DNA of 64,000 bases, from NCBI GenBank assembly GCA_017642425.1, contig JAGCPB010000020.1, positions 118,696 through 182,695 on the forward strand, given 5' to 3'. The stretch is from Bacteroidaceae bacterium. Its GTDB lineage: Bacteria > Bacteroidota > Bacteroidia > Bacteroidales > Bacteroidaceae. A model generated the notes under the pieces. That model was given only the letters and a program-made list of their open reading frames with translations, had not been told where the DNA came from and did no database searches. Both the position numbers and the translations under genes were made by a program. Within the stretch, counting starts at the first letter, position 1; the number at the start of each line of letters is the position of its first letter. This document shows positions 1 to 64,000 of the stretch, in pieces.

Positions 1-480
1 ATAGGCCAGGATCCTTATCATGAACCGGGACAGGCTCACGGATTGTGCTTTTCGGTCAATGACGGCGTGCAGTTCCCGCCATCATTACGGAATATTTTCA
101 AGGAGATAAGTGATGACCTGGGCAAACCCGTTCCCGTGAGCGGTGACCTTACCCGATGGGCACGCCAGGGGGTGCTGCTGCTTAACGCAACCCTTACGGT
201 CCGTGCCGGTCAGGCCGGCTCCCATCAGGGACGCGGATGGGAGGAGTTTACCGATGCAGTGATAAAGGAGCTGAATGCCTCAAGAGACGGCCTTGTGTTC
301 ATTCTTTGGGGTAGTTACGCCAAAAAGAAAGGAACTGTCATTGACCGTTCCCGTCATCTGGTCCTTTCATCGGCTCATCCGTCACCCCTGTCAGCCTACA
401 ACGGCTTCTTTGGCAATCACCATTTCAGCCAGGCCAATGACTGGCTCATAAAACACGGAGAGGCTCCCATAGAATGGTAA
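1..480 (+). CDS. ung: Uracil-DNA glycosylase, 3' part
   Basis: This gene is cut by the left edge of the window; the visible part is about 159 residues. Family 1 uracil-DNA glycosylases remove uracil from DNA by cleaving the N-glycosidic bond, the first step of base-excision repair. The frame is open from base 1 and begins with IGQDPYH, the family's water-activating loop with the catalytic Asp. It is followed by the FSV segment and, near the C-terminus, HPSPLS, the minor-groove Leu/His loop. LLLNATLTV in the middle matches the conserved LLLN uracil-recognition segment. The TTG at 43 is not a real start, because conserved coding sequence lies upstream of it. The reading frame ends at TAA 478-480, just before a convergent tRNA-Arg gene. 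Identification is firm; only the N-terminus is missing. Confidence 0.95.
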
Positions 481-489
481 CCTCTCCTG

Positions 490-563
490 TGACCCCGTTG
501 GGACTCAAACCCAAGACCTGCAGAACCGGAATCTGACGCTCTATTCAACTGAGCTACGGGGCC
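490..563 (-). tRNA. tRNA-Arg (anticodon CCG)
   Basis: Read on the minus strand, the 7-bp acceptor stem GGCCCCG pairs with CGGGGTC (one G-U), with discriminator A. The D stem is GCTC/GAGC, and the T arm is TTGGG-TTTGAGT-CCCAA. The anticodon loop is TTCCGGT, giving anticodon CCG, which reads the Arg codon CGG. The anticodon stem has four good pairs and an unpaired U/C at positions 27-43. CCA is not encoded. The gene runs convergently against ung. Confidence 0.93.
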
Positions 564-625
564 AATGCGGACGCGAAGATACGCAATTATTTCGGGATTT
601 ATTTTTCCGCTGAATAATATTGGAT

Positions 626-633
626 TATTTTTG
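626..633 (+). promoter_or_regulatory. Putative -7 box upstream of the 669 gene
   Basis: TATTTTTG matches the Bacteroidota vegetative -7 consensus TAnnTTTG and lies 35 bp before the ATG at 669. No good -33 TTTG is visible, so this rests on the -7 element and its position. Confidence 0.45.
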
Positions 634-668
634 CACTGATAAAACTGTAAACCTTAACTAAAAATATT

Positions 669-1526
669 ATGAGAAAATTATTCTTACTCTTATTTGTGGC
701 CGGCATGGCTTGCGGTGTTTCGGCACAGGATAACATGGAAGCTTTCCGCCATCTTTCCATAGGCGGTGAAGTAGGTCTGCACGGTTTCGGTGTAGAAGTG
801 GCAATACCCATTCAGAAACATTTCGTTCTAAAGGCAGGATACAACTGGGCTCCTGCAGGCGATCTGATCAGCACTGATCTGTCCCTTGATACTGAAGAAC
901 TTCGTGAGGCCCAGGAGCAGTATACAGCTGCTACATCATATGAGTTCCAGAACAAGTTCGGAGATGAGGCTATAATCCACGCCGGATTGCAGATGGGTCT
1001 TACCAACTACAAGGCAATGATCAACTGGTATCCCTTTGCATCGGGCCGTCTGTATATTGCCGGTGGTATCTATTATACCCCTGATGACAAACAGAACGAT
1101 CCTTTCCTGAGAATAAGCGGTAATACCACTGAGAATGACTGGGCAGCTTTACAGGAACTGAATGAGAAGTATCCGGATCCATCTGGAGAAAGGGAGATGG
1201 CACTTGAGATAGGCGAAGAGAAATATGCCGTCATTGAGAAGGACGGTTGCGGCTATCTTCAGGCTGATTACAAGTTTGATCCTCTTAAATACTATGTAGG
1301 TTTAGGTCTGGGTCGCTGCATCCCCAACGGCAGGTTAGGACTGCAGCTTGAGTTAGGCGCCATGATTTATCAGAACTCAGTGCTTTCATGCCAGGACAAG
1401 GAGGTAGGCTCCATAACTGATGCCGCCGACGGACTGGGCAATGACGCCAAGGAGATACTGGAGTATGTGGACAAGTATCCCATCTATCCGCAGCTTACTC
1501 TGCGCCTTTGTTTCCGTATGTTCTGA
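669..1526 (+). CDS. Secreted or outer-membrane protein of unknown function
   Basis: A 285-residue protein I do not recognise as a named family. It begins with a clear signal peptide (MRKLFLLLFVAGMACG, cleavage near SAQ-D, about residue 20). Alternating hydrophobic and polar strands follow, rich in Gly and aromatics, for example HFVLKAGYNW, YYVGLGLGRC and GRLGLQLELGAMIY. It ends in LTLRLCFRMF, a terminal aromatic strand typical of outer-membrane beta-barrels. A small barrel of perhaps 8-10 strands with a soluble insertion around residues 130-190 is plausible. It lies 54 bp upstream of the GH97 gene on the same strand, so the two may be co-transcribed. No functional claim beyond envelope location is justified. 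Confidence 0.75.
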   Translation: MRKLFLLLFVAGMACGVSAQDNMEAFRHLSIGGEVGLHGFGVEVAIPIQKHFVLKAGYNWAPAGDLISTDLSLDTEELREAQEQYTAATSYEFQNKFGDEAIIHAGLQMGLTNYKAMINWYPFASGRLYIAGGIYYTPDDKQNDPFLRISGNTTENDWAALQELNEKYPDPSGEREMALEIGEEKYAVIEKDGCGYLQADYKFDPLKYYVGLGLGRCIPNGRLGLQLELGAMIYQNSVLSCQDKEVGSITDAADGLGNDAKEILEYVDKYPIYPQLTLRLCFRMF

Positions 1527-1580
1527 TATCCTTTAACCAAATATAGCACGAAAGAAAACTTACAACCTTGAATTAGAATT

Positions 1581-3596
1581 ATGAGAAAAGTTATAGCATA
1601 TGCAGTTGCAATGGCACTTGTGTGCCTTGGTATACAGGCTCAGGAGAGCTCCGTAGTACCTGACCTTAAGAGCCCTGACGGCCGTCTGGTGGTGTCATTC
1701 AATCTTACGGGAACCGACAGCCCTACCTATTCGGTTAAGTATGACGGCAAGCAGATGCTTGAGGATTCCCCCATAGGCATCATGCTTGATATGGGGTCCA
1801 AACCCACTCTTGAGGGATTGCCTCAAGGGCGAGAGGCCGCCAATGGTGACTTTACCAGGAATCTCAGTCTGGTAAAATGCAGCACTGAGAGCTCTCAGGT
1901 GGATTATACCATGGACCGTATCAAGACGGCTCATGTCAGTCACGCATACAACGCTGCCGTGATAGAGTTGCAGAATGCCGCAAACCAGAACATAGAGTTT
2001 GAGTTCCGTGTAAGCGACAATGACATAGCTATCCGTTATAACATTCCCAAACCGCGTCAGCGTGCCAGCACGCGTGTGCTGTTTGAGAACACCGGTTTCC
2101 GTTTCCCCGACGGCACAACCACATTCCTCACTCCGCAGAGTGACGCAATGATTGGCTGGCAGCGCAGCAAGCCCAGTTATGAGGAGGGATATTCTCGTGA
2201 CGGTGAGATGAATGTACGTTCACAGTATGGTCACGGTTACACATTCCCCGGTCTGTTCCATGTGGGACAGAACGGTTGGGTGCTGCTTTCAGAGACCGGT
2301 GTGAGCAGCAGCTACTGCGGTTCACGCCTGGGCGACTGCAAGGACAATACCTACAAGATTGAGTTCCCCATGCCCGATGAGAACAACGGCATTGGTACCG
2401 TATGTCCCGCATTCCGTCTGCCGGGTTCAACTCCATGGCGTACAATCACCGTGGGTGCTGACCTCAAGCCGATAGTTGAGACCACGGTAATGTGGGATTA
2501 TGTGGAGCCGCTCTATGAGGCACACCATGATTACAAGTACGGCCGCAGCACCTGGAGCTGGATTGTATGGCAGGATGCTTCATGCAACTGGGACGATCAG
2601 GTCAAGTTCATAGACCTGGCCAGCGAGATGGGTTGGGAGTATATCCTTATTGATGCCGGTTGGGACCAGAACATAGGCTACGAGCGTATGGAGCAGCTTA
2701 TCAAATACGCCAATTCCAAGAAAGTAGACGTGTTCCTTTGGTACAGTTCAAGCGGTTACTGGAATGATATAGTACAGAGCCCCATCTGCAAGATGGATAA
2801 CTCAATCATCCGCAAGCAGGAGATGGCCTGGCTTGAGAAGGTTGGCTGCAAGGGAATCAAGGTTGATTTCTGGGGCGGCGACAAGCAGGAGACCATACGT
2901 CTCTATGAAGAGGTGCTTTCTGATGCCAATGACCATGGTATCATGTGCATATTCCACGGCTGCACACTGCCTCGCGGCTGGGAGAGAATGTATCCCAACT
3001 ACGTAGGTTCTGAGGCTGTCCTGGCATCGGAGAACATGTACTTTGGTCAGGGCGCATGTGATGAGGAGGCATTCAAGGCCACTCTCCATCCGTTTGTACG
3101 CAACACAGTGGGTTGCATGGAATTTGGCGGCTGCTTCATGAACCGTATCCTCAACAAGCAGAACAGCGGACGCGGATCACAGCTCAAGACCACTCCGATA
3201 TTCCAGATAGCTACAGAGGTTATATTCCAGAACCCAATCCAGAACATAGCCATCTGCCCCAACAATCTGGAGGATGCCCCCAAGATATGTATGGACTGGC
3301 TGCGTGACGCTCCCACCACCTGGACCGAGACACGTTTCCTGGACGGCTATCCCGGCAAGTATGTGATTCTGGCACGCAAGAGTACTGACGGCCGCTGGTT
3401 CGTGGCAGGCCTGAACGCTACAGGAGAGGTTATCAAGAGCAAGATTGACCTTTCATTCCTGAGTGACGGCGATGTTCAGTTATATACTGATGACAAGAAA
3501 ACTATGGAGCCTACGTTGAGCACACTCAAACTCAAGACCAGAAAGCCGTACGAGTTTGTAATGCAGCCCAGCGGCGCTACAATGATAATGAAGTGA
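1581..3596 (+). CDS. Glycoside hydrolase family 97 (alpha-galactosidase-like)
   Basis: A 671-residue secreted enzyme with a signal peptide (MRKVIAYAVAMALVCLGIQA). GH97 proteins hydrolyse alpha-linked galactose or glucose and have an N-terminal beta-sandwich, a (beta/alpha)8 barrel and a C-terminal beta-domain. Here the N-terminal domain spans about residues 25-290. The barrel starts near WSWIVWQDASCNWDDQ and contains WEYILIDAGWD. KVDFWGGDKQE lies around residues 427-437. GH97 has inverting alpha-glucosidases (SusB type, Glu base) and retaining alpha-galactosidases with an Asp nucleophile in a KVDF context. The Asp in KVDFWGGD suggests the retaining alpha-galactosidase branch, which is an inference. 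No SusC/SusD pair is nearby, so it is an orphan enzyme outside a visible polysaccharide-utilisation locus. A small lipoprotein gene follows after 17 bp. Confidence 0.92.
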   Translation: MRKVIAYAVAMALVCLGIQAQESSVVPDLKSPDGRLVVSFNLTGTDSPTYSVKYDGKQMLEDSPIGIMLDMGSKPTLEGLPQGREAANGDFTRNLSLVKCSTESSQVDYTMDRIKTAHVSHAYNAAVIELQNAANQNIEFEFRVSDNDIAIRYNIPKPRQRASTRVLFENTGFRFPDGTTTFLTPQSDAMIGWQRSKPSYEEGYSRDGEMNVRSQYGHGYTFPGLFHVGQNGWVLLSETGVSSSYCGSRLGDCKDNTYKIEFPMPDENNGIGTVCPAFRLPGSTPWRTITVGADLKPIVETTVMWDYVEPLYEAHHDYKYGRSTWSWIVWQDASCNWDDQVKFIDLASEMGWEYILIDAGWDQNIGYERMEQLIKYANSKKVDVFLWYSSSGYWNDIVQSPICKMDNSIIRKQEMAWLEKVGCKGIKVDFWGGDKQETIRLYEEVLSDANDHGIMCIFHGCTLPRGWERMYPNYVGSEAVLASENMYFGQGACDEEAFKATLHPFVRNTVGCMEFGGCFMNRILNKQNSGRGSQLKTTPIFQIATEVIFQNPIQNIAICPNNLEDAPKICMDWLRDAPTTWTETRFLDGYPGKYVILARKSTDGRWFVAGLNATGEVIKSKIDLSFLSDGDVQLYTDDKKTMEPTLSTLKLKTRKPYEFVMQPSGATMIMK

Positions 3597-3613
3597 CTAT
3601 CTGTTAAATAAAA

Positions 3614-4210
3614 ATGTATATGAAAAAGGTTTCAATTATTCTGACTGTGGTTGCACTATGCGTGCTCACAGCATCATGCGGTGTTCTTGGAGCAGGCGGT
3701 AACGGTTCAGGTTCCGTAAACGGTCAGCAGTCCGGTGCAGCTCTTAAGAGTCTCTATTCACAGTACAAGACTGACGGAAAGGTTGACCTGACCAACTTGA
3801 ACAATGTGATCAGTATGGCTCAGCTTGTAAACGGAATACAAGGTCTCAAGGGTATTGATGACAAGAGCCGTTTCTATACGGATTTTGCTACCGGACTGAT
3901 ACTTGGATCAAACAATCTGGTTACACAGCAGACCTCAAATCCTGTTACCAATACATTGCAGACATTGGTTTCGGGCACTGACCTTACGGCAATTGCAGCT
4001 GCAGGACTGGCTGCCGCAGCCCAGACCCAGCAGGCTCAGCAGGCCGCCACTCAGACCCAGCAGGCTGCAACCCAGACTCAGCAGGCAGCTGCTACAACAG
4101 GCAACAATGTGGCAAATACGGTAGCTGCAATATCAGAGACTACAGCAGGTGTATCAAACACCCTGTCATCACTGGCTACCATATTCAGCCTCTTTGGCGG
4201 TGGTAATTAA
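3614..4210 (+). CDS. Small lipoprotein with Gln/Ala heptapeptide repeats
   Basis: A 198-residue (or 196 from the ATG at 3620) lipoprotein. The signal peptide MKKVSIILTVVALCVLTASC ends in a lipobox with Cys at about residue 22. The segment after Cys is Gly/Ser-rich. Residues 35-120 look helical. Residues 135-160 contain tandem QTQQAAT-like heptapeptides (three near-copies), followed by a Thr/Ala/Ser-rich helix and a terminal FGGGN. The repeats are also DNA-level near-repeats at about 4020-4092, so copy number could vary. The second ATG (3620) gives a more usual MKK start. Downstream lie a heptad repeat and a strong terminator, ending a unit that probably begins at 669 or 1581. Function unknown. 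Confidence 0.7.
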   Translation: MYMKKVSIILTVVALCVLTASCGVLGAGGNGSGSVNGQQSGAALKSLYSQYKTDGKVDLTNLNNVISMAQLVNGIQGLKGIDDKSRFYTDFATGLILGSNNLVTQQTSNPVTNTLQTLVSGTDLTAIAAAGLAAAAQTQQAQQAATQTQQAATQTQQAAATTGNNVANTVAAISETTAGVSNTLSSLATIFSLFGGGN

Positions 4211-4212
4211 TC

Positions 4213-4233
4213 TGACAGCCAATAGCTGACAGC
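4213..4233. repeat. Heptad repeat GCTRTYR, copy 1
   Basis: On the minus strand this reads as 7-nt units GCTGTCA-GCTATTG-GCTGTCA. It sits between the stop of the 3614 gene and its terminator. Similar arrays occur at 20927 and 21013. Confidence 0.6.
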
Positions 4234-4236
4234 AAA

Positions 4237-4275
4237 AGTAATAGCGGCGCTGATGTGCCGTTATTACTTTTTTTT
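4237..4275 (+). terminator. Rho-independent terminator
   Basis: A 12-bp stem (4237-4248 with 4257-4268, one G-U pair), 8-nt loop GCTGATGT, then a run of T. It ends transcription of the upstream lipoprotein unit before lysS. Confidence 0.88.
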
Positions 4276-4313
4276 ATTAACTTCGCGGGTTGAAAATAAC
4301 GCACTGAAAAATA

Positions 4314-5825
4314 ATGGAATTAAGTGATCAGGAACAATTCAGGAGAGAGAGTCTGAACGAGTTGCGCGCCATGGGTATAGACCCCTATCCCGCAGCAATG
4401 TATCCCACCAACGCTTTCGCCGCCGAGATAAAAGATAACTTCAAGGATGATGACGCTGAACCGCGTCAGGTCTGCATAGCCGGACGTATGATGAGCCGCC
4501 GTATCATGGGTAAGGCTTCGTTCATAGAGCTTATGGACTCTACAGGCCGTATTCAGGTCTATGTTACCCGTGATGACATCTGTCCCGATGAGGAGGACAA
4601 GGAGATGTACAACAAGGTATTCAAGAAACTCCTTGACATAGGTGATTTCATTGGCATAGAGGGATTCGTGTTCCGCACACAGATGGGTGAGATCACCGTT
4701 CACGCCAAGAAACTGACAGTACTCAGCAAGTCGCTGCGTCCGCTGCCTATAGTAAAGTACAAGGACGGCGTGGCATATGACAAGTTTGATGACCCGGACC
4801 TGCGTTACCGTCAGCGTTACGTTGACCTGGTGGTAAATGAGGGTGTAAAGGAGACTTTCCTTAAACGCACCAAAGTAATCCGTACCCTTCGCTCGGTTCT
4901 GGATGAGGCCGGTTACACAGAGGTTGAGACCCCGATACTTCAGCCCATACCAGGAGGTGCAAGCGCACGTCCGTTCATTACGCATCACAACACCCTTGAC
5001 ATAGACCTTTATTGCCGTATAGCAACTGAGCTATACCTTAAGCGTCTTATCGTAGGCGGCTTTGAGGGCGTTTATGAAATTGGCAAGAACTTCCGTAACG
5101 AGGGTATGGACCGCAACCATAATCCTGAATTTACCTGCATGGAGCTTTATGTAGCTTACAAGGACTACAACTGGATGATGGATTTCACAGAGAAACTGCT
5201 TGAGAAGATTGCCATTGCCACCAACGGTACCACCAAGGTCAAGATTGGTGACAATGAGGTTGATTTCAAGGCACCGTACCGCCGTCTGCCTATCCTGGAG
5301 GCCATCAAGGAGAAGACAGGATATGACCTGGAGAGCATGAGTGAAGATGAGATGCGTGAGGTTGCAAAGAAGGTTGGTGTTGAGGTAACACCCTCCATGG
5401 GCAAGGGCAAGCTCATAGACGAGATATTCGGTGAGACCTGTGAGGGCACATTCATCCAGCCCACTTTCATCACTGATTATCCGGTTGAGATGTCACCCCT
5501 TACCAAGATGCACCGCAGCAAGCCCGGACTGACCGAGCGTTTTGAGCTCATGGTAAACGGCAAGGAGCTGGCCAATGCCTACAGTGAGTTGAATGACCCC
5601 ATTGATCAGTATGAACGTTTCCAGGACCAGCTGCGTCTTAGCCAAAAGGGTGATGACGAGGCTATGTTCATAGATCAGGACTTTGTACGTGCATTGGAAT
5701 ATGGCATGCCTCCTACAAGCGGAATAGGTATTGGCATAGACCGTCTGGTTATGCTTATGACCGGACAGCAGGCAATCCAGGAGGTGCTGTTCTTCCCGCA
5801 GATGAAACCCGAATCAAAAGACTGA
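4314..5825 (+). CDS. lysS: Lysyl-tRNA synthetase, class II
   Basis: A 503-residue class II lysyl-tRNA synthetase, which charges tRNA-Lys with lysine using ATP in the cytoplasm. The N-terminal OB-fold anticodon-binding domain covers about residues 50-155 (VCIAGRMMSRRIMGKASFIE). The catalytic domain carries motif 2 FRNEGMDRNHNPEF at about 260-273 and motif 3 GIGIGIDRLVMLMTG at about 470-484. Length is close to the usual 490-510; the longer C-terminal extension seen in some relatives is absent. It is the first gene of a tight run with gpsA (12 bp), pgi (18 bp) and a HAD phosphatase (5 bp), which suggests an operon. Confidence 0.97.
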   Translation: MELSDQEQFRRESLNELRAMGIDPYPAAMYPTNAFAAEIKDNFKDDDAEPRQVCIAGRMMSRRIMGKASFIELMDSTGRIQVYVTRDDICPDEEDKEMYNKVFKKLLDIGDFIGIEGFVFRTQMGEITVHAKKLTVLSKSLRPLPIVKYKDGVAYDKFDDPDLRYRQRYVDLVVNEGVKETFLKRTKVIRTLRSVLDEAGYTEVETPILQPIPGGASARPFITHHNTLDIDLYCRIATELYLKRLIVGGFEGVYEIGKNFRNEGMDRNHNPEFTCMELYVAYKDYNWMMDFTEKLLEKIAIATNGTTKVKIGDNEVDFKAPYRRLPILEAIKEKTGYDLESMSEDEMREVAKKVGVEVTPSMGKGKLIDEIFGETCEGTFIQPTFITDYPVEMSPLTKMHRSKPGLTERFELMVNGKELANAYSELNDPIDQYERFQDQLRLSQKGDDEAMFIDQDFVRALEYGMPPTSGIGIGIDRLVMLMTGQQAIQEVLFFPQMKPESKD

Positions 5826-5837
5826 CAATATAGAATC

Positions 5838-6839
5838 ATGGCAATTCCACAAGGTAAACTGGCTATAATGGGTGGTGGCAGTTGGGCTACGGCCATTGCC
5901 AAGATTCTGCTCTCCACCGAGGATTCCATCAACTGGTACATACGCCGTGATGACCGCATAGCTGATTTCAAGCGGCTCGGACATAACCCGGCATATCTTA
6001 CCGGCGTTCAGTTTGATGTGAACCGCATAAACTTCTCATCGGATATCAACCAAATTGTCCAGGACTCTGACGTGTTGGTTTTTGTGACTCCGTCACCTTA
6101 TTTCAAGAGCCACATGAAAAAGCTAAAGGTTAAGCTCAGGGACAAGTTCGTGGTATCGGCCATTAAAGGTATCGTGCCCGATGACAACCTGCTCATGTCG
6201 GACTATTTCCACCGTTACTACGGTGTTCCCATGGAGAACATTGCTGTGGTAGCCGGTCCTTGCCATGCCGAGGAGGTGGCGCTGGAGCGTCTTTCATACC
6301 TTACTGTAGGATGTCAGGAGATTGAAAATGCGCAGGATATTGCCCGCAAGCTGACCAATTCATATGTAAAGACATCGGTATCACAGGATGTGGCGGGAAT
6401 TGAGTTCAGTTCCGTGCTCAAGAATGTATATGCCATTGCCGCAGGAATCTGCAGCGGACTCAAATACGGTGACAACTTCCAGGCGGTGCTTATGTCAAAC
6501 GCCATACAGGAGATGAACAGTTTCCTGGCTACGGCGCGTCCCATGCCTAACCGTGCGGTCAATGATTCAGTCTATCTGGGTGACCTGCTTGTTACCGGTT
6601 ATTCAAATTTCAGCCGTAACAGGGTGTTCGGAACAATGATAGGCAAAGGCTACTCCGTAAAGGCCGCCCAGCTTGAGATGGAGATGATTGCCGAGGGCTA
6701 TTACGGAACCAAGTGCATGAAGGAGATAAATGAGCATTACCGTGTCAACATGCCCATACTTGATGCCATATACAACATTCTGTATGAGCATATTTCGCCG
6801 GTAATTGAGATAAAACTGCTTACTGATTCATTCAAATAG
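5838..6839 (+). CDS. gpsA: Glycerol-3-phosphate dehydrogenase, NAD(P)+
   Basis: A 333-residue cytoplasmic enzyme that reduces dihydroxyacetone phosphate to sn-glycerol-3-phosphate, the backbone for phospholipids. The N-terminal Rossmann motif is GGGSWATAIA at about residues 11-20. The conserved AIKGIV segment, GPCHAEEV, and EFSSVLKNVYAIAAGI with the catalytic Lys near residue 195 are all present. Length is normal. It follows lysS by 12 bp and precedes pgi by 18 bp, so the three are probably co-transcribed. Confidence 0.97.
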   Translation: MAIPQGKLAIMGGGSWATAIAKILLSTEDSINWYIRRDDRIADFKRLGHNPAYLTGVQFDVNRINFSSDINQIVQDSDVLVFVTPSPYFKSHMKKLKVKLRDKFVVSAIKGIVPDDNLLMSDYFHRYYGVPMENIAVVAGPCHAEEVALERLSYLTVGCQEIENAQDIARKLTNSYVKTSVSQDVAGIEFSSVLKNVYAIAAGICSGLKYGDNFQAVLMSNAIQEMNSFLATARPMPNRAVNDSVYLGDLLVTGYSNFSRNRVFGTMIGKGYSVKAAQLEMEMIAEGYYGTKCMKEINEHYRVNMPILDAIYNILYEHISPVIEIKLLTDSFK

Positions 6840-6857
6840 AAAAAATTAAAAGGGACT

Positions 6858-8201
6858 ATGATAAAGGTTGATATTTCAAAGATTCAGGGTTTTATTCCCT
6901 GTAACGCTATCAAGGCGCTTGAGCAGGAGATAAAGGACTCCATCCTTATGCTTGAGAAAGGCAATGGTGCAGGCAATGATTTTATCGGTTGGATGAATCT
7001 GGCCTCAGGGATGGACGCAGGTCTGCTTGATTCCATAGAAGATGCCGCCCGTGTGTTGCGTGATAACTGTGAGGTGGTCATTGTGGCCGGAATAGGCGGC
7101 AGTTATCTGGGCTCACGTGCCGTAATTGAGGCTTTGAGCAATAGTTTTGGACAACTTATCCAGGACAGTAAGAACCCGCAGATACTCTTTGCCGGTCATA
7201 ATATCAGTGAGGATTACCTGTATGAACTTACAGAGTATATCAAAGGAAAGAAGTTTGGCGTAATCAACATATCAAAGTCTGGTACTACTACTGAGACCGC
7301 CTTGGCATTCCGTCTTCTCAAGAAACAGTGTGAGGATCAGCGCGGCAAGGATGTGGCCCGCAAGGTCATTGTGGCTATAACCGACGCTAAACGCGGCGCC
7401 GCACGTGTATGCGCCGATAAGGAGGGTTACCGCAGTTTCATCATACCTGACAATGTGGGCGGACGTTTCTCGGTGCTTACCCCTGTAGGCCTGCTGCCTA
7501 TAGCTGTTGCCGGTTTTGACATCAGGCAACTGGTCAAGGGTGCCGCCGATATGGAGGCTCGTACCACCAGTAAGGTGGCATACGCCGATAATCCGGCTGC
7601 CATATATGCAGCAGCCCGTAACGCTCTTTACCGCAGCGGCAAGAAGATAGAGATACTGGTTAACTTCCAGCCCAAGCTCCACTACCTTAGCGAGTGGTGG
7701 AAACAGCTCTACGGAGAGTCAGAGGGCAAGGAGAACAAGGGTATATTCCCGGCATCGGTAGATTTCTCTACAGACCTTCACTCCATGGGCCAGTGGATCC
7801 AGGAGGGCGAGCGAACCATATTCGAGACAGTCATATCGGTAGAAAAGGTGCAGCACTCGGTTCTTGTGCCGTCCGATGACGAGAACCTGGACGGTCTGAA
7901 CTTCCTGGCCGGAAAGCATGTGGATGAGGTGAACAAGATGGCCGAACTTGGCACGCAGTTGGCTCATGTTGACGGCGGCGTACCCAATATCCGCATCACC
8001 ATACCGGAACTCAGTGAATACTGGATTGGCCAGCTCATCTATATGTTTGAGAAGGCTTGCGGCATAAGCGGTTACGTACTTGGCGTGAACCCGTTCAACC
8101 AGCCCGGTGTTGAGGCATACAAGAAGAATATGTTTGCCTTGCTTAACAAACCCGGCTATGAGGAGGAGTCAAAGGCCATTCTTGCCCGTATTGGAAAATA
8201 A
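6858..8201 (+). CDS. pgi: Glucose-6-phosphate isomerase
   Basis: A 447-residue phosphoglucose isomerase, which interconverts glucose-6-phosphate and fructose-6-phosphate in glycolysis and gluconeogenesis. The length is that of the short Bacillus-type enzymes rather than the 550-residue E. coli type. The two SIS domains are visible: [12 protein letters not shown] (about residues 79-90), [16 protein letters not shown] (about 136-151), the [10 protein letters not shown] segment near 290 with active-site Glu, and [18 protein letters not shown] near the C-terminus with the catalytic Lys region. It lies between gpsA and a sugar-phosphatase-like HAD protein. Confidence 0.97.
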
Positions 8202-8206
8202 GAATC

Positions 8207-8890
8207 ATGTCATTCTCACTTAAGAATAAAAGCGCCATCCTGTTTGACATGGATGGCGTTTTGTATGATTCCATGCCCAACCATTCCAAGGCCTGGAGCC
8301 AGGCTATGGCCAGGTTCGGAATGCACATGACCCCACATGATGTCTATCTTAATGAGGGGGCCACCGGTCATGATACCGTAGTGCGCATCAGCCTGCGTGA
8401 CCGTGGCTATGAGGCAACGGCAAGTGAGATTGATGACATATACGGTTATAAGGCGCAACTTTTCCGCTCCATGCCCGAGGCCCAGGTCATGCCCGGGGCA
8501 AAAGAGGTGTTCCGTAAAGCTGCCGCCGCCGGTCTAAAAATACTGATAGTGACCGGCTCCGGGCAGAAGAACCTGATTGAGCGTGTGCAGAAGGATTTTG
8601 AAGGCTACATAACACGTGACCGTATGGTTACCGCTTTTGAGGTGACACGCGGCAAACCCTATCCTGATCCTTATCTTAAAGGTTTGGAGATTGCGGGAGT
8701 GACGGCCGCCCAAGCCGTGGTCGTAGAGAACGCACCTTTGGGTATACGTGCGGCCGTTGCGGCAGGAATAGATACCATAGCGGTCAACACGGGCCCGCTT
8801 GAAGATGAGATTCTCCAGGCTGAGAAACCTGTACTGCTGCTTCACTCCATGCAGGAGCTGGCAGACAACCTTGAAAACCTATTTGCTTGA
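8207..8890 (+). CDS. HAD-family hydrolase, beta-phosphoglucomutase-like
   Basis: A 227-residue haloacid-dehalogenase-like protein. Motif I is DMDGVLYDSM (about residues 14-23) with nucleophile and acid Asp. A helical C1 cap follows, then motif II VTGSG near 121, a conserved Lys in RGKPYPDPY near 148, and VVENAPLGIRAA near 167 supplying the metal-binding acidic residues. This pattern matches the beta-phosphoglucomutase/phosphoglycolate phosphatase subgroup, which acts on small sugar phosphates. Its place 5 bp after pgi suggests a sugar-phosphate role, but the substrate cannot be read from sequence. Its last 12 bp overlap the end of the convergent aroC. Confidence 0.88.
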   Translation: MSFSLKNKSAILFDMDGVLYDSMPNHSKAWSQAMARFGMHMTPHDVYLNEGATGHDTVVRISLRDRGYEATASEIDDIYGYKAQLFRSMPEAQVMPGAKEVFRKAAAAGLKILIVTGSGQKNLIERVQKDFEGYITRDRMVTAFEVTRGKPYPDPYLKGLEIAGVTAAQAVVVENAPLGIRAAVAAGIDTIAVNTGPLEDEILQAEKPVLLLHSMQELADNLENLFA

Positions 8891-9949
8891 AAGGTACTGG
8901 TCCAGCAGAACCAGTGCTGTGAGTGATTCCACTACCGGAACCGCACGCGGAACCACGCAGGGGTCATGACGACCCTTGGCGGCAATCGTTGTCTGGCGTC
9001 CGTCACGTGTCACGGTATTCTGCTCCTTACCTATGGTGGGGGTGGGCTTGAATGCCACACGAAACCTTATGGGCTGGCCGTTGCTTATGCCTCCCTGTAT
9101 GCCCCCGCTGTGGTTTGTGGCAGTACCAATCTGACCGTTTTCAATGCGGAACGCGTCATTATGCTCTGATCCGCGCTGTGATGCGGATGCAAATCCGTCA
9201 CCATATTCAAACCCCTTGGCGGCGTTTATGCCCAGCATTGCCTTGGCCAGCGATGCTTCAAGTTTGTCAAATACGGGATTGCCTATGCCGGCAGGTATTC
9301 CGCGGACAACGCATGTCACGCAGCCTCCTGTGGAATCCTGCTCCTTACGCAGCTCTTTAATGTACTCCTCCATTTTTGATGCAAGTTCCTGTTGCGGACA
9401 TCTTACAGGGTTGCTGTCGGCCATATCGGCAGAATAATCCATATCCTTGGCCGGATCAGTGGAGTAGGGGCCTATCTGTGACGTGAACGCCGTTATTTCC
9501 AATGCAGGAACCAGCTTGCGGAATGCCAGCATGGCCAAAGCTCCTGCCACGCATATGGGGGCGGTCACCCGGGCCGATGAACGTCCGCCGCCACGCCAGT
9601 CACGTATGCCGTAGCGTTGCTCCCAGGCATAGTCTGCATGTGACGGACGGTACAAGTCCTTGAGTTCGTCATAATCGGATGAGTGCTGGTCTGTGTTCCT
9701 TATGATGAATGCAATGGGGGCACCGGTGGAAACTCCGTCCAGCAGTCCGGACAGGAATTCAACCTCATCCTGTTCCTGGCGTCCGGTGGTAACATGGCTC
9801 TGTCCGGGACGGCGGCGCTGCATCTGCCTGGCAACAAACTCAGTATCAACGGTTATTCCTGCCGGAAAACCGTCCAGCACTCCACCTATAGCCGGTCCAT
9901 GGCTCTCGCCGAACGTGGTCAGCGTAAGTATCTGCCCCAAAGTATTCAT
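8879..9949 (-). CDS. aroC: Chorismate synthase
   Basis: A 356-residue enzyme catalysing the last shikimate-pathway step, conversion of EPSP to chorismate using reduced FMN as a catalytic cofactor. Diagnostic segments are the N-terminal TTFGESHGPAIGGVLDGFPA, RRRPGQSHVTTGRQEQD, GGGRSSARVTA near 120, GGIQGGISNGQPI near 280, and RHDPCVVPRAVPV near 325. It starts 3 bp downstream of the slyD stop on the same strand, so the two are probably co-transcribed. The 3' end overlaps the HAD gene tail to tail. Confidence 0.97.
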   Translation of the reverse strand: MNTLGQILTLTTFGESHGPAIGGVLDGFPAGITVDTEFVARQMQRRRPGQSHVTTGRQEQDEVEFLSGLLDGVSTGAPIAFIIRNTDQHSSDYDELKDLYRPSHADYAWEQRYGIRDWRGGGRSSARVTAPICVAGALAMLAFRKLVPALEITAFTSQIGPYSTDPAKDMDYSADMADSNPVRCPQQELASKMEEYIKELRKEQDSTGGCVTCVVRGIPAGIGNPVFDKLEASLAKAMLGINAAKGFEYGDGFASASQRGSEHNDAFRIENGQIGTATNHSGGIQGGISNGQPIRFRVAFKPTPTIGKEQNTVTRDGRQTTIAAKGRHDPCVVPRAVPVVESLTALVLLDQYLSSK

Positions 9950-9952
9950 GTT

Positions 9953-10513
9953 TTATTGTTTTTTGCAGTCACCGTCGCAGTTGCAGTCACTGTTGCAGTC
10001 ACCTCCCTGACAACCGCCGCCGCAACCCTTGCATTTGGGATGCAGTATGGCGTCAATCTCATCCTGTGTGGCGGGATGTGATTCCAGAATCACCCCCTTG
10101 AATGTAAGGTCCTCGCCAGCCAGCGGATGGTTAAGGTCAACCGTAACCTTATCATCGGTAATGTTCGTAACGGTGGCGTTGAAAGTCTGCTGTCCGTCAC
10201 TCAACGGGATTATTGCACCTACCTTTACGTGCTCGCTGTCAAACACGCCGTCACGCAGGAATATACCCTTGTCAAGGTCCAGCACGTTCTCCTTGCTGTA
10301 TTCTCCGTATGCCTTATCGGCAGGTATCTCAAACTCAAAACTCTGACCTACAGCAAGTGATCCAACGTTGCTCTCAAACAGGTCAAGAGCATAACCTATT
10401 CCTGATATAAATGTGAAAGGCCGTTCACGAGTGGCGCTCTCATATTTGTAGAGTTTGCCGTCAGCATCTTTGAGCATCAGGTCATAAGTCAGACTGATAT
10501 ATTTCTTCTCCAT
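9953..10513 (-). CDS. SlyD-like FKBP-type peptidyl-prolyl isomerase
   Basis: A 186-residue FKBP-type proline isomerase of the SlyD class, a folding helper in which an IF (insert-in-flap) chaperone domain interrupts the FKBP fold. FKBP segments flank the insert, with ISGIGYALDLFESNVGSLAVGQ early and NHPLAGEDLTFKGVIL late. The C-terminus is rich in Cys, Asp and Gly (CKGCGGGCQGGDCNSDC and beyond), resembling SlyD's nickel-binding tail but Cys- rather than His-dominated. I chose ATG 10513 (MEKKYISL). A longer in-frame start at 10567 would run through the promoter box at 10529-10536 and into a palindromic repeat. It is probably co-transcribed with aroC. Confidence 0.9.
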   Translation of the reverse strand: MEKKYISLTYDLMLKDADGKLYKYESATRERPFTFISGIGYALDLFESNVGSLAVGQSFEFEIPADKAYGEYSKENVLDLDKGIFLRDGVFDSEHVKVGAIIPLSDGQQTFNATVTNITDDKVTVDLNHPLAGEDLTFKGVILESHPATQDEIDAILHPKCKGCGGGCQGGDCNSDCNCDGDCKKQ

Positions 10514-10528
10514 TTTCAATATTTTCGG

Positions 10529-10536
10529 CAAAGATA
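10529..10536 (-). promoter_or_regulatory. -7 box for the slyD-like gene and aroC
   Basis: On the minus strand this reads TATCTTTG, an exact TAnnTTTG match, 15 bp before the ATG at 10513. It supports the shorter start. The leader would be very short. Confidence 0.5.
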
Positions 10537-10559
10537 CTTGTTTTTTTACCAATGACCAA

Positions 10560-10611
10560 GGGCACAAAAAGAAGGTTTAGCTCGACGAAGTCAACCGTCC
10601 CTATTGTGCCC
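10560..10611. repeat. GGGACGGTT palindromic repeat, copy 1
   Basis: GGGCACAA at 10560-10567 pairs with TTGTGCCC at 10604-10611. The interior carries AACCGTCCCT, the reverse complement of the core found at 57411, 60488 and 62738. It directly abuts the stop codon of the gene ending at 10612 and could fold in its 3' end. Confidence 0.65.
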
Positions 10612-13356
10612 CTACTTGAGGTTTTTGAGGGGGATGGCGGAGCAGGCGTTGGGGGGATCGTTGCGGGTGATGAGGGAGATGGTGGGGGCCAGGACGCTGA
10701 TTGAGATAGGTTCGTGGTTAACCTCCGCCCTGATGCCGTTCCCGTACAGGATCATGGGAACGGGCTTTGCCACAGGCTTGCGGTAGAGAACCGTCCCGTC
10801 TTTCTCGTCCGATATCCCCCAACCCGGGATGGCATCTATGATGATGTCACCGGACCAGGTGGCATTCAGGCCGTTGCGTTTGCGAACAGCCTCCAAGTCC
10901 GGAACGTTTGACATAAGGTCACGCATAAGCAGTACGCTCCTTATCCCGCTCACCTGTACCAGCAGGTCCACACAGCTTTCCAGTATCTCATGCAGAGCCA
11001 TATTCTTTTCTTCTATCAGGTCATGATTAAGATAGATGTGGTTGCGATGGAATGCCTGTATCCAGTTCCCGCCGCCATATTTTGCGGATAGATATAGGTT
11101 TAACAGGGCAGTGGCACGTTCCATACTCACCTGACCCGTTGGGATCCTTGTACCTCCCAATTGGGGGGTGGTGTTCTCCACATATCCGGTTGATGTAACA
11201 AAGAACAGTACATTGTCCAGTCCTATCCTGGCTGTTATGGTGTTTACCAGTTCCGCTATTGTCTGGTCCAGACGTACATAGATATCCTGTTGTTCAAGTG
11301 ACCAGATGGTATTGGGGGTGTGCCTGAAATTACCTGCATAGTATGTAAGTGCCAGCAGGTCGGGGGTATCATCATTACCCAGTCCCAAACCTTCAACCGA
11401 TGCGATTGCCATCTCTGTGATACGGTCATTGGCAAAAGGGGTGGTGCGCCAGTCCCAGATGTCGTTCTTGCGGAACGTGTATGAGAACGGTTTGAACCGG
11501 TCATGGTCAGAAACGGGTATGTATGAACTTGTGGCCAGCGCAGGACGCCAATCCACATTCTTCCAGGTGCTGTCATTACGCACATTGACCCATTCGGGCA
11601 ACGCCCCGTAATAGTCGGATGAACTCCAGCGTCCGTCATTTTCGTTTATCCACATCACCATGTCAGGATCATGTCCGCCCGCCAGTATGGCGGCATCACG
11701 TTCAATGGCTAAGGAGCAGACCTTGGAGCGGTTTGAACCCAGTTTCATCTCATCCGCCAGGTTGGTGGCCATAAGTTTACCGGGTGATGACAGTTCTATG
11801 GTGTTGATGCCACTGTAATTGCTGTCATCAACAGGCGATGAGGGCAACAGTGTCTTGGGATTCAACCATCGTCCGGCCACAATGCCGTGCTGGAAAGGTG
11901 ACGCTCCCGTATGGATCGATGCCACAGCCGATGCCCTGTCCATATCATCATAGTCAAATGTGGCGTTGGTGCGGTTGTATCCGTCGGTCCAAAGGCGTTT
12001 AAGGCCGTCGGCACCTATTACGGGCAGCATCTTTTCCAGATACTCTTCATCAAGCTGGTCAATCACTATGCCAACCACCAGTTTGGGGCTTTTTTCAGGT
12101 TTGGAGTGGGCGGTTGCAGGAACAGAGAGAACAGCCAGGAGTATGAGCGGTAGCCGTACGTCCTTTACCGCCGGTGCCCTGCGTATCCTGGAATGAATCT
12201 GATATATTGATGTGCTGAGCGCCCTCATGGCAAAAGTTCCTATAAGAATCAGTACCGCCGGTTCTATCTTTTGGGGAATGAGAGGGTAGAGGATAAGGAA
12301 AGCCGTGCATACAGCGAATTCACATATCATGAATACGGATATTCTCCCTTTTCTTGTCTTGTGTATCATGAACGGAAGAAAGACCAGAGGAAGGGGATTC
12401 AGACAGGCAATCAACCAGTTGGTGCCGGTAGTGGGGTGCTCGGAGAAGAAGAACAAAAGCGCTATTACGATACCACCGATACCCTGGAGTCCGAACAGGA
12501 TCAGGTCAACCAGCCAATAGGGCCTGTTCCTGTACCATCCTATAAGCGTGAACAGCAGTACAAGAAGGAATATGATCCACATGGTCTGGACCGGAGTGAG
12601 TACGGGCTTGCCGAAATCCACACCATGATCCGGTTTGACAAGGCGGGTGCATGAAAGAACCAAAGGTTTCTGTACGCCGGCAGTATCTGTTATGACTGCA
12701 TTCCGGGCCATTCTCATAAGGTATAAAGGTGCAAACGCATCTTCCTTGTAGCCTATTGGCCTGTCAGCCTGGGCACCTATGATGAGGTCAACCCCAAACC
12801 GGCTCCAAGGACGCACTTTTGTGTGCTCTGTCAGTATATCGCGGAACGTAAGGTCAGGATTAGGCCGGTCAAACCTGACGGTACCGGTAATGCTCTCTTC
12901 TATCTTGTCCAGTGCCATTGTAGCACAGTTGTTGAACAGGAAGTTGTAGCGATAAACCCTGTTTTCAGGTCTGCAGTTCTCAATGAGCAGTTCATAGAGT
13001 CTCTTTGTCTCATCAGGACTCAGATTCAGTTCCTGGGCAAACACCTCCGAACCGCGTTCGCCGTATTCCCTAAGGAATGACCTTAAACGGGTGGCTCCCA
13101 GCAGGTAATCGGTCTTACCAAGCGTGAAACGCCATACAAAATGAGGTGTGTCAAAGTCAAACAGCCCGTAGTTGAATATCGCATCGGTCCCGTTGCTGAT
13201 ATCCTCTATCCATATGGCGGTATGCCCGTACAATTCATAAATGGCTTTACCCGGCTCGCAGGTAAGAAGGTAGGCTTTTATGCTGTCATTCTGTGCCTTT
13301 ACCCCCTGGAACAGGAACATAAAGGAGGCCAGAAAGATGAAAATGCTCTTATTCAT
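10612..13356 (-). CDS. Lnb-like (DUF4105) membrane domain fused to a degenerate alkaline phosphatase domain
   Basis: A 914-residue two-part protein. Residues 1-22 are a signal peptide. Residues about 25-200 match DUF4105, the Lnb N-terminal periplasmic domain; Lnb is the lipoprotein N-acyltransferase described in Bacteroides. ELYGHTAIW (His45) and FLFNNCATM (Cys144) are the likely catalytic pair. Residues 257-390 hold about five membrane helices. Residues 401-417 look like a former signal peptide, followed by an alkaline-phosphatase-superfamily fold from 425. Asp433 (GIVIDQLD) and TGASPFQHGI remain. The conserved TADHG ligand motif appears as TSTGY (721-725), and the Asp of the usual TDYVGH is Gly675, although His679 remains. 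Metal binding is therefore probably lost. The frame is continuous, with no sign of frameshift. I infer lipoprotein acylation coupled to a non-catalytic periplasmic domain. Confidence 0.82.
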   Translation of the reverse strand: MNKSIFIFLASFMFLFQGVKAQNDSIKAYLLTCEPGKAIYELYGHTAIWIEDISNGTDAIFNYGLFDFDTPHFVWRFTLGKTDYLLGATRLRSFLREYGERGSEVFAQELNLSPDETKRLYELLIENCRPENRVYRYNFLFNNCATMALDKIEESITGTVRFDRPNPDLTFRDILTEHTKVRPWSRFGVDLIIGAQADRPIGYKEDAFAPLYLMRMARNAVITDTAGVQKPLVLSCTRLVKPDHGVDFGKPVLTPVQTMWIIFLLVLLFTLIGWYRNRPYWLVDLILFGLQGIGGIVIALLFFFSEHPTTGTNWLIACLNPLPLVFLPFMIHKTRKGRISVFMICEFAVCTAFLILYPLIPQKIEPAVLILIGTFAMRALSTSIYQIHSRIRRAPAVKDVRLPLILLAVLSVPATAHSKPEKSPKLVVGIVIDQLDEEYLEKMLPVIGADGLKRLWTDGYNRTNATFDYDDMDRASAVASIHTGASPFQHGIVAGRWLNPKTLLPSSPVDDSNYSGINTIELSSPGKLMATNLADEMKLGSNRSKVCSLAIERDAAILAGGHDPDMVMWINENDGRWSSSDYYGALPEWVNVRNDSTWKNVDWRPALATSSYIPVSDHDRFKPFSYTFRKNDIWDWRTTPFANDRITEMAIASVEGLGLGNDDTPDLLALTYYAGNFRHTPNTIWSLEQQDIYVRLDQTIAELVNTITARIGLDNVLFFVTSTGYVENTTPQLGGTRIPTGQVSMERATALLNLYLSAKYGGGNWIQAFHRNHIYLNHDLIEEKNMALHEILESCVDLLVQVSGIRSVLLMRDLMSNVPDLEAVRKRNGLNATWSGDIIIDAIPGWGISDEKDGTVLYRKPVAKPVPMILYGNGIRAEVNHEPISISVLAPTISLITRNDPPNACSAIPLKNLK

Positions 13357-13379
13357 GTCATTATTGGTGTCGTTTGGTA

Positions 13380-13419
13380 CAAAGTTAAAGAAAACTTGTT
13401 TACTTTTTAAGTAATTTTG
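13380..13419. promoter_or_regulatory. Divergent promoter boxes, fusion gene and coaX
   Basis: The minus-strand box TAACTTTG (13380-13387) lies 23 bp before the ATG of the fusion gene. The plus-strand box TAATTTTG (13412-13419) lies 8 bp before coaX. Both match TAnnTTTG; clear -33 elements are not visible. Confidence 0.5.
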
Positions 13420-13427
13420 CGCTCAGT

Positions 13428-14150
13428 ATGACACTATTGCTCGATTTTGGAAACACCCGTGTCAAAGCTGCCGTCCTGGAAGACGGTATGCCGCGTCAGG
13501 TCTATTGCGGTCCCGTGCATGTACGGCAATTGTCGGATGCCGTTGCCGGAATGGATATAGACGGCGGCATGTGGTGCTCAGTCCATAAGCTGCAACCGGA
13601 GTTGACGGAGTGGATGACAGGCCTTGGGCTTGTACCGCTCACATATGCCACGCCCGTACCCATAGGCAGTTCATATTCAACTCCGCAGACATTGGGTATG
13701 GACCGTCTGGCAGCAGCGGTAGGGGCCTGGTCCATGTATCCCGGCCATGACCTTTTGGTCATAGACGCGGGCACGGCCATAACCTATGACCTTGTATCAT
13801 CTGACGGTGTATACAGGGGCGGCAATATAACCCCGGGGGTACATCTGAGGCTTAAGGCGCTGCACGAGCATACCGGAGCATTGCCCCTGGTGGACCGGGA
13901 CGGTGATATCCCATTGCTGGGGTATGATACAGAAACGGCGATACGGAGCGGCGTGCTGAACGGAATAAGGCATGAATTGAATGGCTATATTGAGGATTTG
14001 GCCGCTGTATATCCTTCACTTTTGGTTTTTTTAACCGGAGGTGATGCTGAATTCTTTGATATAAAAGCCAAAAGCAGTATTTTTGCAGTTCCGGATCTGG
14101 TTCTTCGCGGATTGGCCCGGATAGTTGAATATAATGAAAGGTGTATTTAG
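13428..14150 (+). CDS. coaX: Type III pantothenate kinase
   Basis: A 240-residue ASKHA-fold kinase that phosphorylates pantothenate, the first step of coenzyme A synthesis. The phosphate-binding loop LLLDFGNTRVKAAVLEDG is at residues 3-20, LGMDRLAAAVGA is near 89, the catalytic Asp is in DAGTAITYDLV near 112, and GGNITPGVHLR is near 131. A slightly short but normal member of the family. It heads an envelope-related run: the following OMP gene starts inside its last 17 bp, so translation is probably coupled. Confidence 0.95.
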   Translation: MTLLLDFGNTRVKAAVLEDGMPRQVYCGPVHVRQLSDAVAGMDIDGGMWCSVHKLQPELTEWMTGLGLVPLTYATPVPIGSSYSTPQTLGMDRLAAAVGAWSMYPGHDLLVIDAGTAITYDLVSSDGVYRGGNITPGVHLRLKALHEHTGALPLVDRDGDIPLLGYDTETAIRSGVLNGIRHELNGYIEDLAAVYPSLLVFLTGGDAEFFDIKAKSSIFAVPDLVLRGLARIVEYNERCI

Positions 14151-15393
14151 GTACATAGCGGTTTTACTGGCATTGTCATTTACGCTTTGCTCCGGCCGTG
14201 TCTTGGCTCAGACGGGGGTAAATTCTCCCTATTCCAGATACGGATTGGGTTTGCTGTCAGACCAGTCAACCGGATTGACCCGTTCCATGGGTGGCATAGG
14301 GGCCGGTTTCCGTTATCCCAACACGCTTAACCTTAAGAACCCGGCATCTTACTCGGCAGTAGATACGCTCACGTTCATAGCAGATATTGGCTTTTCACTC
14401 CAGAACGGCAATTTCAGTGAGAACGGGGTGAGGGTCAATGCCCGCAACGCATACATAAGCCACATGGCCATGCAGTTCAGGATCCTGCCTAAGGTGGGTA
14501 TGACTGTGGGGTTCATGCCTTTCTCCAATGTGGGTTATTCATTCTCAAACACGGAACTGATACGCCGGGATGAGGACGGTGAGATAACAGCCACAAACAC
14601 CTATTCCGGAACCGGCGGTGTAAGGCAGTTCATGGGAGGCCTGGGATGGCGTCCCACCCGGTGGCTTTCGGCCGGAATCAACGCCTCTTATCTTTTGGGT
14701 GACATAACCCATTCGGTGAGCAACACCTATTCCACATCGGATGTCCAGTCCAGATACAAGACATATTATGCTGACATGGCAGCCCTCAAGCTTGATTTCG
14801 GTCTGCAGGGAACTCTGGCATTTCATGATGACAACAGTCTGGTGCTGGGCGTCAGTTTTACCCCGGCGCAGAAGCTGGAGTGTGATACCTATGTCACCGA
14901 TGAGCATTCCAGGAGTGATACTGTCTGGATTGATAATGCATTCTCGCTGCCGGAACTGCTGTCTGCCGGTTTCACATACAAATGGAAAAACCGTATGATA
15001 GGCGCTGACGTGTCATACCAGACATGGTCCAAGGCCAGTTTCTTTGGCCGCAAGACAGGCAGTGACAGGCTTTCGGTGGCTGCGGGTTTCATGATAAAGC
15101 CCGAGGAGTTGGGCAGGACTCTGCTTAAACGCACCTCTTATCAGGTGGGTTTGAATGCGTCCCAGTCATATTACAGTGTGGGTGGCGCTAAAGGACCTAT
15201 GCAGTTCGGAGTTTCGGCCGGATTCTCAATGCCTATCACCACTTCTTACAACAGCATGTCATATCTCCATGTGTCGGGAGAGTACGTCAGGGTGCAGCCC
15301 ATGGAGAAAGGAATGATAACAGAAAATTATATAAGACTGAACCTTAGCGTAACATTTATGGAACGCTGGTTTATGAAACTTATGGTGGACTGA
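14134..15393 (+). CDS. Outer-membrane beta-barrel protein
   Basis: A 419-residue protein with signal peptide (MKGVFRYIAVLLALSFTLCSG, cleavage near VLAQ). The mature N-terminus TGVNSPYSRYGLGLL and the SMGGIGAGFRYPNTLNLKNPASY segment resemble FadL/PorP-type barrels of Bacteroidota. The rest is alternating amphipathic strands, ending YIRLNLSVTFMERWFMKLMVD. I chose ATG 14134 because the alternative TTG at 14125 gives a poorer signal peptide. The order coaX, barrel, TPR protein, lptC, GldE-like protein and PpiD-like chaperone points to outer-membrane biogenesis or homeostasis. The transported substrate, if any, is unknown. Confidence 0.85.
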   Translation: MKGVFRYIAVLLALSFTLCSGRVLAQTGVNSPYSRYGLGLLSDQSTGLTRSMGGIGAGFRYPNTLNLKNPASYSAVDTLTFIADIGFSLQNGNFSENGVRVNARNAYISHMAMQFRILPKVGMTVGFMPFSNVGYSFSNTELIRRDEDGEITATNTYSGTGGVRQFMGGLGWRPTRWLSAGINASYLLGDITHSVSNTYSTSDVQSRYKTYYADMAALKLDFGLQGTLAFHDDNSLVLGVSFTPAQKLECDTYVTDEHSRSDTVWIDNAFSLPELLSAGFTYKWKNRMIGADVSYQTWSKASFFGRKTGSDRLSVAAGFMIKPEELGRTLLKRTSYQVGLNASQSYYSVGGAKGPMQFGVSAGFSMPITTSYNSMSYLHVSGEYVRVQPMEKGMITENYIRLNLSVTFMERWFMKLMVD

Positions 15394-15448
15394 TTTAACC
15401 AATATGTGTTTATTATATCTTATTATTGAGAACTAAAGTTATGGAAAT

Positions 15449-16825
15449 ATGAAAAAGATTGGAATGTTAGCCCTTGCGCTTGTCACAGTGATGGGCGTAA
15501 ACGCACAGAAAGGCGTGGAAGACGGTTCCCGTTACGGTCACGGGGCAGATAGCATCAATACTCTCAAGAACATCAGCATCTATTCAGAGTATTACAAGAC
15601 CAACAATTTCAAGGATGCTTATGAACAGGGCTGGAAGGAGGTGTTCCGTGACGCTCCTCTGGCATCGGTCAACACATATAACTATGGTATCAAGATACTG
15701 CGCTCCTTGTACAAGGATGCCAAGACAGCTAATGATGCCGATCTGATGGCCCAGTATTCCGATGAGCTGTTCCAGGTTTATGAGCAGCGTCTCAAGTATC
15801 TGGAGCCCCTGAACGCACAGTCCAAGAACAAGACCACAGAGTTTGAGGTATTGGGCCAGTACGGTCATGACTACATGTCTTACAATCCTAAAGTACAGAT
15901 TTCGAGGGCATATGAGATCCTTAGAAAGGCTGTTGACCTGGGCAAGGGCCAGAGTCAGTACTATGTACTTGATGACCTGATGAATGTATCCGCTCAGCGT
16001 TTCAAGAACAAGAAGGACAACGATGAGTTCCGTGACGCCCTTATGCAGGACTATGTTGACTGCGCCAACTATATTGATGAGTTCATAGCTCTGCAGACTG
16101 ATGACAAGGTTCTTGAGCAGGCAGTCAAGGTTAAGGAGAGAATAGACGGACTTTTCATAAACAGCGGTGCCGCTGATTGTGAAAAACTGCAGGAGATCTA
16201 CGGTCCCAAGATTGAGAACAACAAGGACAATCTTGAGTACCTGAATAAGGTTGTTAAGCTGATGGCCATGTTTGACTGCAAGTCAAGTGACGCCTATTTC
16301 ACTGCTGCCGAGTATGCACATCAGATTTCTCCGTCAGTACAGACAGCCAAGAGTCTGGGCAGACTTTATCTTACCCAGCGTGAGGATATGGACAAGGCTC
16401 TTGAGTACTACAACCAGGCAATAGAGCTTGATGATGACAACAAGAGTGCCGGTGATACCTATTATACTATGGCTACCATCTATATGTCAAAGGAGAAATA
16501 TGACAACAGCCGCTCTTGCGTCCAGAAATGCTTGTCCAACAATCCTAACAAGGGTGACGCCTACATCCTGCTGGCTCAGCTCTATGCCGTTAAGCATGAC
16601 TGGTCAAATGAACCCGCTCTGAACCGTTGCGCATACTTTGCCGTTATTGACAAGCTTGAGCAGGCCAAGAAGGTTGATCCTTCTGTAGCAGACAGGGCAA
16701 ATGACCTTATCTCACAGTACAAGAAGCAGACTCCTCAGGTTGAAGACCTCTTCATGCTGGGATATAAGGCTGGTGACCAGATTGAGATCAAGGGCTGGAT
16801 AAACGAGAAAGTCACTATCAGATAA
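15449..16825 (+). CDS. Secreted TPR protein
   Basis: A 458-residue protein with signal peptide (MKKIGMLALALVTVMGVNAQ) and mostly helical sequence. Tetratricopeptide-like repeats are clearest at about residues 280-400: AKSLGRLYLTQREDMDKALE, then YYTMATIYMSKEKYDNSRSC, then AYILLAQLYA. TPRs are protein-docking solenoids, so a periplasmic scaffolding role is likely. Its stop codon directly precedes the lptC ATG (no gap), and it follows the barrel gene by 55 bp. No catalytic motif is visible. Confidence 0.85.
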   Translation: MKKIGMLALALVTVMGVNAQKGVEDGSRYGHGADSINTLKNISIYSEYYKTNNFKDAYEQGWKEVFRDAPLASVNTYNYGIKILRSLYKDAKTANDADLMAQYSDELFQVYEQRLKYLEPLNAQSKNKTTEFEVLGQYGHDYMSYNPKVQISRAYEILRKAVDLGKGQSQYYVLDDLMNVSAQRFKNKKDNDEFRDALMQDYVDCANYIDEFIALQTDDKVLEQAVKVKERIDGLFINSGAADCEKLQEIYGPKIENNKDNLEYLNKVVKLMAMFDCKSSDAYFTAAEYAHQISPSVQTAKSLGRLYLTQREDMDKALEYYNQAIELDDDNKSAGDTYYTMATIYMSKEKYDNSRSCVQKCLSNNPNKGDAYILLAQLYAVKHDWSNEPALNRCAYFAVIDKLEQAKKVDPSVADRANDLISQYKKQTPQVEDLFMLGYKAGDQIEIKGWINEKVTIR

Positions 16826-17416
16826 ATGATATATACCACCGGTCCTGAACCGATGAGAACAAGAATGTACCTGGCAACCGTCATACTGGCGGTTGTCTCG
16901 TCGTTTTTCTGCTTGTCATGCAGCAATAAGGACAAACAGTTGGGGCCGGCTGTGACAAGCCGTGACTCCACATCGGTCATAACCACACGTGGCGTTGACA
17001 TGTTTATCTCTGAAAACGGGATCATACGCTATCATGTGATTGCCGAGGAATGGAAGATTTTTGACAAGATGAAACCTCCGTTCTACAGTATGGAACAGGG
17101 AGTCACGCTTGAGATACTGGACTCGCTTATGCAACCCGAATCCATGCTGAGGGCGGATACGGCCTATTATATGATGGAATCCAAGATATGGCATCTTATA
17201 CATGATGTCCATGCTCAGAATATCAAAAACGAGGAGTTTGATACGCAGGAGCTGTTTGTGAACAACAACACTGACCGTATGTATTCTGACAGCCTTATCC
17301 GCATAAAGCAGGACCGGCAGATTATCACCGGTCACGGATTTGAGTCCAACGGCAATCTGACTGAATATACGATACGCCGGACAGAGGGCGTATTCCCTGT
17401 CACTGACACCAAATGA
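16826..17416 (+). CDS. lptC: LPS export protein LptC
   Basis: A roughly 196-residue LptC family protein, the bitopic or lipid-anchored periplasmic component that passes lipopolysaccharide from the LptBFG transporter to LptA. The N-terminus holds a lipoprotein-like signal (MYLATVILAVVSSFFCLSC), then beta-jellyroll strands: GVDMFISENGIIRYHVIAEEW, FYSMEQGVTLEIL, SMLRADTAYYMMESKIWHL and HDVHAQNIKNEEFDTQELF. This is the usual LptC pattern in Bacteroidota. The ATG at 16853 (MRTRMYL) gives a cleaner signal peptide than 16826 and may be the true start. The 3' end overlaps the next gene by 4 bp (ATGA), so the two are translationally coupled. Confidence 0.85.
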   Translation: MIYTTGPEPMRTRMYLATVILAVVSSFFCLSCSNKDKQLGPAVTSRDSTSVITTRGVDMFISENGIIRYHVIAEEWKIFDKMKPPFYSMEQGVTLEILDSLMQPESMLRADTAYYMMESKIWHLIHDVHAQNIKNEEFDTQELFVNNNTDRMYSDSLIRIKQDRQIITGHGFESNGNLTEYTIRRTEGVFPVTDTK

Positions 17417-18672
17417 GCCATACCCTGGTCATAATGCTTGTGGCTTTGTTCTTCTCGGCCTTGTTCTCAGGGTTGGAGATTGCCTTCCTTTCGGCCGACA
17501 GGCTCCGGTTTGAGATGGATGCGGAGCGCAACACATTCAGTTCCCGCCTTCTGGGACGTTTTTTCCGTAATCCCAATATCTATATATCCACCATGTTGGT
17601 GGGCAACAACATTGCCCTTGTCCTGTACAGCACCATGATGGCTCATCTCATTGAGATGCTGCTTCCGGACGGACTTATTGCCAATGAGTTCCTGCTTATT
17701 GTGATTGAGACTCTTGTATCGACCGCGATCGTGATAGTGGTAGGGGAGTTCGTGCCCAAGACCATATTCCGTTACAACCCCAACGGCAAACTCAATTTCC
17801 TGGCGTTCCCCATCTATCTGATCTATATCATTCTCTATCCCATATCACTCTTTACCACATGGCTTTCAAGGATAATTCTGAGGATGTTCGGCGTAAGGAT
17901 AGACAAGGAGAATACCGCCAAGGCATTCTCAAAGGTTGACCTGGATTATTTCGTGCAGTCCGGCCTTTCGGGATCTGAGGAGGACAGCCAGCCGGATTCA
18001 GAGGTCCGTATATTCCAGAATGTGCTTGATTTCTCAAATGTCAAGACACGTGACTGCATGGTGCCGCGCAACGAGATATGTGCCGTAGAGAAAGGCGTGT
18101 CATGGAATGCGTTGAGAGAGAGGTTTATAGAGACCGGATACTCCAAGATACTTGTCTATGAGGAGAATATGGACCATATCATAGGTTACATACATTCGTC
18201 AGAACTGTTCCGTTTCAAGAATGACTGGCCTGAGCATATACAGACCGTTCCTTTTGTTCCGGAGACACTTGCCGCGCAAAAGCTGATGAAACAGCTTATG
18301 GCCCGAAAGAAGAGTATTGCGGTGGTGGTTGATGAGTTTGGCGGCACATCGGGAATGGTCTCTCTGGAGGATATCATTGAGGAGATATTGGGTGACATAG
18401 AGGATGAGCATGATGTGACCAATCTTATTGCCAAGAAGACCGATGACGGTTATCTGCTGTCCGGACGTATGGAGATTGACCGTGTCAATGAGATGTTCGG
18501 TCTTGACATTCCGGAATCTGATGAATACATGACCGTGGGCGGTCTCATTCTGACCAAGGCCAAGGGATTCCCCAAAGTCAATGAGAAAATATCGGTTGGT
18601 GATTACTCTTTCAGGATACTCAAACGCGGCGAGACCAAGATAGAACTGGTTGAACTTACATTAAATAAATAA
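17413..18672 (+). CDS. CNNM/CorC-family membrane protein, GldE-like
   Basis: A 419-residue inner-membrane protein. The N-terminal DUF21/CNNM domain (about residues 1-190) has four hydrophobic helices, including VVGEFVPKTIFRYNP. A CBS-domain pair follows at about 200-325 (VKTRDCMVPRNEICAVEKG, then KKSIAVVVDEFGGTSGMVSLEDIIEEILGD, quoted in part). The C-terminal CorC/HlyC domain (about 335-415) contains GYLLSGRMEIDRVNEMFGL. Such proteins are linked to Mg2+ transport; in Bacteroidota, GldE belongs to this family. Gliding itself cannot be inferred. It overlaps lptC by 4 bp. Confidence 0.9.
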   Translation: MSHTLVIMLVALFFSALFSGLEIAFLSADRLRFEMDAERNTFSSRLLGRFFRNPNIYISTMLVGNNIALVLYSTMMAHLIEMLLPDGLIANEFLLIVIETLVSTAIVIVVGEFVPKTIFRYNPNGKLNFLAFPIYLIYIILYPISLFTTWLSRIILRMFGVRIDKENTAKAFSKVDLDYFVQSGLSGSEEDSQPDSEVRIFQNVLDFSNVKTRDCMVPRNEICAVEKGVSWNALRERFIETGYSKILVYEENMDHIIGYIHSSELFRFKNDWPEHIQTVPFVPETLAAQKLMKQLMARKKSIAVVVDEFGGTSGMVSLEDIIEEILGDIEDEHDVTNLIAKKTDDGYLLSGRMEIDRVNEMFGLDIPESDEYMTVGGLILTKAKGFPKVNEKISVGDYSFRILKRGETKIELVELTLNK

Positions 18673-18678
18673 GCGCAT

Positions 18679-18711
18679 TTTGGATTTTAAGAACATTTTT
18701 TTGTAATTTTG
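18679..18711 (+). promoter_or_regulatory. Promoter for the PpiD-like gene
   Basis: TTTG at 18679-18682 and TAATTTTG at 18704-18711 are separated by 21 bp, a good fit to the Bacteroidota -33/-7 pattern. The start codon is 62 bp downstream. Confidence 0.6.
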
Positions 18712-18772
18712 TGCGCTTTTAACCGCATTGGCGGCTTTTTGAACTAAAAAACGAATAAAACAACAATAAGAA

Positions 18773-20908
18773 ATGGCAACATTACAGAAAATCAGAAGCA
18801 AAGGACCACTGCTTCTTATCGTTATCGGCCTTGCTATGCTGGCCTTCATTCTTGGTGACGCATGGAAGATCATACGTCCTAATCAGGGAATTCAGTATGT
18901 GGGTACCATATCAGGAGAGGATATCTCCGCCATGGATTTCCAGAGGGAACTTGAGATTTATACCGATGTGGTCAAATTCGCCAATCAGATTCAGGATGTA
19001 ACTGAGGAGATGCAGAATTCACTCAAGGATGAAGTGTGGGCAACAATGGTACGTAACCGTATCCTTGACAAGGAAGCCAATTGTATAGGTCTTGTGGTGA
19101 CTGATGCCGAGGTCAGGGAGGTGATAGAGCGTGGAACAGACCCGATGCTTGCCAGAACTCCGTTCAACGATGCAGAAGGAAAGTTTGATACTGATCTTCT
19201 TAAGAATTTCATTGCTTTCTATGCCGAGCTTGACCCGGAGATGGTTTCGGCCGAGGAGTATGCATATTATCAGAGCATGTACAACTACTGGTTGTTCATA
19301 GAGAAGAACATCAAGAGCAACCTTCAGTATGACAAGTATTCCGCATTGGTAAACGCCGCTATCGTGTCAAATCCGATAGCCGCCAAGAACGCTTTTGAGA
19401 ACCGTATCATGAGAACTGATGTGCTGATGGCCTCTCTGCCTTACTCATCAATCTCCGATGCTGATGCCAAGGTTTCAGCCGCAGACCTCAAGTCTGTATA
19501 TAATGAGAACAAGCCTGCTCTATACAACTATTCAGAGAACCGCGATATCGTTTACATTGATTATGAGATTACTCCCAGTCAGGCCGACAGGGCTGCTCAG
19601 CTGGAGGAGATGAATGAACTGGTTGACCAGCTTGAGTCTGACATTGATGACTACGCATCATTTGTACGTCGCTCAGGATCTGACGAGCCGTACAGTGAGG
19701 TTGCCCGTTCAGCTAAGAATCTGCCCGAGGATGTTGCCATCAGACTTGATTCCGTAAAGGTAGGTGGTGTGTTCGGTCCTTATTACAGTGACTATGATGA
19801 TTCTTACAATGCATTCAAGCTTCTGGGTACTGTAAGCGGATATGACTCCATACAGTTCAGCGTGATGCAGGTTATTGGTGATGATGAGGCTGCCCAGGCT
19901 ACACGTAGAGACAGTATTATCAATGCTCTCAAGAAGGGTGCTGATTTTGCTGAGATAGCCTCTAAGTACGGTCAGACCGCCATTGAGCAGTGGCTTTCGG
20001 CCGATTCATACGAGCCTGCTGTCGTTAACGGTGACAACGCCGCATATATCAATAAGCTTAACAGCATGAAGAAGGGTGAGGTTTCCGCTCTTGAACTGAG
20101 CAATGCCAGCCTTATCATCAAGGTGTTTGACGTAAAGACTCCTGTCACCAAGTACAACACCGTTGTTGTAAAGCGTCCTATTGAGTTCAGCGAGGAGACC
20201 AGCAATGACGCCTATAACAAACTCAGCGCATTCCTGTCACTCAATACAACAGTCGATGACCTTAGGGCAAACGCCGAGGATTCTGATTTCCGTCTTCTCT
20301 ATTATCCCGGATTCCAGAATTACAGCCATAACGTATCGGGTGTGGCCAAGTCTGTTGAGGCTCTCCGTTGGGCGTTTGAAGCCGAGGAGGGTGAGGTATC
20401 ACGTATTTATGAGGTTGGCAATGCCAATGACCATCTGCTTGTGGTAGGTGTTGAGAAGATCCATCCGCGCGGCTACCGCAGTCTTGAGGATGCAACTCCC
20501 ACACTGTCACTCAGAGCTATCAAGAGCAAGAAATATGAATTGCTTAAGGGACAACTTGCCGGAAAGAGTCTTGCAGAGGTTCAGGCTATTGCCGGAGTCA
20601 ATATTGATACCATCAAGTTCGTGAACTTTAACAATGACGCATTCGTTTCATCTCTGTATGCAAATGAAGCCATTGTAGGTCCCAGCGTATTCAATCTTGA
20701 ACAGAATGAGCTTACACTTCCCATGAAGGGAGAGAACTGCGTATTCGTGGCAGAGAAAATTTCTCCCGATTCATACTCTGCAGAGTTTGACGACAAGTCA
20801 GAGGAGCTCCGCACACGCAGCATGTCATCAAGCCGTATCATGAGCGCCCTTATTGAGGAGCTTTACTATCAGGCTAAGGTTATTGACAACCGCTACAAGA
20901 TTTTCTAA
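18773..20908 (+). CDS. PpiD/SurA-type periplasmic peptidyl-prolyl isomerase
   Basis: A 711-residue membrane-anchored chaperone. A short cytoplasmic N-terminus precedes one membrane helix (GPLLLIVIGLAMLAFILGDA, about residues 12-31). A SurA_N-like helical domain follows (SAMDFQRELEIYTDVVKFAN and beyond), then a parvulin-type PpiC region around 355-470 (FSVMQVIGDDEAAQ, DFAEIASKYGQTA, MKKGEVSALELSNASLIIKV). The C-terminal helical part resembles other PpiD proteins of Bacteroidota, which are typically about 700 residues. The family helps fold proteins leaving the Sec translocon and outer-membrane proteins. It has its own promoter and a strong terminator. Parvulin active-site residues are not well conserved to my eye, so isomerase activity is uncertain. 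Confidence 0.9.
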   Translation: MATLQKIRSKGPLLLIVIGLAMLAFILGDAWKIIRPNQGIQYVGTISGEDISAMDFQRELEIYTDVVKFANQIQDVTEEMQNSLKDEVWATMVRNRILDKEANCIGLVVTDAEVREVIERGTDPMLARTPFNDAEGKFDTDLLKNFIAFYAELDPEMVSAEEYAYYQSMYNYWLFIEKNIKSNLQYDKYSALVNAAIVSNPIAAKNAFENRIMRTDVLMASLPYSSISDADAKVSAADLKSVYNENKPALYNYSENRDIVYIDYEITPSQADRAAQLEEMNELVDQLESDIDDYASFVRRSGSDEPYSEVARSAKNLPEDVAIRLDSVKVGGVFGPYYSDYDDSYNAFKLLGTVSGYDSIQFSVMQVIGDDEAAQATRRDSIINALKKGADFAEIASKYGQTAIEQWLSADSYEPAVVNGDNAAYINKLNSMKKGEVSALELSNASLIIKVFDVKTPVTKYNTVVVKRPIEFSEETSNDAYNKLSAFLSLNTTVDDLRANAEDSDFRLLYYPGFQNYSHNVSGVAKSVEALRWAFEAEEGEVSRIYEVGNANDHLLVVGVEKIHPRGYRSLEDATPTLSLRAIKSKKYELLKGQLAGKSLAEVQAIAGVNIDTIKFVNFNNDAFVSSLYANEAIVGPSVFNLEQNELTLPMKGENCVFVAEKISPDSYSAEFDDKSEELRTRSMSSSRIMSALIEELYYQAKVIDNRYKIF

Positions 20909-20926
20909 TGTGACCATCAGAAAATC

Positions 20927-20948
20927 GCTATTGGCTGTTGGCTGTTGG
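20927..20948. repeat. Heptad repeat GCTRTYR, copy 2
   Basis: Three 7-nt units, GCTATTG-GCTGTTG-GCTGTTG, between the PpiD-like stop codon and its terminator. Related to the arrays at 4213 and 21013. Confidence 0.65.
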
Positions 20949-20956
20949 TTTCAATA

Positions 20957-20990
20957 AAAAAATGACGGAATTTATTTTCCGTCATTTTTT
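20957..20990. terminator. Bidirectional rho-independent terminator
   Basis: A 14-bp perfect stem (20957-20970 with 20977-20990) with 6-nt loop TTTATT and A/T tracts on both sides. It lies between convergent units (the PpiD-like gene and the ilv operon). Confidence 0.92.
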
Positions 20991-21012
20991 TTATTGTTAT
21001 CCGCAGGATGGA

Positions 21013-21037
21013 GGCTAACAGCTAATAGCTAACAGCC
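21013..21037. repeat. Heptad repeat GCTRTYR, copy 3
   Basis: On the minus strand the units are GCTGTTA-GCTATTA-GCTGTTA. It lies just beyond the ilvC stop codon and is roughly opposite in orientation to the copy at 20927, flanking the terminator. Confidence 0.65.
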
Positions 21038-21053
21038 TTAGGCCTGAGAACAA

Positions 21054-22094
21054 TCAATTGTTTTCAGGTCTAAGTTTACGGACAACAGCACCTGTCTGCC
21101 ACATCTCGCTGTCACGCAGGGCAGCCAGCTCTTTCTCAAGACCCTCGCGATAGCCGGGCTTTGAGTTGCTGTCAATTGAGATCTGAGCCTCGTTACCGCA
21201 CTTGACGCTTGCATAGAGCTTCTGTACAACGGGCTTTATGGCATCGTGGAACGGACCCATCCAGTCAAGGGCACCGCGCTGTGCTGTGGTTGAGCAGTTG
21301 GCGTACATCCAGTCCATGCCCTTCTGGGCAAACAGAGGCATAAGTGACTGGGTGAGTTCCTCAACGGTCTCGTTGAATGCCTCACTGGGAGTGTGGCCGT
21401 TTTCACGCAGAACCTCATACTGAGCCAGAAGCAGACCTTGGATAGCACCCATCAGTGAACCGCGCTCACCGGTAAGATCGGATGTGGCCTCACGGATGAA
21501 AGTGGTCTCGAACAGATAACCGGAACCTATACCGATACCGAATGCCAGAACCTTATCCAGAGCATGACCTGATGCATCCTGATATATGGCATATGAGCTG
21601 TTCAGGCCGCGTCCCTCGAGGAACATGGTACGCAGTGATGTACCTGAACCCTTGGGAGCAACCATGATGACATCGATATCCTTGGGAGGAACAACGCCTG
21701 TGCGGTCATTCCATGTGATTGCGAATCCGTGTGAGAAGTATAGAGTCTTGCCTGCGGTCAGGTAAGGCTTGATGTTGGGCCACTGCTGCATCTGAGCTGC
21801 ATCAGACAGAAGCATGCAGATGATTGTACCCTTCTGGGCTGCCTCCTCTATGGAGAACAGAGTCTTGCCGGGAACCCAACCATCGGCAACAGCCTTCTCA
21901 AAGGTCTTGCCCTGACGCTGGCCAACTATTACGTTGAAACCGTTGTCGCGCAGGTTGCAAGCCTGTCCAGGACCCTGAACGCCGTAACCGATAACTGCGA
22001 TTGTCTCATTCTTGAGTATCTCGCGGGCTTTTTCCAGCGGGAACTCCTCACGTGTCATAACCTCTTCTATGACACCGCCAAAGTTCATTTTCAT
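21054..22094 (-). CDS. ilvC: Ketol-acid reductoisomerase
   Basis: A 346-residue class I enzyme that converts acetolactate or acetohydroxybutyrate to the dihydroxy acids of valine and isoleucine synthesis, using NADPH and Mg2+. The Rossmann region is IAVIGYGVQGPGQACNLRDN, followed by GQRQGKTFEKA with the cofactor-specificity loop. APKGSGTSLR is near 145, and the C-terminal knotted domain includes ETTFIREATSDLTGERGSL with metal-binding acidic residues. It is the last gene of the ilvD-ilvB-ilvN-ilvC run, 36 bp after ilvN. The acyl-ACP thioesterase gene that I recall between ilvN and ilvC in some Bacteroides is absent here. Confidence 0.96.
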   Translation of the reverse strand: MKMNFGGVIEEVMTREEFPLEKAREILKNETIAVIGYGVQGPGQACNLRDNGFNVIVGQRQGKTFEKAVADGWVPGKTLFSIEEAAQKGTIICMLLSDAAQMQQWPNIKPYLTAGKTLYFSHGFAITWNDRTGVVPPKDIDVIMVAPKGSGTSLRTMFLEGRGLNSSYAIYQDASGHALDKVLAFGIGIGSGYLFETTFIREATSDLTGERGSLMGAIQGLLLAQYEVLRENGHTPSEAFNETVEELTQSLMPLFAQKGMDWMYANCSTTAQRGALDWMGPFHDAIKPVVQKLYASVKCGNEAQISIDSNSKPGYREGLEKELAALRDSEMWQTGAVVRKLRPENN

Positions 22095-22130
22095 AGTTTT
22101 CTTGTTGTGTTTATATAGTTAATATTCCAT

Positions 22131-22682
22131 TTACTTCTTTCCGTATCTGGCTTCCATCTTATCCAGATACTCGTTTACGTGCTCAATGCGGGCGCGTGTG
22201 ATAGCTACGCGGCCGGAGCTTACAAACTGTAGCATACCACCCTGAGCGGAGAGCTCGCGGTTCAGTGCCGTGATATCCTCGGTGCGTCCGGTCTTCTCAA
22301 TGACTGAGAAAGTGGAGTTTACTTCTATCAGTTTGGCGCCATAACGGCGTATGATCTTGGACATCTCGGGGTTCTCGGTCAGTACGCTGGTAACCACCTT
22401 ATACAGGGCAACTTCCTGCATGAAAATCTCATCATCGGTAAAGAACTGGCACTGCAGCACATCTACCTTCTTCTCTATCTGGTCCACTATTTTGACAATA
22501 GTTTCGCGGTCTGCCATTGCGGTGATGGTGTAGCGGTGAACTCCCGGTATTGATGAGGCCGATACGTTCAGACTCTCAATGTTTACCTGACGGCGTGTGA
22601 AAACGGCGGTAACCTGGTTCAGGATACCGGCTATGTTCTCGGAATGAACTATCAGAGTGTATAACTTCTTTTCGTTCTCCAT
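22131..22682 (-). CDS. ilvN: Acetolactate synthase small (regulatory) subunit
   Basis: A 183-residue regulatory subunit that binds valine through ACT domains and tunes the IlvB catalytic subunit. The first ACT domain is at about residues 5-80 (YTLIVHSENIAGILNQVTAVF, quoted with one residue removed in spirit: LIVHSENIAGILNQV, then TRRQVNIESLNV). The second region is at about 85-165 (ALYKVVTSVLTENPEMSKII). I chose ATG 22682 (MENEKKLY), placed 1 bp after the ilvB stop; an alternative in-frame start at 22694 would overlap ilvB by 11 bp. Confidence 0.93.
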   Translation of the reverse strand: MENEKKLYTLIVHSENIAGILNQVTAVFTRRQVNIESLNVSASSIPGVHRYTITAMADRETIVKIVDQIEKKVDVLQCQFFTDDEIFMQEVALYKVVTSVLTENPEMSKIIRRYGAKLIEVNSTFSVIEKTGRTEDITALNRELSAQGGMLQFVSSGRVAITRARIEHVNEYLDKMEARYGKK

Positions 22683-22683
22683 A

Positions 22684-24378
22684 TTATATTTCAAAAATCA
22701 TTTTGTCAACGGGGCTGCCGGGTTTGATCATAGGCATGACATTCTCCTCATCCATTACAGCGGCCTCAAGCAGGAACGGTCCCTTGGCACTGATAAGCTG
22801 CTTGACAGCATCCTTGAGCTGTGCGCGGTCCGTAACCAAAACGTAGGGGATATTATAACCTGCGGCAATCTTGCTGTAGTCGGGGTTCATCATGTGAGTG
22901 CATGAATATCGGCTGTTGAACATCATCTGCTGCCACTGGCGTACGTTGCCCAGATAGGTGTTGTTCATCAGGATCATCTTTACGGGAGCGCCGGTCTGCA
23001 TTATGGTGCCCAGCTCCTGGATGTTCATTTGGAAACCTCCGTCGCCCATAAAAGCCAGGATTGTACGGTCTGGTGCACCGAATGTGGCGCCTATGGCTGC
23101 GGGCATGCAGAATCCCATAGTTCCCAGTCCGCCCGATGTCACGATGCTGCGGCGTGTGCGGTACTTGAAATAGCGTGATGAGAACATCTGGTTCAGACCT
23201 ACGTCATTTACAAGAACAGAATTGGCCGGAGCAGCTTCACTTACTGCCGTTACAACCTCGCCCATCTTGAGAGGACCGTCATAGGGATGAATGGCGCTGT
23301 CAATGACCTTTTCATACTCCTCCTTGTCAAGCGGCTTGAAACTCTCAATCCACTCTTTATGGTCAGCCTTAGCCATACGCTCGGTTATGAGTCTGAGCGT
23401 GATGCGGCAGTCACCCAAGACCGTTATATCGGGTTTGACGTTCTTACCAAACTCTGACTTGTCAATGTCAAGATGTATTATCTTGGCCTGCTTGGCGTAA
23501 GTATCCAATGTGCCGGTCACGCGGTCATCAAAACGCATGCCTACGGCAATCAGGACATCGCACTCATTGGTCTTTACGTTGGGGGCCAGGTTGCCGTGCA
23601 TTCCCAGCATTCCCATGTTGAGCGGGTGGTCACTGGGCAGGGCCGATAGTCCCAGCAGCGTACGTGCTGCGGGCAGATTACCCTTCTCTATAAATGCGGC
23701 CAGCTCTTTCTCGGCATTACCAAGCTCTACGCCGTGACCAACCAGAACAAGCGGCTTTTGGGCATTGTCTATAAGCTGTACTGCATCGTTTATCTGGCTC
23801 TCAATGGGATCGGGAGCAGGTATGTAACTGCGTACGTAGTCTATCTTGGCGGGCTTGAAGTCTATCTGTTGCATCTGGGCGGTCTTGGTAAAGTCAAGCA
23901 CCACGGGGCCCGGACGTCCTGAGCCTGCAATATAGAATGCGCGTGCCACTGCCCACGGGATATCCTGGGCGCGGCGAATCTGATAGCTCCATTTGGTGAT
24001 AGGCTGGGTAACGCCCACCAGGTCAATCTCCTGGAACGCATCTGTACCCAGGGCATCGGTTCCAACCTGGCCGGCAATCACAACTATGGGAGTGCTGTCC
24101 AGCATTGCATCGCTGATGCCGGTTATGGTGTTGGTGGCTCCCGGACCGCTGGTAACTATAGCAACACCGGTGCGGCCCGATACGCGGGCGTAACCCTGTG
24201 CAGCATGAGTGGCACCCTGCTCATGACGGACCAGAATCTGCTTTAAATCCTTCTGGTGGTCATACAGGGCATCGAATACCTTTATAATAGAGCCTCCGGG
24301 ATAAGCGAATACGGTATTCACATCCTCGGCAAGCAATGCGCGGAGCATTGCCTCGGCTCCTGTTATCATATTACTCAT
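22684..24378 (-). CDS. ilvB: Acetolactate synthase catalytic subunit
   Basis: A 564-residue thiamine-diphosphate enzyme that condenses pyruvate to acetolactate, or with 2-ketobutyrate to acetohydroxybutyrate. The N-terminal PYR domain contains VFAYPGGSIIKVFDAL and RHEQGATHAAQGYARVSG with the conserved catalytic Glu nearby. The middle domain covers about 190-330. The C-terminal PP domain carries the ThDP motif GDGGFQMNIQELGT through MILMNNTYLG near 440-475. Size and motif order are standard. It sits 8 bp after ilvD and directly before ilvN. Confidence 0.96.
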   Translation of the reverse strand: MSNMITGAEAMLRALLAEDVNTVFAYPGGSIIKVFDALYDHQKDLKQILVRHEQGATHAAQGYARVSGRTGVAIVTSGPGATNTITGISDAMLDSTPIVVIAGQVGTDALGTDAFQEIDLVGVTQPITKWSYQIRRAQDIPWAVARAFYIAGSGRPGPVVLDFTKTAQMQQIDFKPAKIDYVRSYIPAPDPIESQINDAVQLIDNAQKPLVLVGHGVELGNAEKELAAFIEKGNLPAARTLLGLSALPSDHPLNMGMLGMHGNLAPNVKTNECDVLIAVGMRFDDRVTGTLDTYAKQAKIIHLDIDKSEFGKNVKPDITVLGDCRITLRLITERMAKADHKEWIESFKPLDKEEYEKVIDSAIHPYDGPLKMGEVVTAVSEAAPANSVLVNDVGLNQMFSSRYFKYRTRRSIVTSGGLGTMGFCMPAAIGATFGAPDRTILAFMGDGGFQMNIQELGTIMQTGAPVKMILMNNTYLGNVRQWQQMMFNSRYSCTHMMNPDYSKIAAGYNIPYVLVTDRAQLKDAVKQLISAKGPFLLEAAVMDEENVMPMIKPGSPVDKMIFEI

Positions 24379-24386
24379 AATCTGAC

Positions 24387-26198
24387 TTAATCTATAATCC
24401 TAACGCCACCCTTATCGGCCGAACTTACCATATTGGCATATGCCTTTAGGCTCTTGGCAACCACGCGCTTGCGTGTGAGCGGACGCATGGGGCGGGCAGC
24501 CAATTCTGCATCGCTCAGACGTACGTTTATGCTGCGTGCAGGTATGTCTATATCAATTATGTCACCGTCCAGCACCTTGCCAATGGCACCGCCGTTGGCA
24601 GCCTCGGGTGATATGTGGCCGATGCTCAGGCCTGATGTACCGCCGCTGAAACGGCCGTCGGTAATCAGTGCGCAGGCCTTACCTAAGTGGCGTGACTTGA
24701 TGTAAGAGGTGGGATAGAGCATCTCCTGCATTCCGGGACCACCCTTGGGGCCCTCATGTGTGATTACCACCACATCGCCGGCCACAACCTTGCCGCCAAG
24801 TATGCCGTCTACGGCATCCTCCTGTGAGTCAAATACCTTGGCGGGACCAGAGAACTTCCAGATGCTCTCGTCTACACCTGCGGTCTTTACCACACAGCCG
24901 TCAACTGCAATGTTACCCTTAAGTATGGCCAGACCGCCGTCCTTGGTGTAGGCGTGCTGCAGGTCACGGATGCAACCCTCTGCGCGGTCGGTGTCAAGAG
25001 TGCTGTATGTGCAGTCCTGTGAGCCAAGTTCGTTGCTGAACTTGCGTGCGGGAGCGGTTGAGTATATACGTTTGGCTTCAGGGTCGATATCGGCCTTGAG
25101 TATGCTGTATTTGTCAATAAGTTCTCCGTATGAGAATCCGGTTACGTTCATGGCATCGGTATGCAGAAGGCCACCTTTGGCAAGTTCGGCCAGTATACCC
25201 AGTACACCGCCTGCGCGGCCTACATCCTGAACGTGATACTTCTGGGTGTTGGGAGCTACCTTGCACAGACAGGGAACGTGGCGTGACAGACGGTCTATAT
25301 CGTCCATCTTAAAGTCCACACCGGCCTCATAGGCTACAGCCAGAAGGTGCAGTATTGTATTTGTGGATCCGCCCATGGCTATGTCAAGGTTCATGGCGTT
25401 CTCAAAGTTCTTCTTCTTGGCTATGCTCAGAGGCAGTACGCTTTCATCACCATCCTGATAGTACTTGAATGCGTTCTTTACTATGAGTGCAGCGGCATCC
25501 TTCATCAGCTGGACGCGGTTCTTGTGTGTAGCCAGAATGGTGCCGTTACCGGGCAGAGCCAGACCAAGAACCTCAGTGAGGCAGTTCATGGAGTTGGCGG
25601 TGAACATACCCGAGCAGCATCCGCAACCGGGGCAGGCAGAGCGCTCAATAGCCTCTACGTCGGCATCCGATACGCTCTCATCGGCCGATTTTATCATGGC
25701 GTCTATAAGGTCCAGATGAGCACCTCCCAACTCTCCGGCCTCCATGGGACCGCCGCTTATAAATACGGTGGGGATGTTAAGGCGCATGGTGGCCATAAGC
25801 ATACCCGGAGTGATCTTGTCGCAGTTGCTTATGCATACCAGCGCATCGGCCTTGTGGGCGTTTACCATATACTCTACGCTGTCGGCAATTATGTCGCGTG
25901 AAGGCAGTGAGTAGAGCATTCCGTCGTGGCCCATTGCAATACCGTCATCCACGGCAATGGTGTTGAACTCGGCAGCAAAGCAGCCCAGACGCTCAATTTC
26001 CTTCTTTATTATCTGACCGGCCTCATGAAGATGTACGTGACCCGGCACAAACTGCGTGAATGAGTTTGCAATGGCTATGATGGGCTTGCCCATCTGCTCC
26101 TTCTTCATGCCGTTGGCAACCCAAAGTGCACGGGCTCCCGCCATTCGGCGACCCACGGTACACTGGTCACTTCTTAATGGAATCTTCATAATATTCAA
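24387..26198 (-). CDS. ilvD: Dihydroxy-acid dehydratase
   Basis: A 603-residue iron-sulfur enzyme that dehydrates dihydroxy acids to the 2-keto acids for valine and isoleucine. The cluster cysteines are in [10 protein letters not shown] (about residue 122) and [20 protein letters not shown] (about 187-206). [19 protein letters not shown] near 510 is the conserved C-terminal signature. It is the first gene of the branched-chain operon; its promoter carries a palindrome between the -33 and -7 boxes. Confidence 0.97.
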
Positions 26199-26248
26199 TC
26201 TTTTCTGTATATATATTCACAATTAGCCTATCGGGCGTAATTGAACTG

Positions 26249-26278
26249 CAAAGTTACCTATTTAATAGGTAGTGCAAA
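26249..26278 (-). promoter_or_regulatory. ilv operon promoter with spacer palindrome
   Basis: On the minus strand, -33 TTTG (26275-26278), an 18-bp spacer and -7 TAACTTTG (26249-26256) form a good Bacteroidota promoter. The palindrome ACCTATT-T-AATAGGT occupies 26256-26270, inside the spacer, where a bound protein would block RNA polymerase. The position is seen directly; operator function is inferred. Confidence 0.65.
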
Positions 26279-26336
26279 ACATTTTTATGCAAAATATGCA
26301 AAATAGAGCAATTGGGAGATAGCCTATCAACACAAG

Positions 26337-26369
26337 TTTGTGTATTCAAAAAATATTGTCCTATTTTTG
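26337..26369 (+). promoter_or_regulatory. Promoter for the 26452 gene
   Basis: TTTG at 26337-26340 and TATTTTTG at 26362-26369, separated by 21 bp. It is divergent from the ilv promoter. The 253-bp interval between the ilvD and 26452 genes also contains AT-rich ATGCAAAAT-type repeats near 26287-26305 and two copies of AGCCTATC. Confidence 0.6.
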
Positions 26370-26451
26370 CATAAAATGAAGTGTGTGCAAAATCGCTGAG
26401 TATCAGGCATAATACTTTCAGTAGCTGAGATATTTAAAAAGGAATCAAAAT

Positions 26452-27663
26452 ATGAACGTGAAATTCAAAATACCCATGTCGGCCCGCAAACTGAAAGAAG
26501 GCGGCATGTTGAAGGAACTGCTGTTGACCATTCTTGCTACCACTATTTCTATTGTCCTCACTTTTGGTACATCGCGTATTATTGAAAAGCGCCAGGCCGA
26601 CCGGGACAGGCGCTTGTTGGCTATGACCATCATTAACGATATGGATGAGACGATTACTTGTGTCAGAGATTTCTTGGAGGACGAGAATAACGGATACAAT
26701 ATCACTATCTGGCTGATGGAAAACATGGATTGCTTGGAGAGTGTCTCTGATGATACGCTTCAGGCGTTCTTTGATTATGTAACCCCGTCATCGTTTACAC
26801 AACAGAGTCAGTTTATGAAAAACGATGAGAATATTTTGACCATGAGTCAGGATTCCTGGCGCACTCTTAGTGACCGGAAGTTTTTTAGTAATGTGCAGGA
26901 CTTTTATAATTATAAGGCCCTTCTTAACAGGCAGTTTGAGGAGTCTGTCATTTTCCGGAAGCCCTTTACGGATGAAGAGCAGTATCAGATGATGATGGGT
27001 ACCGATGAGATGAGTACCCATGAAGGTTATGTGGAGGTGTGTCGCAGAATGCTCAAGTCCGTCAGGGTAAAGCGCTACACAGATTTCTATGTATATCGTG
27101 TATATGATTACGAGTATTTTCTTTTGAGTACTTACAAATCGAATGAAGAGAACAAGTTCCTGATGAACATAGCCGAGCAGGATATGGAAGACTTTATAAA
27201 CGGGAGCCACATGAAGGTACGCAAGGTTAGAGAGAGTGACTTGGTGGGCACGTGGGAATCGGCATATGCAACACAAGACTACCGGATTGTATATGAATAC
27301 AGGAAAGACCACACTTTTACCATAGACTATTTCTCATACTGGACTGATGTCGCATTCAAGGGCCATTTGATGCAACGGTACTCGATAGCGGGGACATGGG
27401 CCATTGCAGGTGACTCTCTGATTAAGGTTTTTGACATGGACAGCTATAGGATGGCAATTGATGATAGCGGAATCACTTATCAGCCTGAAAAGGCCGATGA
27501 GATAGAAATAATCAAGAAGGAAATGTTACAGATGCCTGAAATCATAGAAAGCCTTAAACCGAATCCCCGCATATCGCAGGCTATGAACATAGATGAGTCA
27601 GGTACACGCCTGCAGCTGAAAGAACCAGGTAGGAGGGCGGGACATTCCCGGAAAATAAAGTAA
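26452..27663 (+). CDS. Single-pass membrane protein of unknown function
   Basis: A 403-residue protein I cannot assign. A basic N-terminus precedes one membrane helix (LLLTILATTISIVLTFGTSR, about residues 23-42). A charged helical region follows (about 45-260), rich in Asp, Glu, Met and aromatics. The C-terminal part (about 265-350) contains a lipocalin-like stretch: LVGTWESAYATQ, YEYRKDHTFTIDYF, SIAGTWAIAGDSLIKVFD. This is the strand pattern of secreted lipocalin-like domains. The first part resembles the helix-plus-linker proteins of Bacteroidota annotated DUF6090, but the match is weak. It has its own promoter and secA follows with its own. Confidence 0.65.
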   Translation: MNVKFKIPMSARKLKEGGMLKELLLTILATTISIVLTFGTSRIIEKRQADRDRRLLAMTIINDMDETITCVRDFLEDENNGYNITIWLMENMDCLESVSDDTLQAFFDYVTPSSFTQQSQFMKNDENILTMSQDSWRTLSDRKFFSNVQDFYNYKALLNRQFEESVIFRKPFTDEEQYQMMMGTDEMSTHEGYVEVCRRMLKSVRVKRYTDFYVYRVYDYEYFLLSTYKSNEENKFLMNIAEQDMEDFINGSHMKVRKVRESDLVGTWESAYATQDYRIVYEYRKDHTFTIDYFSYWTDVAFKGHLMQRYSIAGTWAIAGDSLIKVFDMDSYRMAIDDSGITYQPEKADEIEIIKKEMLQMPEIIESLKPNPRISQAMNIDESGTRLQLKEPGRRAGHSRKIK

Positions 27664-27717
27664 AACTACAGAGGTTCAATATGTCACATATTCTTTTCAA
27701 ATAAACATGAAAAAACG

Positions 27718-27725
27718 TATCTTTG
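27718..27725 (+). promoter_or_regulatory. -7 box for secA
   Basis: TATCTTTG matches TAnnTTTG exactly and lies 59 bp before the secA ATG. The -33 element is weak. Confidence 0.5.
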
Positions 27726-27784
27726 CATTTTGGCACGGGATTTGCCGTGTATATTGCATTAGTAACAAAACATAATACCGCATA

Positions 27785-30700
27785 ATGGGATTTAATGAAT
27801 TTATAGGTAAGCTGTTCGGTAACAAGCAGACCCGTGATATCAAGGAGATTCAGCCGTGGGTGGAGAAAATCAAGGCAACTTATCCTAAGTATGAGAAACT
27901 TTCCAATGATGAACTGCGCGCCGCAACACAGCAGATTAAGCAGAAGGTGCGCGATTTTGTCATACCTGAGAAAAAACGTATTGAAGAGCTTAAGGCTAAG
28001 GTAGAGCAGACTGAGCTTGAGGATAGGGAACCGCTGTTCAATCAGATAGATAAGTTGGAGAAGGAGGTTTTGGACCGCTACGAGGTGGTTCTGGATGAGG
28101 TCCTGCCCGATGTATTCGCTATAGTAAAGGAGACTGCACGCCGCTTTACGGAGAATGAGCAGGTTGAGGTTACGGCAACTGATTTTGACCGCGACCTGGC
28201 AGCTACTCATGATTTCGTGATTATAGACGGTGACAAGGCCTTGTGGCAGCAGCACTGGGTAGCCGGCGGTAACGACACCGTATGGAATATGATCCACTAC
28301 GATGTACAGCTGTTTGGCGGCGTGGTACTGCATAAAGGCAAGATTGCCGAGATGGCTACCGGTGAAGGTAAGACCCTTGTGGCCACCCTTCCGGTATTCC
28401 TTAACGCCCTGACAGGCAACGGTGTACACGTTGTGACAGTGAACGATTACCTGGCCAAGCGTGATGCCGAGTGGATGGGCCCGCTCTATATGTTCCACGG
28501 ACTTTCTGTGGATTGCATAGACAAGCATCAGCCTAACTCAGAGGCTCGCCGTAACGCATACCGTGCCGATATCACATTCGGTACCAACAATGAGTTCGGT
28601 TTTGACTACCTGCGTGACAATATGGCCGGTCATCCAAACGAGCTGGTGCAGCGCGGTCATAACTATGCAATCGTGGATGAGGTTGACTCGGTGCTCATTG
28701 ATGATGCCCGTACACCTCTTATCATATCGGGTCCCGTACCCAAGGGTGATGACCAGCAGTTTGAGCAGCTGCGTCCGCAGGTGGAGCAGCTCTTTGAGGC
28801 TCAGAAGCGTCTGGCCACGCAGTTCCTGGCCGATGCACGTAAGAAGGTGCACTCAGAAAACCAGGATGAGGTGGCCGAGGGATTCCTCTCACTTTTCCGC
28901 AGCTTCAAGGCTCTGCCCAAGAACAAGGCTCTTATCAAGTTTCTGAGTGAACCGGGCATGAAGGTGGGCATGCAGAAGACCGAGGAGATTTACATGGAAC
29001 AGCAGAACAAGCGTATGCCCGAGGCTGTGGAGCCGCTCTACTTTGTGATAGATGAGAAACTTAACAGCGTTGACCTGACCGATAAGGGTGTGGAGCTGAT
29101 AAGCGGCACCAACAAGGATCCCGATTTCTTTATACTGCCCGATATAGCAAGCCAGCTCTCTGAACTGGAGAATGAGACTGACCTCACCCAGGAGGAGCGT
29201 CTGGCCAAGAAGGATGAACTGCTTACCAACTACGCCGTAAAGAGTGAGCGCATTCATACCATAAACCAGCTGCTCAAGGCCTATTGCATGTTTGAGCGCG
29301 ATGTTGATTATATAGTGACCGAGGACGGCAAGGTAAAGATTGTGGATGAGCAGACCGGCCGTATCATGGAGGGCCGCCGCTGGAGCGACGGACTGCACCA
29401 GGCTGTCGAGGCCAAGGAGCGTGTAAACATTGAGGCCGCAACCCAGACTTTTGCCACCATCACCCTGCAGAACTATTTCCGCATGTATCACAAGCTGGCC
29501 GGTATGACCGGTACGGCCGAGACCGAGGCAGGTGAGTTCTGGGATATCTACAAGCTGGATGTGGTGGTAATCCCCACCAACAAGCCCATAGCCCGTATAG
29601 ACCAGAATGACCGCATATACAAGACCAAGCGTGAAAAATACAAGGCCGTAATCGAGGAGATTGTACGTCTGGTCGAGGCTGGTCGTCCGGTATTGGTAGG
29701 TACTACATCGGTCGAGATAAGTGAGCAGCTTAGCCGTATGCTCACCATGCGTAAGATTGAGCATAACGTGCTGAACGCCAAGCTGCACCAGAAAGAGGCC
29801 GATATAGTAGCAAAGGCAGGTCAGAAGAGTATAGTGACCATTGCCACCAATATGGCAGGCCGTGGTACCGATATCAAGCTGTCGCCCGAAGTTCGTGCCG
29901 CAGGCGGTCTGGCCATAGTAGGTACGGAGCGTCATGAGAGCCGCCGTGTTGACCGTCAGCTGCGTGGACGTTCAGGACGTCAGGGAGACCCGGGTTCATC
30001 AGTATTCTTCATCTCACTTGAGGATAACCTGATGCGTCTGTTCGGCTCAGAACGCATTGCTCCGCTCATGGACAAGTTGGGACTTGAGGAGGATGAGATG
30101 ATTGAGAACAGCTTCATCACCAAACGTATTGAGCAGGCACAGAAGAAAGTTGAGGAGAACCATTTCGGTATCCGTAAGCGCCTGCTGGAGTACGATGACG
30201 TGATGAACAAGCAGCGTACCGTAATCTATGAGAAGCGCCGTCACGCCCTGATAGGTGAGCGTATAGGTATGGATATAGCCAATATGATCTGGGACCGCTC
30301 TGCCGGTGCCGCCGAGAATTGCGCTGACTATGAGAGCCTGCAGATGGAGGCATTCCGCGTGTTGGCCATAGAACTTCCGTTTACAGCCGAGGAGTTTGAC
30401 AAGATGAAGCAGGATGAGGTGTCCGAGCGCATATTCGCTGCCGCTATGGACAACTTCAAGCGTAAATGTGACCGCATGGCCCAGATAGTGAATCCTGTCA
30501 TCAAGAAGGTGTTTGAGGAGCAGGGTGACCGCTATGAGAACATTCTTATACCTATAACTGATGGCCGTAAGGTATATCAGATTCCGTGCAACCTTAAGGA
30601 GGCTTATGAGAGTGAGGGTAAGACCGTGGTGACATCATTCCAGAAGGCAATCATGCTGCACACCATAGACGAGTGCTGGAAAGAGAACCTGCGTGAACTT

Positions 30701-31084
30701 GATGAACTCAAGCACTCCGTACAGAACGCCAGCTATGAGCAGAAAGACCCGTTGCTTATATTCAAACTGGAGTCAGTGACCCTGTTTGACAACATGGTCA
30801 ACAAGATGAATGACCAGACCGTATCAATCCTGATGCGCGGTCAGATTCCGGAGCCCGATCCGGAGCGGGTACGTGAGGCTCCTGCCATGAACCGTCAGCA
30901 GCGCCGTCAATACACTGAGAACCGCACCGATATGTCTGACCCCAATCAGCGTGCAGCCGCTGCCCGCGATACCCGTCAGCAGGTGCGTGAGCCCATCCGT
31001 GCCGACAAGACTCCGGGCCGCAATGACCCGTGCCCGTGCGGAAGCGGCAAGAAGTTCAAGAACTGTCACGGCCAAGGCCTGTAA
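27785..31084 (+). CDS. secA: Preprotein translocase ATPase SecA
   Basis: A 1099-residue SecA motor, which drives preproteins through SecYEG using ATP. Walker A is in [17 protein letters not shown] (about residues 189-205) and the DEAD-type Walker B in [19 protein letters not shown] (about 298-316). The second motor domain carries [16 protein letters not shown] and [15 protein letters not shown]. The C-terminus ends in the zinc-binding [13 protein letters not shown] (about 1082-1094), which also contacts SecB or ribosomes. It is about 200 residues longer than E. coli SecA, as is normal for Bacteroidota. The extra sequence includes a charged segment at about residues 320-420 and a longer region before the N-terminal motor. 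Confidence 0.98.
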
Positions 31085-31112
31085 ATAAAGGATTTACTAA
31101 ACTACGCAAGCT

Positions 31113-31556
31113 ATGAGACTGAGCGAATCATCATTTCAGGGAATCAAGACACTCATCAATGAGGCCTTGAGCGAATTCCGTCATCCGCAGGAACAGTCTG
31201 TTGTAACGGACATACATATCATGCCCATACGCGAGACGGGCGAGGTAACCGTAAGTGATGATGACCGCGACCTGGTCACCACCCAGCTGCCGGATCTGGC
31301 CGAGATACCCGAGGAGGATTTCTACCAGGTTATGGAAAAGGCCCTGCGCCGCATCCTCAAGGATATTGACGCAGAACAACCGCTTGAGAACCTTGCTATC
31401 TGGAAGCCGTTCTCATTCGTATTGGTGGACGATGACCGCGAGACCGTAGCAGAACTGATGCTCTTTGATGAGGACAACACCCTCTTGAGCCAGAGCCTGA
31501 TGCAAGGCCTTGATGAGGAACTGGACGCCTTCCTTAAAGACCTTCTCTCTGAGTAA
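31113..31556 (+). CDS. Small acidic protein of unknown function
   Basis: A 147-residue cytoplasmic protein with no signal peptide or membrane segment. It is strongly acidic (many Asp/Glu; for example SDDDRDLVTTQLPDLAEIPE and the C-terminal DEELDAFLKDLLSE). A helix, strand and helix pattern is visible, with FSFVLVDDDRETVAELMLFDEDN probably forming two strands. It starts 28 bp after secA, so is probably co-transcribed with it. I do not recognise the family; its codon use looks like a normal core gene. A role linked to SecA is only a neighbourhood guess. Confidence 0.7.
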   Translation: MRLSESSFQGIKTLINEALSEFRHPQEQSVVTDIHIMPIRETGEVTVSDDDRDLVTTQLPDLAEIPEEDFYQVMEKALRRILKDIDAEQPLENLAIWKPFSFVLVDDDRETVAELMLFDEDNTLLSQSLMQGLDEELDAFLKDLLSE

Positions 31557-31561
31557 ACGGG

Positions 31562-32098
31562 TTAGTACCAACCGACTACAATCTTTTTTTCTATATCTAT
31601 ATCTTTCCAATAGTAATAGTCTTTGTAGTCTTTTTGATATGAAACCTCCGACCATGCCCATGGAGTAGTTTTGCCTATCTCATAAAAATCAACATGAAAC
31701 TTGCCTTCGTAGTTGATGATACCTTCATCAACCGTGAAAAGGTGTACCCAGAAGTCATTGGAAAATCTGTAACCATCAGTCTTGACAATAATGGAGTCTC
31801 CTATCTGTGTCAAAGTAGAGGTCACATTTACAGAATCTGATGTTGGCTCGTTTATGTCATATTTGAACTCGACAAACAACGAATCAGTCAATTTTGATTT
31901 TGCTATAATCTTTATCTTTTCATTCTTATATGTTAAGGTATCATCTAAATCTACCGAATATGACATAACATCTTCAACAAAGTATAGCCAACTGTATGTC
32001 AGTTCCTTCAATTCCTGTTCAGTGTCCCATTCTTTTCCTTTACAGGACACAAAACCTGCTGTAATAAGCATCATAGTATATAAAGCAATCTTTTTCAT
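31562..32098 (-). CDS. Lipoprotein of unknown function
   Basis: A 178-residue lipoprotein. The signal peptide MKKIALYTMMLITAGFVSC ends in lipobox Cys19. The mature part has alternating strands: TYSWLYFVEDVMSYSVDLDD, EKIKIIAKSKLTDSLFVEF and DGYRFSNDFWVHLF. This suggests a small beta-sandwich or lipocalin-like fold. It lies 5 bp after the 32104-32790 gene on the same strand, so the two are probably an operon of a barrel and a lipoprotein. The gene is AT-rich compared with secA next to it. Function unknown. Confidence 0.72.
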   Translation of the reverse strand: MKKIALYTMMLITAGFVSCKGKEWDTEQELKELTYSWLYFVEDVMSYSVDLDDTLTYKNEKIKIIAKSKLTDSLFVEFKYDINEPTSDSVNVTSTLTQIGDSIIVKTDGYRFSNDFWVHLFTVDEGIINYEGKFHVDFYEIGKTTPWAWSEVSYQKDYKDYYYWKDIDIEKKIVVGWY

Positions 32099-32103
32099 AA
32101 CAA

Positions 32104-32790
32104 TCAGAATTTATAGCTTAAACCTGTCCTGACACCTGGAATTATAAATAAATTACTTAATGCATATTCAGATCCAAATCCTAGTTCAACCATTGCTCCC
32201 AGCCTACTTTCCCTACGTCCCAGTTTCACGTTAAAGCCAAGAAACGTTAACTGCATTGTAGGACTACCTGAGTCAGACCATTTATCAGACATCATTTTCC
32301 AGTAACCCGATTTGGCGCCAACAGCACCTCCTGCCAGAAATTGAGTATACATATTGAAATAGGTCTTCTTTACAATGTTATATCTGATTCCTACCAGAAT
32401 ATCCAGTTTTGTAGCAGTTTCTTTGCTGCTGATATTATTGACTATGTCAAAATCTTCATAAAAGACATTATGCAAACCTACAAATCCAACCAGATCCAAA
32501 CGTTTAAAGAAACCAGAATCAGCCAGTTTATAGGCAGTTTCAACCGAAAGACATGGATACAATGTTGAATTATATGATTCTTTATCCAATTCGCTCAACG
32601 GCCTATCATGATAATAATCAAAATACTCAAAACCAAGATCAGACAATTCAGAATCTTGCATTTCTGTCATTCCAGGTGTGGAGATTCCCACATTGATTTC
32701 AAATTTGCGTTGCTTCTCCTGCGCCTGCACCCAGGAGGGAATAACGGCAGCAATTATTGCAAGCATCAGCAGTTTTCTGTTAAGTAACAT
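32104..32790 (-). CDS. Outer-membrane barrel-like protein of unknown function
   Basis: A 228-residue protein with signal peptide (LLMLAIIAAVIPSWVQAQ). Strands such as FKRLDLVGFVGLHNVFYEDF, LDILVGIRYNIVKKTYFNMY, LTFLGFNVKLGRRE and the terminal GVRTGLSYKF (final Phe) fit a small outer-membrane beta-barrel. A -7 box lies at 32814-32821. It is followed by a lipoprotein gene after 5 bp. No named family recognised. Confidence 0.72.
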   Translation of the reverse strand: MLLNRKLLMLAIIAAVIPSWVQAQEKQRKFEINVGISTPGMTEMQDSELSDLGFEYFDYYHDRPLSELDKESYNSTLYPCLSVETAYKLADSGFFKRLDLVGFVGLHNVFYEDFDIVNNISSKETATKLDILVGIRYNIVKKTYFNMYTQFLAGGAVGAKSGYWKMMSDKWSDSGSPTMQLTFLGFNVKLGRRESRLGAMVELGFGSEYALSNLFIIPGVRTGLSYKF

Positions 32791-32813
32791 ATCGGTAATG
32801 TTTTTAATTAGGT

Positions 32814-32821
32814 CAAATATA
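32814..32821 (-). promoter_or_regulatory. -7 box for the 32790 gene
   Basis: The minus-strand reading is TATATTTG, an exact TAnnTTTG match, 23 bp before the start codon. No convincing -33 box. Confidence 0.45.
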
Positions 32822-32860
32822 GTTACATAATTTCATTTAGCTCTGATTGCGGGAAAGATT

Positions 32861-34417
32861 TCAGTTTTGGAACAGCAGTTTGTTCCAATCCTGGGGTATC
32901 TTTTTTAGGATATACTGTTTAAGGCGTCCGGAGTAGCTGGGGGAGCGGTTTACAAGTTCCATGCATAGACGCCAGTTCACGCCAAGATAGCGGTATATGC
33001 AGTACATGACCTCAATTTGGGATAATGAGGGAACAACGGCTTTCATTATGGCCATTGGCTTTTCAAAATAGAGTTCGGCGTTGTGGCGGATAACCGATAG
33101 TTCGGATGATTCGGGCATGCGGTCAACACTGGACAGTTGCTGCAGCATGGTATATCCTACACTTTTCATGAAAAGCTGGCGGGATGATGCCAGCGCGGTC
33201 TCAAGTGAGTCTTCAGTAATCTCACTGGCTATCTGGCGACGTATCAGAGAGTCACACAGTTGTTCATAACGTCTGCGCCTACGGTTGTCCTGATATTGGT
33301 AAAGCAGTATGAGTACAAGCAACGCTACCGATATGATTGAAACGGTCAGAATGAGATAGCGTTTCTTCTCCTCCTTGTGAATCATCTCAGTCTTTTCAAG
33401 GTTATGCCTTAGTTGTAGTGCGGTTATGGTATTCTGGTTGTAACGTTCATGTTGTCTCTCAAGGCATTCCTTGTATCTGTCCATGTAGTAGATGGTGCTG
33501 TCCTCATGGCCTAACATGAGCGATAGTTCCGGCAGGCGGCTGTAATTGTTGCTCTCCGTACTCAACTCAGTATCACATTCAAGTGACCTTAAGTAATAAT
33601 GGTAAGCCGAATCATACATGCCGGCCGCGTATAAGGCATCGGCCTTGATGCTGTAACCGGCCCCCGATGCAAATCCCACTCCGTTTATATAGCGGTTAAT
33701 GTACTGAAGCGCCTTGTCTGTGTCTTTGTGATAATGCAATTGTATCTTGGACAACTGCAAGTTGGTCTCTGTGCGTAACAAATCCGGCAGGTAAGGATTA
33801 GATGCTAGTTTAGTGAAAGCCGATTCGGCCTTTTGGAACCGCCGTTCATACAGGTCTATCAGCGCAATATTGTATCTGGAGTAGGCTACGGTCACATCAT
33901 CGCCTATGGTCTGCGCATTCTTAAGGCTCAGTTCAAGCATATTCAAAGCCTCATCATACAGATGCCTGGCCAGATACTGCTTGCCCAGATTGTGCTCACA
34001 AATCACGTAATAGCGGCTAAGCGTATCAGGGAACAGGTCCCGTGCTGTAAGATAGGATTTTATGGCCCCCAGGTCATCATCAGTAAGTGAAAGCACGCAT
34101 GCACGGCTGTACCAGGCCATGGCAGCATGATAGCTTTTCTTGCGCGTACCGTAATAGTTGCAGGCATCAGTTATCAAGGCGTCATCAGGTATATCCTTGT
34201 AATTCTTGTAGTCAGCCTGTGTCCGGAGTATCGCATACAAGGCCCGCATGCGCTTTCCCTCCGGTATGCTTATGGTGCCGAGCAAGGAATCAGCCTGTGC
34301 GGTATTGGTCTCAAGCAGCCTTTCCACTTGTGCGAGCTCACTGTGGCGACCGCCGCACGATACGGCAGCCAAAACGGTAAGCAATAATAATGAATTGAAA
34401 AACCTTATCCTGCTCAT
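32861..34417 (-). CDS. Membrane TPR lipoprotein, possible regulator
   Basis: A 518-residue protein. The signal peptide ends in a lipobox (LTVLAAVSC, Cys21). TPR-like helical repeats run through residues about 60-310 (AMAWYSRACVLSLTDDDLGA, LDEALNMLELSLKNA-like, VAYSRYNIALIDLYERRFQK). A membrane helix at about 350-370 (YLILTVSIISVALLVLILLY) is followed by a basic stretch (QDNRRRRRYEQL) and a cytoplasmic C-terminal domain of about 130 residues. Helices there include LSQIEVMYCIYRYLGVNWRL and SGRLKQYILKKIPQDW. Bacteroidota have many TPR, membrane helix and DNA-binding-tail regulators, and this layout resembles them, but no helix-turn-helix is certain. It follows the BspA-like gene by 10 bp and is probably co-transcribed with it. 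Confidence 0.72.
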   Translation of the reverse strand: MSRIRFFNSLLLLTVLAAVSCGGRHSELAQVERLLETNTAQADSLLGTISIPEGKRMRALYAILRTQADYKNYKDIPDDALITDACNYYGTRKKSYHAAMAWYSRACVLSLTDDDLGAIKSYLTARDLFPDTLSRYYVICEHNLGKQYLARHLYDEALNMLELSLKNAQTIGDDVTVAYSRYNIALIDLYERRFQKAESAFTKLASNPYLPDLLRTETNLQLSKIQLHYHKDTDKALQYINRYINGVGFASGAGYSIKADALYAAGMYDSAYHYYLRSLECDTELSTESNNYSRLPELSLMLGHEDSTIYYMDRYKECLERQHERYNQNTITALQLRHNLEKTEMIHKEEKKRYLILTVSIISVALLVLILLYQYQDNRRRRRYEQLCDSLIRRQIASEITEDSLETALASSRQLFMKSVGYTMLQQLSSVDRMPESSELSVIRHNAELYFEKPMAIMKAVVPSLSQIEVMYCIYRYLGVNWRLCMELVNRSPSYSGRLKQYILKKIPQDWNKLLFQN

Positions 34418-34427
34418 GGCTCTAAGA

Positions 34428-36404
34428 TTAACGAACCAAAGCCTTGACTACAGTACCGTCCCTGCGCTTTATCAGATGCAGACCAGGGGTATCGGCCTTA
34501 ATCCGCCGTCCATCTATACCGTAGTGGATAGTTCCTTCTGATAGCGGGAAGGGGTCCAATCTCTCATCGTCGGGATCCATCTCCTCATCGCCTTTTTCTC
34601 CGGCCATTATCACTTCAAGCTCTGTCCCGCATCCCAGGAATGCGGTCTCATCTATTACAGGATTACCCTCAATAACGACTCGTTTTAAATTGCTGCAATA
34701 GGCAAAAGCATACTTGTCTATCAACTCAACTCCTGCCGGGATTGTAATCTCAGTAAGACCGGTGCATTCCGCAAAACCGGCATAGCCAATTTGTTTGACG
34801 CTGTTAGGGATGGTTACTGATTCAAGCTCATTGCAGCCCTGGAACGCAAGGTATTTTATTCCTGTGACTGTGTAGATTGTGTCAAAGACAGATACGGATT
34901 CCGGAATCACTATATTACCGCGATAAGTGATATAATCTAATGAATCATTGGAAGTTTCTTGTGCCCTTGTCCTAATAGGTACACGTGGTTGTTGACCACC
35001 TGATTGGGGGTCACGAGGGGTTAGAGGTCCGTCACCACTATAATCCTTGCGTTCTCTAATGTTCCTTGCTGCCGCATATACTCCATCTGTTTGGAAAGTA
35101 TAATATATGGAATCCTTCTCAAAGTCTGATTCATATCTTTCTTCATCAGTATTAAGATATATGGGATTCCTCTCATAATCAGGCTCGTATTCATCAGTGT
35201 TATTAATAATTATGGAATCATCCTCTGAATCCGACTCATAATCGCCGTCATAAAATGTACTGATTTTACTAAAAAAAGACCAAAAACGTGAAGACATATA
35301 CTCACTTAATGAACTTTCAGGTACTATAAGTTGAGCATTCTTATATGGTTCTTCAGCAAAAAAAACTTCATGAAATCCATCTAAATATCCGTACGCCGTA
35401 TTTGTACGGTCTTTCACAATGGGAGGTATCCGGCTTTTTAAGATTATTGTATCAATAAGAGGACACATTACAAAAGAATGTTCATATATAACAGGACTGC
35501 CTTCTATCACTATTTTTTTAAGATTTTTACAGGCCGCGAATGCACCTGCATCTATATATTCAACCTTTTCAGGAATGATTATGGAAGAAAGAGAAGTACA
35601 ATAATTAAATGAGTTTGAATATATATTAGTTACCTCATCACCTAACCTGGCATACTTTAAAGAATTTTTACATTGCCAGGTTGTAGGATGAGGTGATACA
35701 TCAGAAGTATTCCAAAAAAGAGAATCTATATTACAACAATTTGCAAAAGGATCTATACCAAAGTATGATACACTTGCAGGAATACTTAACAACTTCAAAC
35801 CATCGCACTCCAAAAATGCAAAAGAATCTATTCTGTCTAATTCATCTGGAAAGATTAATCGCTTTAGTTTCTTACAATGGGCAAAAGATTCGGTACCTAT
35901 TACTCTAAGTTTTTCTGGAAAAGAAATTGAGTTTAAATTTAAACATCCGTAAAAAGCTGAAGCACCTATGTATTCAACAGATTTAGGAAAATAAACGCTA
36001 GATAAGTCAACGCATCTTTTAAAAGCAGCAGCATCTATTCCTATTACATTATAGACGGTATCACCAAAAATGACTGTTTCCGGAATTGTCACCACTCCCT
36101 TATATGAATTGTTTACAACAATTTCCCATGGTATTGTAAACAAGGTCTCAATAATATCCCACGGTATTGGTGAACTTGTCAACCATGTTTCTATTTTTGC
36201 TGAGTCACACAAGTACTTCTCGGCCGATACATAAACACCTTTTTCCTGAATTGTATAGAATATGCCATCAACCTGAAAGTCGCTCACATAACCTTGCGTA
36301 TATGTAATTCCGTTATACTCCTCGGAAGTAATAACTCTGGCAGACAAACTGACCGGAAGAAACATCAACAGCAATTGTAATATCAAACGGCAGTAACTTC
36401 TCAT
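34428..36404 (-). CDS. BspA-type leucine-rich repeat surface protein, duplicated
   Basis: A 658-residue secreted protein with signal peptide (LILQLLLMFLPVSLSA). It has two modules of the same plan. Module 1 spans residues about 46-330: DGIFYTIQEKGVYVS, then VVTIPETVIFGDTVYNVIGI, then LRR_5 repeats such as IGASAFYGCLNLNSISFP. Module 2 spans about 431-600: DSIYYTFQTDGVYAAA, NIVIPESVSVFDTIYTVTGI and IGYAGFAECTGLTEITIP. An acidic Asp/Glu/Tyr linker (about 385-430) joins them. The C-terminal YGIDGRRIKADTPGLHLIKR resembles the terminal sorting-type segment of many Prevotella/Bacteroides surface proteins. BspA-like repeats bind host matrix or other cells. Module 1 is more AT-rich than module 2, suggesting different histories. 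Confidence 0.85.
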   Translation of the reverse strand: MRSYCRLILQLLLMFLPVSLSARVITSEEYNGITYTQGYVSDFQVDGIFYTIQEKGVYVSAEKYLCDSAKIETWLTSSPIPWDIIETLFTIPWEIVVNNSYKGVVTIPETVIFGDTVYNVIGIDAAAFKRCVDLSSVYFPKSVEYIGASAFYGCLNLNSISFPEKLRVIGTESFAHCKKLKRLIFPDELDRIDSFAFLECDGLKLLSIPASVSYFGIDPFANCCNIDSLFWNTSDVSPHPTTWQCKNSLKYARLGDEVTNIYSNSFNYCTSLSSIIIPEKVEYIDAGAFAACKNLKKIVIEGSPVIYEHSFVMCPLIDTIILKSRIPPIVKDRTNTAYGYLDGFHEVFFAEEPYKNAQLIVPESSLSEYMSSRFWSFFSKISTFYDGDYESDSEDDSIIINNTDEYEPDYERNPIYLNTDEERYESDFEKDSIYYTFQTDGVYAAARNIRERKDYSGDGPLTPRDPQSGGQQPRVPIRTRAQETSNDSLDYITYRGNIVIPESVSVFDTIYTVTGIKYLAFQGCNELESVTIPNSVKQIGYAGFAECTGLTEITIPAGVELIDKYAFAYCSNLKRVVIEGNPVIDETAFLGCGTELEVIMAGEKGDEEMDPDDERLDPFPLSEGTIHYGIDGRRIKADTPGLHLIKRRDGTVVKALVR

Positions 36405-36431
36405 AACTCAAATCAGGCTTTTTACATGGTT

Positions 36432-36480
36432 CAAATATAGGTTTTTCTTATTCATATCTTTGTGCTATTTTGTGCTATTT
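36432..36480 (-). promoter_or_regulatory. Promoter with AGCAC direct repeats, BspA-like gene
   Basis: On the minus strand, AAATAGCACAAAATAGCAC (two AGCAC units 10 bp apart, within 36459-36480) lies 19 bp before the -7 box TATATTTG (36432-36439), 28 bp from the start codon. The same layout occurs at 37570-37618 and 37662-37710. A one-turn direct repeat just upstream of the -33 region suggests an activator site; this is inference. Confidence 0.55.
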
Positions 36481-36625
36481 AACCCCAAAATAAGTATTTA
36501 TTTCAAATACTATTATATAAACAGAAATCGGCAACTTCTAGAAGCTTAATAGCTATATCCACAAATCTAACAACTTCAAATCATATAAAAAAGTATCATA
36601 TAAGAATATTTGATACAAAAACGCA

Positions 36626-36646
36626 GGATATGGGGATCCCATATCC
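36626..36646 (-). terminator. Hairpin terminator in the 36405-36721 gap
   Basis: GGATATGGG and CCCATATCC form a perfect 9-bp stem with loop GAT, followed on the minus strand by TGCGTTTTTG, a plausible terminator for the gene ending at 36722. The 317-bp gap also holds the BspA-like promoter (36432-36480) and AT-rich sequence with a small GTATC/GATAC inverted repeat near 36593-36615. I see no gene in it. Confidence 0.65.
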
Positions 36647-36721
36647 TTAAGCGTCCGTTTAACTGTGGAATTAATCCGGATTTTCTAGACTACCTTTTTA
36701 TGTTCAGGAATCCTATGTACC

Positions 36722-37501
36722 CTATTTCCTGAAATAGTACACCAGACCGGCGGTAAATCTATTTAAATTAACGTCAAGCACCTGATAATCCTCTTTTACC
36801 CATTCGGTTTCACAGCGCATATATGATATGCTGCCCAACTCTGCTTTTACTGCAAAATGGCGGTTCTTTTCAAAGCGGTGTTCCAATACAAACGGAGTAA
36901 AGGAAATCCTGTACATTCCGGTATTGAAGTTGCCGTACCAATAATCCGGGTCGTCGCCATAATGTGACCGGACTGCATAATCAAAACCGGCAGTCAGCCT
37001 GGGCTCCAGTATGAAACCTCCGCCCAGATTCATCCGGCGTATCAGCGATATGTGTGCGGACAAAAGCCTGGCACGGGTATTATACCCATTGTCGCTATTA
37101 AAGTGTCCTTGATCATCTGAATCTCTATGATCCGTGTAAGGATAATAGAGTTTGTCAGGATCAAACGTATCTCCTCTCTTGCTGTATTTGTACTTGGTCA
37201 GATTGCCTCCCAGGCCTACACCAAGCTCTATGGCAAACCTGGCGCCTTGTCCCTTGTCGCCGAACATGAATCCGGTTCCGACAGAAGCTTTCCAGTCTGA
37301 ATTGTTCCTGTAGGGCTCTCGCCATTTGATGTCTCCACTTGTCCTTACCTGGACATAATCCCTATCGTTGGAGTCATATCCGTACTGACCGTTAAAGCCG
37401 TATGACCCGTCAGCCACTAGATAAAAACCTTTTTCTTGAGCAGACAATCCTGTAAACGACATGAGCGACAATACTGTAAACACTAAAGCAGTTTTTTTCA
37501 T
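36722..37501 (-). CDS. Outer-membrane protein of unknown function
   Basis: A 259-residue protein with signal peptide (MKKTALVFTVLSLMSFTGLS, cleavage at AQ-E). The mature part has barrel-like strands with many Tyr, Gly and Arg: FYLVADGSYGFNGQYGYD, WKASVGTGFMFGDKGQGARF, AIELGVGLGGNLTKYKY, RLTAGFDYAVRSHYG and the terminal FTAGLVYYFRK. I chose the ATG at 37501 (MKKTAL); the in-frame extension to 37561 adds a non-signal N-terminus and runs toward the promoter. An AGCAC direct repeat lies upstream (37600-37618). No named family recognised; likely an 8-10 stranded barrel. Confidence 0.75.
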   Translation of the reverse strand: MKKTALVFTVLSLMSFTGLSAQEKGFYLVADGSYGFNGQYGYDSNDRDYVQVRTSGDIKWREPYRNNSDWKASVGTGFMFGDKGQGARFAIELGVGLGGNLTKYKYSKRGDTFDPDKLYYPYTDHRDSDDQGHFNSDNGYNTRARLLSAHISLIRRMNLGGGFILEPRLTAGFDYAVRSHYGDDPDYWYGNFNTGMYRISFTPFVLEHRFEKNRHFAVKAELGSISYMRCETEWVKEDYQVLDVNLNRFTAGLVYYFRK

Positions 37502-37569
37502 AATAGGAATCATGTGTGTCCTGTAAAAATACCGGTTCACTTTTAATTTAAAGTTAAACATTTAGACCA

Positions 37570-37618
37570 TAAAGGTAGTTTTAAATAAACCTATTCTCTG
37601 TGCTTTTTTGTGCTATTT
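37570..37618 (-). promoter_or_regulatory. Promoter with AGCAC direct repeats, 36722-37501 gene
   Basis: On the minus strand, AATAGCACAAAAAAGCAC (37600-37618) is followed after 22 bp by TACCTTTA (37570-37577), one mismatch from TAnnTTTG. The AGCAC units are 10 bp apart, as at 36459-36480. Confidence 0.5.
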
Positions 37619-37661
37619 GTTCATACTGTATTAATTGTTGTTAAATCGGAGTGCCAAGGAG

Positions 37662-37710
37662 AAATAGCATAAAAAAGCACATTTCGATAACTCTTAAAAT
37701 AATAAATTTG
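37662..37710 (+). promoter_or_regulatory. Promoter with AGCAC direct repeats, 37760 gene
   Basis: AAATAGCATAAAAAAGCAC (37662-37680) precedes the -7 box TAAATTTG (37703-37710) by 22 bp. It is a 19-nt inverted copy (one mismatch) of 37600-37618, so the two divergent genes carry the same motif in the same relative position. Confidence 0.58.
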
Positions 37711-37759
37711 TGATCGTTAACACACACAGGTTTATTTGTAATACAATAAAAGCAGATTT

Positions 37760-38218
37760 ATGAAACAAATAGTTTCTTTGTTCTTTGCGATGCTACTGTG
37801 CGTGCCATCATTTGCACAGCAGGTTGTGACCACTGATTATGATTTATCGGCAGAGTACAATAAGTGTATGAGGTTGAAGAAAACGGGTGTGGCAGGAATA
37901 GTTGTGTTTGGCGCCACTTGGCTGGCCGGCAGTGCTATATGTGTGGCGGAACAGAACAGTTATATTAATGAACGCTGGCAGGACGGTGATGATATGGACG
38001 AATATTTGCGGCTGTATAACGAGTCCAAGGAACTGCCTGCGTATAAACGTGGTGTCGTGATGTCTGCTGTGGGTTGCATAGGGACAGGTGTGTCCATATT
38101 CCTGACAGCTAAGTACGGTACTAAAGCCAAGAGAATAAGGAATTCTCAAGGCGATATTGTGGCCACGCTCGGCATGGATCTGGGGCCGCAGGGGGCATCT
38201 CTTAAACTGACGTTCTGA
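37760..38218 (+). CDS. Small membrane or envelope protein of unknown function
   Basis: A 152-residue protein with an N-terminal signal peptide (MKQIVSLFFAMLLCVPSFAQ). Two hydrophobic stretches follow: VAGIVVFGATWLAGSAICVA (about residues 46-65) and VVMSAVGCIGTGVSIFLTA (about 98-116). They are separated by a charged segment, and a basic and then strand-like C-terminus ends in GASLKLTF. This resembles small Bacteroidota proteins with two helices and a terminal beta-strand; no function is known to me. It is divergent from the 36722-37501 gene and shares an inverted AGCAC promoter motif with it. Confidence 0.68.
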   Translation: MKQIVSLFFAMLLCVPSFAQQVVTTDYDLSAEYNKCMRLKKTGVAGIVVFGATWLAGSAICVAEQNSYINERWQDGDDMDEYLRLYNESKELPAYKRGVVMSAVGCIGTGVSIFLTAKYGTKAKRIRNSQGDIVATLGMDLGPQGASLKLTF

Positions 38219-38237
38219 CAACGTGCTATAAGTTGAA

Positions 38238-38272
38238 TAATCAGCTATTTTTGTGACCATAATTAAAACCTT
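38238..38272 (+). promoter_or_regulatory. Twin promoter, copy 1
   Basis: The 35-nt stretch contains -7 TATTTTTG (38246-38253) and TGACCATAAT. It is 32/35 identical to 39907-39941. It precedes the lipoprotein gene at 38316. Confidence 0.6.
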
Positions 38273-38315
38273 GAACGTTCGCCCTGTTTTCAAACCTTAA
38301 TTATATATTTCATAT

Positions 38316-39812
38316 ATGAGAAAGACCTTTTTTTGTGTCCTAGTAGCAGGTTTTGCATTGGCATCCTGCAATAGTGGTGATTCTATTGAACCAGAAAGAG
38401 CTAGCCAGTATGATATTGACGGTGCTCTTATAGTTCACGTTTCAATTCCTGCACAGATTAAGAATCCCGAGTCGGGCATTCGTTTCGGCGACGGCCGCGA
38501 AGTGTATCTGATCAATTCTGACAGGCTCGCTGTGGCGTGCGATAAATACGGCAAGATGCAGGTGCTCAAGCAGACGCGTATTTCGGCTGATAGTCTGTCA
38601 TGTACTCTTGAGGGCGACGTGACATTCTACCATGAGGATAATACTCAGGATGAGATTGTGCTCACACCTGAGCGCAGGAATGTTAACAGCCACTTTAAAA
38701 TGATGCTTTTGTATGGCTGGAGCCAGAGTTCCAAAGGAGTGGAGGGTTTGTACTGTGATTACACACGGCAGGACGGATCGGCACTTCAAATGCTTGAAAG
38801 CCGACATGCCTGGACTTACTTGACTTTACTTAACCTGAAGGAGGGCGATGAGATAGTGATTCAGGACACTCTGAAACTGCGACCGGTTGACTCTGGGCTG
38901 GAGATTGATATGCAGTTCGTCGATGAGGACGGAACGACTCCTGTTGAGGGCATAAAGGTCCAGAGCGCAGTTTTGTCCACCCAGTTGGATGGTCTGGTGC
39001 GTGAGTATCGGTTGTCTTCCATTAAAAGAGGTAGTCTGAGAATGGGACCTATTAGGGGCTCAAAACTTTATGCGTCAATTAATTACGGTCCCGAGTTGAC
39101 GTATGGCCGGAAGTCCGATGTTTTCACGCTCACTGCTGTTGACAGCTCAACCTGGGATACTTACAAGGCCAGTTGGACGGTTAATCTGGATAAGTTTGCG
39201 GGCGGATTGTACACGCAGGAGTTGGTAATGCAGAAGCAGCCGTTGCTGGTCCAGACTCTATATCGTAGTCCGGTTACTGTTTATACTCCTGAGAACGGCA
39301 AGTATCGTTTGGGAGATATGGGCGATGTTGCTGTTTACAATGGAGGTGCGGCCGATATTGAGGGATACACTGTGCTGAATGTGCATCTGTTCGATGCGCG
39401 TCTGGACGGCCAGATTAAGTTGATGGGCGAAGTCAGCGATCATATGGCACTCTCTTCCAAGATTTTCTCGGAGTCAAGCCTTATCAATAATCCCGACGGG
39501 GTAGCAATCAAGAATGCAGGTGAGATTCCTATTACCATAGCCGAGGGCAGCACTCTGACAATTAAGGGCGATATCGATGGCGATCTGAGTCTTCAACCGG
39601 GTTCTCAGGTGATCGTAGAGGGTGATATTAAAGGTTTGATCCGAATGGCGGTCGGTTCCAGCATGAAGGTCAAAGGCGATGTCTCTAATGCGTCCTTCTT
39701 TGCCACCGAGGGTTTAATTGTCGATTTCACCGAGTACGATCCTGCATCGGACTATAGGATCAAAACCGGCTTTACTATTTATGAGGCCCGATACCCGATT
39801 GGCGGCAGGTGA
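38316..39812 (+). CDS. Lipoprotein with bactofilin-like C-terminal repeats
   Basis: A 498-residue lipoprotein; the signal peptide MRKTFFCVLVAGFALASC gives lipobox Cys18. The middle part has beta-rich segments (DEIVIQDTLKLRPVDSGLEI, LSSIKRGSLRMGPIRGSKLY). The C-terminal quarter has short repeating strands and turns: TLTIKGDIDGDLSLQPGSQV, then VEGDIKGLIRMAVGSSMKVK, then GDVSNASF. This is the spacing of beta-helix or bactofilin-like proteins, in which each rung is about 17-20 residues. Bactofilins are usually cytoplasmic scaffolds, so a surface version would be unusual; the resemblance is by pattern only. Its promoter is nearly identical to that of the gene at 39948. Confidence 0.68.
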   Translation: MRKTFFCVLVAGFALASCNSGDSIEPERASQYDIDGALIVHVSIPAQIKNPESGIRFGDGREVYLINSDRLAVACDKYGKMQVLKQTRISADSLSCTLEGDVTFYHEDNTQDEIVLTPERRNVNSHFKMMLLYGWSQSSKGVEGLYCDYTRQDGSALQMLESRHAWTYLTLLNLKEGDEIVIQDTLKLRPVDSGLEIDMQFVDEDGTTPVEGIKVQSAVLSTQLDGLVREYRLSSIKRGSLRMGPIRGSKLYASINYGPELTYGRKSDVFTLTAVDSSTWDTYKASWTVNLDKFAGGLYTQELVMQKQPLLVQTLYRSPVTVYTPENGKYRLGDMGDVAVYNGGAADIEGYTVLNVHLFDARLDGQIKLMGEVSDHMALSSKIFSESSLINNPDGVAIKNAGEIPITIAEGSTLTIKGDIDGDLSLQPGSQVIVEGDIKGLIRMAVGSSMKVKGDVSNASFFATEGLIVDFTEYDPASDYRIKTGFTIYEARYPIGGR

Positions 39813-39906
39813 AAATGACACAGTATGAAACGATTTACAAATGTTCTATTGACAGACCGCATTTTTGTATGTACTCACAAGCATTTTTAGGTAAGGATTT
39901 TAGGGA

Positions 39907-39941
39907 TAATTAGCTATTTTTGTGACCATAATCAGAACCTT
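39907..39941 (+). promoter_or_regulatory. Twin promoter, copy 2
   Basis: The -7 box TATTTTTG is at 39915-39922, followed by TGACCATAAT as in copy 1. The ATG at 39948 is only 25 bp from the -7 box. Confidence 0.6.
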
Positions 39942-39947
39942 ATATAT

Positions 39948-41024
39948 ATGAAAAGTTCAGTTTCAGTGATTGTTATTGCCGTGATGGGGGCTATGGCTTC
40001 CTGCTCTCCTAAGGTTACATCAAACATTATTCATACATATCCGCCTCAGAAGTCACTGGAGGATGTGGTATTGCTCAAAGAGAAGGAGCAGCTTCCGGCC
40101 GATGCCGATTGGATGGGAGGCATTGAAGTTAAGGGAAAGGCCGGTTATGACAGGATGTCTGAGATGACTCGTTTCAAGGCATGGGAGTCTGGCGGCAAGT
40201 ATGTCAAGGTAAAGAGTTTTGGCAGCGATGGAGTTCGTTCAGACATTCATCTGATGCAGTCAGATGTTTATCGTGCAGATACGGCAAAGGTGAATCCGCG
40301 TGATGTAAAAACAATTGAACAGGCTGTCAATCCTGCAATTGGAGCTACCGGAACAAGTGCAATGGCATTACAAGACAATGAAAAAGAAGAACCTTCTGCG
40401 TTTGACAAAATGGATAATGTTAGGGTATATGCAGGATACGGACGCAGACTGAACAAGATTGATCCGGATCTGAACGTATATGAGAGAGAACATATCAAGA
40501 GACTTACAAACGGTATTATGTTTGGCGTTGAATTTATCCAGTATTTCAAGAAAGCCAGAGGGGCAGGTTTGGGATTGAGATATCAGATAATGCATGCTAC
40601 ATCGGCCGATGCGGCTACCATAACATATGATGACGAATCAACTAAGGATGGTGTCCTGGATGAGATTGTTAACATTAGTTTTATAGGACCTGTATACTCC
40701 GGCAGAATGGCATCACAAAACAATAAACATCTGTTTGTGGCCAATGTAGGTATGGGAGCCCTCTTATGGAATGACATTCAAAAGTTTGATAATGAAAGGG
40801 CTACTGTATCCGGTAGAACACTTGGCTTGACGTATGATATTAATTACTCTTATTTTATGAGTGAACATTTTACCCTTGGTGCCGGTATCTCATACACAAC
40901 AGGTGTAATCACGAAAGCAACTTATTCTAATGGTGAGCAAACTCAAACTGTTGAACTGGAAGAAAATCAGTATGAGGGTCTTGTACACCTGGGAGTCTGC
41001 GCCCAGCTTATCTATACGTTCTGA
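39948..41024 (+). CDS. Lipoprotein with barrel-like C-terminal part
   Basis: A 358-residue protein with lipoprotein signal (VIVIAVMGAMASC, Cys19 followed by SPKVTSNI). Residues about 25-120 contain HTYPPQKSLEDVVLLKEKEQ and GYDRMSEMTRFKAWESGGK-type sequence that looks soluble. Residues about 150-358 have barrel-like strands: MDNVRVYAGYGRRLNKID, AGLGLRYQIMHATSADAATI, HLFVANVGMGALLWND, FTLGAGISYTTGVITKATY and the terminal HLGVCAQLIYTF. A lipid-anchored protein with a C-terminal barrel would be odd; the second half may instead be a periplasmic beta-domain. No family recognised. It is followed by a hairpin that also belongs to the tetR promoter region. Confidence 0.7.
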   Translation: MKSSVSVIVIAVMGAMASCSPKVTSNIIHTYPPQKSLEDVVLLKEKEQLPADADWMGGIEVKGKAGYDRMSEMTRFKAWESGGKYVKVKSFGSDGVRSDIHLMQSDVYRADTAKVNPRDVKTIEQAVNPAIGATGTSAMALQDNEKEEPSAFDKMDNVRVYAGYGRRLNKIDPDLNVYEREHIKRLTNGIMFGVEFIQYFKKARGAGLGLRYQIMHATSADAATITYDDESTKDGVLDEIVNISFIGPVYSGRMASQNNKHLFVANVGMGALLWNDIQKFDNERATVSGRTLGLTYDINYSYFMSEHFTLGAGISYTTGVITKATYSNGEQTQTVELEENQYEGLVHLGVCAQLIYTF

Positions 41025-41083
41025 AAGACTGATTATCTGGCATAGAAATGCTAAAAATGGCTAAATGAGCCATTTTGGTCGGG

Positions 41084-41121
41084 AAACTCTGCACGGTGTG
41101 CGGAGTTTTCTTGTAACTTTG
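41084..41121 (+). promoter_or_regulatory. Hairpin and -7 box upstream of the TetR gene
   Basis: An 11-bp inverted repeat (AAACTCTGCAC/GTGCGGAGTTT, loop GGT; 41084-41108, one G-U) is followed after 5 bp by TAACTTTG (41114-41121). It could be a terminator for the preceding gene, but also lies where a TetR dimer would block the promoter. A second perfect 9-bp inverted repeat (AAAATGGCT/AGCCATTTT) is at 41054-41076. Confidence 0.6.
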
Positions 41122-41145
41122 CGGCCTGAAACAAAGGACGCATCA

Positions 41146-41772
41146 ATGATTATCAATCCTACAAACAGGGACGATATACGCGAGAGGGCTATCGAGACCA
41201 CCTCTGAGATAGTTCTCAAGTGCGGTAACCTGTCGGTCAGGATGGATGATGTGGCACAGGAGCTGTCGGTTTCCAAGCGTACCCTCTATGAGATATTCGG
41301 CAGCAAGGAGGAGCTTCTTGTGGAGTGCATGAAAAGACACATAGCCCGCATGTCAAAGATTATTGCCGATGAGATGGGCCGTGAGGAGGATGTCCTGACC
41401 GTCTTTATAAAGCATCTGGAGGTGCTTATTGCCGAATCTCGCGAGAGGGACCACAATAAGTTTGAAGATATGGACAAGTATCCCAAGCTTAAGAAACTGT
41501 TCCATGAGCACTTGGCTGATATGGCATGCCGCATGCGCGGTTTCATGGAATTGGGAGTCAGACAGGGGGTGTTCCGCGATGACCTGAACATGGATGTGCT
41601 GATGAAATCTTTCAGCGCTATGGGCACTATGGCCAACAAGGAGTCCGAGAGCGGCCAGTTCCGTTACGATGAACTGATAGACGGAACAATAGTGGTGCTG
41701 CTCAGGGGTATAGCTACGCCCAAGGGTATGGAAAAACTGGATAAGTATAGGTATAAATCAAACAATAGATGA
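41146..41772 (+). CDS. TetR-family transcriptional regulator
   Basis: A 208-residue regulator. The N-terminal helix-turn-helix is IVLKCGNLSVRMDDVAQELSVS-KRTLYEIFGSKEEL, about residues 20-57; VAQELSVSKRTLYEIFGSKE is the classic TetR form. The remaining helical part binds the inducer and dimerises. The start is ATG 41146 (MIINPTNRDD), 24 bp after the -7 box; upstream in-frame codons run through the promoter. Its stop overlaps the next gene by 4 bp, so it is the first gene of the efflux operon and very likely represses it. The inverted repeats at 41054-41076 and 41084-41108 are candidate operators. Confidence 0.9.
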   Translation: MIINPTNRDDIRERAIETTSEIVLKCGNLSVRMDDVAQELSVSKRTLYEIFGSKEELLVECMKRHIARMSKIIADEMGREEDVLTVFIKHLEVLIAESRERDHNKFEDMDKYPKLKKLFHEHLADMACRMRGFMELGVRQGVFRDDLNMDVLMKSFSAMGTMANKESESGQFRYDELIDGTIVVLLRGIATPKGMEKLDKYRYKSNNR

Positions 41773-43130
41773 TGAAGAGAGATTTTTTTAAAAGGGCAGG
41801 ATTCCTGGTTGCAGTTGCACTGATTGCGGTTGCCGTCAACGCTCAGGAAACCGGCGGTGCACTGAAACTCACGCTTGACGATGCCCTGAAGATTGCCTTG
41901 AGTGATAACCCGACCATCAAGGTGGCCGAGCAACAGATTGAGGTTAAGAAAATCAGCAAGGATGAGGCCTGGCAGGCACTCTTGCCCAGCGCTGATTTTA
42001 ACGGAACGGTACAGTATACCGTGCTGGCAGCCGTGATGAAACTTAACGGAATGGAGTTCAAGATGGGTCAGGACAACACCAGTACATGGAACGGACAGAT
42101 ACAGGTAAGCCTGCCGCTGTTTGCTCCTACGGTTTATGCAACCATGAACCTCACCAAGAGTGACCTGGATAATGCAGTTGAGCAGAGCCGCAGTTCCAAG
42201 TTGGATCTGGTAAACCAGGTTACAAAGGCCTATTATCAGGTTATACTGGCTCAGGACAGCTATGACGTACTGTGCAAGAGCCTGGAACAGGCCGAGAAGA
42301 ACTTCAATGTGGTAAAGTCACTTTACGAACTGGGCGGTACCAGTGAGTATGACAAGATAAGTGCAGAGGTCCAATTGCGCAGTTTGAACCCTACTGTACT
42401 GCAGGCCCGTAACGCCGTAACGCTGGCCAAACTGCAGCTGATGATCCTTATGGGAATGGATCCGGAGACTGATATAGAGGTTGAGGGCAGCATGGAGGAT
42501 TATGAGGACCAGCTATATATTGAGTCACTAACGGCCGGAGACTACTCTCTTGAGAACAATACCAATATGCGTCAGCTCAAGAATAATGAGACTATGCTCA
42601 ACCAGACTCTCAGGGTGCAGAAGATGAACTTTATGCCTACTCTTGCGCTGGCAGGTACCTATTCTTTCCAGTCTCTTTACAATGATAACTGGAACGTAGG
42701 CCAATATACATGGGCCAAGAGTTCATCGATAGTTCTGTCACTTTCAGTGCCCATATTCCGCATGGGTAACTTTACCAAACTGCGCAGTACCAAGCTGCAG
42801 ATTAGCCAGCTGAGCCAGAATATCGATTACACTGAGAAACAGCTGGGCATGCAGGTGCGCAGTTACGTGGACAACATGAAGGCCAATGCCGAGCAGGTGG
42901 CCAGTAACCATGAGGCCATTGAGCAGGCCGAGAAGGGACGTGAGATAGCCAGCAAGCGTTATGAGATAGGTAAGGGTACCATACTTGAACTGAACAACAG
43001 TGAGGTACAGCTTACTCAGGCCAAACTGACATACAGCCAGTCCATATACAACTATCTGGCCGCCAAGGCAGACCTGGACAAGGTGCTGGGCAATGACGAG
43101 GGTATTCCTGCCCCGGACAATAATAAATAA
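41769..43130 (+). CDS. TolC-family outer-membrane efflux protein
   Basis: A 453-residue outer-membrane channel component. The signal peptide is in FLVAVALIAVAVNAQ. Two OEP repeats with long coiled-coil helices are visible (LTLDDALKIALSDNPTIKVA near residue 32, and a second near 265). AKAYYQVILAQDSYDV-like and NYLAAKADLDKVLG helices frame the tunnel domain. It overlaps the TetR stop codon by 4 bp and is followed by the adaptor and inner-membrane pump genes, giving a complete tripartite RND exporter. The ATG at 41772 is an equally possible start. Confidence 0.93.
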   Translation: MMKRDFFKRAGFLVAVALIAVAVNAQETGGALKLTLDDALKIALSDNPTIKVAEQQIEVKKISKDEAWQALLPSADFNGTVQYTVLAAVMKLNGMEFKMGQDNTSTWNGQIQVSLPLFAPTVYATMNLTKSDLDNAVEQSRSSKLDLVNQVTKAYYQVILAQDSYDVLCKSLEQAEKNFNVVKSLYELGGTSEYDKISAEVQLRSLNPTVLQARNAVTLAKLQLMILMGMDPETDIEVEGSMEDYEDQLYIESLTAGDYSLENNTNMRQLKNNETMLNQTLRVQKMNFMPTLALAGTYSFQSLYNDNWNVGQYTWAKSSSIVLSLSVPIFRMGNFTKLRSTKLQISQLSQNIDYTEKQLGMQVRSYVDNMKANAEQVASNHEAIEQAEKGREIASKRYEIGKGTILELNNSEVQLTQAKLTYSQSIYNYLAAKADLDKVLGNDEGIPAPDNNK

Positions 43131-43156
43131 GGTTATAATAATAAAGACAAGATAAT

Positions 43157-44185
43157 ATGAAAGCATTCAGAATTACAGGAATCGCTCTCTGCTCCATGCT
43201 GATTATGGCAGCCTGCGGGCAGAAAAAGTCAGAGACAACCGTACAGGCACCATTGGTTGATCCCAACGCCAAGCCGCTGGTCAAGTTGGCCAAGGTGGTA
43301 GAGGAACCGGTGGACCAGATACAGGTCTACTCAGCTACCATAGTAGGTGAGATTAAGAACAACATTGCTCCGGCTACCCCGGCACGTATAAGCAAGATAA
43401 ACGTTGAGGTGGGTGACAATGTACGTCGCGGCCAGATTCTGGTTGAGATGGATGAGACCACACTGAGCCAGCAGGAGATGCAGCTCAAGAATCTGGAGAC
43501 CGAATTCAACCGTATAGACCAGTTATATAAGGTGGGCGGTGTCTCCAAGTCAGAGTGGGATAACCTGAACCTGCAGCTTGAGGTGGCCCGCAAGTCACTC
43601 AAGACACTTAAGGAGAATACTCAACTGGCAAGCCCCATAGACGGTGTGGTTACCACCCGTAACTATGACAACGGTGACCTTTACGGCGGACAGCCTATTC
43701 TGGTGGTGCAGAAGATTGCTCCCGTAAAGCTGACCATCAATGTATCTGAGCAGTATTACTCAAAGGTCAAGAAGGGCGATGAGGTTAAGATTGAGCTGGA
43801 TGCCTATCCCGGTGAGACATTTACCGGCAAGGTGTCACTGATATATCCTACCGTGGATGCCATGACACATACTTTCCCGGTCGAGGTCAACGTGGCCAAC
43901 CAGGACCTCAAACTGCGTCCCGGTATGTTTGCCCGCGCTACGCTGAATCTGGGTACCCTGAACCATGTGGTTGTTCCGGACCTGGCTATCGAGAAGCGTG
44001 CCGGATCGGGTGACCGTTTTGTATATGTATATAATAATGGTAAGGTATCTTACAACAAGGTTGAGCTGGGCCAGCGTCTGGGTGACCGCTATGAGCTGAT
44101 ATCGGGCGTACCCAACGGCGCTCAGGTGGTTATTGAGGGTCAGGCCAAACTGGCTGACGGCAAGGAAGTAGAAGTTAAGAAGTAA
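43157..44185 (+). CDS. RND efflux periplasmic adaptor (membrane fusion protein)
   Basis: A 342-residue HlyD-type adaptor, probably a lipoprotein (ALCSMLIMAAC, Cys21). The barrel-sandwich (lipoyl) hybrid is visible as PARISKINVEVGDNVRRGQI and TQLASPIDGVVTTRNYDNGD around a coiled-coil hairpin (residues about 100-150). A beta-barrel follows (VKLTINVSEQYYSKVKKGDE) and a membrane-proximal domain (VYNNGKVSYNKVELGQRL). It links the inner-membrane pump at 44199 with the TolC-type channel upstream. The gap to the pump gene is 13 bp. Confidence 0.94.
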   Translation: MKAFRITGIALCSMLIMAACGQKKSETTVQAPLVDPNAKPLVKLAKVVEEPVDQIQVYSATIVGEIKNNIAPATPARISKINVEVGDNVRRGQILVEMDETTLSQQEMQLKNLETEFNRIDQLYKVGGVSKSEWDNLNLQLEVARKSLKTLKENTQLASPIDGVVTTRNYDNGDLYGGQPILVVQKIAPVKLTINVSEQYYSKVKKGDEVKIELDAYPGETFTGKVSLIYPTVDAMTHTFPVEVNVANQDLKLRPGMFARATLNLGTLNHVVVPDLAIEKRAGSGDRFVYVYNNGKVSYNKVELGQRLGDRYELISGVPNGAQVVIEGQAKLADGKEVEVKK

Positions 44186-44198
44186 AAAGCAAGCTACC

Positions 44199-47100
44199 AT
44201 GAGTCTATACGAAGGATCGGTCAAAAGACCAATATTTACCGCTCTCTGTTTTGTGGCAGTGGTGGTGTTCGGCTTGTTCTCATACTCCAAGCTGCCCATT
44301 GACCAGTTGCCCGACATTGAGTCCAACACCATCATGGTGTTTACGTACTATAACGGTGCCAATGCGTCGGATATAGAGAATAACGTGACCCGCCCGCTGG
44401 AGAATACACTCAACAGCTGCAGTCACATCAAGCATATTACATCACGTTCATCGGAGAACGTATCGGTAATCACGCTTGAGTTTGAGTTCGGCCACTCCAT
44501 TGATGACCTTACCAACGATGTGCGTGACAAGCTGAGTATGATATCCAACTCGCTGCCTGACGGTGCGGGACAGCCCATCATATTCAAGTTCGATACCAGT
44601 ATGATGCCTATCATGCTGCTCTCCGTTCAGGCTGGTGAGAGCCAGAGCGCCCTGTACAAGATTCTGGATGAGAATGTGGTTAACCCGCTGGCACGTATAC
44701 CGGGTGTGGGTACCGTATCTGTAACCGGTGCCCCGCAGCGTGAGATTTACGTATATTGCGATCCCGCCAAACTGGAGGCTTACAACCTGACCATCGAGGC
44801 CATTGCCGCTATGATTGGCTCCGAAAACCGCAGTATTCCGGGTGGTAACCTGGATGTAGGTAACGAGACCTATGCTCTGCGTGTGGACGGCGAGTTCAAG
44901 GATCCGCGTGACATGGCTCACCTGGTGGTGGCATCAATAGGCGGACGTAACGTATATCTGAGTGATCTGGCCGAGATTGTGGACCGCACTCAGGAGCGTG
45001 CTCAGGAGTCTTACAACAACGGTGTTCAGGGTGCCATGATGGTTGTCCAGAAGCAGACCGGTGCCAATACGGTGGAGATTTGCCGTAAGGTGAACGCCGC
45101 TCTGCCGGCACTGCAGAAGAACCTGCCCAGCGACATCAAGATAGGTATGATCCATGACGGATCGGAGGATATCATACAGACAGTAAACTCTTTGGCAGAG
45201 ACTATTCTCTACGCCTTGCTGTTTGTAGTGCTGGTGGTATATTTCTTTACCGGTCGCTGGCGTGCCACAATGGTTGTGGCTATCACCATCCCGCTGTCAC
45301 TGATTGCATCGTTCATCTATCTTTTTGTAACTGACGGTTCACTCAATATCATATCACTGAGTTCACTGACCATTGCCATAGGTATGGTTGTGGATGATAC
45401 GATTGTGGTATTGGAGAACATCACCACCCACATTGAGCGCGGCGCCAATCCCAAGCAGGCCGCCATACACGCTACCAATGAGGTGGCCGTATCGGTTATG
45501 GCATCCACAATGACCATATTCGCGGTGTTCTTCCCGCTCACCATGATGTCGGGTATGGCAGGCGTAATGTTCAAGCAGTTGGGTTGGATGATGTGTATCA
45601 TCATTGCCATCTCTCTGGTGGTGTCACTGACACTGACCCCGATGCTCTGCTCACGCATGCTCAAGCTGGAGAAGAAGGGCAGCCGCCTGCATACTTTCCT
45701 GTACCGTCCCATCCAGAAGGCTCTGGACGGACTGGACCACTGGTATTCACGTCTTATCAATGTGGCAGTGCGTCACCGCAAGACCATCGTGCTCATTGCC
45801 ATAGTACTCTTCGTGGCATCACTGTTCACTGCCGGAAACCTCAAGTCCGAGTTCTTCCCGTCCGATGAGCAGTCGCGTATATCGGCCACCATCTACATGC
45901 CAATCAACACCAACACCAACCGTTCAAGGGCGGTGGCTCAGGAGTTGTCGGATACTTGGATGGAGCGTTATGCCGATGACCTGGTGACCTGTAACTACCG
46001 TGTGGGTGCTGCCGATGAGAACAATACGTTTGCTTCAATGCAGACCAACGGTACTCACATCATATCATTCACCATATCTCTTAAGGAACTGGGTGAGCGC
46101 AGTATTTCATCGGACCAGGTTGTGGCCGAGATGCGTGCCGATTTGAACGCGCGTCCGGAGATAGAGCGTTTTATGGTTGTGGCCGGCGGCGGTATGAGCA
46201 TGGGTGGTCAGTCAAGCGCCGAGTTTGAGATTTACGGTTATGACTTTGGTGAGACCGATAAGGTGGCCGCCGATTTCCTGGCAGCAATGAAGAATGTGCC
46301 GGGTGTTGGTGAGGCCTATATAAGCCGTGACAACTATCAGCCTGAGTATGAGGTGGTGTTTGACCGCGAGAAACTGGCTCAGCACGGTCTGAACCTCTCT
46401 ACGGCCGCCACATATCTGCGTAACCGTATATACGGTGCTACGGCATCATATTTCCGTGAGGACGGTGAGGAGTATTACATAAAGGTCCGTTATGCTCCGG
46501 AGTACCGCACCCAGTTGGAGGACATTGAGAACATTCTGCTTTACGGCAGCGGTACCAACGCAGTCCGCGTCCGTGATGTAGGTCATCTTGAAGAGGTATT
46601 CACTCCGCCTACCATCCAGCGTAAGGACCGTCAGCGTATCAATACCGTTACATGCGTCATTGCCGGCGGTGCCGCCCTGAGTGATGTGGTGGAGGCCGGT
46701 CAGGATGTGATAGCCGGAATGGAGTTGCCCGAGGGCGTAACAATCCAGATTTCCGGTGACTATGAGGACCAGCAGGAGTCATTTGCCGATATGGCCACTC
46801 TGGCACTGCTTATCATCATGCTTGTGTTCATCGTGATGGCTGCCCAGTTTGAGTCTCTCACACTGCCGTTCATCATCATGTTCTCAATACCGTTCGCACT
46901 TAGCGGCGTGCTGATTGCACTTGCACTTACCGGTACATCCATCAACCTGATGAGTATGCTGGGTGCCATAATGCTTATAGGTATCGTGGTTAAGAACGGT
47001 ATCGTGCTCATTGACTATACGGGTTTGTGCCGCGAGCGCGGAATGTCGGCCATTACGGCTACAGTAACTGCCGCCCGCAGCCGTCTGCGTCCTGTACTTA

Positions 47101-47372
47101 TGACAACCCTTACCACTATCCTGGGTATGATTCCTATGGCTCTCAGCCATGGACAGGGATCGGCCTTGTGGCGCCCGCTGGGTATATCGGTAATAGGTGG
47201 TCTTACCGTATCAACCTTGCTGACCCTGATTCTTGTACCTACCCTGTACTGCATGTTCCAGAGCACCGGAATCAAGAAGGCTCGCCGCAAGCACCGCAAA
47301 CAGTTGGAGCTGGCTGCTTTCTGGGCTCAGAACAAGGATCAGTTCATTCATGACAAGACTGCAAAACACTAA
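44199..47372 (+). CDS. RND efflux inner-membrane transporter
   Basis: A 1057-residue pump of the AcrB/MexB (HAE1) type. The N-terminus (VKRPIFTALCFVAVVVFGLF) is the first membrane helix. The proton-relay TM4 segment has two adjacent Asp (LTIAIGMVVDDTIVVLEN, about residues 390-408). Twelve membrane helices flank two large periplasmic loops, and the C-terminal TM10-12 include GIVVKNGIVLIDYTGLCRER. Such pumps exchange protons for drugs, bile salts, dyes or other amphiphiles. The genes are regulated by the upstream TetR protein; the substrate cannot be read from sequence. Confidence 0.96.
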   Translation: MSLYEGSVKRPIFTALCFVAVVVFGLFSYSKLPIDQLPDIESNTIMVFTYYNGANASDIENNVTRPLENTLNSCSHIKHITSRSSENVSVITLEFEFGHSIDDLTNDVRDKLSMISNSLPDGAGQPIIFKFDTSMMPIMLLSVQAGESQSALYKILDENVVNPLARIPGVGTVSVTGAPQREIYVYCDPAKLEAYNLTIEAIAAMIGSENRSIPGGNLDVGNETYALRVDGEFKDPRDMAHLVVASIGGRNVYLSDLAEIVDRTQERAQESYNNGVQGAMMVVQKQTGANTVEICRKVNAALPALQKNLPSDIKIGMIHDGSEDIIQTVNSLAETILYALLFVVLVVYFFTGRWRATMVVAITIPLSLIASFIYLFVTDGSLNIISLSSLTIAIGMVVDDTIVVLENITTHIERGANPKQAAIHATNEVAVSVMASTMTIFAVFFPLTMMSGMAGVMFKQLGWMMCIIIAISLVVSLTLTPMLCSRMLKLEKKGSRLHTFLYRPIQKALDGLDHWYSRLINVAVRHRKTIVLIAIVLFVASLFTAGNLKSEFFPSDEQSRISATIYMPINTNTNRSRAVAQELSDTWMERYADDLVTCNYRVGAADENNTFASMQTNGTHIISFTISLKELGERSISSDQVVAEMRADLNARPEIERFMVVAGGGMSMGGQSSAEFEIYGYDFGETDKVAADFLAAMKNVPGVGEAYISRDNYQPEYEVVFDREKLAQHGLNLSTAATYLRNRIYGATASYFREDGEEYYIKVRYAPEYRTQLEDIENILLYGSGTNAVRVRDVGHLEEVFTPPTIQRKDRQRINTVTCVIAGGAALSDVVEAGQDVIAGMELPEGVTIQISGDYEDQQESFADMATLALLIIMLVFIVMAAQFESLTLPFIIMFSIPFALSGVLIALALTGTSINLMSMLGAIMLIGIVVKNGIVLIDYTGLCRERGMSAITATVTAARSRLRPVLMTTLTTILGMIPMALSHGQGSALWRPLGISVIGGLTVSTLLTLILVPTLYCMFQSTGIKKARRKHRKQLELAAFWAQNKDQFIHDKTAKH

Positions 47373-47384
47373 TCCGGTACAATT

Positions 47385-47678
47385 ATGAAAGCAATATTTA
47401 TAGCATTTGACCAGTCATATACGGAACGTATCATTGACTTGCTTACCACAAACAACTGCCGCGGCTTCTCCATGGTGGAGCAGCTGCAGGGCAGGGGCTC
47501 GGTCAAAGGTGAGCCTCACTACGGCAACCATGCCTGGCCCTCAATGTGCTCGGGCATAATCACCATGGTTGATGACAACAAGGTGGATATAGTCCTGGAG
47601 AAACTCCACGCAATGGACGTAGCGACAGAGAAACTCGGTCTGCGCGCCTTTGTTTGGAATATCGAAAAAAGTATTTAA
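47385..47678 (+). CDS. PII-like small signalling protein
   Basis: A 97-residue cytoplasmic protein with a ferredoxin-like order of strands and helices. MKAIFIAFDQSYTERIIDLL opens with a strand and helix. GFSMVEQLQGRGSVKGEPHY gives the T-loop-type turn with Gly residues and Lys. The last part, VEKLHAMDVATEK-like followed by GLRAFVWNIEKS, completes the fold. This is the pattern of PII/PII-like and CutA-related proteins; nucleotide-binding residues are not obvious. It begins 12 bp after the RND pump gene and so is probably co-transcribed, an arrangement also seen in PII-like proteins near metal exporters. Its stop overlaps the convergent thiL stop by 4 bp. Confidence 0.72.
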   Translation: MKAIFIAFDQSYTERIIDLLTTNNCRGFSMVEQLQGRGSVKGEPHYGNHAWPSMCSGIITMVDDNKVDIVLEKLHAMDVATEKLGLRAFVWNIEKSI

Positions 47679-48730
47679 AGATTGGAAGTCCAACCCTGGG
47701 CTTTCAACTCGACTTCCTGCCCGGATTTGGTAACCAAGTGGCGACCAAGTTCGGGCTTTGTCATGTGGCCGATGAGTTTTACGTCCTTGAGCTGGATGAC
47801 TTTGTCGTGGTCGGTCAGGGGTACGGTAAAGAGGAGTTCGTAATCCTCACCGCCGTTCAGGGCGCAGGTGTAGACGTCCATATTCAGCTCTTCGGCCATT
47901 ACTGCGGTCTGGTAATCTATGGGGATGCGCTCCTGATATACGCAGCAGCCGGTACCGCTCTGCTTGCAGATGTGGATGAGTTCCGATGACAGACCGTCCG
48001 ATATATCCATCATGGCTGTGGGCTGGATGCCTGCCTCACGGAGTTCCTTAATGATATCGCCGCGGGCCTCGGGCTTGAGTTGGCGCTCAAGTAAGTATTC
48101 CTTACCGGCAAAGTCGGGGTTGAAGGGCTCGCCGGCACTGTGCGGGGTGCTGTTGAATACGGCTTTCTCACGCTCCAGCAGCTGCAGACCCATATAAGCG
48201 GCTCCCAGATTGCCCGATACGCAGATAAGGTCATTCTGTCCGGCTCCGTTGCGGTAGACAGCCTTACCTTTCTCTGCCTCACCTATGCAGGTAATGCTTA
48301 TGGCCAGTCCGGTAAGGGATGATGTGGTGTCACCTCCCACCAGGTCCACTTTGTGGCGCTGGCAGGCCAGCAGGACGCCTGCATAGAAATCCTCCATATC
48401 CTCTACGCAGAAACGCTTGCTCAGGGCTATGGATACGGTCATCTGGCGGGGCGTGCCGTTCATGGCGTAAATGTCAGAAATATTGACCATGGCACTCTTG
48501 TAACCCAGGTGCTTGAGCGGCACGTAGGTCAGGTCAAAATGTACGCCCTCCATAAGCATATCAGTTGTTACCAGCACCTCTTTTGCAGGGTCTGAATAGT
48601 CCAGTACGGCACAGTCATCACCTACTCCGTACAGGGTTGAGGCGTTCTGCGGTTTCAGTTCTTTTGTGAGATGGTCTATCAGACCGAACTCTCCTAATTC
48701 TGCTATCTGGGTACGTTTGGTATCTGCCAT
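47675..48730 (-). CDS. thiL: Thiamine-monophosphate kinase
   Basis: A 351-residue enzyme that phosphorylates thiamine monophosphate to the diphosphate cofactor. The AIR-synthase-type fold is recognisable: ELGEFGLIDHL at the start, GVGDDCAVLDYSDPAKEVLV (ATP and Mg2+ binding Asp residues, about 32-51), DMLMEGVHFDLTYVPLKHLG, KVDLVGGDTTSS (about 119-130) and MMDISDGLSSEL (about 224-235). The start ATG 48730 (MADTKRTQ) is preferred over an in-frame ATG at 48769, which would add 13 unusual residues and overlap lpxK. It follows lpxK by 10 bp. Confidence 0.95.
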   Translation of the reverse strand: MADTKRTQIAELGEFGLIDHLTKELKPQNASTLYGVGDDCAVLDYSDPAKEVLVTTDMLMEGVHFDLTYVPLKHLGYKSAMVNISDIYAMNGTPRQMTVSIALSKRFCVEDMEDFYAGVLLACQRHKVDLVGGDTTSSLTGLAISITCIGEAEKGKAVYRNGAGQNDLICVSGNLGAAYMGLQLLEREKAVFNSTPHSAGEPFNPDFAGKEYLLERQLKPEARGDIIKELREAGIQPTAMMDISDGLSSELIHICKQSGTGCCVYQERIPIDYQTAVMAEELNMDVYTCALNGGEDYELLFTVPLTDHDKVIQLKDVKLIGHMTKPELGRHLVTKSGQEVELKAQGWTSNL

Positions 48731-48740
48731 TGTTATTCTG

Positions 48741-49799
48741 TTATTTCTTTTTCCGGAATGATTCCACATGTTCTATGATGGCCTGGCTGTATTTGTCGGC
48801 ATCGCGCAAAAAACTTACGCCTACAGGCAATACATATATCCTGGAGCGCAGGTCAGGATCCAGATTCATGTCTTTAAGGCGCGCCGCATCTTTTGCAGTG
48901 GTCATTATTATGGCTTGCGGCCCCAGGCTTTCCAGTCTTGAAGAGATGTGTTCTATCTCTTTCTTGCTGAAACGGTGGTGGTCCGGGTAGTTCATAAGGG
49001 TAACGCTGTGGCCCATCCGTTCCAGTTCCTGAATCATGAGACAGGGTGAAGCGATGCCTGTCACGGCCAGTACCGGCACCTGGCTCACGGTAAGGGTTTG
49101 CCCAGGGTCGTCAAGCAGGTATGGCCGGCCGTAATCCAGGGTGGTAAAGAATACCTGCTGCTGTGGCTGCACCCTGAGCCTTTGTGCCATGGAGTCCATC
49201 TCTTGGGGCGTCAGGTCACTGGGGCATTTGGTTACTATTATTATATGCGCACGGCAACGGCCCTTGGCACTTTCACGCAGGCGGCCTGCGGGCAGCATGG
49301 CGTCACGTAGTATGTCACGATGCCAGTTTACAAGCAGGATATTGAGTGAAGGGGTGACCTTGCGGTGCTGATATGCATCGTCCAGGATGACTACGTCAGG
49401 ATGGCATAATCCGATAATGCGGTTTATGCCTGTGGTGCGGTCCTCACACACTGCCACATCAAGGTCCGGGAAACGGCTCTTTATCTGCATGGGCTCATCG
49501 CCTATGAGACCGCTGTCCGAATGTTCATCGGACATGATGAACCCCTTTGTGTGACGGCCGTAACCGCGACTTAGTACAACTGTCCTGTATCTGTCCTTGA
49601 TGAGTGAAGCCGTGTATTCCGTGTGCGGGGTCTTGCCGGTGCCGCCCACAGTGATATTGCCTATGTTTATGACAGGAATGCCGAACGATGCGCTTTTAAG
49701 TCTTCCATTGTCATATAAACGGTTCCTTGTGCGGGTAAAAATACCGTATATCCACCCTAATGGACGAAGAAACTGATAAATTCCGGGCTCAGGCTTCAT
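48741..49799 (-). CDS. lpxK: Tetraacyldisaccharide 4'-kinase
   Basis: A 352-residue membrane-associated kinase that phosphorylates the disaccharide intermediate at the 4' position in lipid A synthesis. The N-terminal hydrophobic segment (FLRPLGWIYGIFTRTRNR) attaches it to the membrane. The P-loop is NITVGGTGKTPHTEY (about residues 47-61); VVLSRGYGRHTKGF and VVILDDAYQHRKV follow, as in known LpxK. The ATG at 49799 (MKPEPGIY) is the likely start, since the extension to 49871 passes through the promoter box. It is upstream of thiL on the same strand, with a 10-bp gap. Confidence 0.94.
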   Translation of the reverse strand: MKPEPGIYQFLRPLGWIYGIFTRTRNRLYDNGRLKSASFGIPVINIGNITVGGTGKTPHTEYTASLIKDRYRTVVLSRGYGRHTKGFIMSDEHSDSGLIGDEPMQIKSRFPDLDVAVCEDRTTGINRIIGLCHPDVVILDDAYQHRKVTPSLNILLVNWHRDILRDAMLPAGRLRESAKGRCRAHIIIVTKCPSDLTPQEMDSMAQRLRVQPQQQVFFTTLDYGRPYLLDDPGQTLTVSQVPVLAVTGIASPCLMIQELERMGHSVTLMNYPDHHRFSKKEIEHISSRLESLGPQAIIMTTAKDAARLKDMNLDPDLRSRIYVLPVGVSFLRDADKYSQAIIEHVESFRKKK

Positions 49800-49839
49800 T
49801 TTATCGTGATAATACCTTATCTTTGAATGATAATTGATA

Positions 49840-49847
49840 CAAAAGTA
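49840..49847 (-). promoter_or_regulatory. -7 box for lpxK
   Basis: The minus strand reads TACTTTTG, an exact TAnnTTTG match, 40 bp before the chosen start. It lies inside the longer in-frame extension of lpxK, which argues against that start. Confidence 0.45.
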
Positions 49848-50009
49848 CACAAAATATGGGATATTGGGCACTTTTGTGTCGGTTGGGTTTATTACTGACG
49901 CTCTTAAGACGGCATTTTTACATGTTTTAATAACCTTTGGTTGTTATATTAACTAAAAATGTTGTAATTTGCGCCCGTTTTAGACGCTATGGGAAAATAG
50001 TGCCTGAAG

Positions 50010-50097
50010 GGAAAGATGCTCGAGTGGTTGAAGAGGCACGCCTGGAAAGCGTGTATACGCCAAAAGCGTATCCGGGGTTCGAATCCCCGTCTTTCCG
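50010..50097 (+). tRNA. tRNA-Ser (anticodon GGA)
   Basis: The acceptor stem GGAAAGA pairs with TCTTTCC, with discriminator G. The anticodon stem is CACGC/GCGTG with loop CTGGAAA, giving anticodon GGA (codon TCC). The long variable arm GTATACGCCAAAAGCGTAT is typical of tRNA-Ser, and the T arm is GGGG-TTCGAAT-CCCC. CCA is not encoded. The total is 88 nt. Confidence 0.97.
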
Positions 50098-50121
50098 CGT
50101 ATTGATGCTTAATAGGAGAAA

Positions 50122-50147
50122 GATTAATATAAAAACGATTAATATAA
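50122..50147. repeat. Short direct repeat before exbB
   Basis: GATTAATATAA occurs twice, at 50122-50132 and 50137-50147, spaced 15 bp apart. It lies between the tRNA-Ser and the exbB start and may be a regulatory site. Confidence 0.4.
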
Positions 50148-50167
50148 CTAACTTAAAATTATCTCAA

Positions 50168-50992
50168 ATGAAAAAGGTATTTGCATTTGTTGCAATGATG
50201 GGACTCCTTACTTTCGGAGTAAACCAGACAATCAATGCTCAAGAGACAGAAGCACCTGCCACAGAGGAGGTTGCTCAGGACGATTCAGCTTCAGTTGCTG
50301 CAGCTGATGAGAATGTAGTTGAAGAGGCTGCTCCCGAAGAGGAAGAAGGTGAGGGTCTGCACAAGACTATCAAGGTTAAGTTCATCGAGGGTAGCGCAGG
50401 CTTCATGTCACTCGTTGCCATCGCCATGATCTTTGGTCTTGCTCTTTGCATTGAGCGTATCATTTTCCTCAGCCTTTCAGAAATCAACAGCAAGAAGCTT
50501 CTTGAGGATATCCAGACAGCTCTTGAGAATGGTGATGTAGAAGGTGCCAAGTCAATCTGCCGCGATACACGTGGTCCTGTGGCTTCAATCTGCTATCAGG
50601 GTATGATGCGTATCGATGAGGGACTTGATGTAGTTGAGCGTTCTGTAGTTTCTTACGGTAGCGTTCAGGCTTCAAACCTTGAGAAGAACCTCTCATGGAT
50701 CACACTGTTCATTGCAATGTCTCCTTCACTCGGATTCCTTGGAACTGTGATCGGTATGGTACAGGCATTCGATGATATCCAGAAGGCTGGTGATATTTCA
50801 CCTAACGTTGTTGCCGGCGGTATGAAGGTGGCTCTTATCACAACTATCTTCGGTATTATCGTAGCTCTTATTCTTCAGGTATTCTACAACTACATTCTGA
50901 GTAAGGTTGAGGCTCTTAACACAGACATGGAGGACTCTTCAGTCACTCTGCTCGACATCATCATGAAGTATAACCTGAAGTTTAAAAAGTAA
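50168..50992 (+). CDS. exbB: ExbB/TolQ/MotA-type proton channel
   Basis: A 274-residue inner-membrane protein of the ExbB/TolQ family, which uses the proton motive force to energise TonB-dependent transport. The N-terminus is a signal peptide (FAFVAMMGLLTFGVNQTINA) followed by an acidic Glu/Ala linker (residues about 25-60), a feature of Bacteroidota ExbB not found in E. coli. Membrane helices are at about 76-95, 170-190 and 215-238. The MotA/ExbB domain includes ERSVVSYGSVQASNLEKNLS and SLGFLGTVIGMVQAF. The start is ATG 50168; the open frame upstream overlaps the tRNA and is not coding. It is the first gene of a four-gene unit with two exbD-like genes. Confidence 0.93.
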   Translation: MKKVFAFVAMMGLLTFGVNQTINAQETEAPATEEVAQDDSASVAAADENVVEEAAPEEEEGEGLHKTIKVKFIEGSAGFMSLVAIAMIFGLALCIERIIFLSLSEINSKKLLEDIQTALENGDVEGAKSICRDTRGPVASICYQGMMRIDEGLDVVERSVVSYGSVQASNLEKNLSWITLFIAMSPSLGFLGTVIGMVQAFDDIQKAGDISPNVVAGGMKVALITTIFGIIVALILQVFYNYILSKVEALNTDMEDSSVTLLDIIMKYNLKFKK

Positions 50993-51005
50993 TTAAAAAC
51001 CGATT

Positions 51006-51506
51006 ATGAAAACTGAGAATAAACAAATAAAGGCTCCTTCCTGGATTCTGGGTATTCTCTTCGTGATTTCTGCCGTTGTTCTGGTATTGTTCTACGGCGT
51101 GGGTTACGGAAATACTACATACAGCAACGGAAAGAACCTGACAGATCCTGAATATACCGGACTGTTGCTGATCTGGCTCTATGCTCTCGTGGGCATCTGT
51201 GTTCTATCAGTTCTCGGATTCGGTATCGTTAACGGTTTCAGGAATCTTAAGACCAAGACAAAGGGACAGCAGAGAACAGGTTTTGCCGGCTGGGTATTCC
51301 TGTTTACATTCATCCTGATTGCAGTTTCCTATTTCATGTCAAGCACAACTCCTGTCCGCAAGGGTGACGGCGAGCTTGTCAAGACTGCATGGGAACTTCA
51401 GATCACCGATGTGTGCCTGTACTCAATCTATGCTCTTGTGGTAGTGTCAATAATCTGCTCTATTCTTTCAATGCTGGGCGTTTTCAAGGCCAGAGTAAAA
51501 GACTAA
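51006..51506 (+). CDS. Four-helix membrane protein of the exb cluster
   Basis: A 166-residue inner-membrane protein. Four hydrophobic helices are visible: ILGILFVISAVVLVLFYGVG (about 12-34), LIWLYALVGICVLSVLGFGI (about 55-78), FAGWVFLFTFILIAVSYFMS (about 94-114) and LYSIYALVVVSIICSILSML (about 137-157). It lies 13 bp after exbB and 19 bp before the first exbD-like gene, so it is likely part of the same complex or operon. The family has no known function to me; the position between ExbB and ExbD recurs in Bacteroidota. Confidence 0.85.
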   Translation: MKTENKQIKAPSWILGILFVISAVVLVLFYGVGYGNTTYSNGKNLTDPEYTGLLLIWLYALVGICVLSVLGFGIVNGFRNLKTKTKGQQRTGFAGWVFLFTFILIAVSYFMSSTTPVRKGDGELVKTAWELQITDVCLYSIYALVVVSIICSILSMLGVFKARVKD

Positions 51507-51525
51507 ACAGAAGAGAATCTGAGTT

Positions 51526-52128
51526 ATGGGAAAAGGTAAAAGAAAAGTTCCCGGACTTAACCAGTCTTCGACAGCGGATATATCGTTTATCCTGCTTATC
51601 TTCTTCCTGGTGACCACATCAATGGATATTGACTCGGGTCTTCCCCGTCGTCTGCCGGAGTGGAACCCGGATGAGATGGAACAGGAAATGAAGATCAAGG
51701 AGCGTAACGTAATGACGGTCCAGGTCAACAAGAACAACGAGATCCATGTCAAGAACGGTGTCATTAACAGAGTGATTGATGTCTCGGAACTGAAGGATAT
51801 TGCTAAGGAATTCATAGCAAATCCCGATAATGATGAGAAACTCCCTATCAAGGAGGATTATGATATTGAGGGTTACGGTGTAGTTGTCACAACTGTAAAG
51901 CATGTGATTTCACTACAGACTGACCGTACTACTAATTATGAGATTTATTTCCAGGTTCAGCATGAGCTTTCAAAGGCTTATACTGAGTTGAGAGACGCTT
52001 GGGCCAGGAAGACATTCGGAAAACCGTATGAGCAGTGCGATGACAAGACTGAGCAGCCGGTTGTAAGAGGTGTCTACGCAAACAAGATCTCTGAGGCTGA
52101 ACCTAAACAATATGGTACTGCGCAATGA
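51526..52128 (+). CDS. exbD: ExbD/TolR-family protein, first copy
   Basis: A 200-residue biopolymer transport protein. The N-terminal membrane helix with its Asp (SSTADISFILLIFFLVTTSM, about residues 12-31) is the proton-conducting element shared with TolR and MotB. The periplasmic part (about 40-200) contains NEIHVKNGVINRVIDV and YFQVQHELSKAYTEL. It is longer than E. coli ExbD (141 residues). It overlaps the next exbD-like gene by 4 bp. Confidence 0.92.
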   Translation: MGKGKRKVPGLNQSSTADISFILLIFFLVTTSMDIDSGLPRRLPEWNPDEMEQEMKIKERNVMTVQVNKNNEIHVKNGVINRVIDVSELKDIAKEFIANPDNDEKLPIKEDYDIEGYGVVVTTVKHVISLQTDRTTNYEIYFQVQHELSKAYTELRDAWARKTFGKPYEQCDDKTEQPVVRGVYANKISEAEPKQYGTAQ

Positions 52129-52601
52129 GTAAATTCAGAAGTAATGGAAAAAGGGAAATGCCGGAGTTGAATACTTCGTCACTTCCGGACCTTATCTTTA
52201 CCGTATTGTTCTTCTTCATGATGGTAACTTCAATGCGTGACGTTGAGGTTAAGGTCCAGGTTAAGACCCCTGTAGGCGGATCAGAGATTGAGAAGCTTGA
52301 GAGGAAATCACTGGTGTCGCACATCTACATCGGTTCTCCTTCAAAGCAGTATCGCGCCACTTATGGTGTGGCTCCCCGAATTCAGCTTAACGAGTATTTT
52401 GCTGAGCCGGAAGCTATCCGTGAGTTTGTGATCTCTGAGCGTGAGAGCATGTTTGAGAAGGATAAGCCTCTCATGAAGATGTCTCTTAAGATAGATGAGA
52501 ATGTTCAGATGGGTATTGTAACTGACGTTAAGCAGGAGCTTCGTAAGGCCAAGGCCCTGAACATAGTCTACTCTGCCGGTAGGGATAAGTCAAAAGACTG
52601 A
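52125..52601 (+). CDS. exbD: ExbD/TolR-family protein, second copy
   Basis: A 158-residue paralogue. Its membrane helix starts at NTSSLPDLIFTVLFFFMMVT with the conserved Asp. The rest is a periplasmic domain (SHIYIGSPSKQYRATYGVAP, MSLKIDENVQMGIVTDVKQE). ATGA overlaps the preceding gene by 4 bp. Two different ExbD-like subunits per ExbB are usual in Bacteroidota clusters; they may form a hetero-complex. Transcription ends at the strong terminator at 52625. Confidence 0.9.
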   Translation: MSKFRSNGKREMPELNTSSLPDLIFTVLFFFMMVTSMRDVEVKVQVKTPVGGSEIEKLERKSLVSHIYIGSPSKQYRATYGVAPRIQLNEYFAEPEAIREFVISERESMFEKDKPLMKMSLKIDENVQMGIVTDVKQELRKAKALNIVYSAGRDKSKD

Positions 52602-52624
52602 CAAACTTTTAATAAGTGCTTATA

Positions 52625-52658
52625 AAGAAAGGTCTCTGAATAATCGGAGACCTTTCTT
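52625..52658. terminator. Bidirectional terminator
   Basis: A perfect 12-bp stem AAGAAAGGTCTC/GAGACCTTTCTT with a 10-nt loop, followed by GTTTT on the plus strand and A/T runs on the other. It separates the exb cluster from the convergent folA-thyA unit. Confidence 0.92.
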
Positions 52659-52662
52659 GTTT

Positions 52663-53154
52663 TCAGTTCCTTCTGAAAGTAAGGAAAGAGTAGGGGAAGG
52701 GGTTCCTGTCATCCGCATCATGGTCCTCACGGTTAACCAAATGCCAGCTTTCATCACTTCCAAACTCCGGAAAGAATGTGTCGGCCTGGACAGGTGTGTC
52801 ATGAACCAGTGTTATCTCCAGTTCATCGGCCAGTTGCAGAGCCAGAATGTAGATCTGTGCGCCACCTATTATATATGTCTTTTCATCACGGGTGCAATGC
52901 GTCAGCGCCTCGTCCAGTGATGAATAGACCTCGGCGCCGGGAAATGATAAATCCTTCTGCCGGGTAAGCACAATGTTACGGCGATTGGGCAGGGCGCCCT
53001 TGGGCAGTGACTGGAATGTCTTGCGGCCCATTATCACCGTATTGCCTGTGGTGAGTTGCTTAAAACGCTTAAGGTCTGCACTCAGGTGATAGATCAGGTC
53101 TCCCTTATAGCCTATGGCGCCGTTCTCTGCTATTGCAACAATTATTGTTATCAT
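52663..53154 (-). CDS. folA: Dihydrofolate reductase
   Basis: A 163-residue enzyme that reduces dihydrofolate to tetrahydrofolate with NADPH. N-terminal [20 protein letters not shown] contains the substrate-binding region; [20 protein letters not shown] is the NADPH region and [20 protein letters not shown] the C-terminal signature. The gene starts within the last 4 bp of thyA, so the two are coupled. Together they make dTMP and recycle the folate it oxidises. Confidence 0.95.
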
Positions 53155-53945
53155 ACTGATACGTCGGCTTTGATGTGCGGATGAGGATCATATCCCTCAA
53201 GTTGGAAATCCTCATACTTGAAATCGAATATGCTCTTTACATCAGGGTTGATTATCATCTTGGGCAACGGGCGCGGTTCACGTGTAAGCTGCAGACGAGC
53301 CTGCTCCAGATGGTTCAGATAGAGATGGGTATCGCCTGTGGTGTGGATGAAATCACCGGGTTTTAGTCCGGTTACCTGTGCCATCATCATGGTAAGCAGC
53401 GCATATGACGCTATGTTGAACGGCACGCCCAGGAATGTATCGGCGCTGCGCTGATAGAGCTGCAGGCTGAGCTTTCCGTCTGCCACATAGAACTGGAAGA
53501 ATGCATGGCAGGGCGGCAGGTTCATGTTCTTGAGGTCTGCCACGTTCCAGGCGCTTACGATTATGCGGCGTGAATCGGGGTTGTTTTTGATTGTGTCAAC
53601 AGCTTCCGATATCTGGTCAATGAAACCTCCCTCATAATCGGGCCATGAGCGCCACTGATAGCCGTAGATATGACCCAGGTCACCGTCGGGGTCTGCCCAC
53701 TCATTCCAGATACGCACTCCGTGCTCCTGCAGCCACTTGGCATTGGTGTTGCCGTCAAGGAACCAGAGCAGCTCATATATGATAGACTTAAGGTGCAGTT
53801 TCTTTGTGGTAAGAAGGGGGAACCCCTCCTCAAGGTTGAAACGCATCTGATGTCCGAACACGCTTATTGTGCCCGTGCCGGTGCGGTCTCCCTTCTGCAC
53901 TCCTTCACGGAGTATCCTTTCAAGCAGGTCCAGGTACTGTTTCAT
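53151..53945 (-). CDS. thyA: Thymidylate synthase
   Basis: A 264-residue enzyme that methylates dUMP to dTMP using methylenetetrahydrofolate, the same length as E. coli ThyA. The N-terminus [20 protein letters not shown] is conserved; [18 protein letters not shown] contains the catalytic Cys. The C-terminus [12 protein letters not shown] is standard. Upstream of and overlapping folA. Confidence 0.97.
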
Positions 53946-54018
53946 CTGTTATTCTTTTTCTTGTCTGCGAATATACTGATTTTTTGGCTTAAATTCGCGG
54001 TAGATTATAGGTAAGGTT

Positions 54019-55389
54019 ATGCCGTTTCCGCAGGAATTTATCAACATATTGGATGGGGCATTGTCGGCATCTGAGAGGGATGCTCTGCTGAATGCCCTTG
54101 AGCGTAATCCTGAGGTGAGCATCAGGTTCAATCCCGCTGTTCCGGATGCGGAGCGGTTGGTTCTGGAGTCACTGGGCTGCCGGAGTGACGGAAGTGTGGA
54201 GTGGGCGGAGAATGCTGTTTATCTGGACCATAGGCCACAGTTTACACTGGATCCCATGTTGCATCAGGGCTCCTACTATGTGCAGGAGGCGTCATCTATG
54301 TTTCTGGAACAGGCTGTACGCAGATGCGTGAGCGGTCCTGTGCGTGCGCTTGACCTGTGTGCCGCGCCTGGCGGCAAGTCCACTCTGCTGGCATCTGTAC
54401 TGCCCAAGGGTAGCCTGCTGGTATGTAATGAGATCCAGCGGGGGCGTGCACAGATATTGGCCGAGAATATGGCCAAGTGGGGCAAGGCAGCCGCAATGGT
54501 TACCTGCAACACCCCTAAACAGATAGGTGAATCCAGCCTTATGTTTGACCTAATTGCCGTTGATGCTCCCTGCTCGGGCGAGGGTATGTTCCGCAAGGAT
54601 GAGGGTGCGGTTGCAGACTGGAGCCTGCAGAATGTAGAGATGTGCGCTGCACGCCAGCGTCAGATCATAGAGGATATTTGGCCTGCGCTTAAGCCGGGCG
54701 GATATATGATATACAGTACCTGCACTTTCAACCGCAGTGAGGATGAGGATAATGTGCGCTGGATTATGGATAAGTATGGTGCAACGCCAATCAGGATTGA
54801 TGTTAATCCTGATTGGAATATACTTGGCTCACTTACCGATGATGAACTGCCGGTTTATCATTTCATGCAGCACCGTACCCGTGGCGAGGGCTTCTTCATT
54901 TGCCTGTTGCAGAAACCAGATGGTACTTTCCGTGATGTCAGCCTGCGCCCGTTCAGGACTGATCCTGCCGTTCCCGCCCAATGCAGGGACTGGCTTTTGC
55001 CACCGTATGATTTTGAATACTTTATAAAAGGTGATTCGGTATATGCCCTGCCAGCCCCGCTTGCAGCAGATATGAATCAGGTGAACAGAGAACTCTATAC
55101 CCTGATTCCTGGAGTTGAGGTTGCCATGCGCAAGGGACATGACTGGGTCCCGGCACATGCTTTGGCCATGTCCGATGACCTGGACAGGTTTGCTTTCTGC
55201 AATGTAGAGGTTTCCAGGAAACAGGCGCTTGACTACTTGCATTGTGATGTCCTGCATCTGGATGACGCCCCGCGTGGCATTATTCTGCTCACTTATAATG
55301 GCATTCCTCTGGGTTTTGCCAAGAATCTGGGAAACCGTGCCAATAACATGTATCCCCAGGAGTGGCGGATAAGGATATCGGTAAGTTAA
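54019..55389 (+). CDS. rRNA cytosine-C5 methyltransferase (RsmF-like)
   Basis: A 456-residue RNA m5C methyltransferase of the RsmB/RsmF/NSUN group. The SAM-binding domain has LDLCAAPGGKSTLLASVLPK (about residues 112-131). The catalytic-cysteine motifs are DAPCSGEGMFRKDE (about 186-199) and MIYSTCTFNRSEDE (about 233-246). The C-terminal part (about 300-450) has an RsmF-type PUA-like region including VSRKQALDYLHCDVLHLDDA. It is likely to modify 16S rRNA, as RsmF does; the exact site is not readable. It is divergent from thyA. Its stop overlaps the next convergent gene by 4 bp. Confidence 0.93.
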   Translation: MPFPQEFINILDGALSASERDALLNALERNPEVSIRFNPAVPDAERLVLESLGCRSDGSVEWAENAVYLDHRPQFTLDPMLHQGSYYVQEASSMFLEQAVRRCVSGPVRALDLCAAPGGKSTLLASVLPKGSLLVCNEIQRGRAQILAENMAKWGKAAAMVTCNTPKQIGESSLMFDLIAVDAPCSGEGMFRKDEGAVADWSLQNVEMCAARQRQIIEDIWPALKPGGYMIYSTCTFNRSEDEDNVRWIMDKYGATPIRIDVNPDWNILGSLTDDELPVYHFMQHRTRGEGFFICLLQKPDGTFRDVSLRPFRTDPAVPAQCRDWLLPPYDFEYFIKGDSVYALPAPLAADMNQVNRELYTLIPGVEVAMRKGHDWVPAHALAMSDDLDRFAFCNVEVSRKQALDYLHCDVLHLDDAPRGIILLTYNGIPLGFAKNLGNRANNMYPQEWRIRISVS

Positions 55390-57365
55390 TTACCGCCAAA
55401 CAGACCGTAGGTGGTACGGATTACACGGAATTCGGTGCGGCGGTTAAGCTGGTTGCAAATCTCCTGCTGCGCATCAGGAAGTGTAGTTATGAATTTCTCG
55501 GTCAGGACTGTGCCCTCTTTCAGGAAATCATATTTTTCGGCAGCTTTCTTGGTAATTGTCTGGGGAGTAGTCTCTCCGTATCCGCGTGCGGTAAGGCGCT
55601 TCTTGTCAATCCCGTGATTGATAAGGTAGTCCACGACACTTTCGGCACGCTGCTGTGACAGGCGCTTATTGTAATCGTCATCACCCTTGTAGTCGCAGTG
55701 GGCACCTATCTCTATGGTTACACCGGCATTGTCCTTGAGCAACTGTACAAGTTCATCAAGTGACTCCGCCGATTCGGGACGCAAGGTGGCGCGGTCAAAG
55801 TCAAAGAATATGTTGTCTATAAGGACAGGCTTGGATATGGATGAAAGCGGGAACTGCAGTACATATTCGCGGTCCTGGTCAGTGCTGTCGGCTGTCATCT
55901 CCTGCTTATAGTTCATGAATCCCTTGGCTGTTCCCAGCAACACATAACTTACTCCGGGATTTATACGTTGGGTGAACGAGCCGTCATCCCTAACGTTCAG
56001 TTTCATGTTGGTGCCGTCATTACCTACCAGGTAGACAAGGGCATCGGGCAGTTCATAGCCGTCTTTCTCATAGACCCAGCCTACTATGTTGTGGACAGTT
56101 TCGGGCAACTCGAATGACCAGATATGGTCGCGGCCGCGTCCGTCATTACGGTTGCTGCTAAAGAATCCGCGTGTGTAGTCACCCTCAAAGGTCATGCCAA
56201 AGTCATCGGCTATTGAGTTTACGGGTGTGCCTATGTTGGTCACCGTCCATGTGCTGTCACTGGTGCTTATGGCGCGGAATATGTCCAGTCCGCCCATTCC
56301 CGGATGGCCATCGGATGAGAAATAGAGTTCTCCGTTGCGGCGGAAAGTGGGGAACATCTCGTTGCCGGGGGTGTTGATGTCAGGACCCAGGTTCTCAGCT
56401 CCTATCAGACGGCCTCCTATAGGTACGCGCCACAGGTCCATGCCGCCGTAGCCGCCGTCCATATCGGATACAAAATAGAGCCACTTGCCGTCGGGCGATG
56501 CCGCTGGGTGTGCGTAGTTGTAGATTGAGTCCGATGCCGAGCTGTATGGCTTGCCTGCCCCCCATGCGGCGTCACTGCGGGATGATTCATATATGGTGGC
56601 GGGGCGGGGCAGTTGGGGGTCCGATGCACAGTAGGTGTAGTACATGGTCCTGAAATCAGGGCTGAAAGAACAGGTTCCGTCCTCAAAAGCGGTGTTGGGG
56701 CCGCCTTCTATAAGTTCCGGTTTCTGCCATTTGCCTTTCTCGTCCTTGCGTATCACAAAAAAGTCACAGCTTTTCATGCCGGTTATGCCGTTCAAGTCAT
56801 CGCCTGTGCACTCCTTACGGGTTGAGGTGAATACTATCTGGTCATATTCGGCGCTTGCATAAACCGGTGACCAGTCAGCGTAACGGCCGTTCATCAGGTT
56901 GTCTTTCTTTACGTTGTAACGGGTGGGGTTGTCCTTAAGCTCCTGAATCAGACTGCATGATTCCAGCCCGTTTTGTGCCAGACGGTCATCGGGGTCATAC
57001 TCCAGCGCAATCTGATAATTCTTTTCGGCATCCTTGGTCTTGCCGCTTATGCGCTGCATATCGGCCAGATGGCGATAGACAATGCTGTCGGGGTACTTGT
57101 AGCGGACTGCGTTCTGATAGGCGGCAAGGGCGCGCGGCACATAATTGATGTGACGGTAACTCTCGCCCAGCTTGAAAGCTATGTCGGCGCGCAGCTCTTT
57201 CTCCTTGGACGGTATGCCTGCGTATGCTTTCTTGTATTTGGCGGCGGCTTCGGAATACTCGCCCAGAGCATAGCTCTGGTCACCTTTGCGCATACTGAGT
57301 TCAGCCCCGCAGCCGCAAAACAGCAACAGGGCCGCAACTATCACGTATACAGCCGTTCTCTTCAT
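55386..57365 (-). CDS. PorE-like lipoprotein: TPR, propeller, CRD and OmpA domains
   Basis: A 659-residue lipoprotein (VIVAALLLFCGC, Cys18 or 20). Domains in order: TPR repeats at about residues 30-140 (LGESYRHINYVPRALAAYQN), a PD40/WD40-like beta-propeller at about 155-400 (GKWLYFVSDMDGGYGGMDLW, NRNDGRGRDHIWSF), and a carboxypeptidase-regulatory-like domain at about 415-490 ([20 protein letters not shown]). The OmpA peptidoglycan-binding domain is at about 530-640 (SLDELVQLLKDNAGVTIEIG, AESVVDYLINHGIDKKRLTA). This is the layout of PorE, a type IX secretion-system component that links the machine to peptidoglycan. Whether it serves that system here is unproved; no other T9SS gene is in the window. 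It convergently overlaps the methyltransferase by 4 bp. Confidence 0.88.
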   Translation of the reverse strand: MKRTAVYVIVAALLLFCGCGAELSMRKGDQSYALGEYSEAAAKYKKAYAGIPSKEKELRADIAFKLGESYRHINYVPRALAAYQNAVRYKYPDSIVYRHLADMQRISGKTKDAEKNYQIALEYDPDDRLAQNGLESCSLIQELKDNPTRYNVKKDNLMNGRYADWSPVYASAEYDQIVFTSTRKECTGDDLNGITGMKSCDFFVIRKDEKGKWQKPELIEGGPNTAFEDGTCSFSPDFRTMYYTYCASDPQLPRPATIYESSRSDAAWGAGKPYSSASDSIYNYAHPAASPDGKWLYFVSDMDGGYGGMDLWRVPIGGRLIGAENLGPDINTPGNEMFPTFRRNGELYFSSDGHPGMGGLDIFRAISTSDSTWTVTNIGTPVNSIADDFGMTFEGDYTRGFFSSNRNDGRGRDHIWSFELPETVHNIVGWVYEKDGYELPDALVYLVGNDGTNMKLNVRDDGSFTQRINPGVSYVLLGTAKGFMNYKQEMTADSTDQDREYVLQFPLSSISKPVLIDNIFFDFDRATLRPESAESLDELVQLLKDNAGVTIEIGAHCDYKGDDDYNKRLSQQRAESVVDYLINHGIDKKRLTARGYGETTPQTITKKAAEKYDFLKEGTVLTEKFITTLPDAQQEICNQLNRRTEFRVIRTTYGLFGGN

Positions 57366-57401
57366 GTATTGTAATAACGTAAAAAAGTATCTGTTATTGC
57401 G

Positions 57402-57430
57402 GTGCCAAAGGGGACGGTTCTATTTGGCAC
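57402..57430. repeat. GGGACGGTT palindromic repeat, copy 2
   Basis: GTGCCAAA (57402-57409) pairs with TTTGGCAC (57423-57430); the loop holds GGGGACGGTTCTA. It abuts the topB stop codon (57430-57432), as the copy at 10560 abuts its gene. Confidence 0.68.
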
Positions 57431-59211
57431 TATAGTCTTGAGGAGTTGTCGGAGAGGACATCGTGTACAAGGGTTGTGACCATCTGCTTGAGCTCATCCA
57501 TGAACTGGGCTGGCTGATATTGGCCGCGCTCTATCTCGCGCAGGTGTTTCTCCCAGATTCCCGTAAGTTCGGCGCTCTTGAGCAGCTCCTCATGGATAAG
57601 GTCTATCAGGCCGATGCCCGTGGGTGTGGGAAAGAGGTTCTTTTTCTCCTTGCGCATGTACCCGCGTTTATATAAGGTTTCTATTATGGCGGCACGGGTT
57701 GAGGGTCGGCCTATTCCGTTCTCCTTCATGGCGTCTCGCAGTTCCTCATCATTCACCAACTTGCCGGCGGTTTCCATTGCCCGCAGCAGGGTGGCCTCGG
57801 TGTAAGGTTTGGGCGGGGTGGTCCATTTCTCCTGCAGTTCAGGGGCGTGCGGTCCGCTCTCATCTACAGTGAACTGCGGCAGGATACGCTCCTCATCATC
57901 TTGCTTGTCTTCCTGTTTTTCCTTGTCAAACAGTACGCGCCACCCGGGTTTGAGTATCTCGCGCCCGGTGGTCTTGAACTCCGCGCGGCCTGCCTTGCCC
58001 AAGACTGTAGTCTGGGCGTAGAGGCAGTCGGGGTAGAAGACTGCTATGAAGCGGCGGGCTATCAGGTCAAACACGGCACGCTCCTGTTGAGTCAGGTTGT
58101 TTGGATATACTCCGGTAGGTATTATTGCGTGGTGATCAGTCACCTTGCTGTTGTCAAAGACTCGCTTGGTCTTGGGCAGTCGTATCCCCTCAAGCGGTGC
58201 GGTAAACTGGGCGTAATCCTTGAGGCCCTTTAGTATTCCCGGACATTTGGGATATATGTCATCACTCAGGAATGTGGTATCCACACGGGGATATGTGGTT
58301 ATCTTCTTCTCATAGAGTGACTGTATGGTCTTTAAGGTGTCATCGGCCGAATAACCGTATTTGCGGTTGCACTCCACCTGCAGTGATGTGAGGTCAAACA
58401 GGCGCGGGGCATAGTCCTTTCCCTCCTTGCGGGTTACATCGGTAATGACAAAGTTCAGTGGGTGGATCTCCTCAAGCAGAGCCTGGCCGTCCTCAATCTT
58501 GGTGAACTTGCCTTTTGTATAAGAAAAGGTGGTATCCCGATAAACGGTCTTGAGTTCCCAGTACTGTTCCGGCTTGAAATTGTCAATCTCCTTCTGGCGG
58601 TTTACTACAAGTGCCAGTGTTGGAGTCTGTACGCGGCCGATGGAGAGCACCTGGCGGCTGTTCCCGTTACGATACTTCATGGTGTAGAGTCGGGTTGCGT
58701 TCATGCCAAGCAGCCAGTCACCGATGGCGCGGCACAATCCGGCTTCATAAAGAGACTTGAACGCATCCTGGTCCTGCAGACGGCTGAATCCCTCGCGTAT
58801 GGACTCCTCGGTCAGTGATGAAATCCACAGACGCTTTACGGGGCACTTGGCGCCGGCTTTCTGCATCACCCAGCGCTGTATAAGTTCACCCTCCTGGCCG
58901 GCATCACCGCAGTTGATAATGCCATCGGCCTTCTGCATGAGTGACTCAATTATCTTGAACTGTTTCTCAATACCCTTATCCTCAATCAGCTTGATTCCAA
59001 ACCGGGGTGGAATCATGGGCAGGCTGCCCAGGCTCCAGTTCTTCCAGTTGGGAGTGTAGTCATGGGGTTCTTTCAGGGTACAAAGGTGACCGAAGGTCCA
59101 GGTTACCTGATAACCGTTACCCTCAATGTATCCGTCGTGTTTTGTCTTGGCGCCCAGCACATCGGCAATATCCTTTGCCACGCTGGGCTTCTCGGCTATA
59201 CAAACTATCAT
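57430..59211 (-). CDS. topB: DNA topoisomerase III
   Basis: A 593-residue type IA topoisomerase, which decatenates and relaxes DNA by passing single strands through a transient break. The TOPRIM domain starts at IVCIAEKPSVAKDIADVLGA with GQEGELIQR near residue 107. The catalytic Tyr is in ITTYPRVDTTFLSDD, about residue 310. ENGIGRPSTRAAIIETLYKR is the conserved domain-IV segment. The protein is shorter than E. coli TopB (653 residues) and lacks C-terminal zinc ribbons. Confidence 0.94.
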   Translation of the reverse strand: MIVCIAEKPSVAKDIADVLGAKTKHDGYIEGNGYQVTWTFGHLCTLKEPHDYTPNWKNWSLGSLPMIPPRFGIKLIEDKGIEKQFKIIESLMQKADGIINCGDAGQEGELIQRWVMQKAGAKCPVKRLWISSLTEESIREGFSRLQDQDAFKSLYEAGLCRAIGDWLLGMNATRLYTMKYRNGNSRQVLSIGRVQTPTLALVVNRQKEIDNFKPEQYWELKTVYRDTTFSYTKGKFTKIEDGQALLEEIHPLNFVITDVTRKEGKDYAPRLFDLTSLQVECNRKYGYSADDTLKTIQSLYEKKITTYPRVDTTFLSDDIYPKCPGILKGLKDYAQFTAPLEGIRLPKTKRVFDNSKVTDHHAIIPTGVYPNNLTQQERAVFDLIARRFIAVFYPDCLYAQTTVLGKAGRAEFKTTGREILKPGWRVLFDKEKQEDKQDDEERILPQFTVDESGPHAPELQEKWTTPPKPYTEATLLRAMETAGKLVNDEELRDAMKENGIGRPSTRAAIIETLYKRGYMRKEKKNLFPTPTGIGLIDLIHEELLKSAELTGIWEKHLREIERGQYQPAQFMDELKQMVTTLVHDVLSDNSSRL

Positions 59212-59246
59212 ATGTACAAATTTACGTAGAAATTGAAAAAAAGTGG

Positions 59247-59263
59247 TTCCTTTGCGAAAGGAA
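59247..59263. promoter_or_regulatory. Inverted repeat between topB and the ECF sigma gene
   Basis: TTCCTTT-GCG-AAAGGAA is a perfect 7-bp palindrome with a 3-nt centre, extendable by G-U and G-C to 9 bp. It lies between divergent genes and may be an operator. Confidence 0.45.
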
Positions 59264-59307
59264 TCCTAGAGTTTGGGTACTAATTGTATGAACAAACTCC
59301 AAAACAG

Positions 59308-59790
59308 ATGGATAAACAAGAATTAGAATTCACAAAAATGGTCCGGGAGTACCGTAAGACAATATATACGGTATGCTACTTCTTCTCGGACAATCCTACT
59401 CAGGTAGATGACCTTTTCCAGGAAGTACTGATCAGCCTGTGGCAAAGTTTTGCCAGGTTCCGCGGGGACTGCAGCCCCAAGACGTGGATATGGCAGGTGA
59501 GCCTTAATACCTGCTGTAACATAGACCGCAACAATAAAAGGCGTGTTGCGACTGTCCCGCTGGCAATTGACAAGGATGTGATGAATGATTCCGATGAAGT
59601 GGGTCAGCAGATCAAGATGCTGTACAACCGCATCAACAAGCTTGAATTGTTTGACCGCGCCATTATCCTTCTGTGGTTGGAGAGTATGAGTTATGATGAC
59701 ATTGCCGCAATTGTGGGCATATCCACATCGGCTGTAACAAGCAGACTGTTCCGCATCAAGGAACAACTCAAATCAATGTCTAACAATTAA
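59308..59790 (+). CDS. ECF-type RNA polymerase sigma factor
   Basis: A 160-residue extracytoplasmic-function sigma factor. Region 2 contains QVDDLFQEVLISLWQSFARF and TWIWQVSLNTCCNIDRNNKR (about residues 30-85), which binds the -10-type element and core polymerase. Region 4 has MSYDDIAAIVGISTSAVTSR (about 128-147), the helix-turn-helix for the -35 element. The start ATG 59308 (MDKQELEF) is chosen over a TTG at 59284. It is followed after 12 bp by a membrane protein gene that may control it. It is not next to a SusCD locus, and no typical single-pass FecR-like anti-sigma gene is present. Confidence 0.9.
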   Translation: MDKQELEFTKMVREYRKTIYTVCYFFSDNPTQVDDLFQEVLISLWQSFARFRGDCSPKTWIWQVSLNTCCNIDRNNKRRVATVPLAIDKDVMNDSDEVGQQIKMLYNRINKLELFDRAIILLWLESMSYDDIAAIVGISTSAVTSRLFRIKEQLKSMSNN

Positions 59791-59802
59791 TACTTTAAAA
59801 CT

Positions 59803-60480
59803 ATGACACAGAATAATAACGAACTCCTTGAACTGGAGGAACTCAAAACCGCATACGACCTGATGGACAAGAGGCTTGACGGCCAGGAGATAGTGTCCGA
59901 TGAGCAGTTGCGCAAAGTAATGGAACGCAGACTGACCGGCGTACGTTCAGCCACCAAGGGATATCTCATAGGCGTGAACCTTATAGCAGCCCCGCTTGTG
60001 GCAGTGTGGATGCACTTTGATAACAGACTGACAACGGAAAATGTCATCGGCCTGTGTATCTTATGGATTATATCGTTTCTGTTCGGATACTTCTTTCTGA
60101 GAAAAACCGGCAGAACCAATTATGCCGATTATGATATGACCACCGTATGCACTAAGGATGCCAAGTATCATAAACTTCTCAAATGGTACTCTTACGCCAC
60201 CGCCATGTATTGGATGATATTCACATTCATCACTGCCCTGTTTGATCTCAGTTCATCCGGCAATTTTTCATCGGCCCACTTTATAGTATGGCTGGTATTG
60301 TTTGCACTCGTGATAGCTGTCAGCATTGGGGGCTTCAAATTAGGACTGTATATAGTAAAGACTGGTCCGGTAGATCCCATGACCGGAGAGCATAAAGCTC
60401 CCAAATGGATCTATGTAGTGTGTATCATTCTACTCCTTATACTGATTGGACTGCGTGTTCTGCGAATCATCACGACATAA
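59803..60480 (+). CDS. Multi-pass membrane protein, possible sigma-factor partner
   Basis: A 225-residue protein. An N-terminal cytoplasmic helical stretch (LLELEELKTAYDLMDKRLDG through DEQLRKVMERRL, about residues 6-45) precedes about five membrane helices at about 53-70, 77-97, 131-150, 160-182 and 203-222. The charged N-terminus could bind the ECF sigma factor in the way anti-sigma domains do; no anti-sigma motif is recognised. It follows the sigma gene by 12 bp and is certainly co-transcribed in layout. Function is inferred from position only. Confidence 0.7.
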   Translation: MTQNNNELLELEELKTAYDLMDKRLDGQEIVSDEQLRKVMERRLTGVRSATKGYLIGVNLIAAPLVAVWMHFDNRLTTENVIGLCILWIISFLFGYFFLRKTGRTNYADYDMTTVCTKDAKYHKLLKWYSYATAMYWMIFTFITALFDLSSSGNFSSAHFIVWLVLFALVIAVSIGGFKLGLYIVKTGPVDPMTGEHKAPKWIYVVCIILLLILIGLRVLRIITT

Positions 60481-60516
60481 GCAAAGGGGGACGGTTTCCT
60501 GACCGTCCTCCTTTGC
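60481..60516. terminator. Bidirectional terminator, GGGACGGT copy 3
   Basis: GCAAAGGGGGACGGT pairs with ACCGTCCTCCTTTGC (15 bp, one G-U) around loop TTCCTG, directly between the stop codons of the genes ending at 60480 and 60518. It shares the GGGACGGTT core with the other palindromic repeats. Confidence 0.85.
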
Positions 60517-60517
60517 T

Positions 60518-61117
60518 TTATGAAAGTTCCATGAATGGTTCGTCACCAAACAGTTTCTTTAGGTTCTCAAACTCCTCCACCAGATTATAGCAATTTGTGT
60601 TCTTTTCGGGAGAACAGGTTTTGGCCATTTTATCGGGCAACATGAAAAAGTAAGTTGTTCCGTCAAAAACTAATCTGTCCAAGCCATTAGGTTTTACAGC
60701 CTTGTCAATGGCATCGGTAATTATTCCGGTCAGACGGTCAGCTTCTTCAGTGCTTATTCTTACGGTATCACTGGATACCTTTATGTTCTCCTCCTTTTTA
60801 CTACGTTCACGCCTAGATACAGAATAATTGCTCTTGAATCTGTTGTACACCAGCATTGGGCCATCATCGTCCCAAATAAGGAATATGCCGTACTGGCCTG
60901 ATAAAGAAGGAGAAGCCAAATACCCAATTGACCATTCTTCTGGAAACAAAGACAGAATACGCTCATTGCCATATTTATCCTGATATTTACCGTCTTTATC
61001 ATTTACAGTAAAGCGGTCACTCGGCTCCATATAATCCTGTGCCATTACATCAGAACTGACAGCCGATGCACAGAATAAGGCCAATAGGAATAATAAAATA
61101 TGTAGTTTCCTTTTCAT
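60518..61117 (-). CDS. Secreted protein of unknown function, paralogue of the 61802 gene
   Basis: A 199-residue protein with signal peptide (LLFLLALFCASAVSSDVMAQ). Mature segments: YLASPSLSGQYGIFLIWDDD, NYSVSRRERSKKEENIKVSS and LDRLVFDGTTYFFMLPDK. It shares P-S-x-S-G-x-Y and FDGT-x-Y with the divergently transcribed 61802 gene, with the same order and spacing. Its start overlaps the 61114-61629 gene by 4 bp, so the two are coupled. No family recognised. Confidence 0.72.
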   Translation of the reverse strand: MKRKLHILLFLLALFCASAVSSDVMAQDYMEPSDRFTVNDKDGKYQDKYGNERILSLFPEEWSIGYLASPSLSGQYGIFLIWDDDGPMLVYNRFKSNYSVSRRERSKKEENIKVSSDTVRISTEEADRLTGIITDAIDKAVKPNGLDRLVFDGTTYFFMLPDKMAKTCSPEKNTNCYNLVEEFENLKKLFGDEPFMELS

Positions 61118-61629
61118 AGGTCCACCTTATATTTTTTCAGTTTTCTTTTCAGCTTCCTTTCAAACCTTTCAACTCTCATACCTTTCGGTCTGATATGAAG
61201 AGTTCTAATCATTAATTCATTCCAGTTTGTGAGATTCTCGGATACTTTCCCATTGTTTATTTTAAGGAATCTACTATAACATAGTTGCCCGTATTTGTTA
61301 ATTCTGAAATTAATAATGTATTCTTCACCTTGATTTAGATACCATCCTGTTTCAATTATTGGATCGTTATTATTCATTCCAGTAGTATCGGGTAATAATA
61401 CTAATATGTCACTAATTCCAAAATCATAATCATTCAAGATCTTAATTGTAGGAGAATAGAGATCGACATATGAAGAGTGATAGAACAAATCATTCTCAAT
61501 AATTATTCCTCTAACCACGTATTGGGAGTTAAAATGAGGAAAATACGGAAGATATCTGCCCTGAAAAGCTTTTGCATGCAGGCTTGACATCAGTAATATG
61601 ATTACAGCGGTGATTCTTATTTTGTTCAT
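61114..61629 (-). CDS. Secreted protein of unknown function
   Basis: A 171-residue protein with signal peptide (ITAVIILLMSSLHAKAF, cleavage near residue 20). Segments such as YVVRGIIIENDLFYHSSYVD, FGISDILVLLPDTTGMNNND and EEYIINFRINKYGQLCYSRF suggest a beta-rich fold. The C-terminus is very basic (ERFERKLKRKLKKYKVDL), perhaps for binding an acidic surface. It is the first gene of the two-gene unit ending at 60518. AT-rich. No family recognised. Confidence 0.7.
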   Translation of the reverse strand: MNKIRITAVIILLMSSLHAKAFQGRYLPYFPHFNSQYVVRGIIIENDLFYHSSYVDLYSPTIKILNDYDFGISDILVLLPDTTGMNNNDPIIETGWYLNQGEEYIINFRINKYGQLCYSRFLKINNGKVSENLTNWNELMIRTLHIRPKGMRVERFERKLKRKLKKYKVDL

Positions 61630-61648
61630 TTCTATTTATTATTTATGA

Positions 61649-61656
61649 CAAAAGTA
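61649..61656 (-). promoter_or_regulatory. -7 box for the 61629 gene
   Basis: The minus strand reads TACTTTTG, an exact TAnnTTTG match, 19 bp before the start codon. The 172-bp divergent gap to the 61802 gene has no other clear signal. Confidence 0.45.
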
Positions 61657-61801
61657 TACAGCCTGTCTTACCTCATCAAGCAAATGACGTTGCAAAACTG
61701 TCGCATTTTGGAGAGTAGGCCTGCTAAGAGAAACATTTATTTAACTTTACATTTACGAGGATTATACAATGTATTAGGAATCCAAAACTGTTGAGTTTTA
61801 T

Positions 61802-62467
61802 ATGAATAAGATCCTATTTATATTACTTGCACTGATAAGCTTTACCGAATTGTCGGTAGCTGGTCAGACCAAAAAGATAGGAAATGACCGCCGTATTAAG
61901 AATGCAATGACATTTGAGAGGAAGCTCAGAGTTGATGACCAGATGGAATGGGAGTATGTGGTGGAACCGTCTTTCTCCGGACCTTATTCCGTAGGTTGTA
62001 TCAATAATAAAAGACCAAAGCTCATTGCAACTACAACTACCAGACCATTTCTACAGTCAAGATTGTTTAGTTTCAGCAGGAATTATTACAGGACCGGAAC
62101 AAGCCGCATGAAAATAAGCCCCTCTCAGGATTCCGTAATAGCCTGTTATTTTAAACTGGCTAATAAAGCTGCACAATTAAGAGAATCACTGTCACAGGTT
62201 GTAATGTTCGACGGGACCAGTTATTGCTATTATATAAACGGACAGCCATCAAGCACCGTATCACCATCAGACCAGACGTTTGTATATGTAAACCAGACCT
62301 GCGATTCCCTGTATTATGCGACAAGGCACAAGGACAGGGAAATGTTTGAAAGAGTACTGGAAATGATTCAGGTTTCTACAGACCAACTGAATGAAATTAT
62401 GCCTTCATTGATAGATGGTACCTATTATGTTGGGCAAAACATCATAAAAGTGAAACCGGCAGAGTGA
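61802..62467 (+). CDS. Secreted protein of unknown function, paralogue of the 60518 gene
   Basis: A 221-residue protein with signal peptide (ILFILLALISFTELSVAGQ). It shares EPSFSGPYSVGC and VVMFDGTSYCYYI with the 60518-61117 product at matching positions, so the two are distant paralogues. It has an additional C-terminal helical region (REMFERVLEMIQVSTDQLNE). Transcribed divergently from the other pair. Downstream lie a 193-bp inverted-repeat element and a hairpin. Confidence 0.72.
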   Translation: MNKILFILLALISFTELSVAGQTKKIGNDRRIKNAMTFERKLRVDDQMEWEYVVEPSFSGPYSVGCINNKRPKLIATTTTRPFLQSRLFSFSRNYYRTGTSRMKISPSQDSVIACYFKLANKAAQLRESLSQVVMFDGTSYCYYINGQPSSTVSPSDQTFVYVNQTCDSLYYATRHKDREMFERVLEMIQVSTDQLNEIMPSLIDGTYYVGQNIIKVKPAE

Positions 62468-62520
62468 GCAAAACTTGAAGGGCATGGTCTCGGAAACCGA
62501 AAAGGTTTCCAGTTGCAGTA

Positions 62521-62713
62521 GCCGGACTATCCTATTTGGGGACCATCAGTGAAGTGGCGTTAAGCGTAGCCCTCCGGAGGATCCCGTTAAGAACGGCGCA
62601 TGTCTGACGAACGTTCGGCCCGTAGGGACGATAAGGAGGAGTTCGACGTTTAGGGTCCGGAGGTGGGGCGGAGTAGCCACGGAACGTTGCGTCCCCAAAG
62701 AGGATAGTCCGGC
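62521..62713. repeat. 193-bp element with 23-bp terminal inverted repeats
   Basis: The left end GCCGGACTATCCTATTTGG (62521 on) matches the reverse complement of the right end (62691-62713) over 23 bp with one mismatch. The interior is GC-rich, with palindromes such as CCTCCGGAGG and CGAACGTTCG. A short minus-strand reading frame (62532-62768) crosses it, but I do not believe it is translated. A small hairpin GGAAACC-GAAAA-GGTTTCC (62492-62510) lies just outside. The element is non-coding and structured: a miniature transposable element or structured RNA. No target duplication was identified. Confidence 0.6.
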
Positions 62714-62736
62714 GGTGCTTAAAAAAAGAACAAATA

Positions 62737-62782
62737 AGGGACGGTTCTGCTTGTGTAATGCTACACAATCAAAACCGTCCCT
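62737..62782. terminator. GGGACGGTT hairpin, copy 4
   Basis: AGGGACGGTT (62737-62746) pairs with AACCGTCCCT (62773-62782), and TTGTGTA/TACACAA pair inside it, giving a two-tier hairpin. It ends about 18 bp before the stop of methylmalonyl-CoA mutase and may terminate that gene. Confidence 0.7.
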
Positions 62783-62800
62783 GTGAAAAGAACTGGCTTT

Positions 62801-64000
62801 TTACTCGGCGAGGAGCAGTTCCATGATCTGGCAAGCGGCCTTGGCTACGCTGGTGCCGGGGCCGAAGATAGCAGCTGCGCCAGCCTTGTAGAGGAAGTCA
62901 TAATCCTGTGCGGGAATAACACCGCCCACGATAACCATGATATCCTCGCGGCCCAGTTTCTTGAGTTCCTCAATCACCTGCGGAACCAGAGTCTTATGAC
63001 CGGCGGCAAGAGATGAGACACCCAGTACATGGACATCGTTCTCAACAGCTTCGCGGGCAGACTCGGCAGGAGTCTGGAAGAGCGGACCCATATCAACGTC
63101 AAAACCGCAGTCGGCGTAACCGGTGGCTACAACCTTGGCGCCGCGGTCATGACCGTCCTGACCCATCTTGGCAATCATGATACGGGGCTGACGGCCCTCC
63201 TTCTTAGCGAACTCTGCTGTAAGCTGGCAGGCTCTCTCAAAGTCTGCGTCTTTCTTGCTTTCTGATGAATACACGCCTGAAATTGTTCTGATTACTGCTT
63301 TGTAACGGCCTACGACCTTCTCGCAGGCATAAGAAATCTCACCCAGTGATGCACGCACCTTGGCAGCCTCAACGGCAAGAGCAAGCAGGTTACCCTGACC
63401 GGTCTCAACGCACTTGGTGATGGCATCAAGAGCCTTCTGTACATCGGCCTCGTTGCGGTTAGCGCGGAGCTGCTTTAAGCGCTCAATCTGCTGGTTACGT
63501 ACGGCGGTGTTATCGACCTCAAGGATATCGATGGGATCCTCGTGGTCCAGACGGTACTTGTTGGTACCTACGATAGTCTGTACGCCTGAGTCTATGCGGG
63601 CCTGAGTGCGGGCTGCAGCCTCCTCGATACGCATCTTGGGCAGACCGGTCTCGATGGCCTTGGCCATACCGCCCAGCTTCTCAATCTCCTGGATGTGCTC
63701 CCAAGCCTTGTGGGCAATCTCGTTGGTCAGTGACTCAATGTAGTATGAGCCTGCCCACGGATCAACCTCACGGCATACGTTGGTCTCCTCCTGGATGTAG
63801 ATCTGGGTGTTACGGGCAATACGGGCACTGAAATCGGTAGGCAGTGCTATGGCCTCGTCCAGAGCGTTGGTGTGCAGAGACTGGGTGTGACCCAGGGCTG
63901 CTGCCATAGCCTCGATGCAGGTACGGCCAACGTTGTTGAACTGTTCCTGCTCGGTGAGTGACCAACCCGATGTCTGGCAGTGTGTACGCAGAGCCATTGA
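62801..64000 (-). CDS. mutB: Methylmalonyl-CoA mutase large subunit, 3' part
   Basis: The C-terminal ~400 residues; the reading frame continues past the right edge, so the ATG at 63997 is internal. The enzyme isomerises succinyl-CoA and methylmalonyl-CoA using adenosylcobalamin, part of propionate production in Bacteroidales. The barrel part contains [40 protein letters not shown] and [13 protein letters not shown]. The C-terminal cobalamin-binding domain has [15 protein letters not shown] (the DxHxxG motif supplying the cobalt-ligating His), [10 protein letters not shown] and [11 protein letters not shown]. Identification is firm. Confidence 0.97.

Follow-up and report, generated by a model that had tools for sequence, protein, structure and literature searches.

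A putative lipoprotein N-acyltransferase fused to a PafA-type phosphatase fold without its active site in a genus of Bacteroidaceae

Introduction

Lnb is the lipoprotein N-acyltransferase of Bacteroides and, in the available portions of two papers, is described as an enzyme without a partner (PMC12994826, PMC13103446). The available text of the first describes the conserved His/Cys pair of its permuted NlpC/P60 fold (PMC12994826), and its discovery is recent, the discovery paper being dated 2024 in the reference list of a citing paper. Here we describe a gene in which an Lnb-like protein (DUF4105; Pfam: PF13387 and PF25221; NCBIfam: NF051878) and a protein resembling the alkaline phosphatase PafA (PDB: 5TJ3; NCBIfam: NF042991) share one frame, found in a 64,000-nucleotide stretch of DNA from a Bacteroidaceae bacterium (hereafter, the window). 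Its first half is like Lnb in having both domains, in the same order, together with the conserved His and Cys, but differs in scoring 439 bits against an NF051878 equivalog cut-off of 550 and in carrying a second protein at its C terminus. The latter, in turn, is like PafA in its fold, over about 490 residues, and in common conserved positions, including the RLD and GH motifs, but differs in scoring 282 bits against an NF042991 equivalog cut-off of 650, in having lost nine of ten site residues and in being separated from canonical PafA by a 100/99 branch.

A lipoprotein N-acyltransferase is likewise joined to a second protein in the mycobacterial Ppm1-type fusion of Lnt with a polyprenol-phosphate mannosyltransferase, where, however, the acyltransferase is unrelated and so is the partner, which is catalytically active. 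Neither an Lnb-phosphatase fusion nor an Lnb-linked pseudophosphatase was found among the matches listed from the open-licence literature; active-site residue terms were not found in the PafA paper (PMC8812569), and the available portions of two further papers hold nothing bearing on the fusion or the partner (PMC11878027, PMC13114119).

Results

One frame with the features of two proteins

The fused gene, lnb::pseudo-pafA, lies on the minus strand at 10612..13356 as a single open frame from ATG to stop, encoding 914 amino acids plus the stop codon. A preliminary description, made from the letters alone, had read two proteins' worth of features in it, and separate alignment of the halves, as it had proposed, matches the first 390 residues to Lnb and places the PafA fold in the second half. 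In order along the protein, and all on the minus strand, we find the N-terminal signal peptide of the Lnb half (13291..13356, approximately residues 1-22, seen in the sequence and as a helix of residues 2-15 in the model, with a putative cleavage site), the Lnb_N domain (PF13387; 12868..13296, residues 21-163; E-value 1.1e-23, 84.1 bits against a cut-off of 22.2), and the 5TMH_Lnb membrane domain (PF25221; 12199..12603, residues 252-386, with its helices present in the model; E-value 4.2e-39, 134.3 bits against a cut-off of 25.2). These are followed by a segment resembling an internal signal peptide (12106..12174, residues 395-417) and by a PafA-type alkaline phosphatase fold without its active site (10615..12105, residues 418-914), in which residues 427-855 match Phosphodiest (E-value 2.2e-15); all three Pfam matches exceed their cut-offs. 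With phmmer, residues 420-908 match the PafA structures 5TJ3 and 5TOO (E-values 6e-49 and 1e-48), and 5TJ3 is also the best Foldseek match of the AlphaFold model (E-value 7e-40, TM-score 0.80 by target length). The model was built from 59 aligned rows and has a mean pLDDT of 87 and a pTM of 0.57, with the mutual placement of the halves not firm. Foldseek matches to viral proteins were mostly general phosphatase or sulfatase folds, five of them with an E-value of 0.001 or better.

An intact Lnb half

We collected 102 Lnb sequences, 57 with a separate partner adjacent, 38 fused and seven without an adjacent partner. His45 and Cys144, the pair already picked out in the preliminary description, are present in all of them, and Gly64, Asn143, Arg172 and His307 are invariant as well. 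Since its match to NF051878 (residues 5-384) scores under the cut-off, the protein is termed Lnb-like by its domains and residues and not by that model. Judged by its sequence, the Lnb half looks intact and is probably a working, if putative, lipoprotein N-acyltransferase. Comparison of partnered Lnb with the seven partnerless sequences found no partner-specific surface or interface, the three positions that differ being weak at this number of partnerless sequences.

A phosphatase fold that lost its site

The active site was read against two references, namely a relative scoring above the PafA cut-off (781 bits, locus L057) and the PafA mutant entry 5TOO, in whose title Thr79, Asn100, Lys162 and Arg164 are named. 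We take the two-zinc ligands of PafA to be Asp38, Asp305, His309, Asp352, His353 and His486, and likewise assume the roles of Thr79 (nucleophile), Asn100, Lys162 and Arg164. In the alignment with PafA, a single one of these ten residues is kept (D38, which is Asp433 in the window protein). The nucleophile group is replaced throughout (T79 by R474, N100 by G495, K162 by E552, R164 by D554), as are the other metal positions (D305 by N676, H309 by T680, D352 by T723, H353 by G724, H486 by V856). The phmmer and MAFFT alignments agree at the Asp38, Thr79, Asn100, Lys162, Arg164, Asp352 and His353 positions and disagree in the D305/H309 region and near H486, where phmmer leaves a gap; the ligands are lost in both. 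The loss of two metal-ligand sites, at TADHG (now TSTGY) and at the Asp before His679, had been noticed before, and the erosion proves far wider. His679, which had been thought a retained ligand, is rejected as a zinc ligand: its column neighbours that of His309, holds Gly in 6/6 canonical PafA and has His in 36 of 98 relatives.

These 98 Lnb-linked or same-type proteins, not a random draw, comprise 57 that adjoin lnb, 38 that are fused to it and three same-type proteins from stretches without lnb. Zero canonical site residues are kept in two of them, one in 71, two in 24 and three in one. The position of the nucleophile Thr79 (Arg474 in the window protein; 11935..11937, minus strand) is Arg in 63/98 and Thr in 6/6 canonical PafA; that of the zinc ligands Asp352-His353 (Thr723-Gly724; 11185..11190, minus strand) has Thr in 86/98 and Gly in 91/98; and the Lys162 and Arg164 positions are Asp or Glu in 64/98 and 83/98, respectively. 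Among 30 other PafA-like proteins of the order, six keep 9-10 site residues and 24 keep 0-5. The NF042991 match of the window protein spans residues 417-912, and no second PafA-family match was found in the window genome, whose assembly is rated 87% complete.

Site loss has not been accompanied by decay. In 13 pairs of genes from the window genus, a simple Nei-Gojobori count gave a dN/dS of 0.05-0.11 for the PafA half and 0.06-0.16 for the Lnb half, the former being the lower in 12/13 pairs; these values are rough, as synonymous sites are close to saturation in several pairs. By this sequence measure, the PafA-like half is under constraint. Moreover, a set of residues mostly absent from canonical PafA has become conserved in the 98 proteins: Asp473 (86), Ser476 (83), Thr519 (96), Gln690 (86), Arg747 (89), Asn753 (84) and Arg827 (79), besides Arg474, Thr723 and Gly724. 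We read these residues as a rebuilt pocket, in which they would meet in space.

Distribution and history of the fusion

In the genus of the window, 33/37 genomes, the window genome included, carry both halves in an unbroken frame, one of which (G024) runs off the contig close to its end. A fusion produced by a sequencing error that hides a true stop between two genes, the case that would have undone the preliminary description, is thus not what is found here. The four exceptions are two genomes in which the gene is split by contig ends (G023, G026) and two, 96-97% complete, which have Lnb without the second half and in which no PafA-like match was found (G001, G027); the latter two speak against a partnership. 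Three genomes of another genus also have an unbroken fused frame.

Relatives mostly have the separate genes that had been expected, lnb followed by its neighbour pseudo-pafA. In an even sample of 247 genomes from the order, 111 have Lnb. The fetched loci show the pair adjacent or fused in at least 39 of these 111, again counting the window genome, and across 18 family labels; the other 72 were checked in part and the pair is not shown there, which weighs against a partnership. So do seven fetched Lnb loci without an adjacent PafA-like gene, where Lnb can manage alone, and two genomes (G180, G066) with a pseudo-type gene located away from lnb. In a sample of the family (121 genomes of 30 genera), 120 match the combined profile, and 20 regions from it comprise 15 with separate neighbours, four fused and one, cut by the contig, with only the second gene and secA. 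By eye, no adjacent pair of lnb and a PafA-like gene was seen outside the order among the matches listed for 198 genomes of the phylum.

A tree of 69 PafA-like proteins (of 91) places 19 solo proteins, canonical or otherwise altered, on one side of the 100/99 branch and the Lnb-linked proteins, together with two solo proteins of the same type, on the other; the place of one fused protein (L075) is unsure, as its branch, adjacent to the solo side, is very long. From this tree we infer that loss of the metal and nucleophile site predates the divergence of the sampled families. On a second tree (38 rows, mostly of the family), fusion requires three label changes, in the window genus, in part of a second genus (three fused and three separate of six examined) and in one genome of a third genus, where the first two may instead be one gain and one loss. 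One genome of another family is also fused (G077, locus L075), and a second genome of that family (G187) has separate genes. In all, we count at least three fusions, of which two, in G372 (L134) and G077 (L075), rest on a single genome each. These two further lnb::pseudo-pafA fusions, apparently independent, both have an intact-looking internal signal peptide.

Gene neighbourhood

Among the 64 loci of relatives with separate or single genes, 54 have secA close downstream of lnb or pseudo-pafA. For 47 of the 57 separate pairs, a SecA frame begins no more than 700 bases downstream, and the count rises to 50 at 1.2 kb; in five pairs none is seen in the stretch fetched, and two have no room for it. 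The secA gene also lies next to lnb in 4/7 of the loci with Lnb only; at L055, L056, L128 and L129, lnb is followed by secA with no PafA-like gene between, and these are natural absences of the partner. The stop-to-stop frame of the second gene overlaps the lnb stop, or opens no more than three bases past it, in 45/57 pairs (a count of frames, not of start codons). By comparison with this arrangement, the ancestral order is broken in the window genome, since secA lies at 27785..31084 on the plus strand, 14 kb from the fused gene, and it is near none of the 33 same-genus fused genes (not seen in 32, without room in one). Together, secA, lnb and pseudo-pafA make up an export-and-lipoprotein gene cluster, which the window genus no longer keeps intact.

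In the window, an FKBP-type gene and a presumed aroC come after the fused gene. Upstream of it, at 13428-18672 on the plus strand, lie coaX, a 422-aa protein without a Pfam match, a TPR protein, lptC and a gene we take to be CorC-like; this order from coaX to the CorC-like gene is common to several same-genus and related loci.

The internal signal peptide

The hydrophobic stretch near residues 401-417 is present as previously described, and the segment around it (residues 395-417) consists of a basic stretch, a brief hydrophobic run and ATA at the probable cleavage site. Its earlier reading as a relic is not sustained: judged by eye, the segment looks intact and cleavable in all 38 fused frames, each of which retains a basic stretch, then a brief hydrophobic run and, where cleavage is likely, a small residue (Ala or Ser), although the linker evolves fast across these frames. 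Hydrophobic scores in 13-residue windows range from 1.2 to 2.7 over the junctions found automatically; those of L025, L075 and L134 were missed by the automatic search and were read by eye instead. The run appears short for a membrane helix, and in the model a nine-residue helix (402-410) lies between two stretches of low pLDDT (395-401 and 412-419). If Lnb_N is periplasmic, the five Lnb helices end in the cytoplasm, so that export of the second domain would fall to the former signal peptide. In the window gene the second half is unlikely to have a start of its own, as there is no Met between residues 378 and 425; some relatives have a Met there.

Discussion

Taken together, linkage to lnb, repeated fusion, selection, site loss and newly conserved residues lead us to think it somewhat probable that the second half is a conserved, non-catalytic periplasmic partner of Lnb. 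Its ancestor would be a PafA-type phosphatase that, once stripped of its metal and nucleophile site, stayed next to lnb and in most cases upstream of secA across at least 18 family labels of the order, and came to share one frame with lnb in the window genus. There, the former signal peptide would carry the second domain over the membrane and would then either be cleaved by signal peptidase I, so that one frame yields two proteins, or remain as a short sixth anchor. On the outer side of the inner membrane, near the point where SecA-driven export delivers new lipoproteins, the pseudophosphatase might dock on Lnb and help it to act, for instance by holding a diacylated lipoprotein or a lipid in its remodelled pocket. 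A fuller version, which we offer as a tentative proposal whose parts need not all hold, is that this metal-free pseudophosphatase is an unrecognised second subunit in Bacteroidales lipoprotein maturation, which keeps the acyl donor lipid, or else the incoming lipoprotein, ready for Lnb in a rebuilt pocket, within an export-and-acylate operon with SecA, and that in the window genus the two are made as a polyprotein cut by signal peptidase I.

The main alternative, unlikely in our view, is that the domain serves protein export, e.g. as a periplasmic folding or exit factor working with Sec, with the adjacency to lnb reflecting a shared export operon and the fusion a plain loss of a stop codon. 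The short distance from most separate pairs to secA fits it, as does the pseudo-type gene in G066, which adjoins secA (L098) while the lnb matches of that genome sit on other contigs; accidental fusion would also be easy, given how close or overlapping the frames are in most pairs. However, secA has moved off in the window genus and the domain is still fused to Lnb in 33 of its 37 genomes, and every fusion seen is to Lnb and none to SecA, the partner that the gene order and the internal signal peptide would lead one to expect.

It is rather improbable that the domain retains enzymatic activity on a lipid or lipoprotein through an altered site, either metal-free or differently metallated. The strong conservation at or beside the former site (Asp433, Asp473, Ser476, Thr723, Gly724 and, in 63/98, Arg474) would be unneeded by a plain scaffold and argues for such an activity, but, Asp433 excepted, the window protein has a different residue at every nucleophile, phosphate-binding and zinc position, and the acidic residues that mostly occupy the Lys162 and Arg164 positions argue against it. 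Slightly less probable still is the proposal of the preliminary description, a periplasmic sensor that tunes Lnb to the lipid or phosphate state: conserved residues in a former pocket without catalytic residues, and the linkage to Lnb, covalent or by gene order, are as such a role would have them, but the role is a candidate one, and the same evidence fits a scaffold, a lipid binder or a substrate presenter equally well. That interpretation is supported on the fusion, on an Lnb half that is intact and a PafA-like half that is inactive, and on separate genes in relatives, but not on the His679 ligand or the relic signal peptide. Finally, two genes merged by a sequencing or assembly error, or a pseudogene, are ruled out by the same-genus frames and the low dN/dS, and with three further unbroken frames in another genus the chance of an artefact is negligible; nothing speaks for one in the window gene, and the G372 and G077 fusions could be such errors.

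If the second half is indeed a partner of Lnb, lipoprotein acylation in gut Bacteroidales may be the work of a complex, and the fusion with a conserved, inactive phosphatase-like protein in gut bacteria would point to an unrecognised, non-catalytic partner of lipoprotein maturation. It would also offer a pseudoenzyme with a site loss that a tree can locate, natural fusions that could help structural studies, and perhaps a case of a bacterial polyprotein divided at an internal signal peptide.

Altered sites also occur in PafA-like proteins unlinked to Lnb, where those of the 24 noncanonical members among the 30 are of other types, with 0-5 of ten residues kept (L061-L064, L066, L067, L101, L102, L104, L106, L107, L109, L110 and L115-L125). 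Eight genes adjoining these PafA-like genes include three M14 carboxypeptidases with a C-terminal sorting domain, one of them above the cut-off, and two subtilases.
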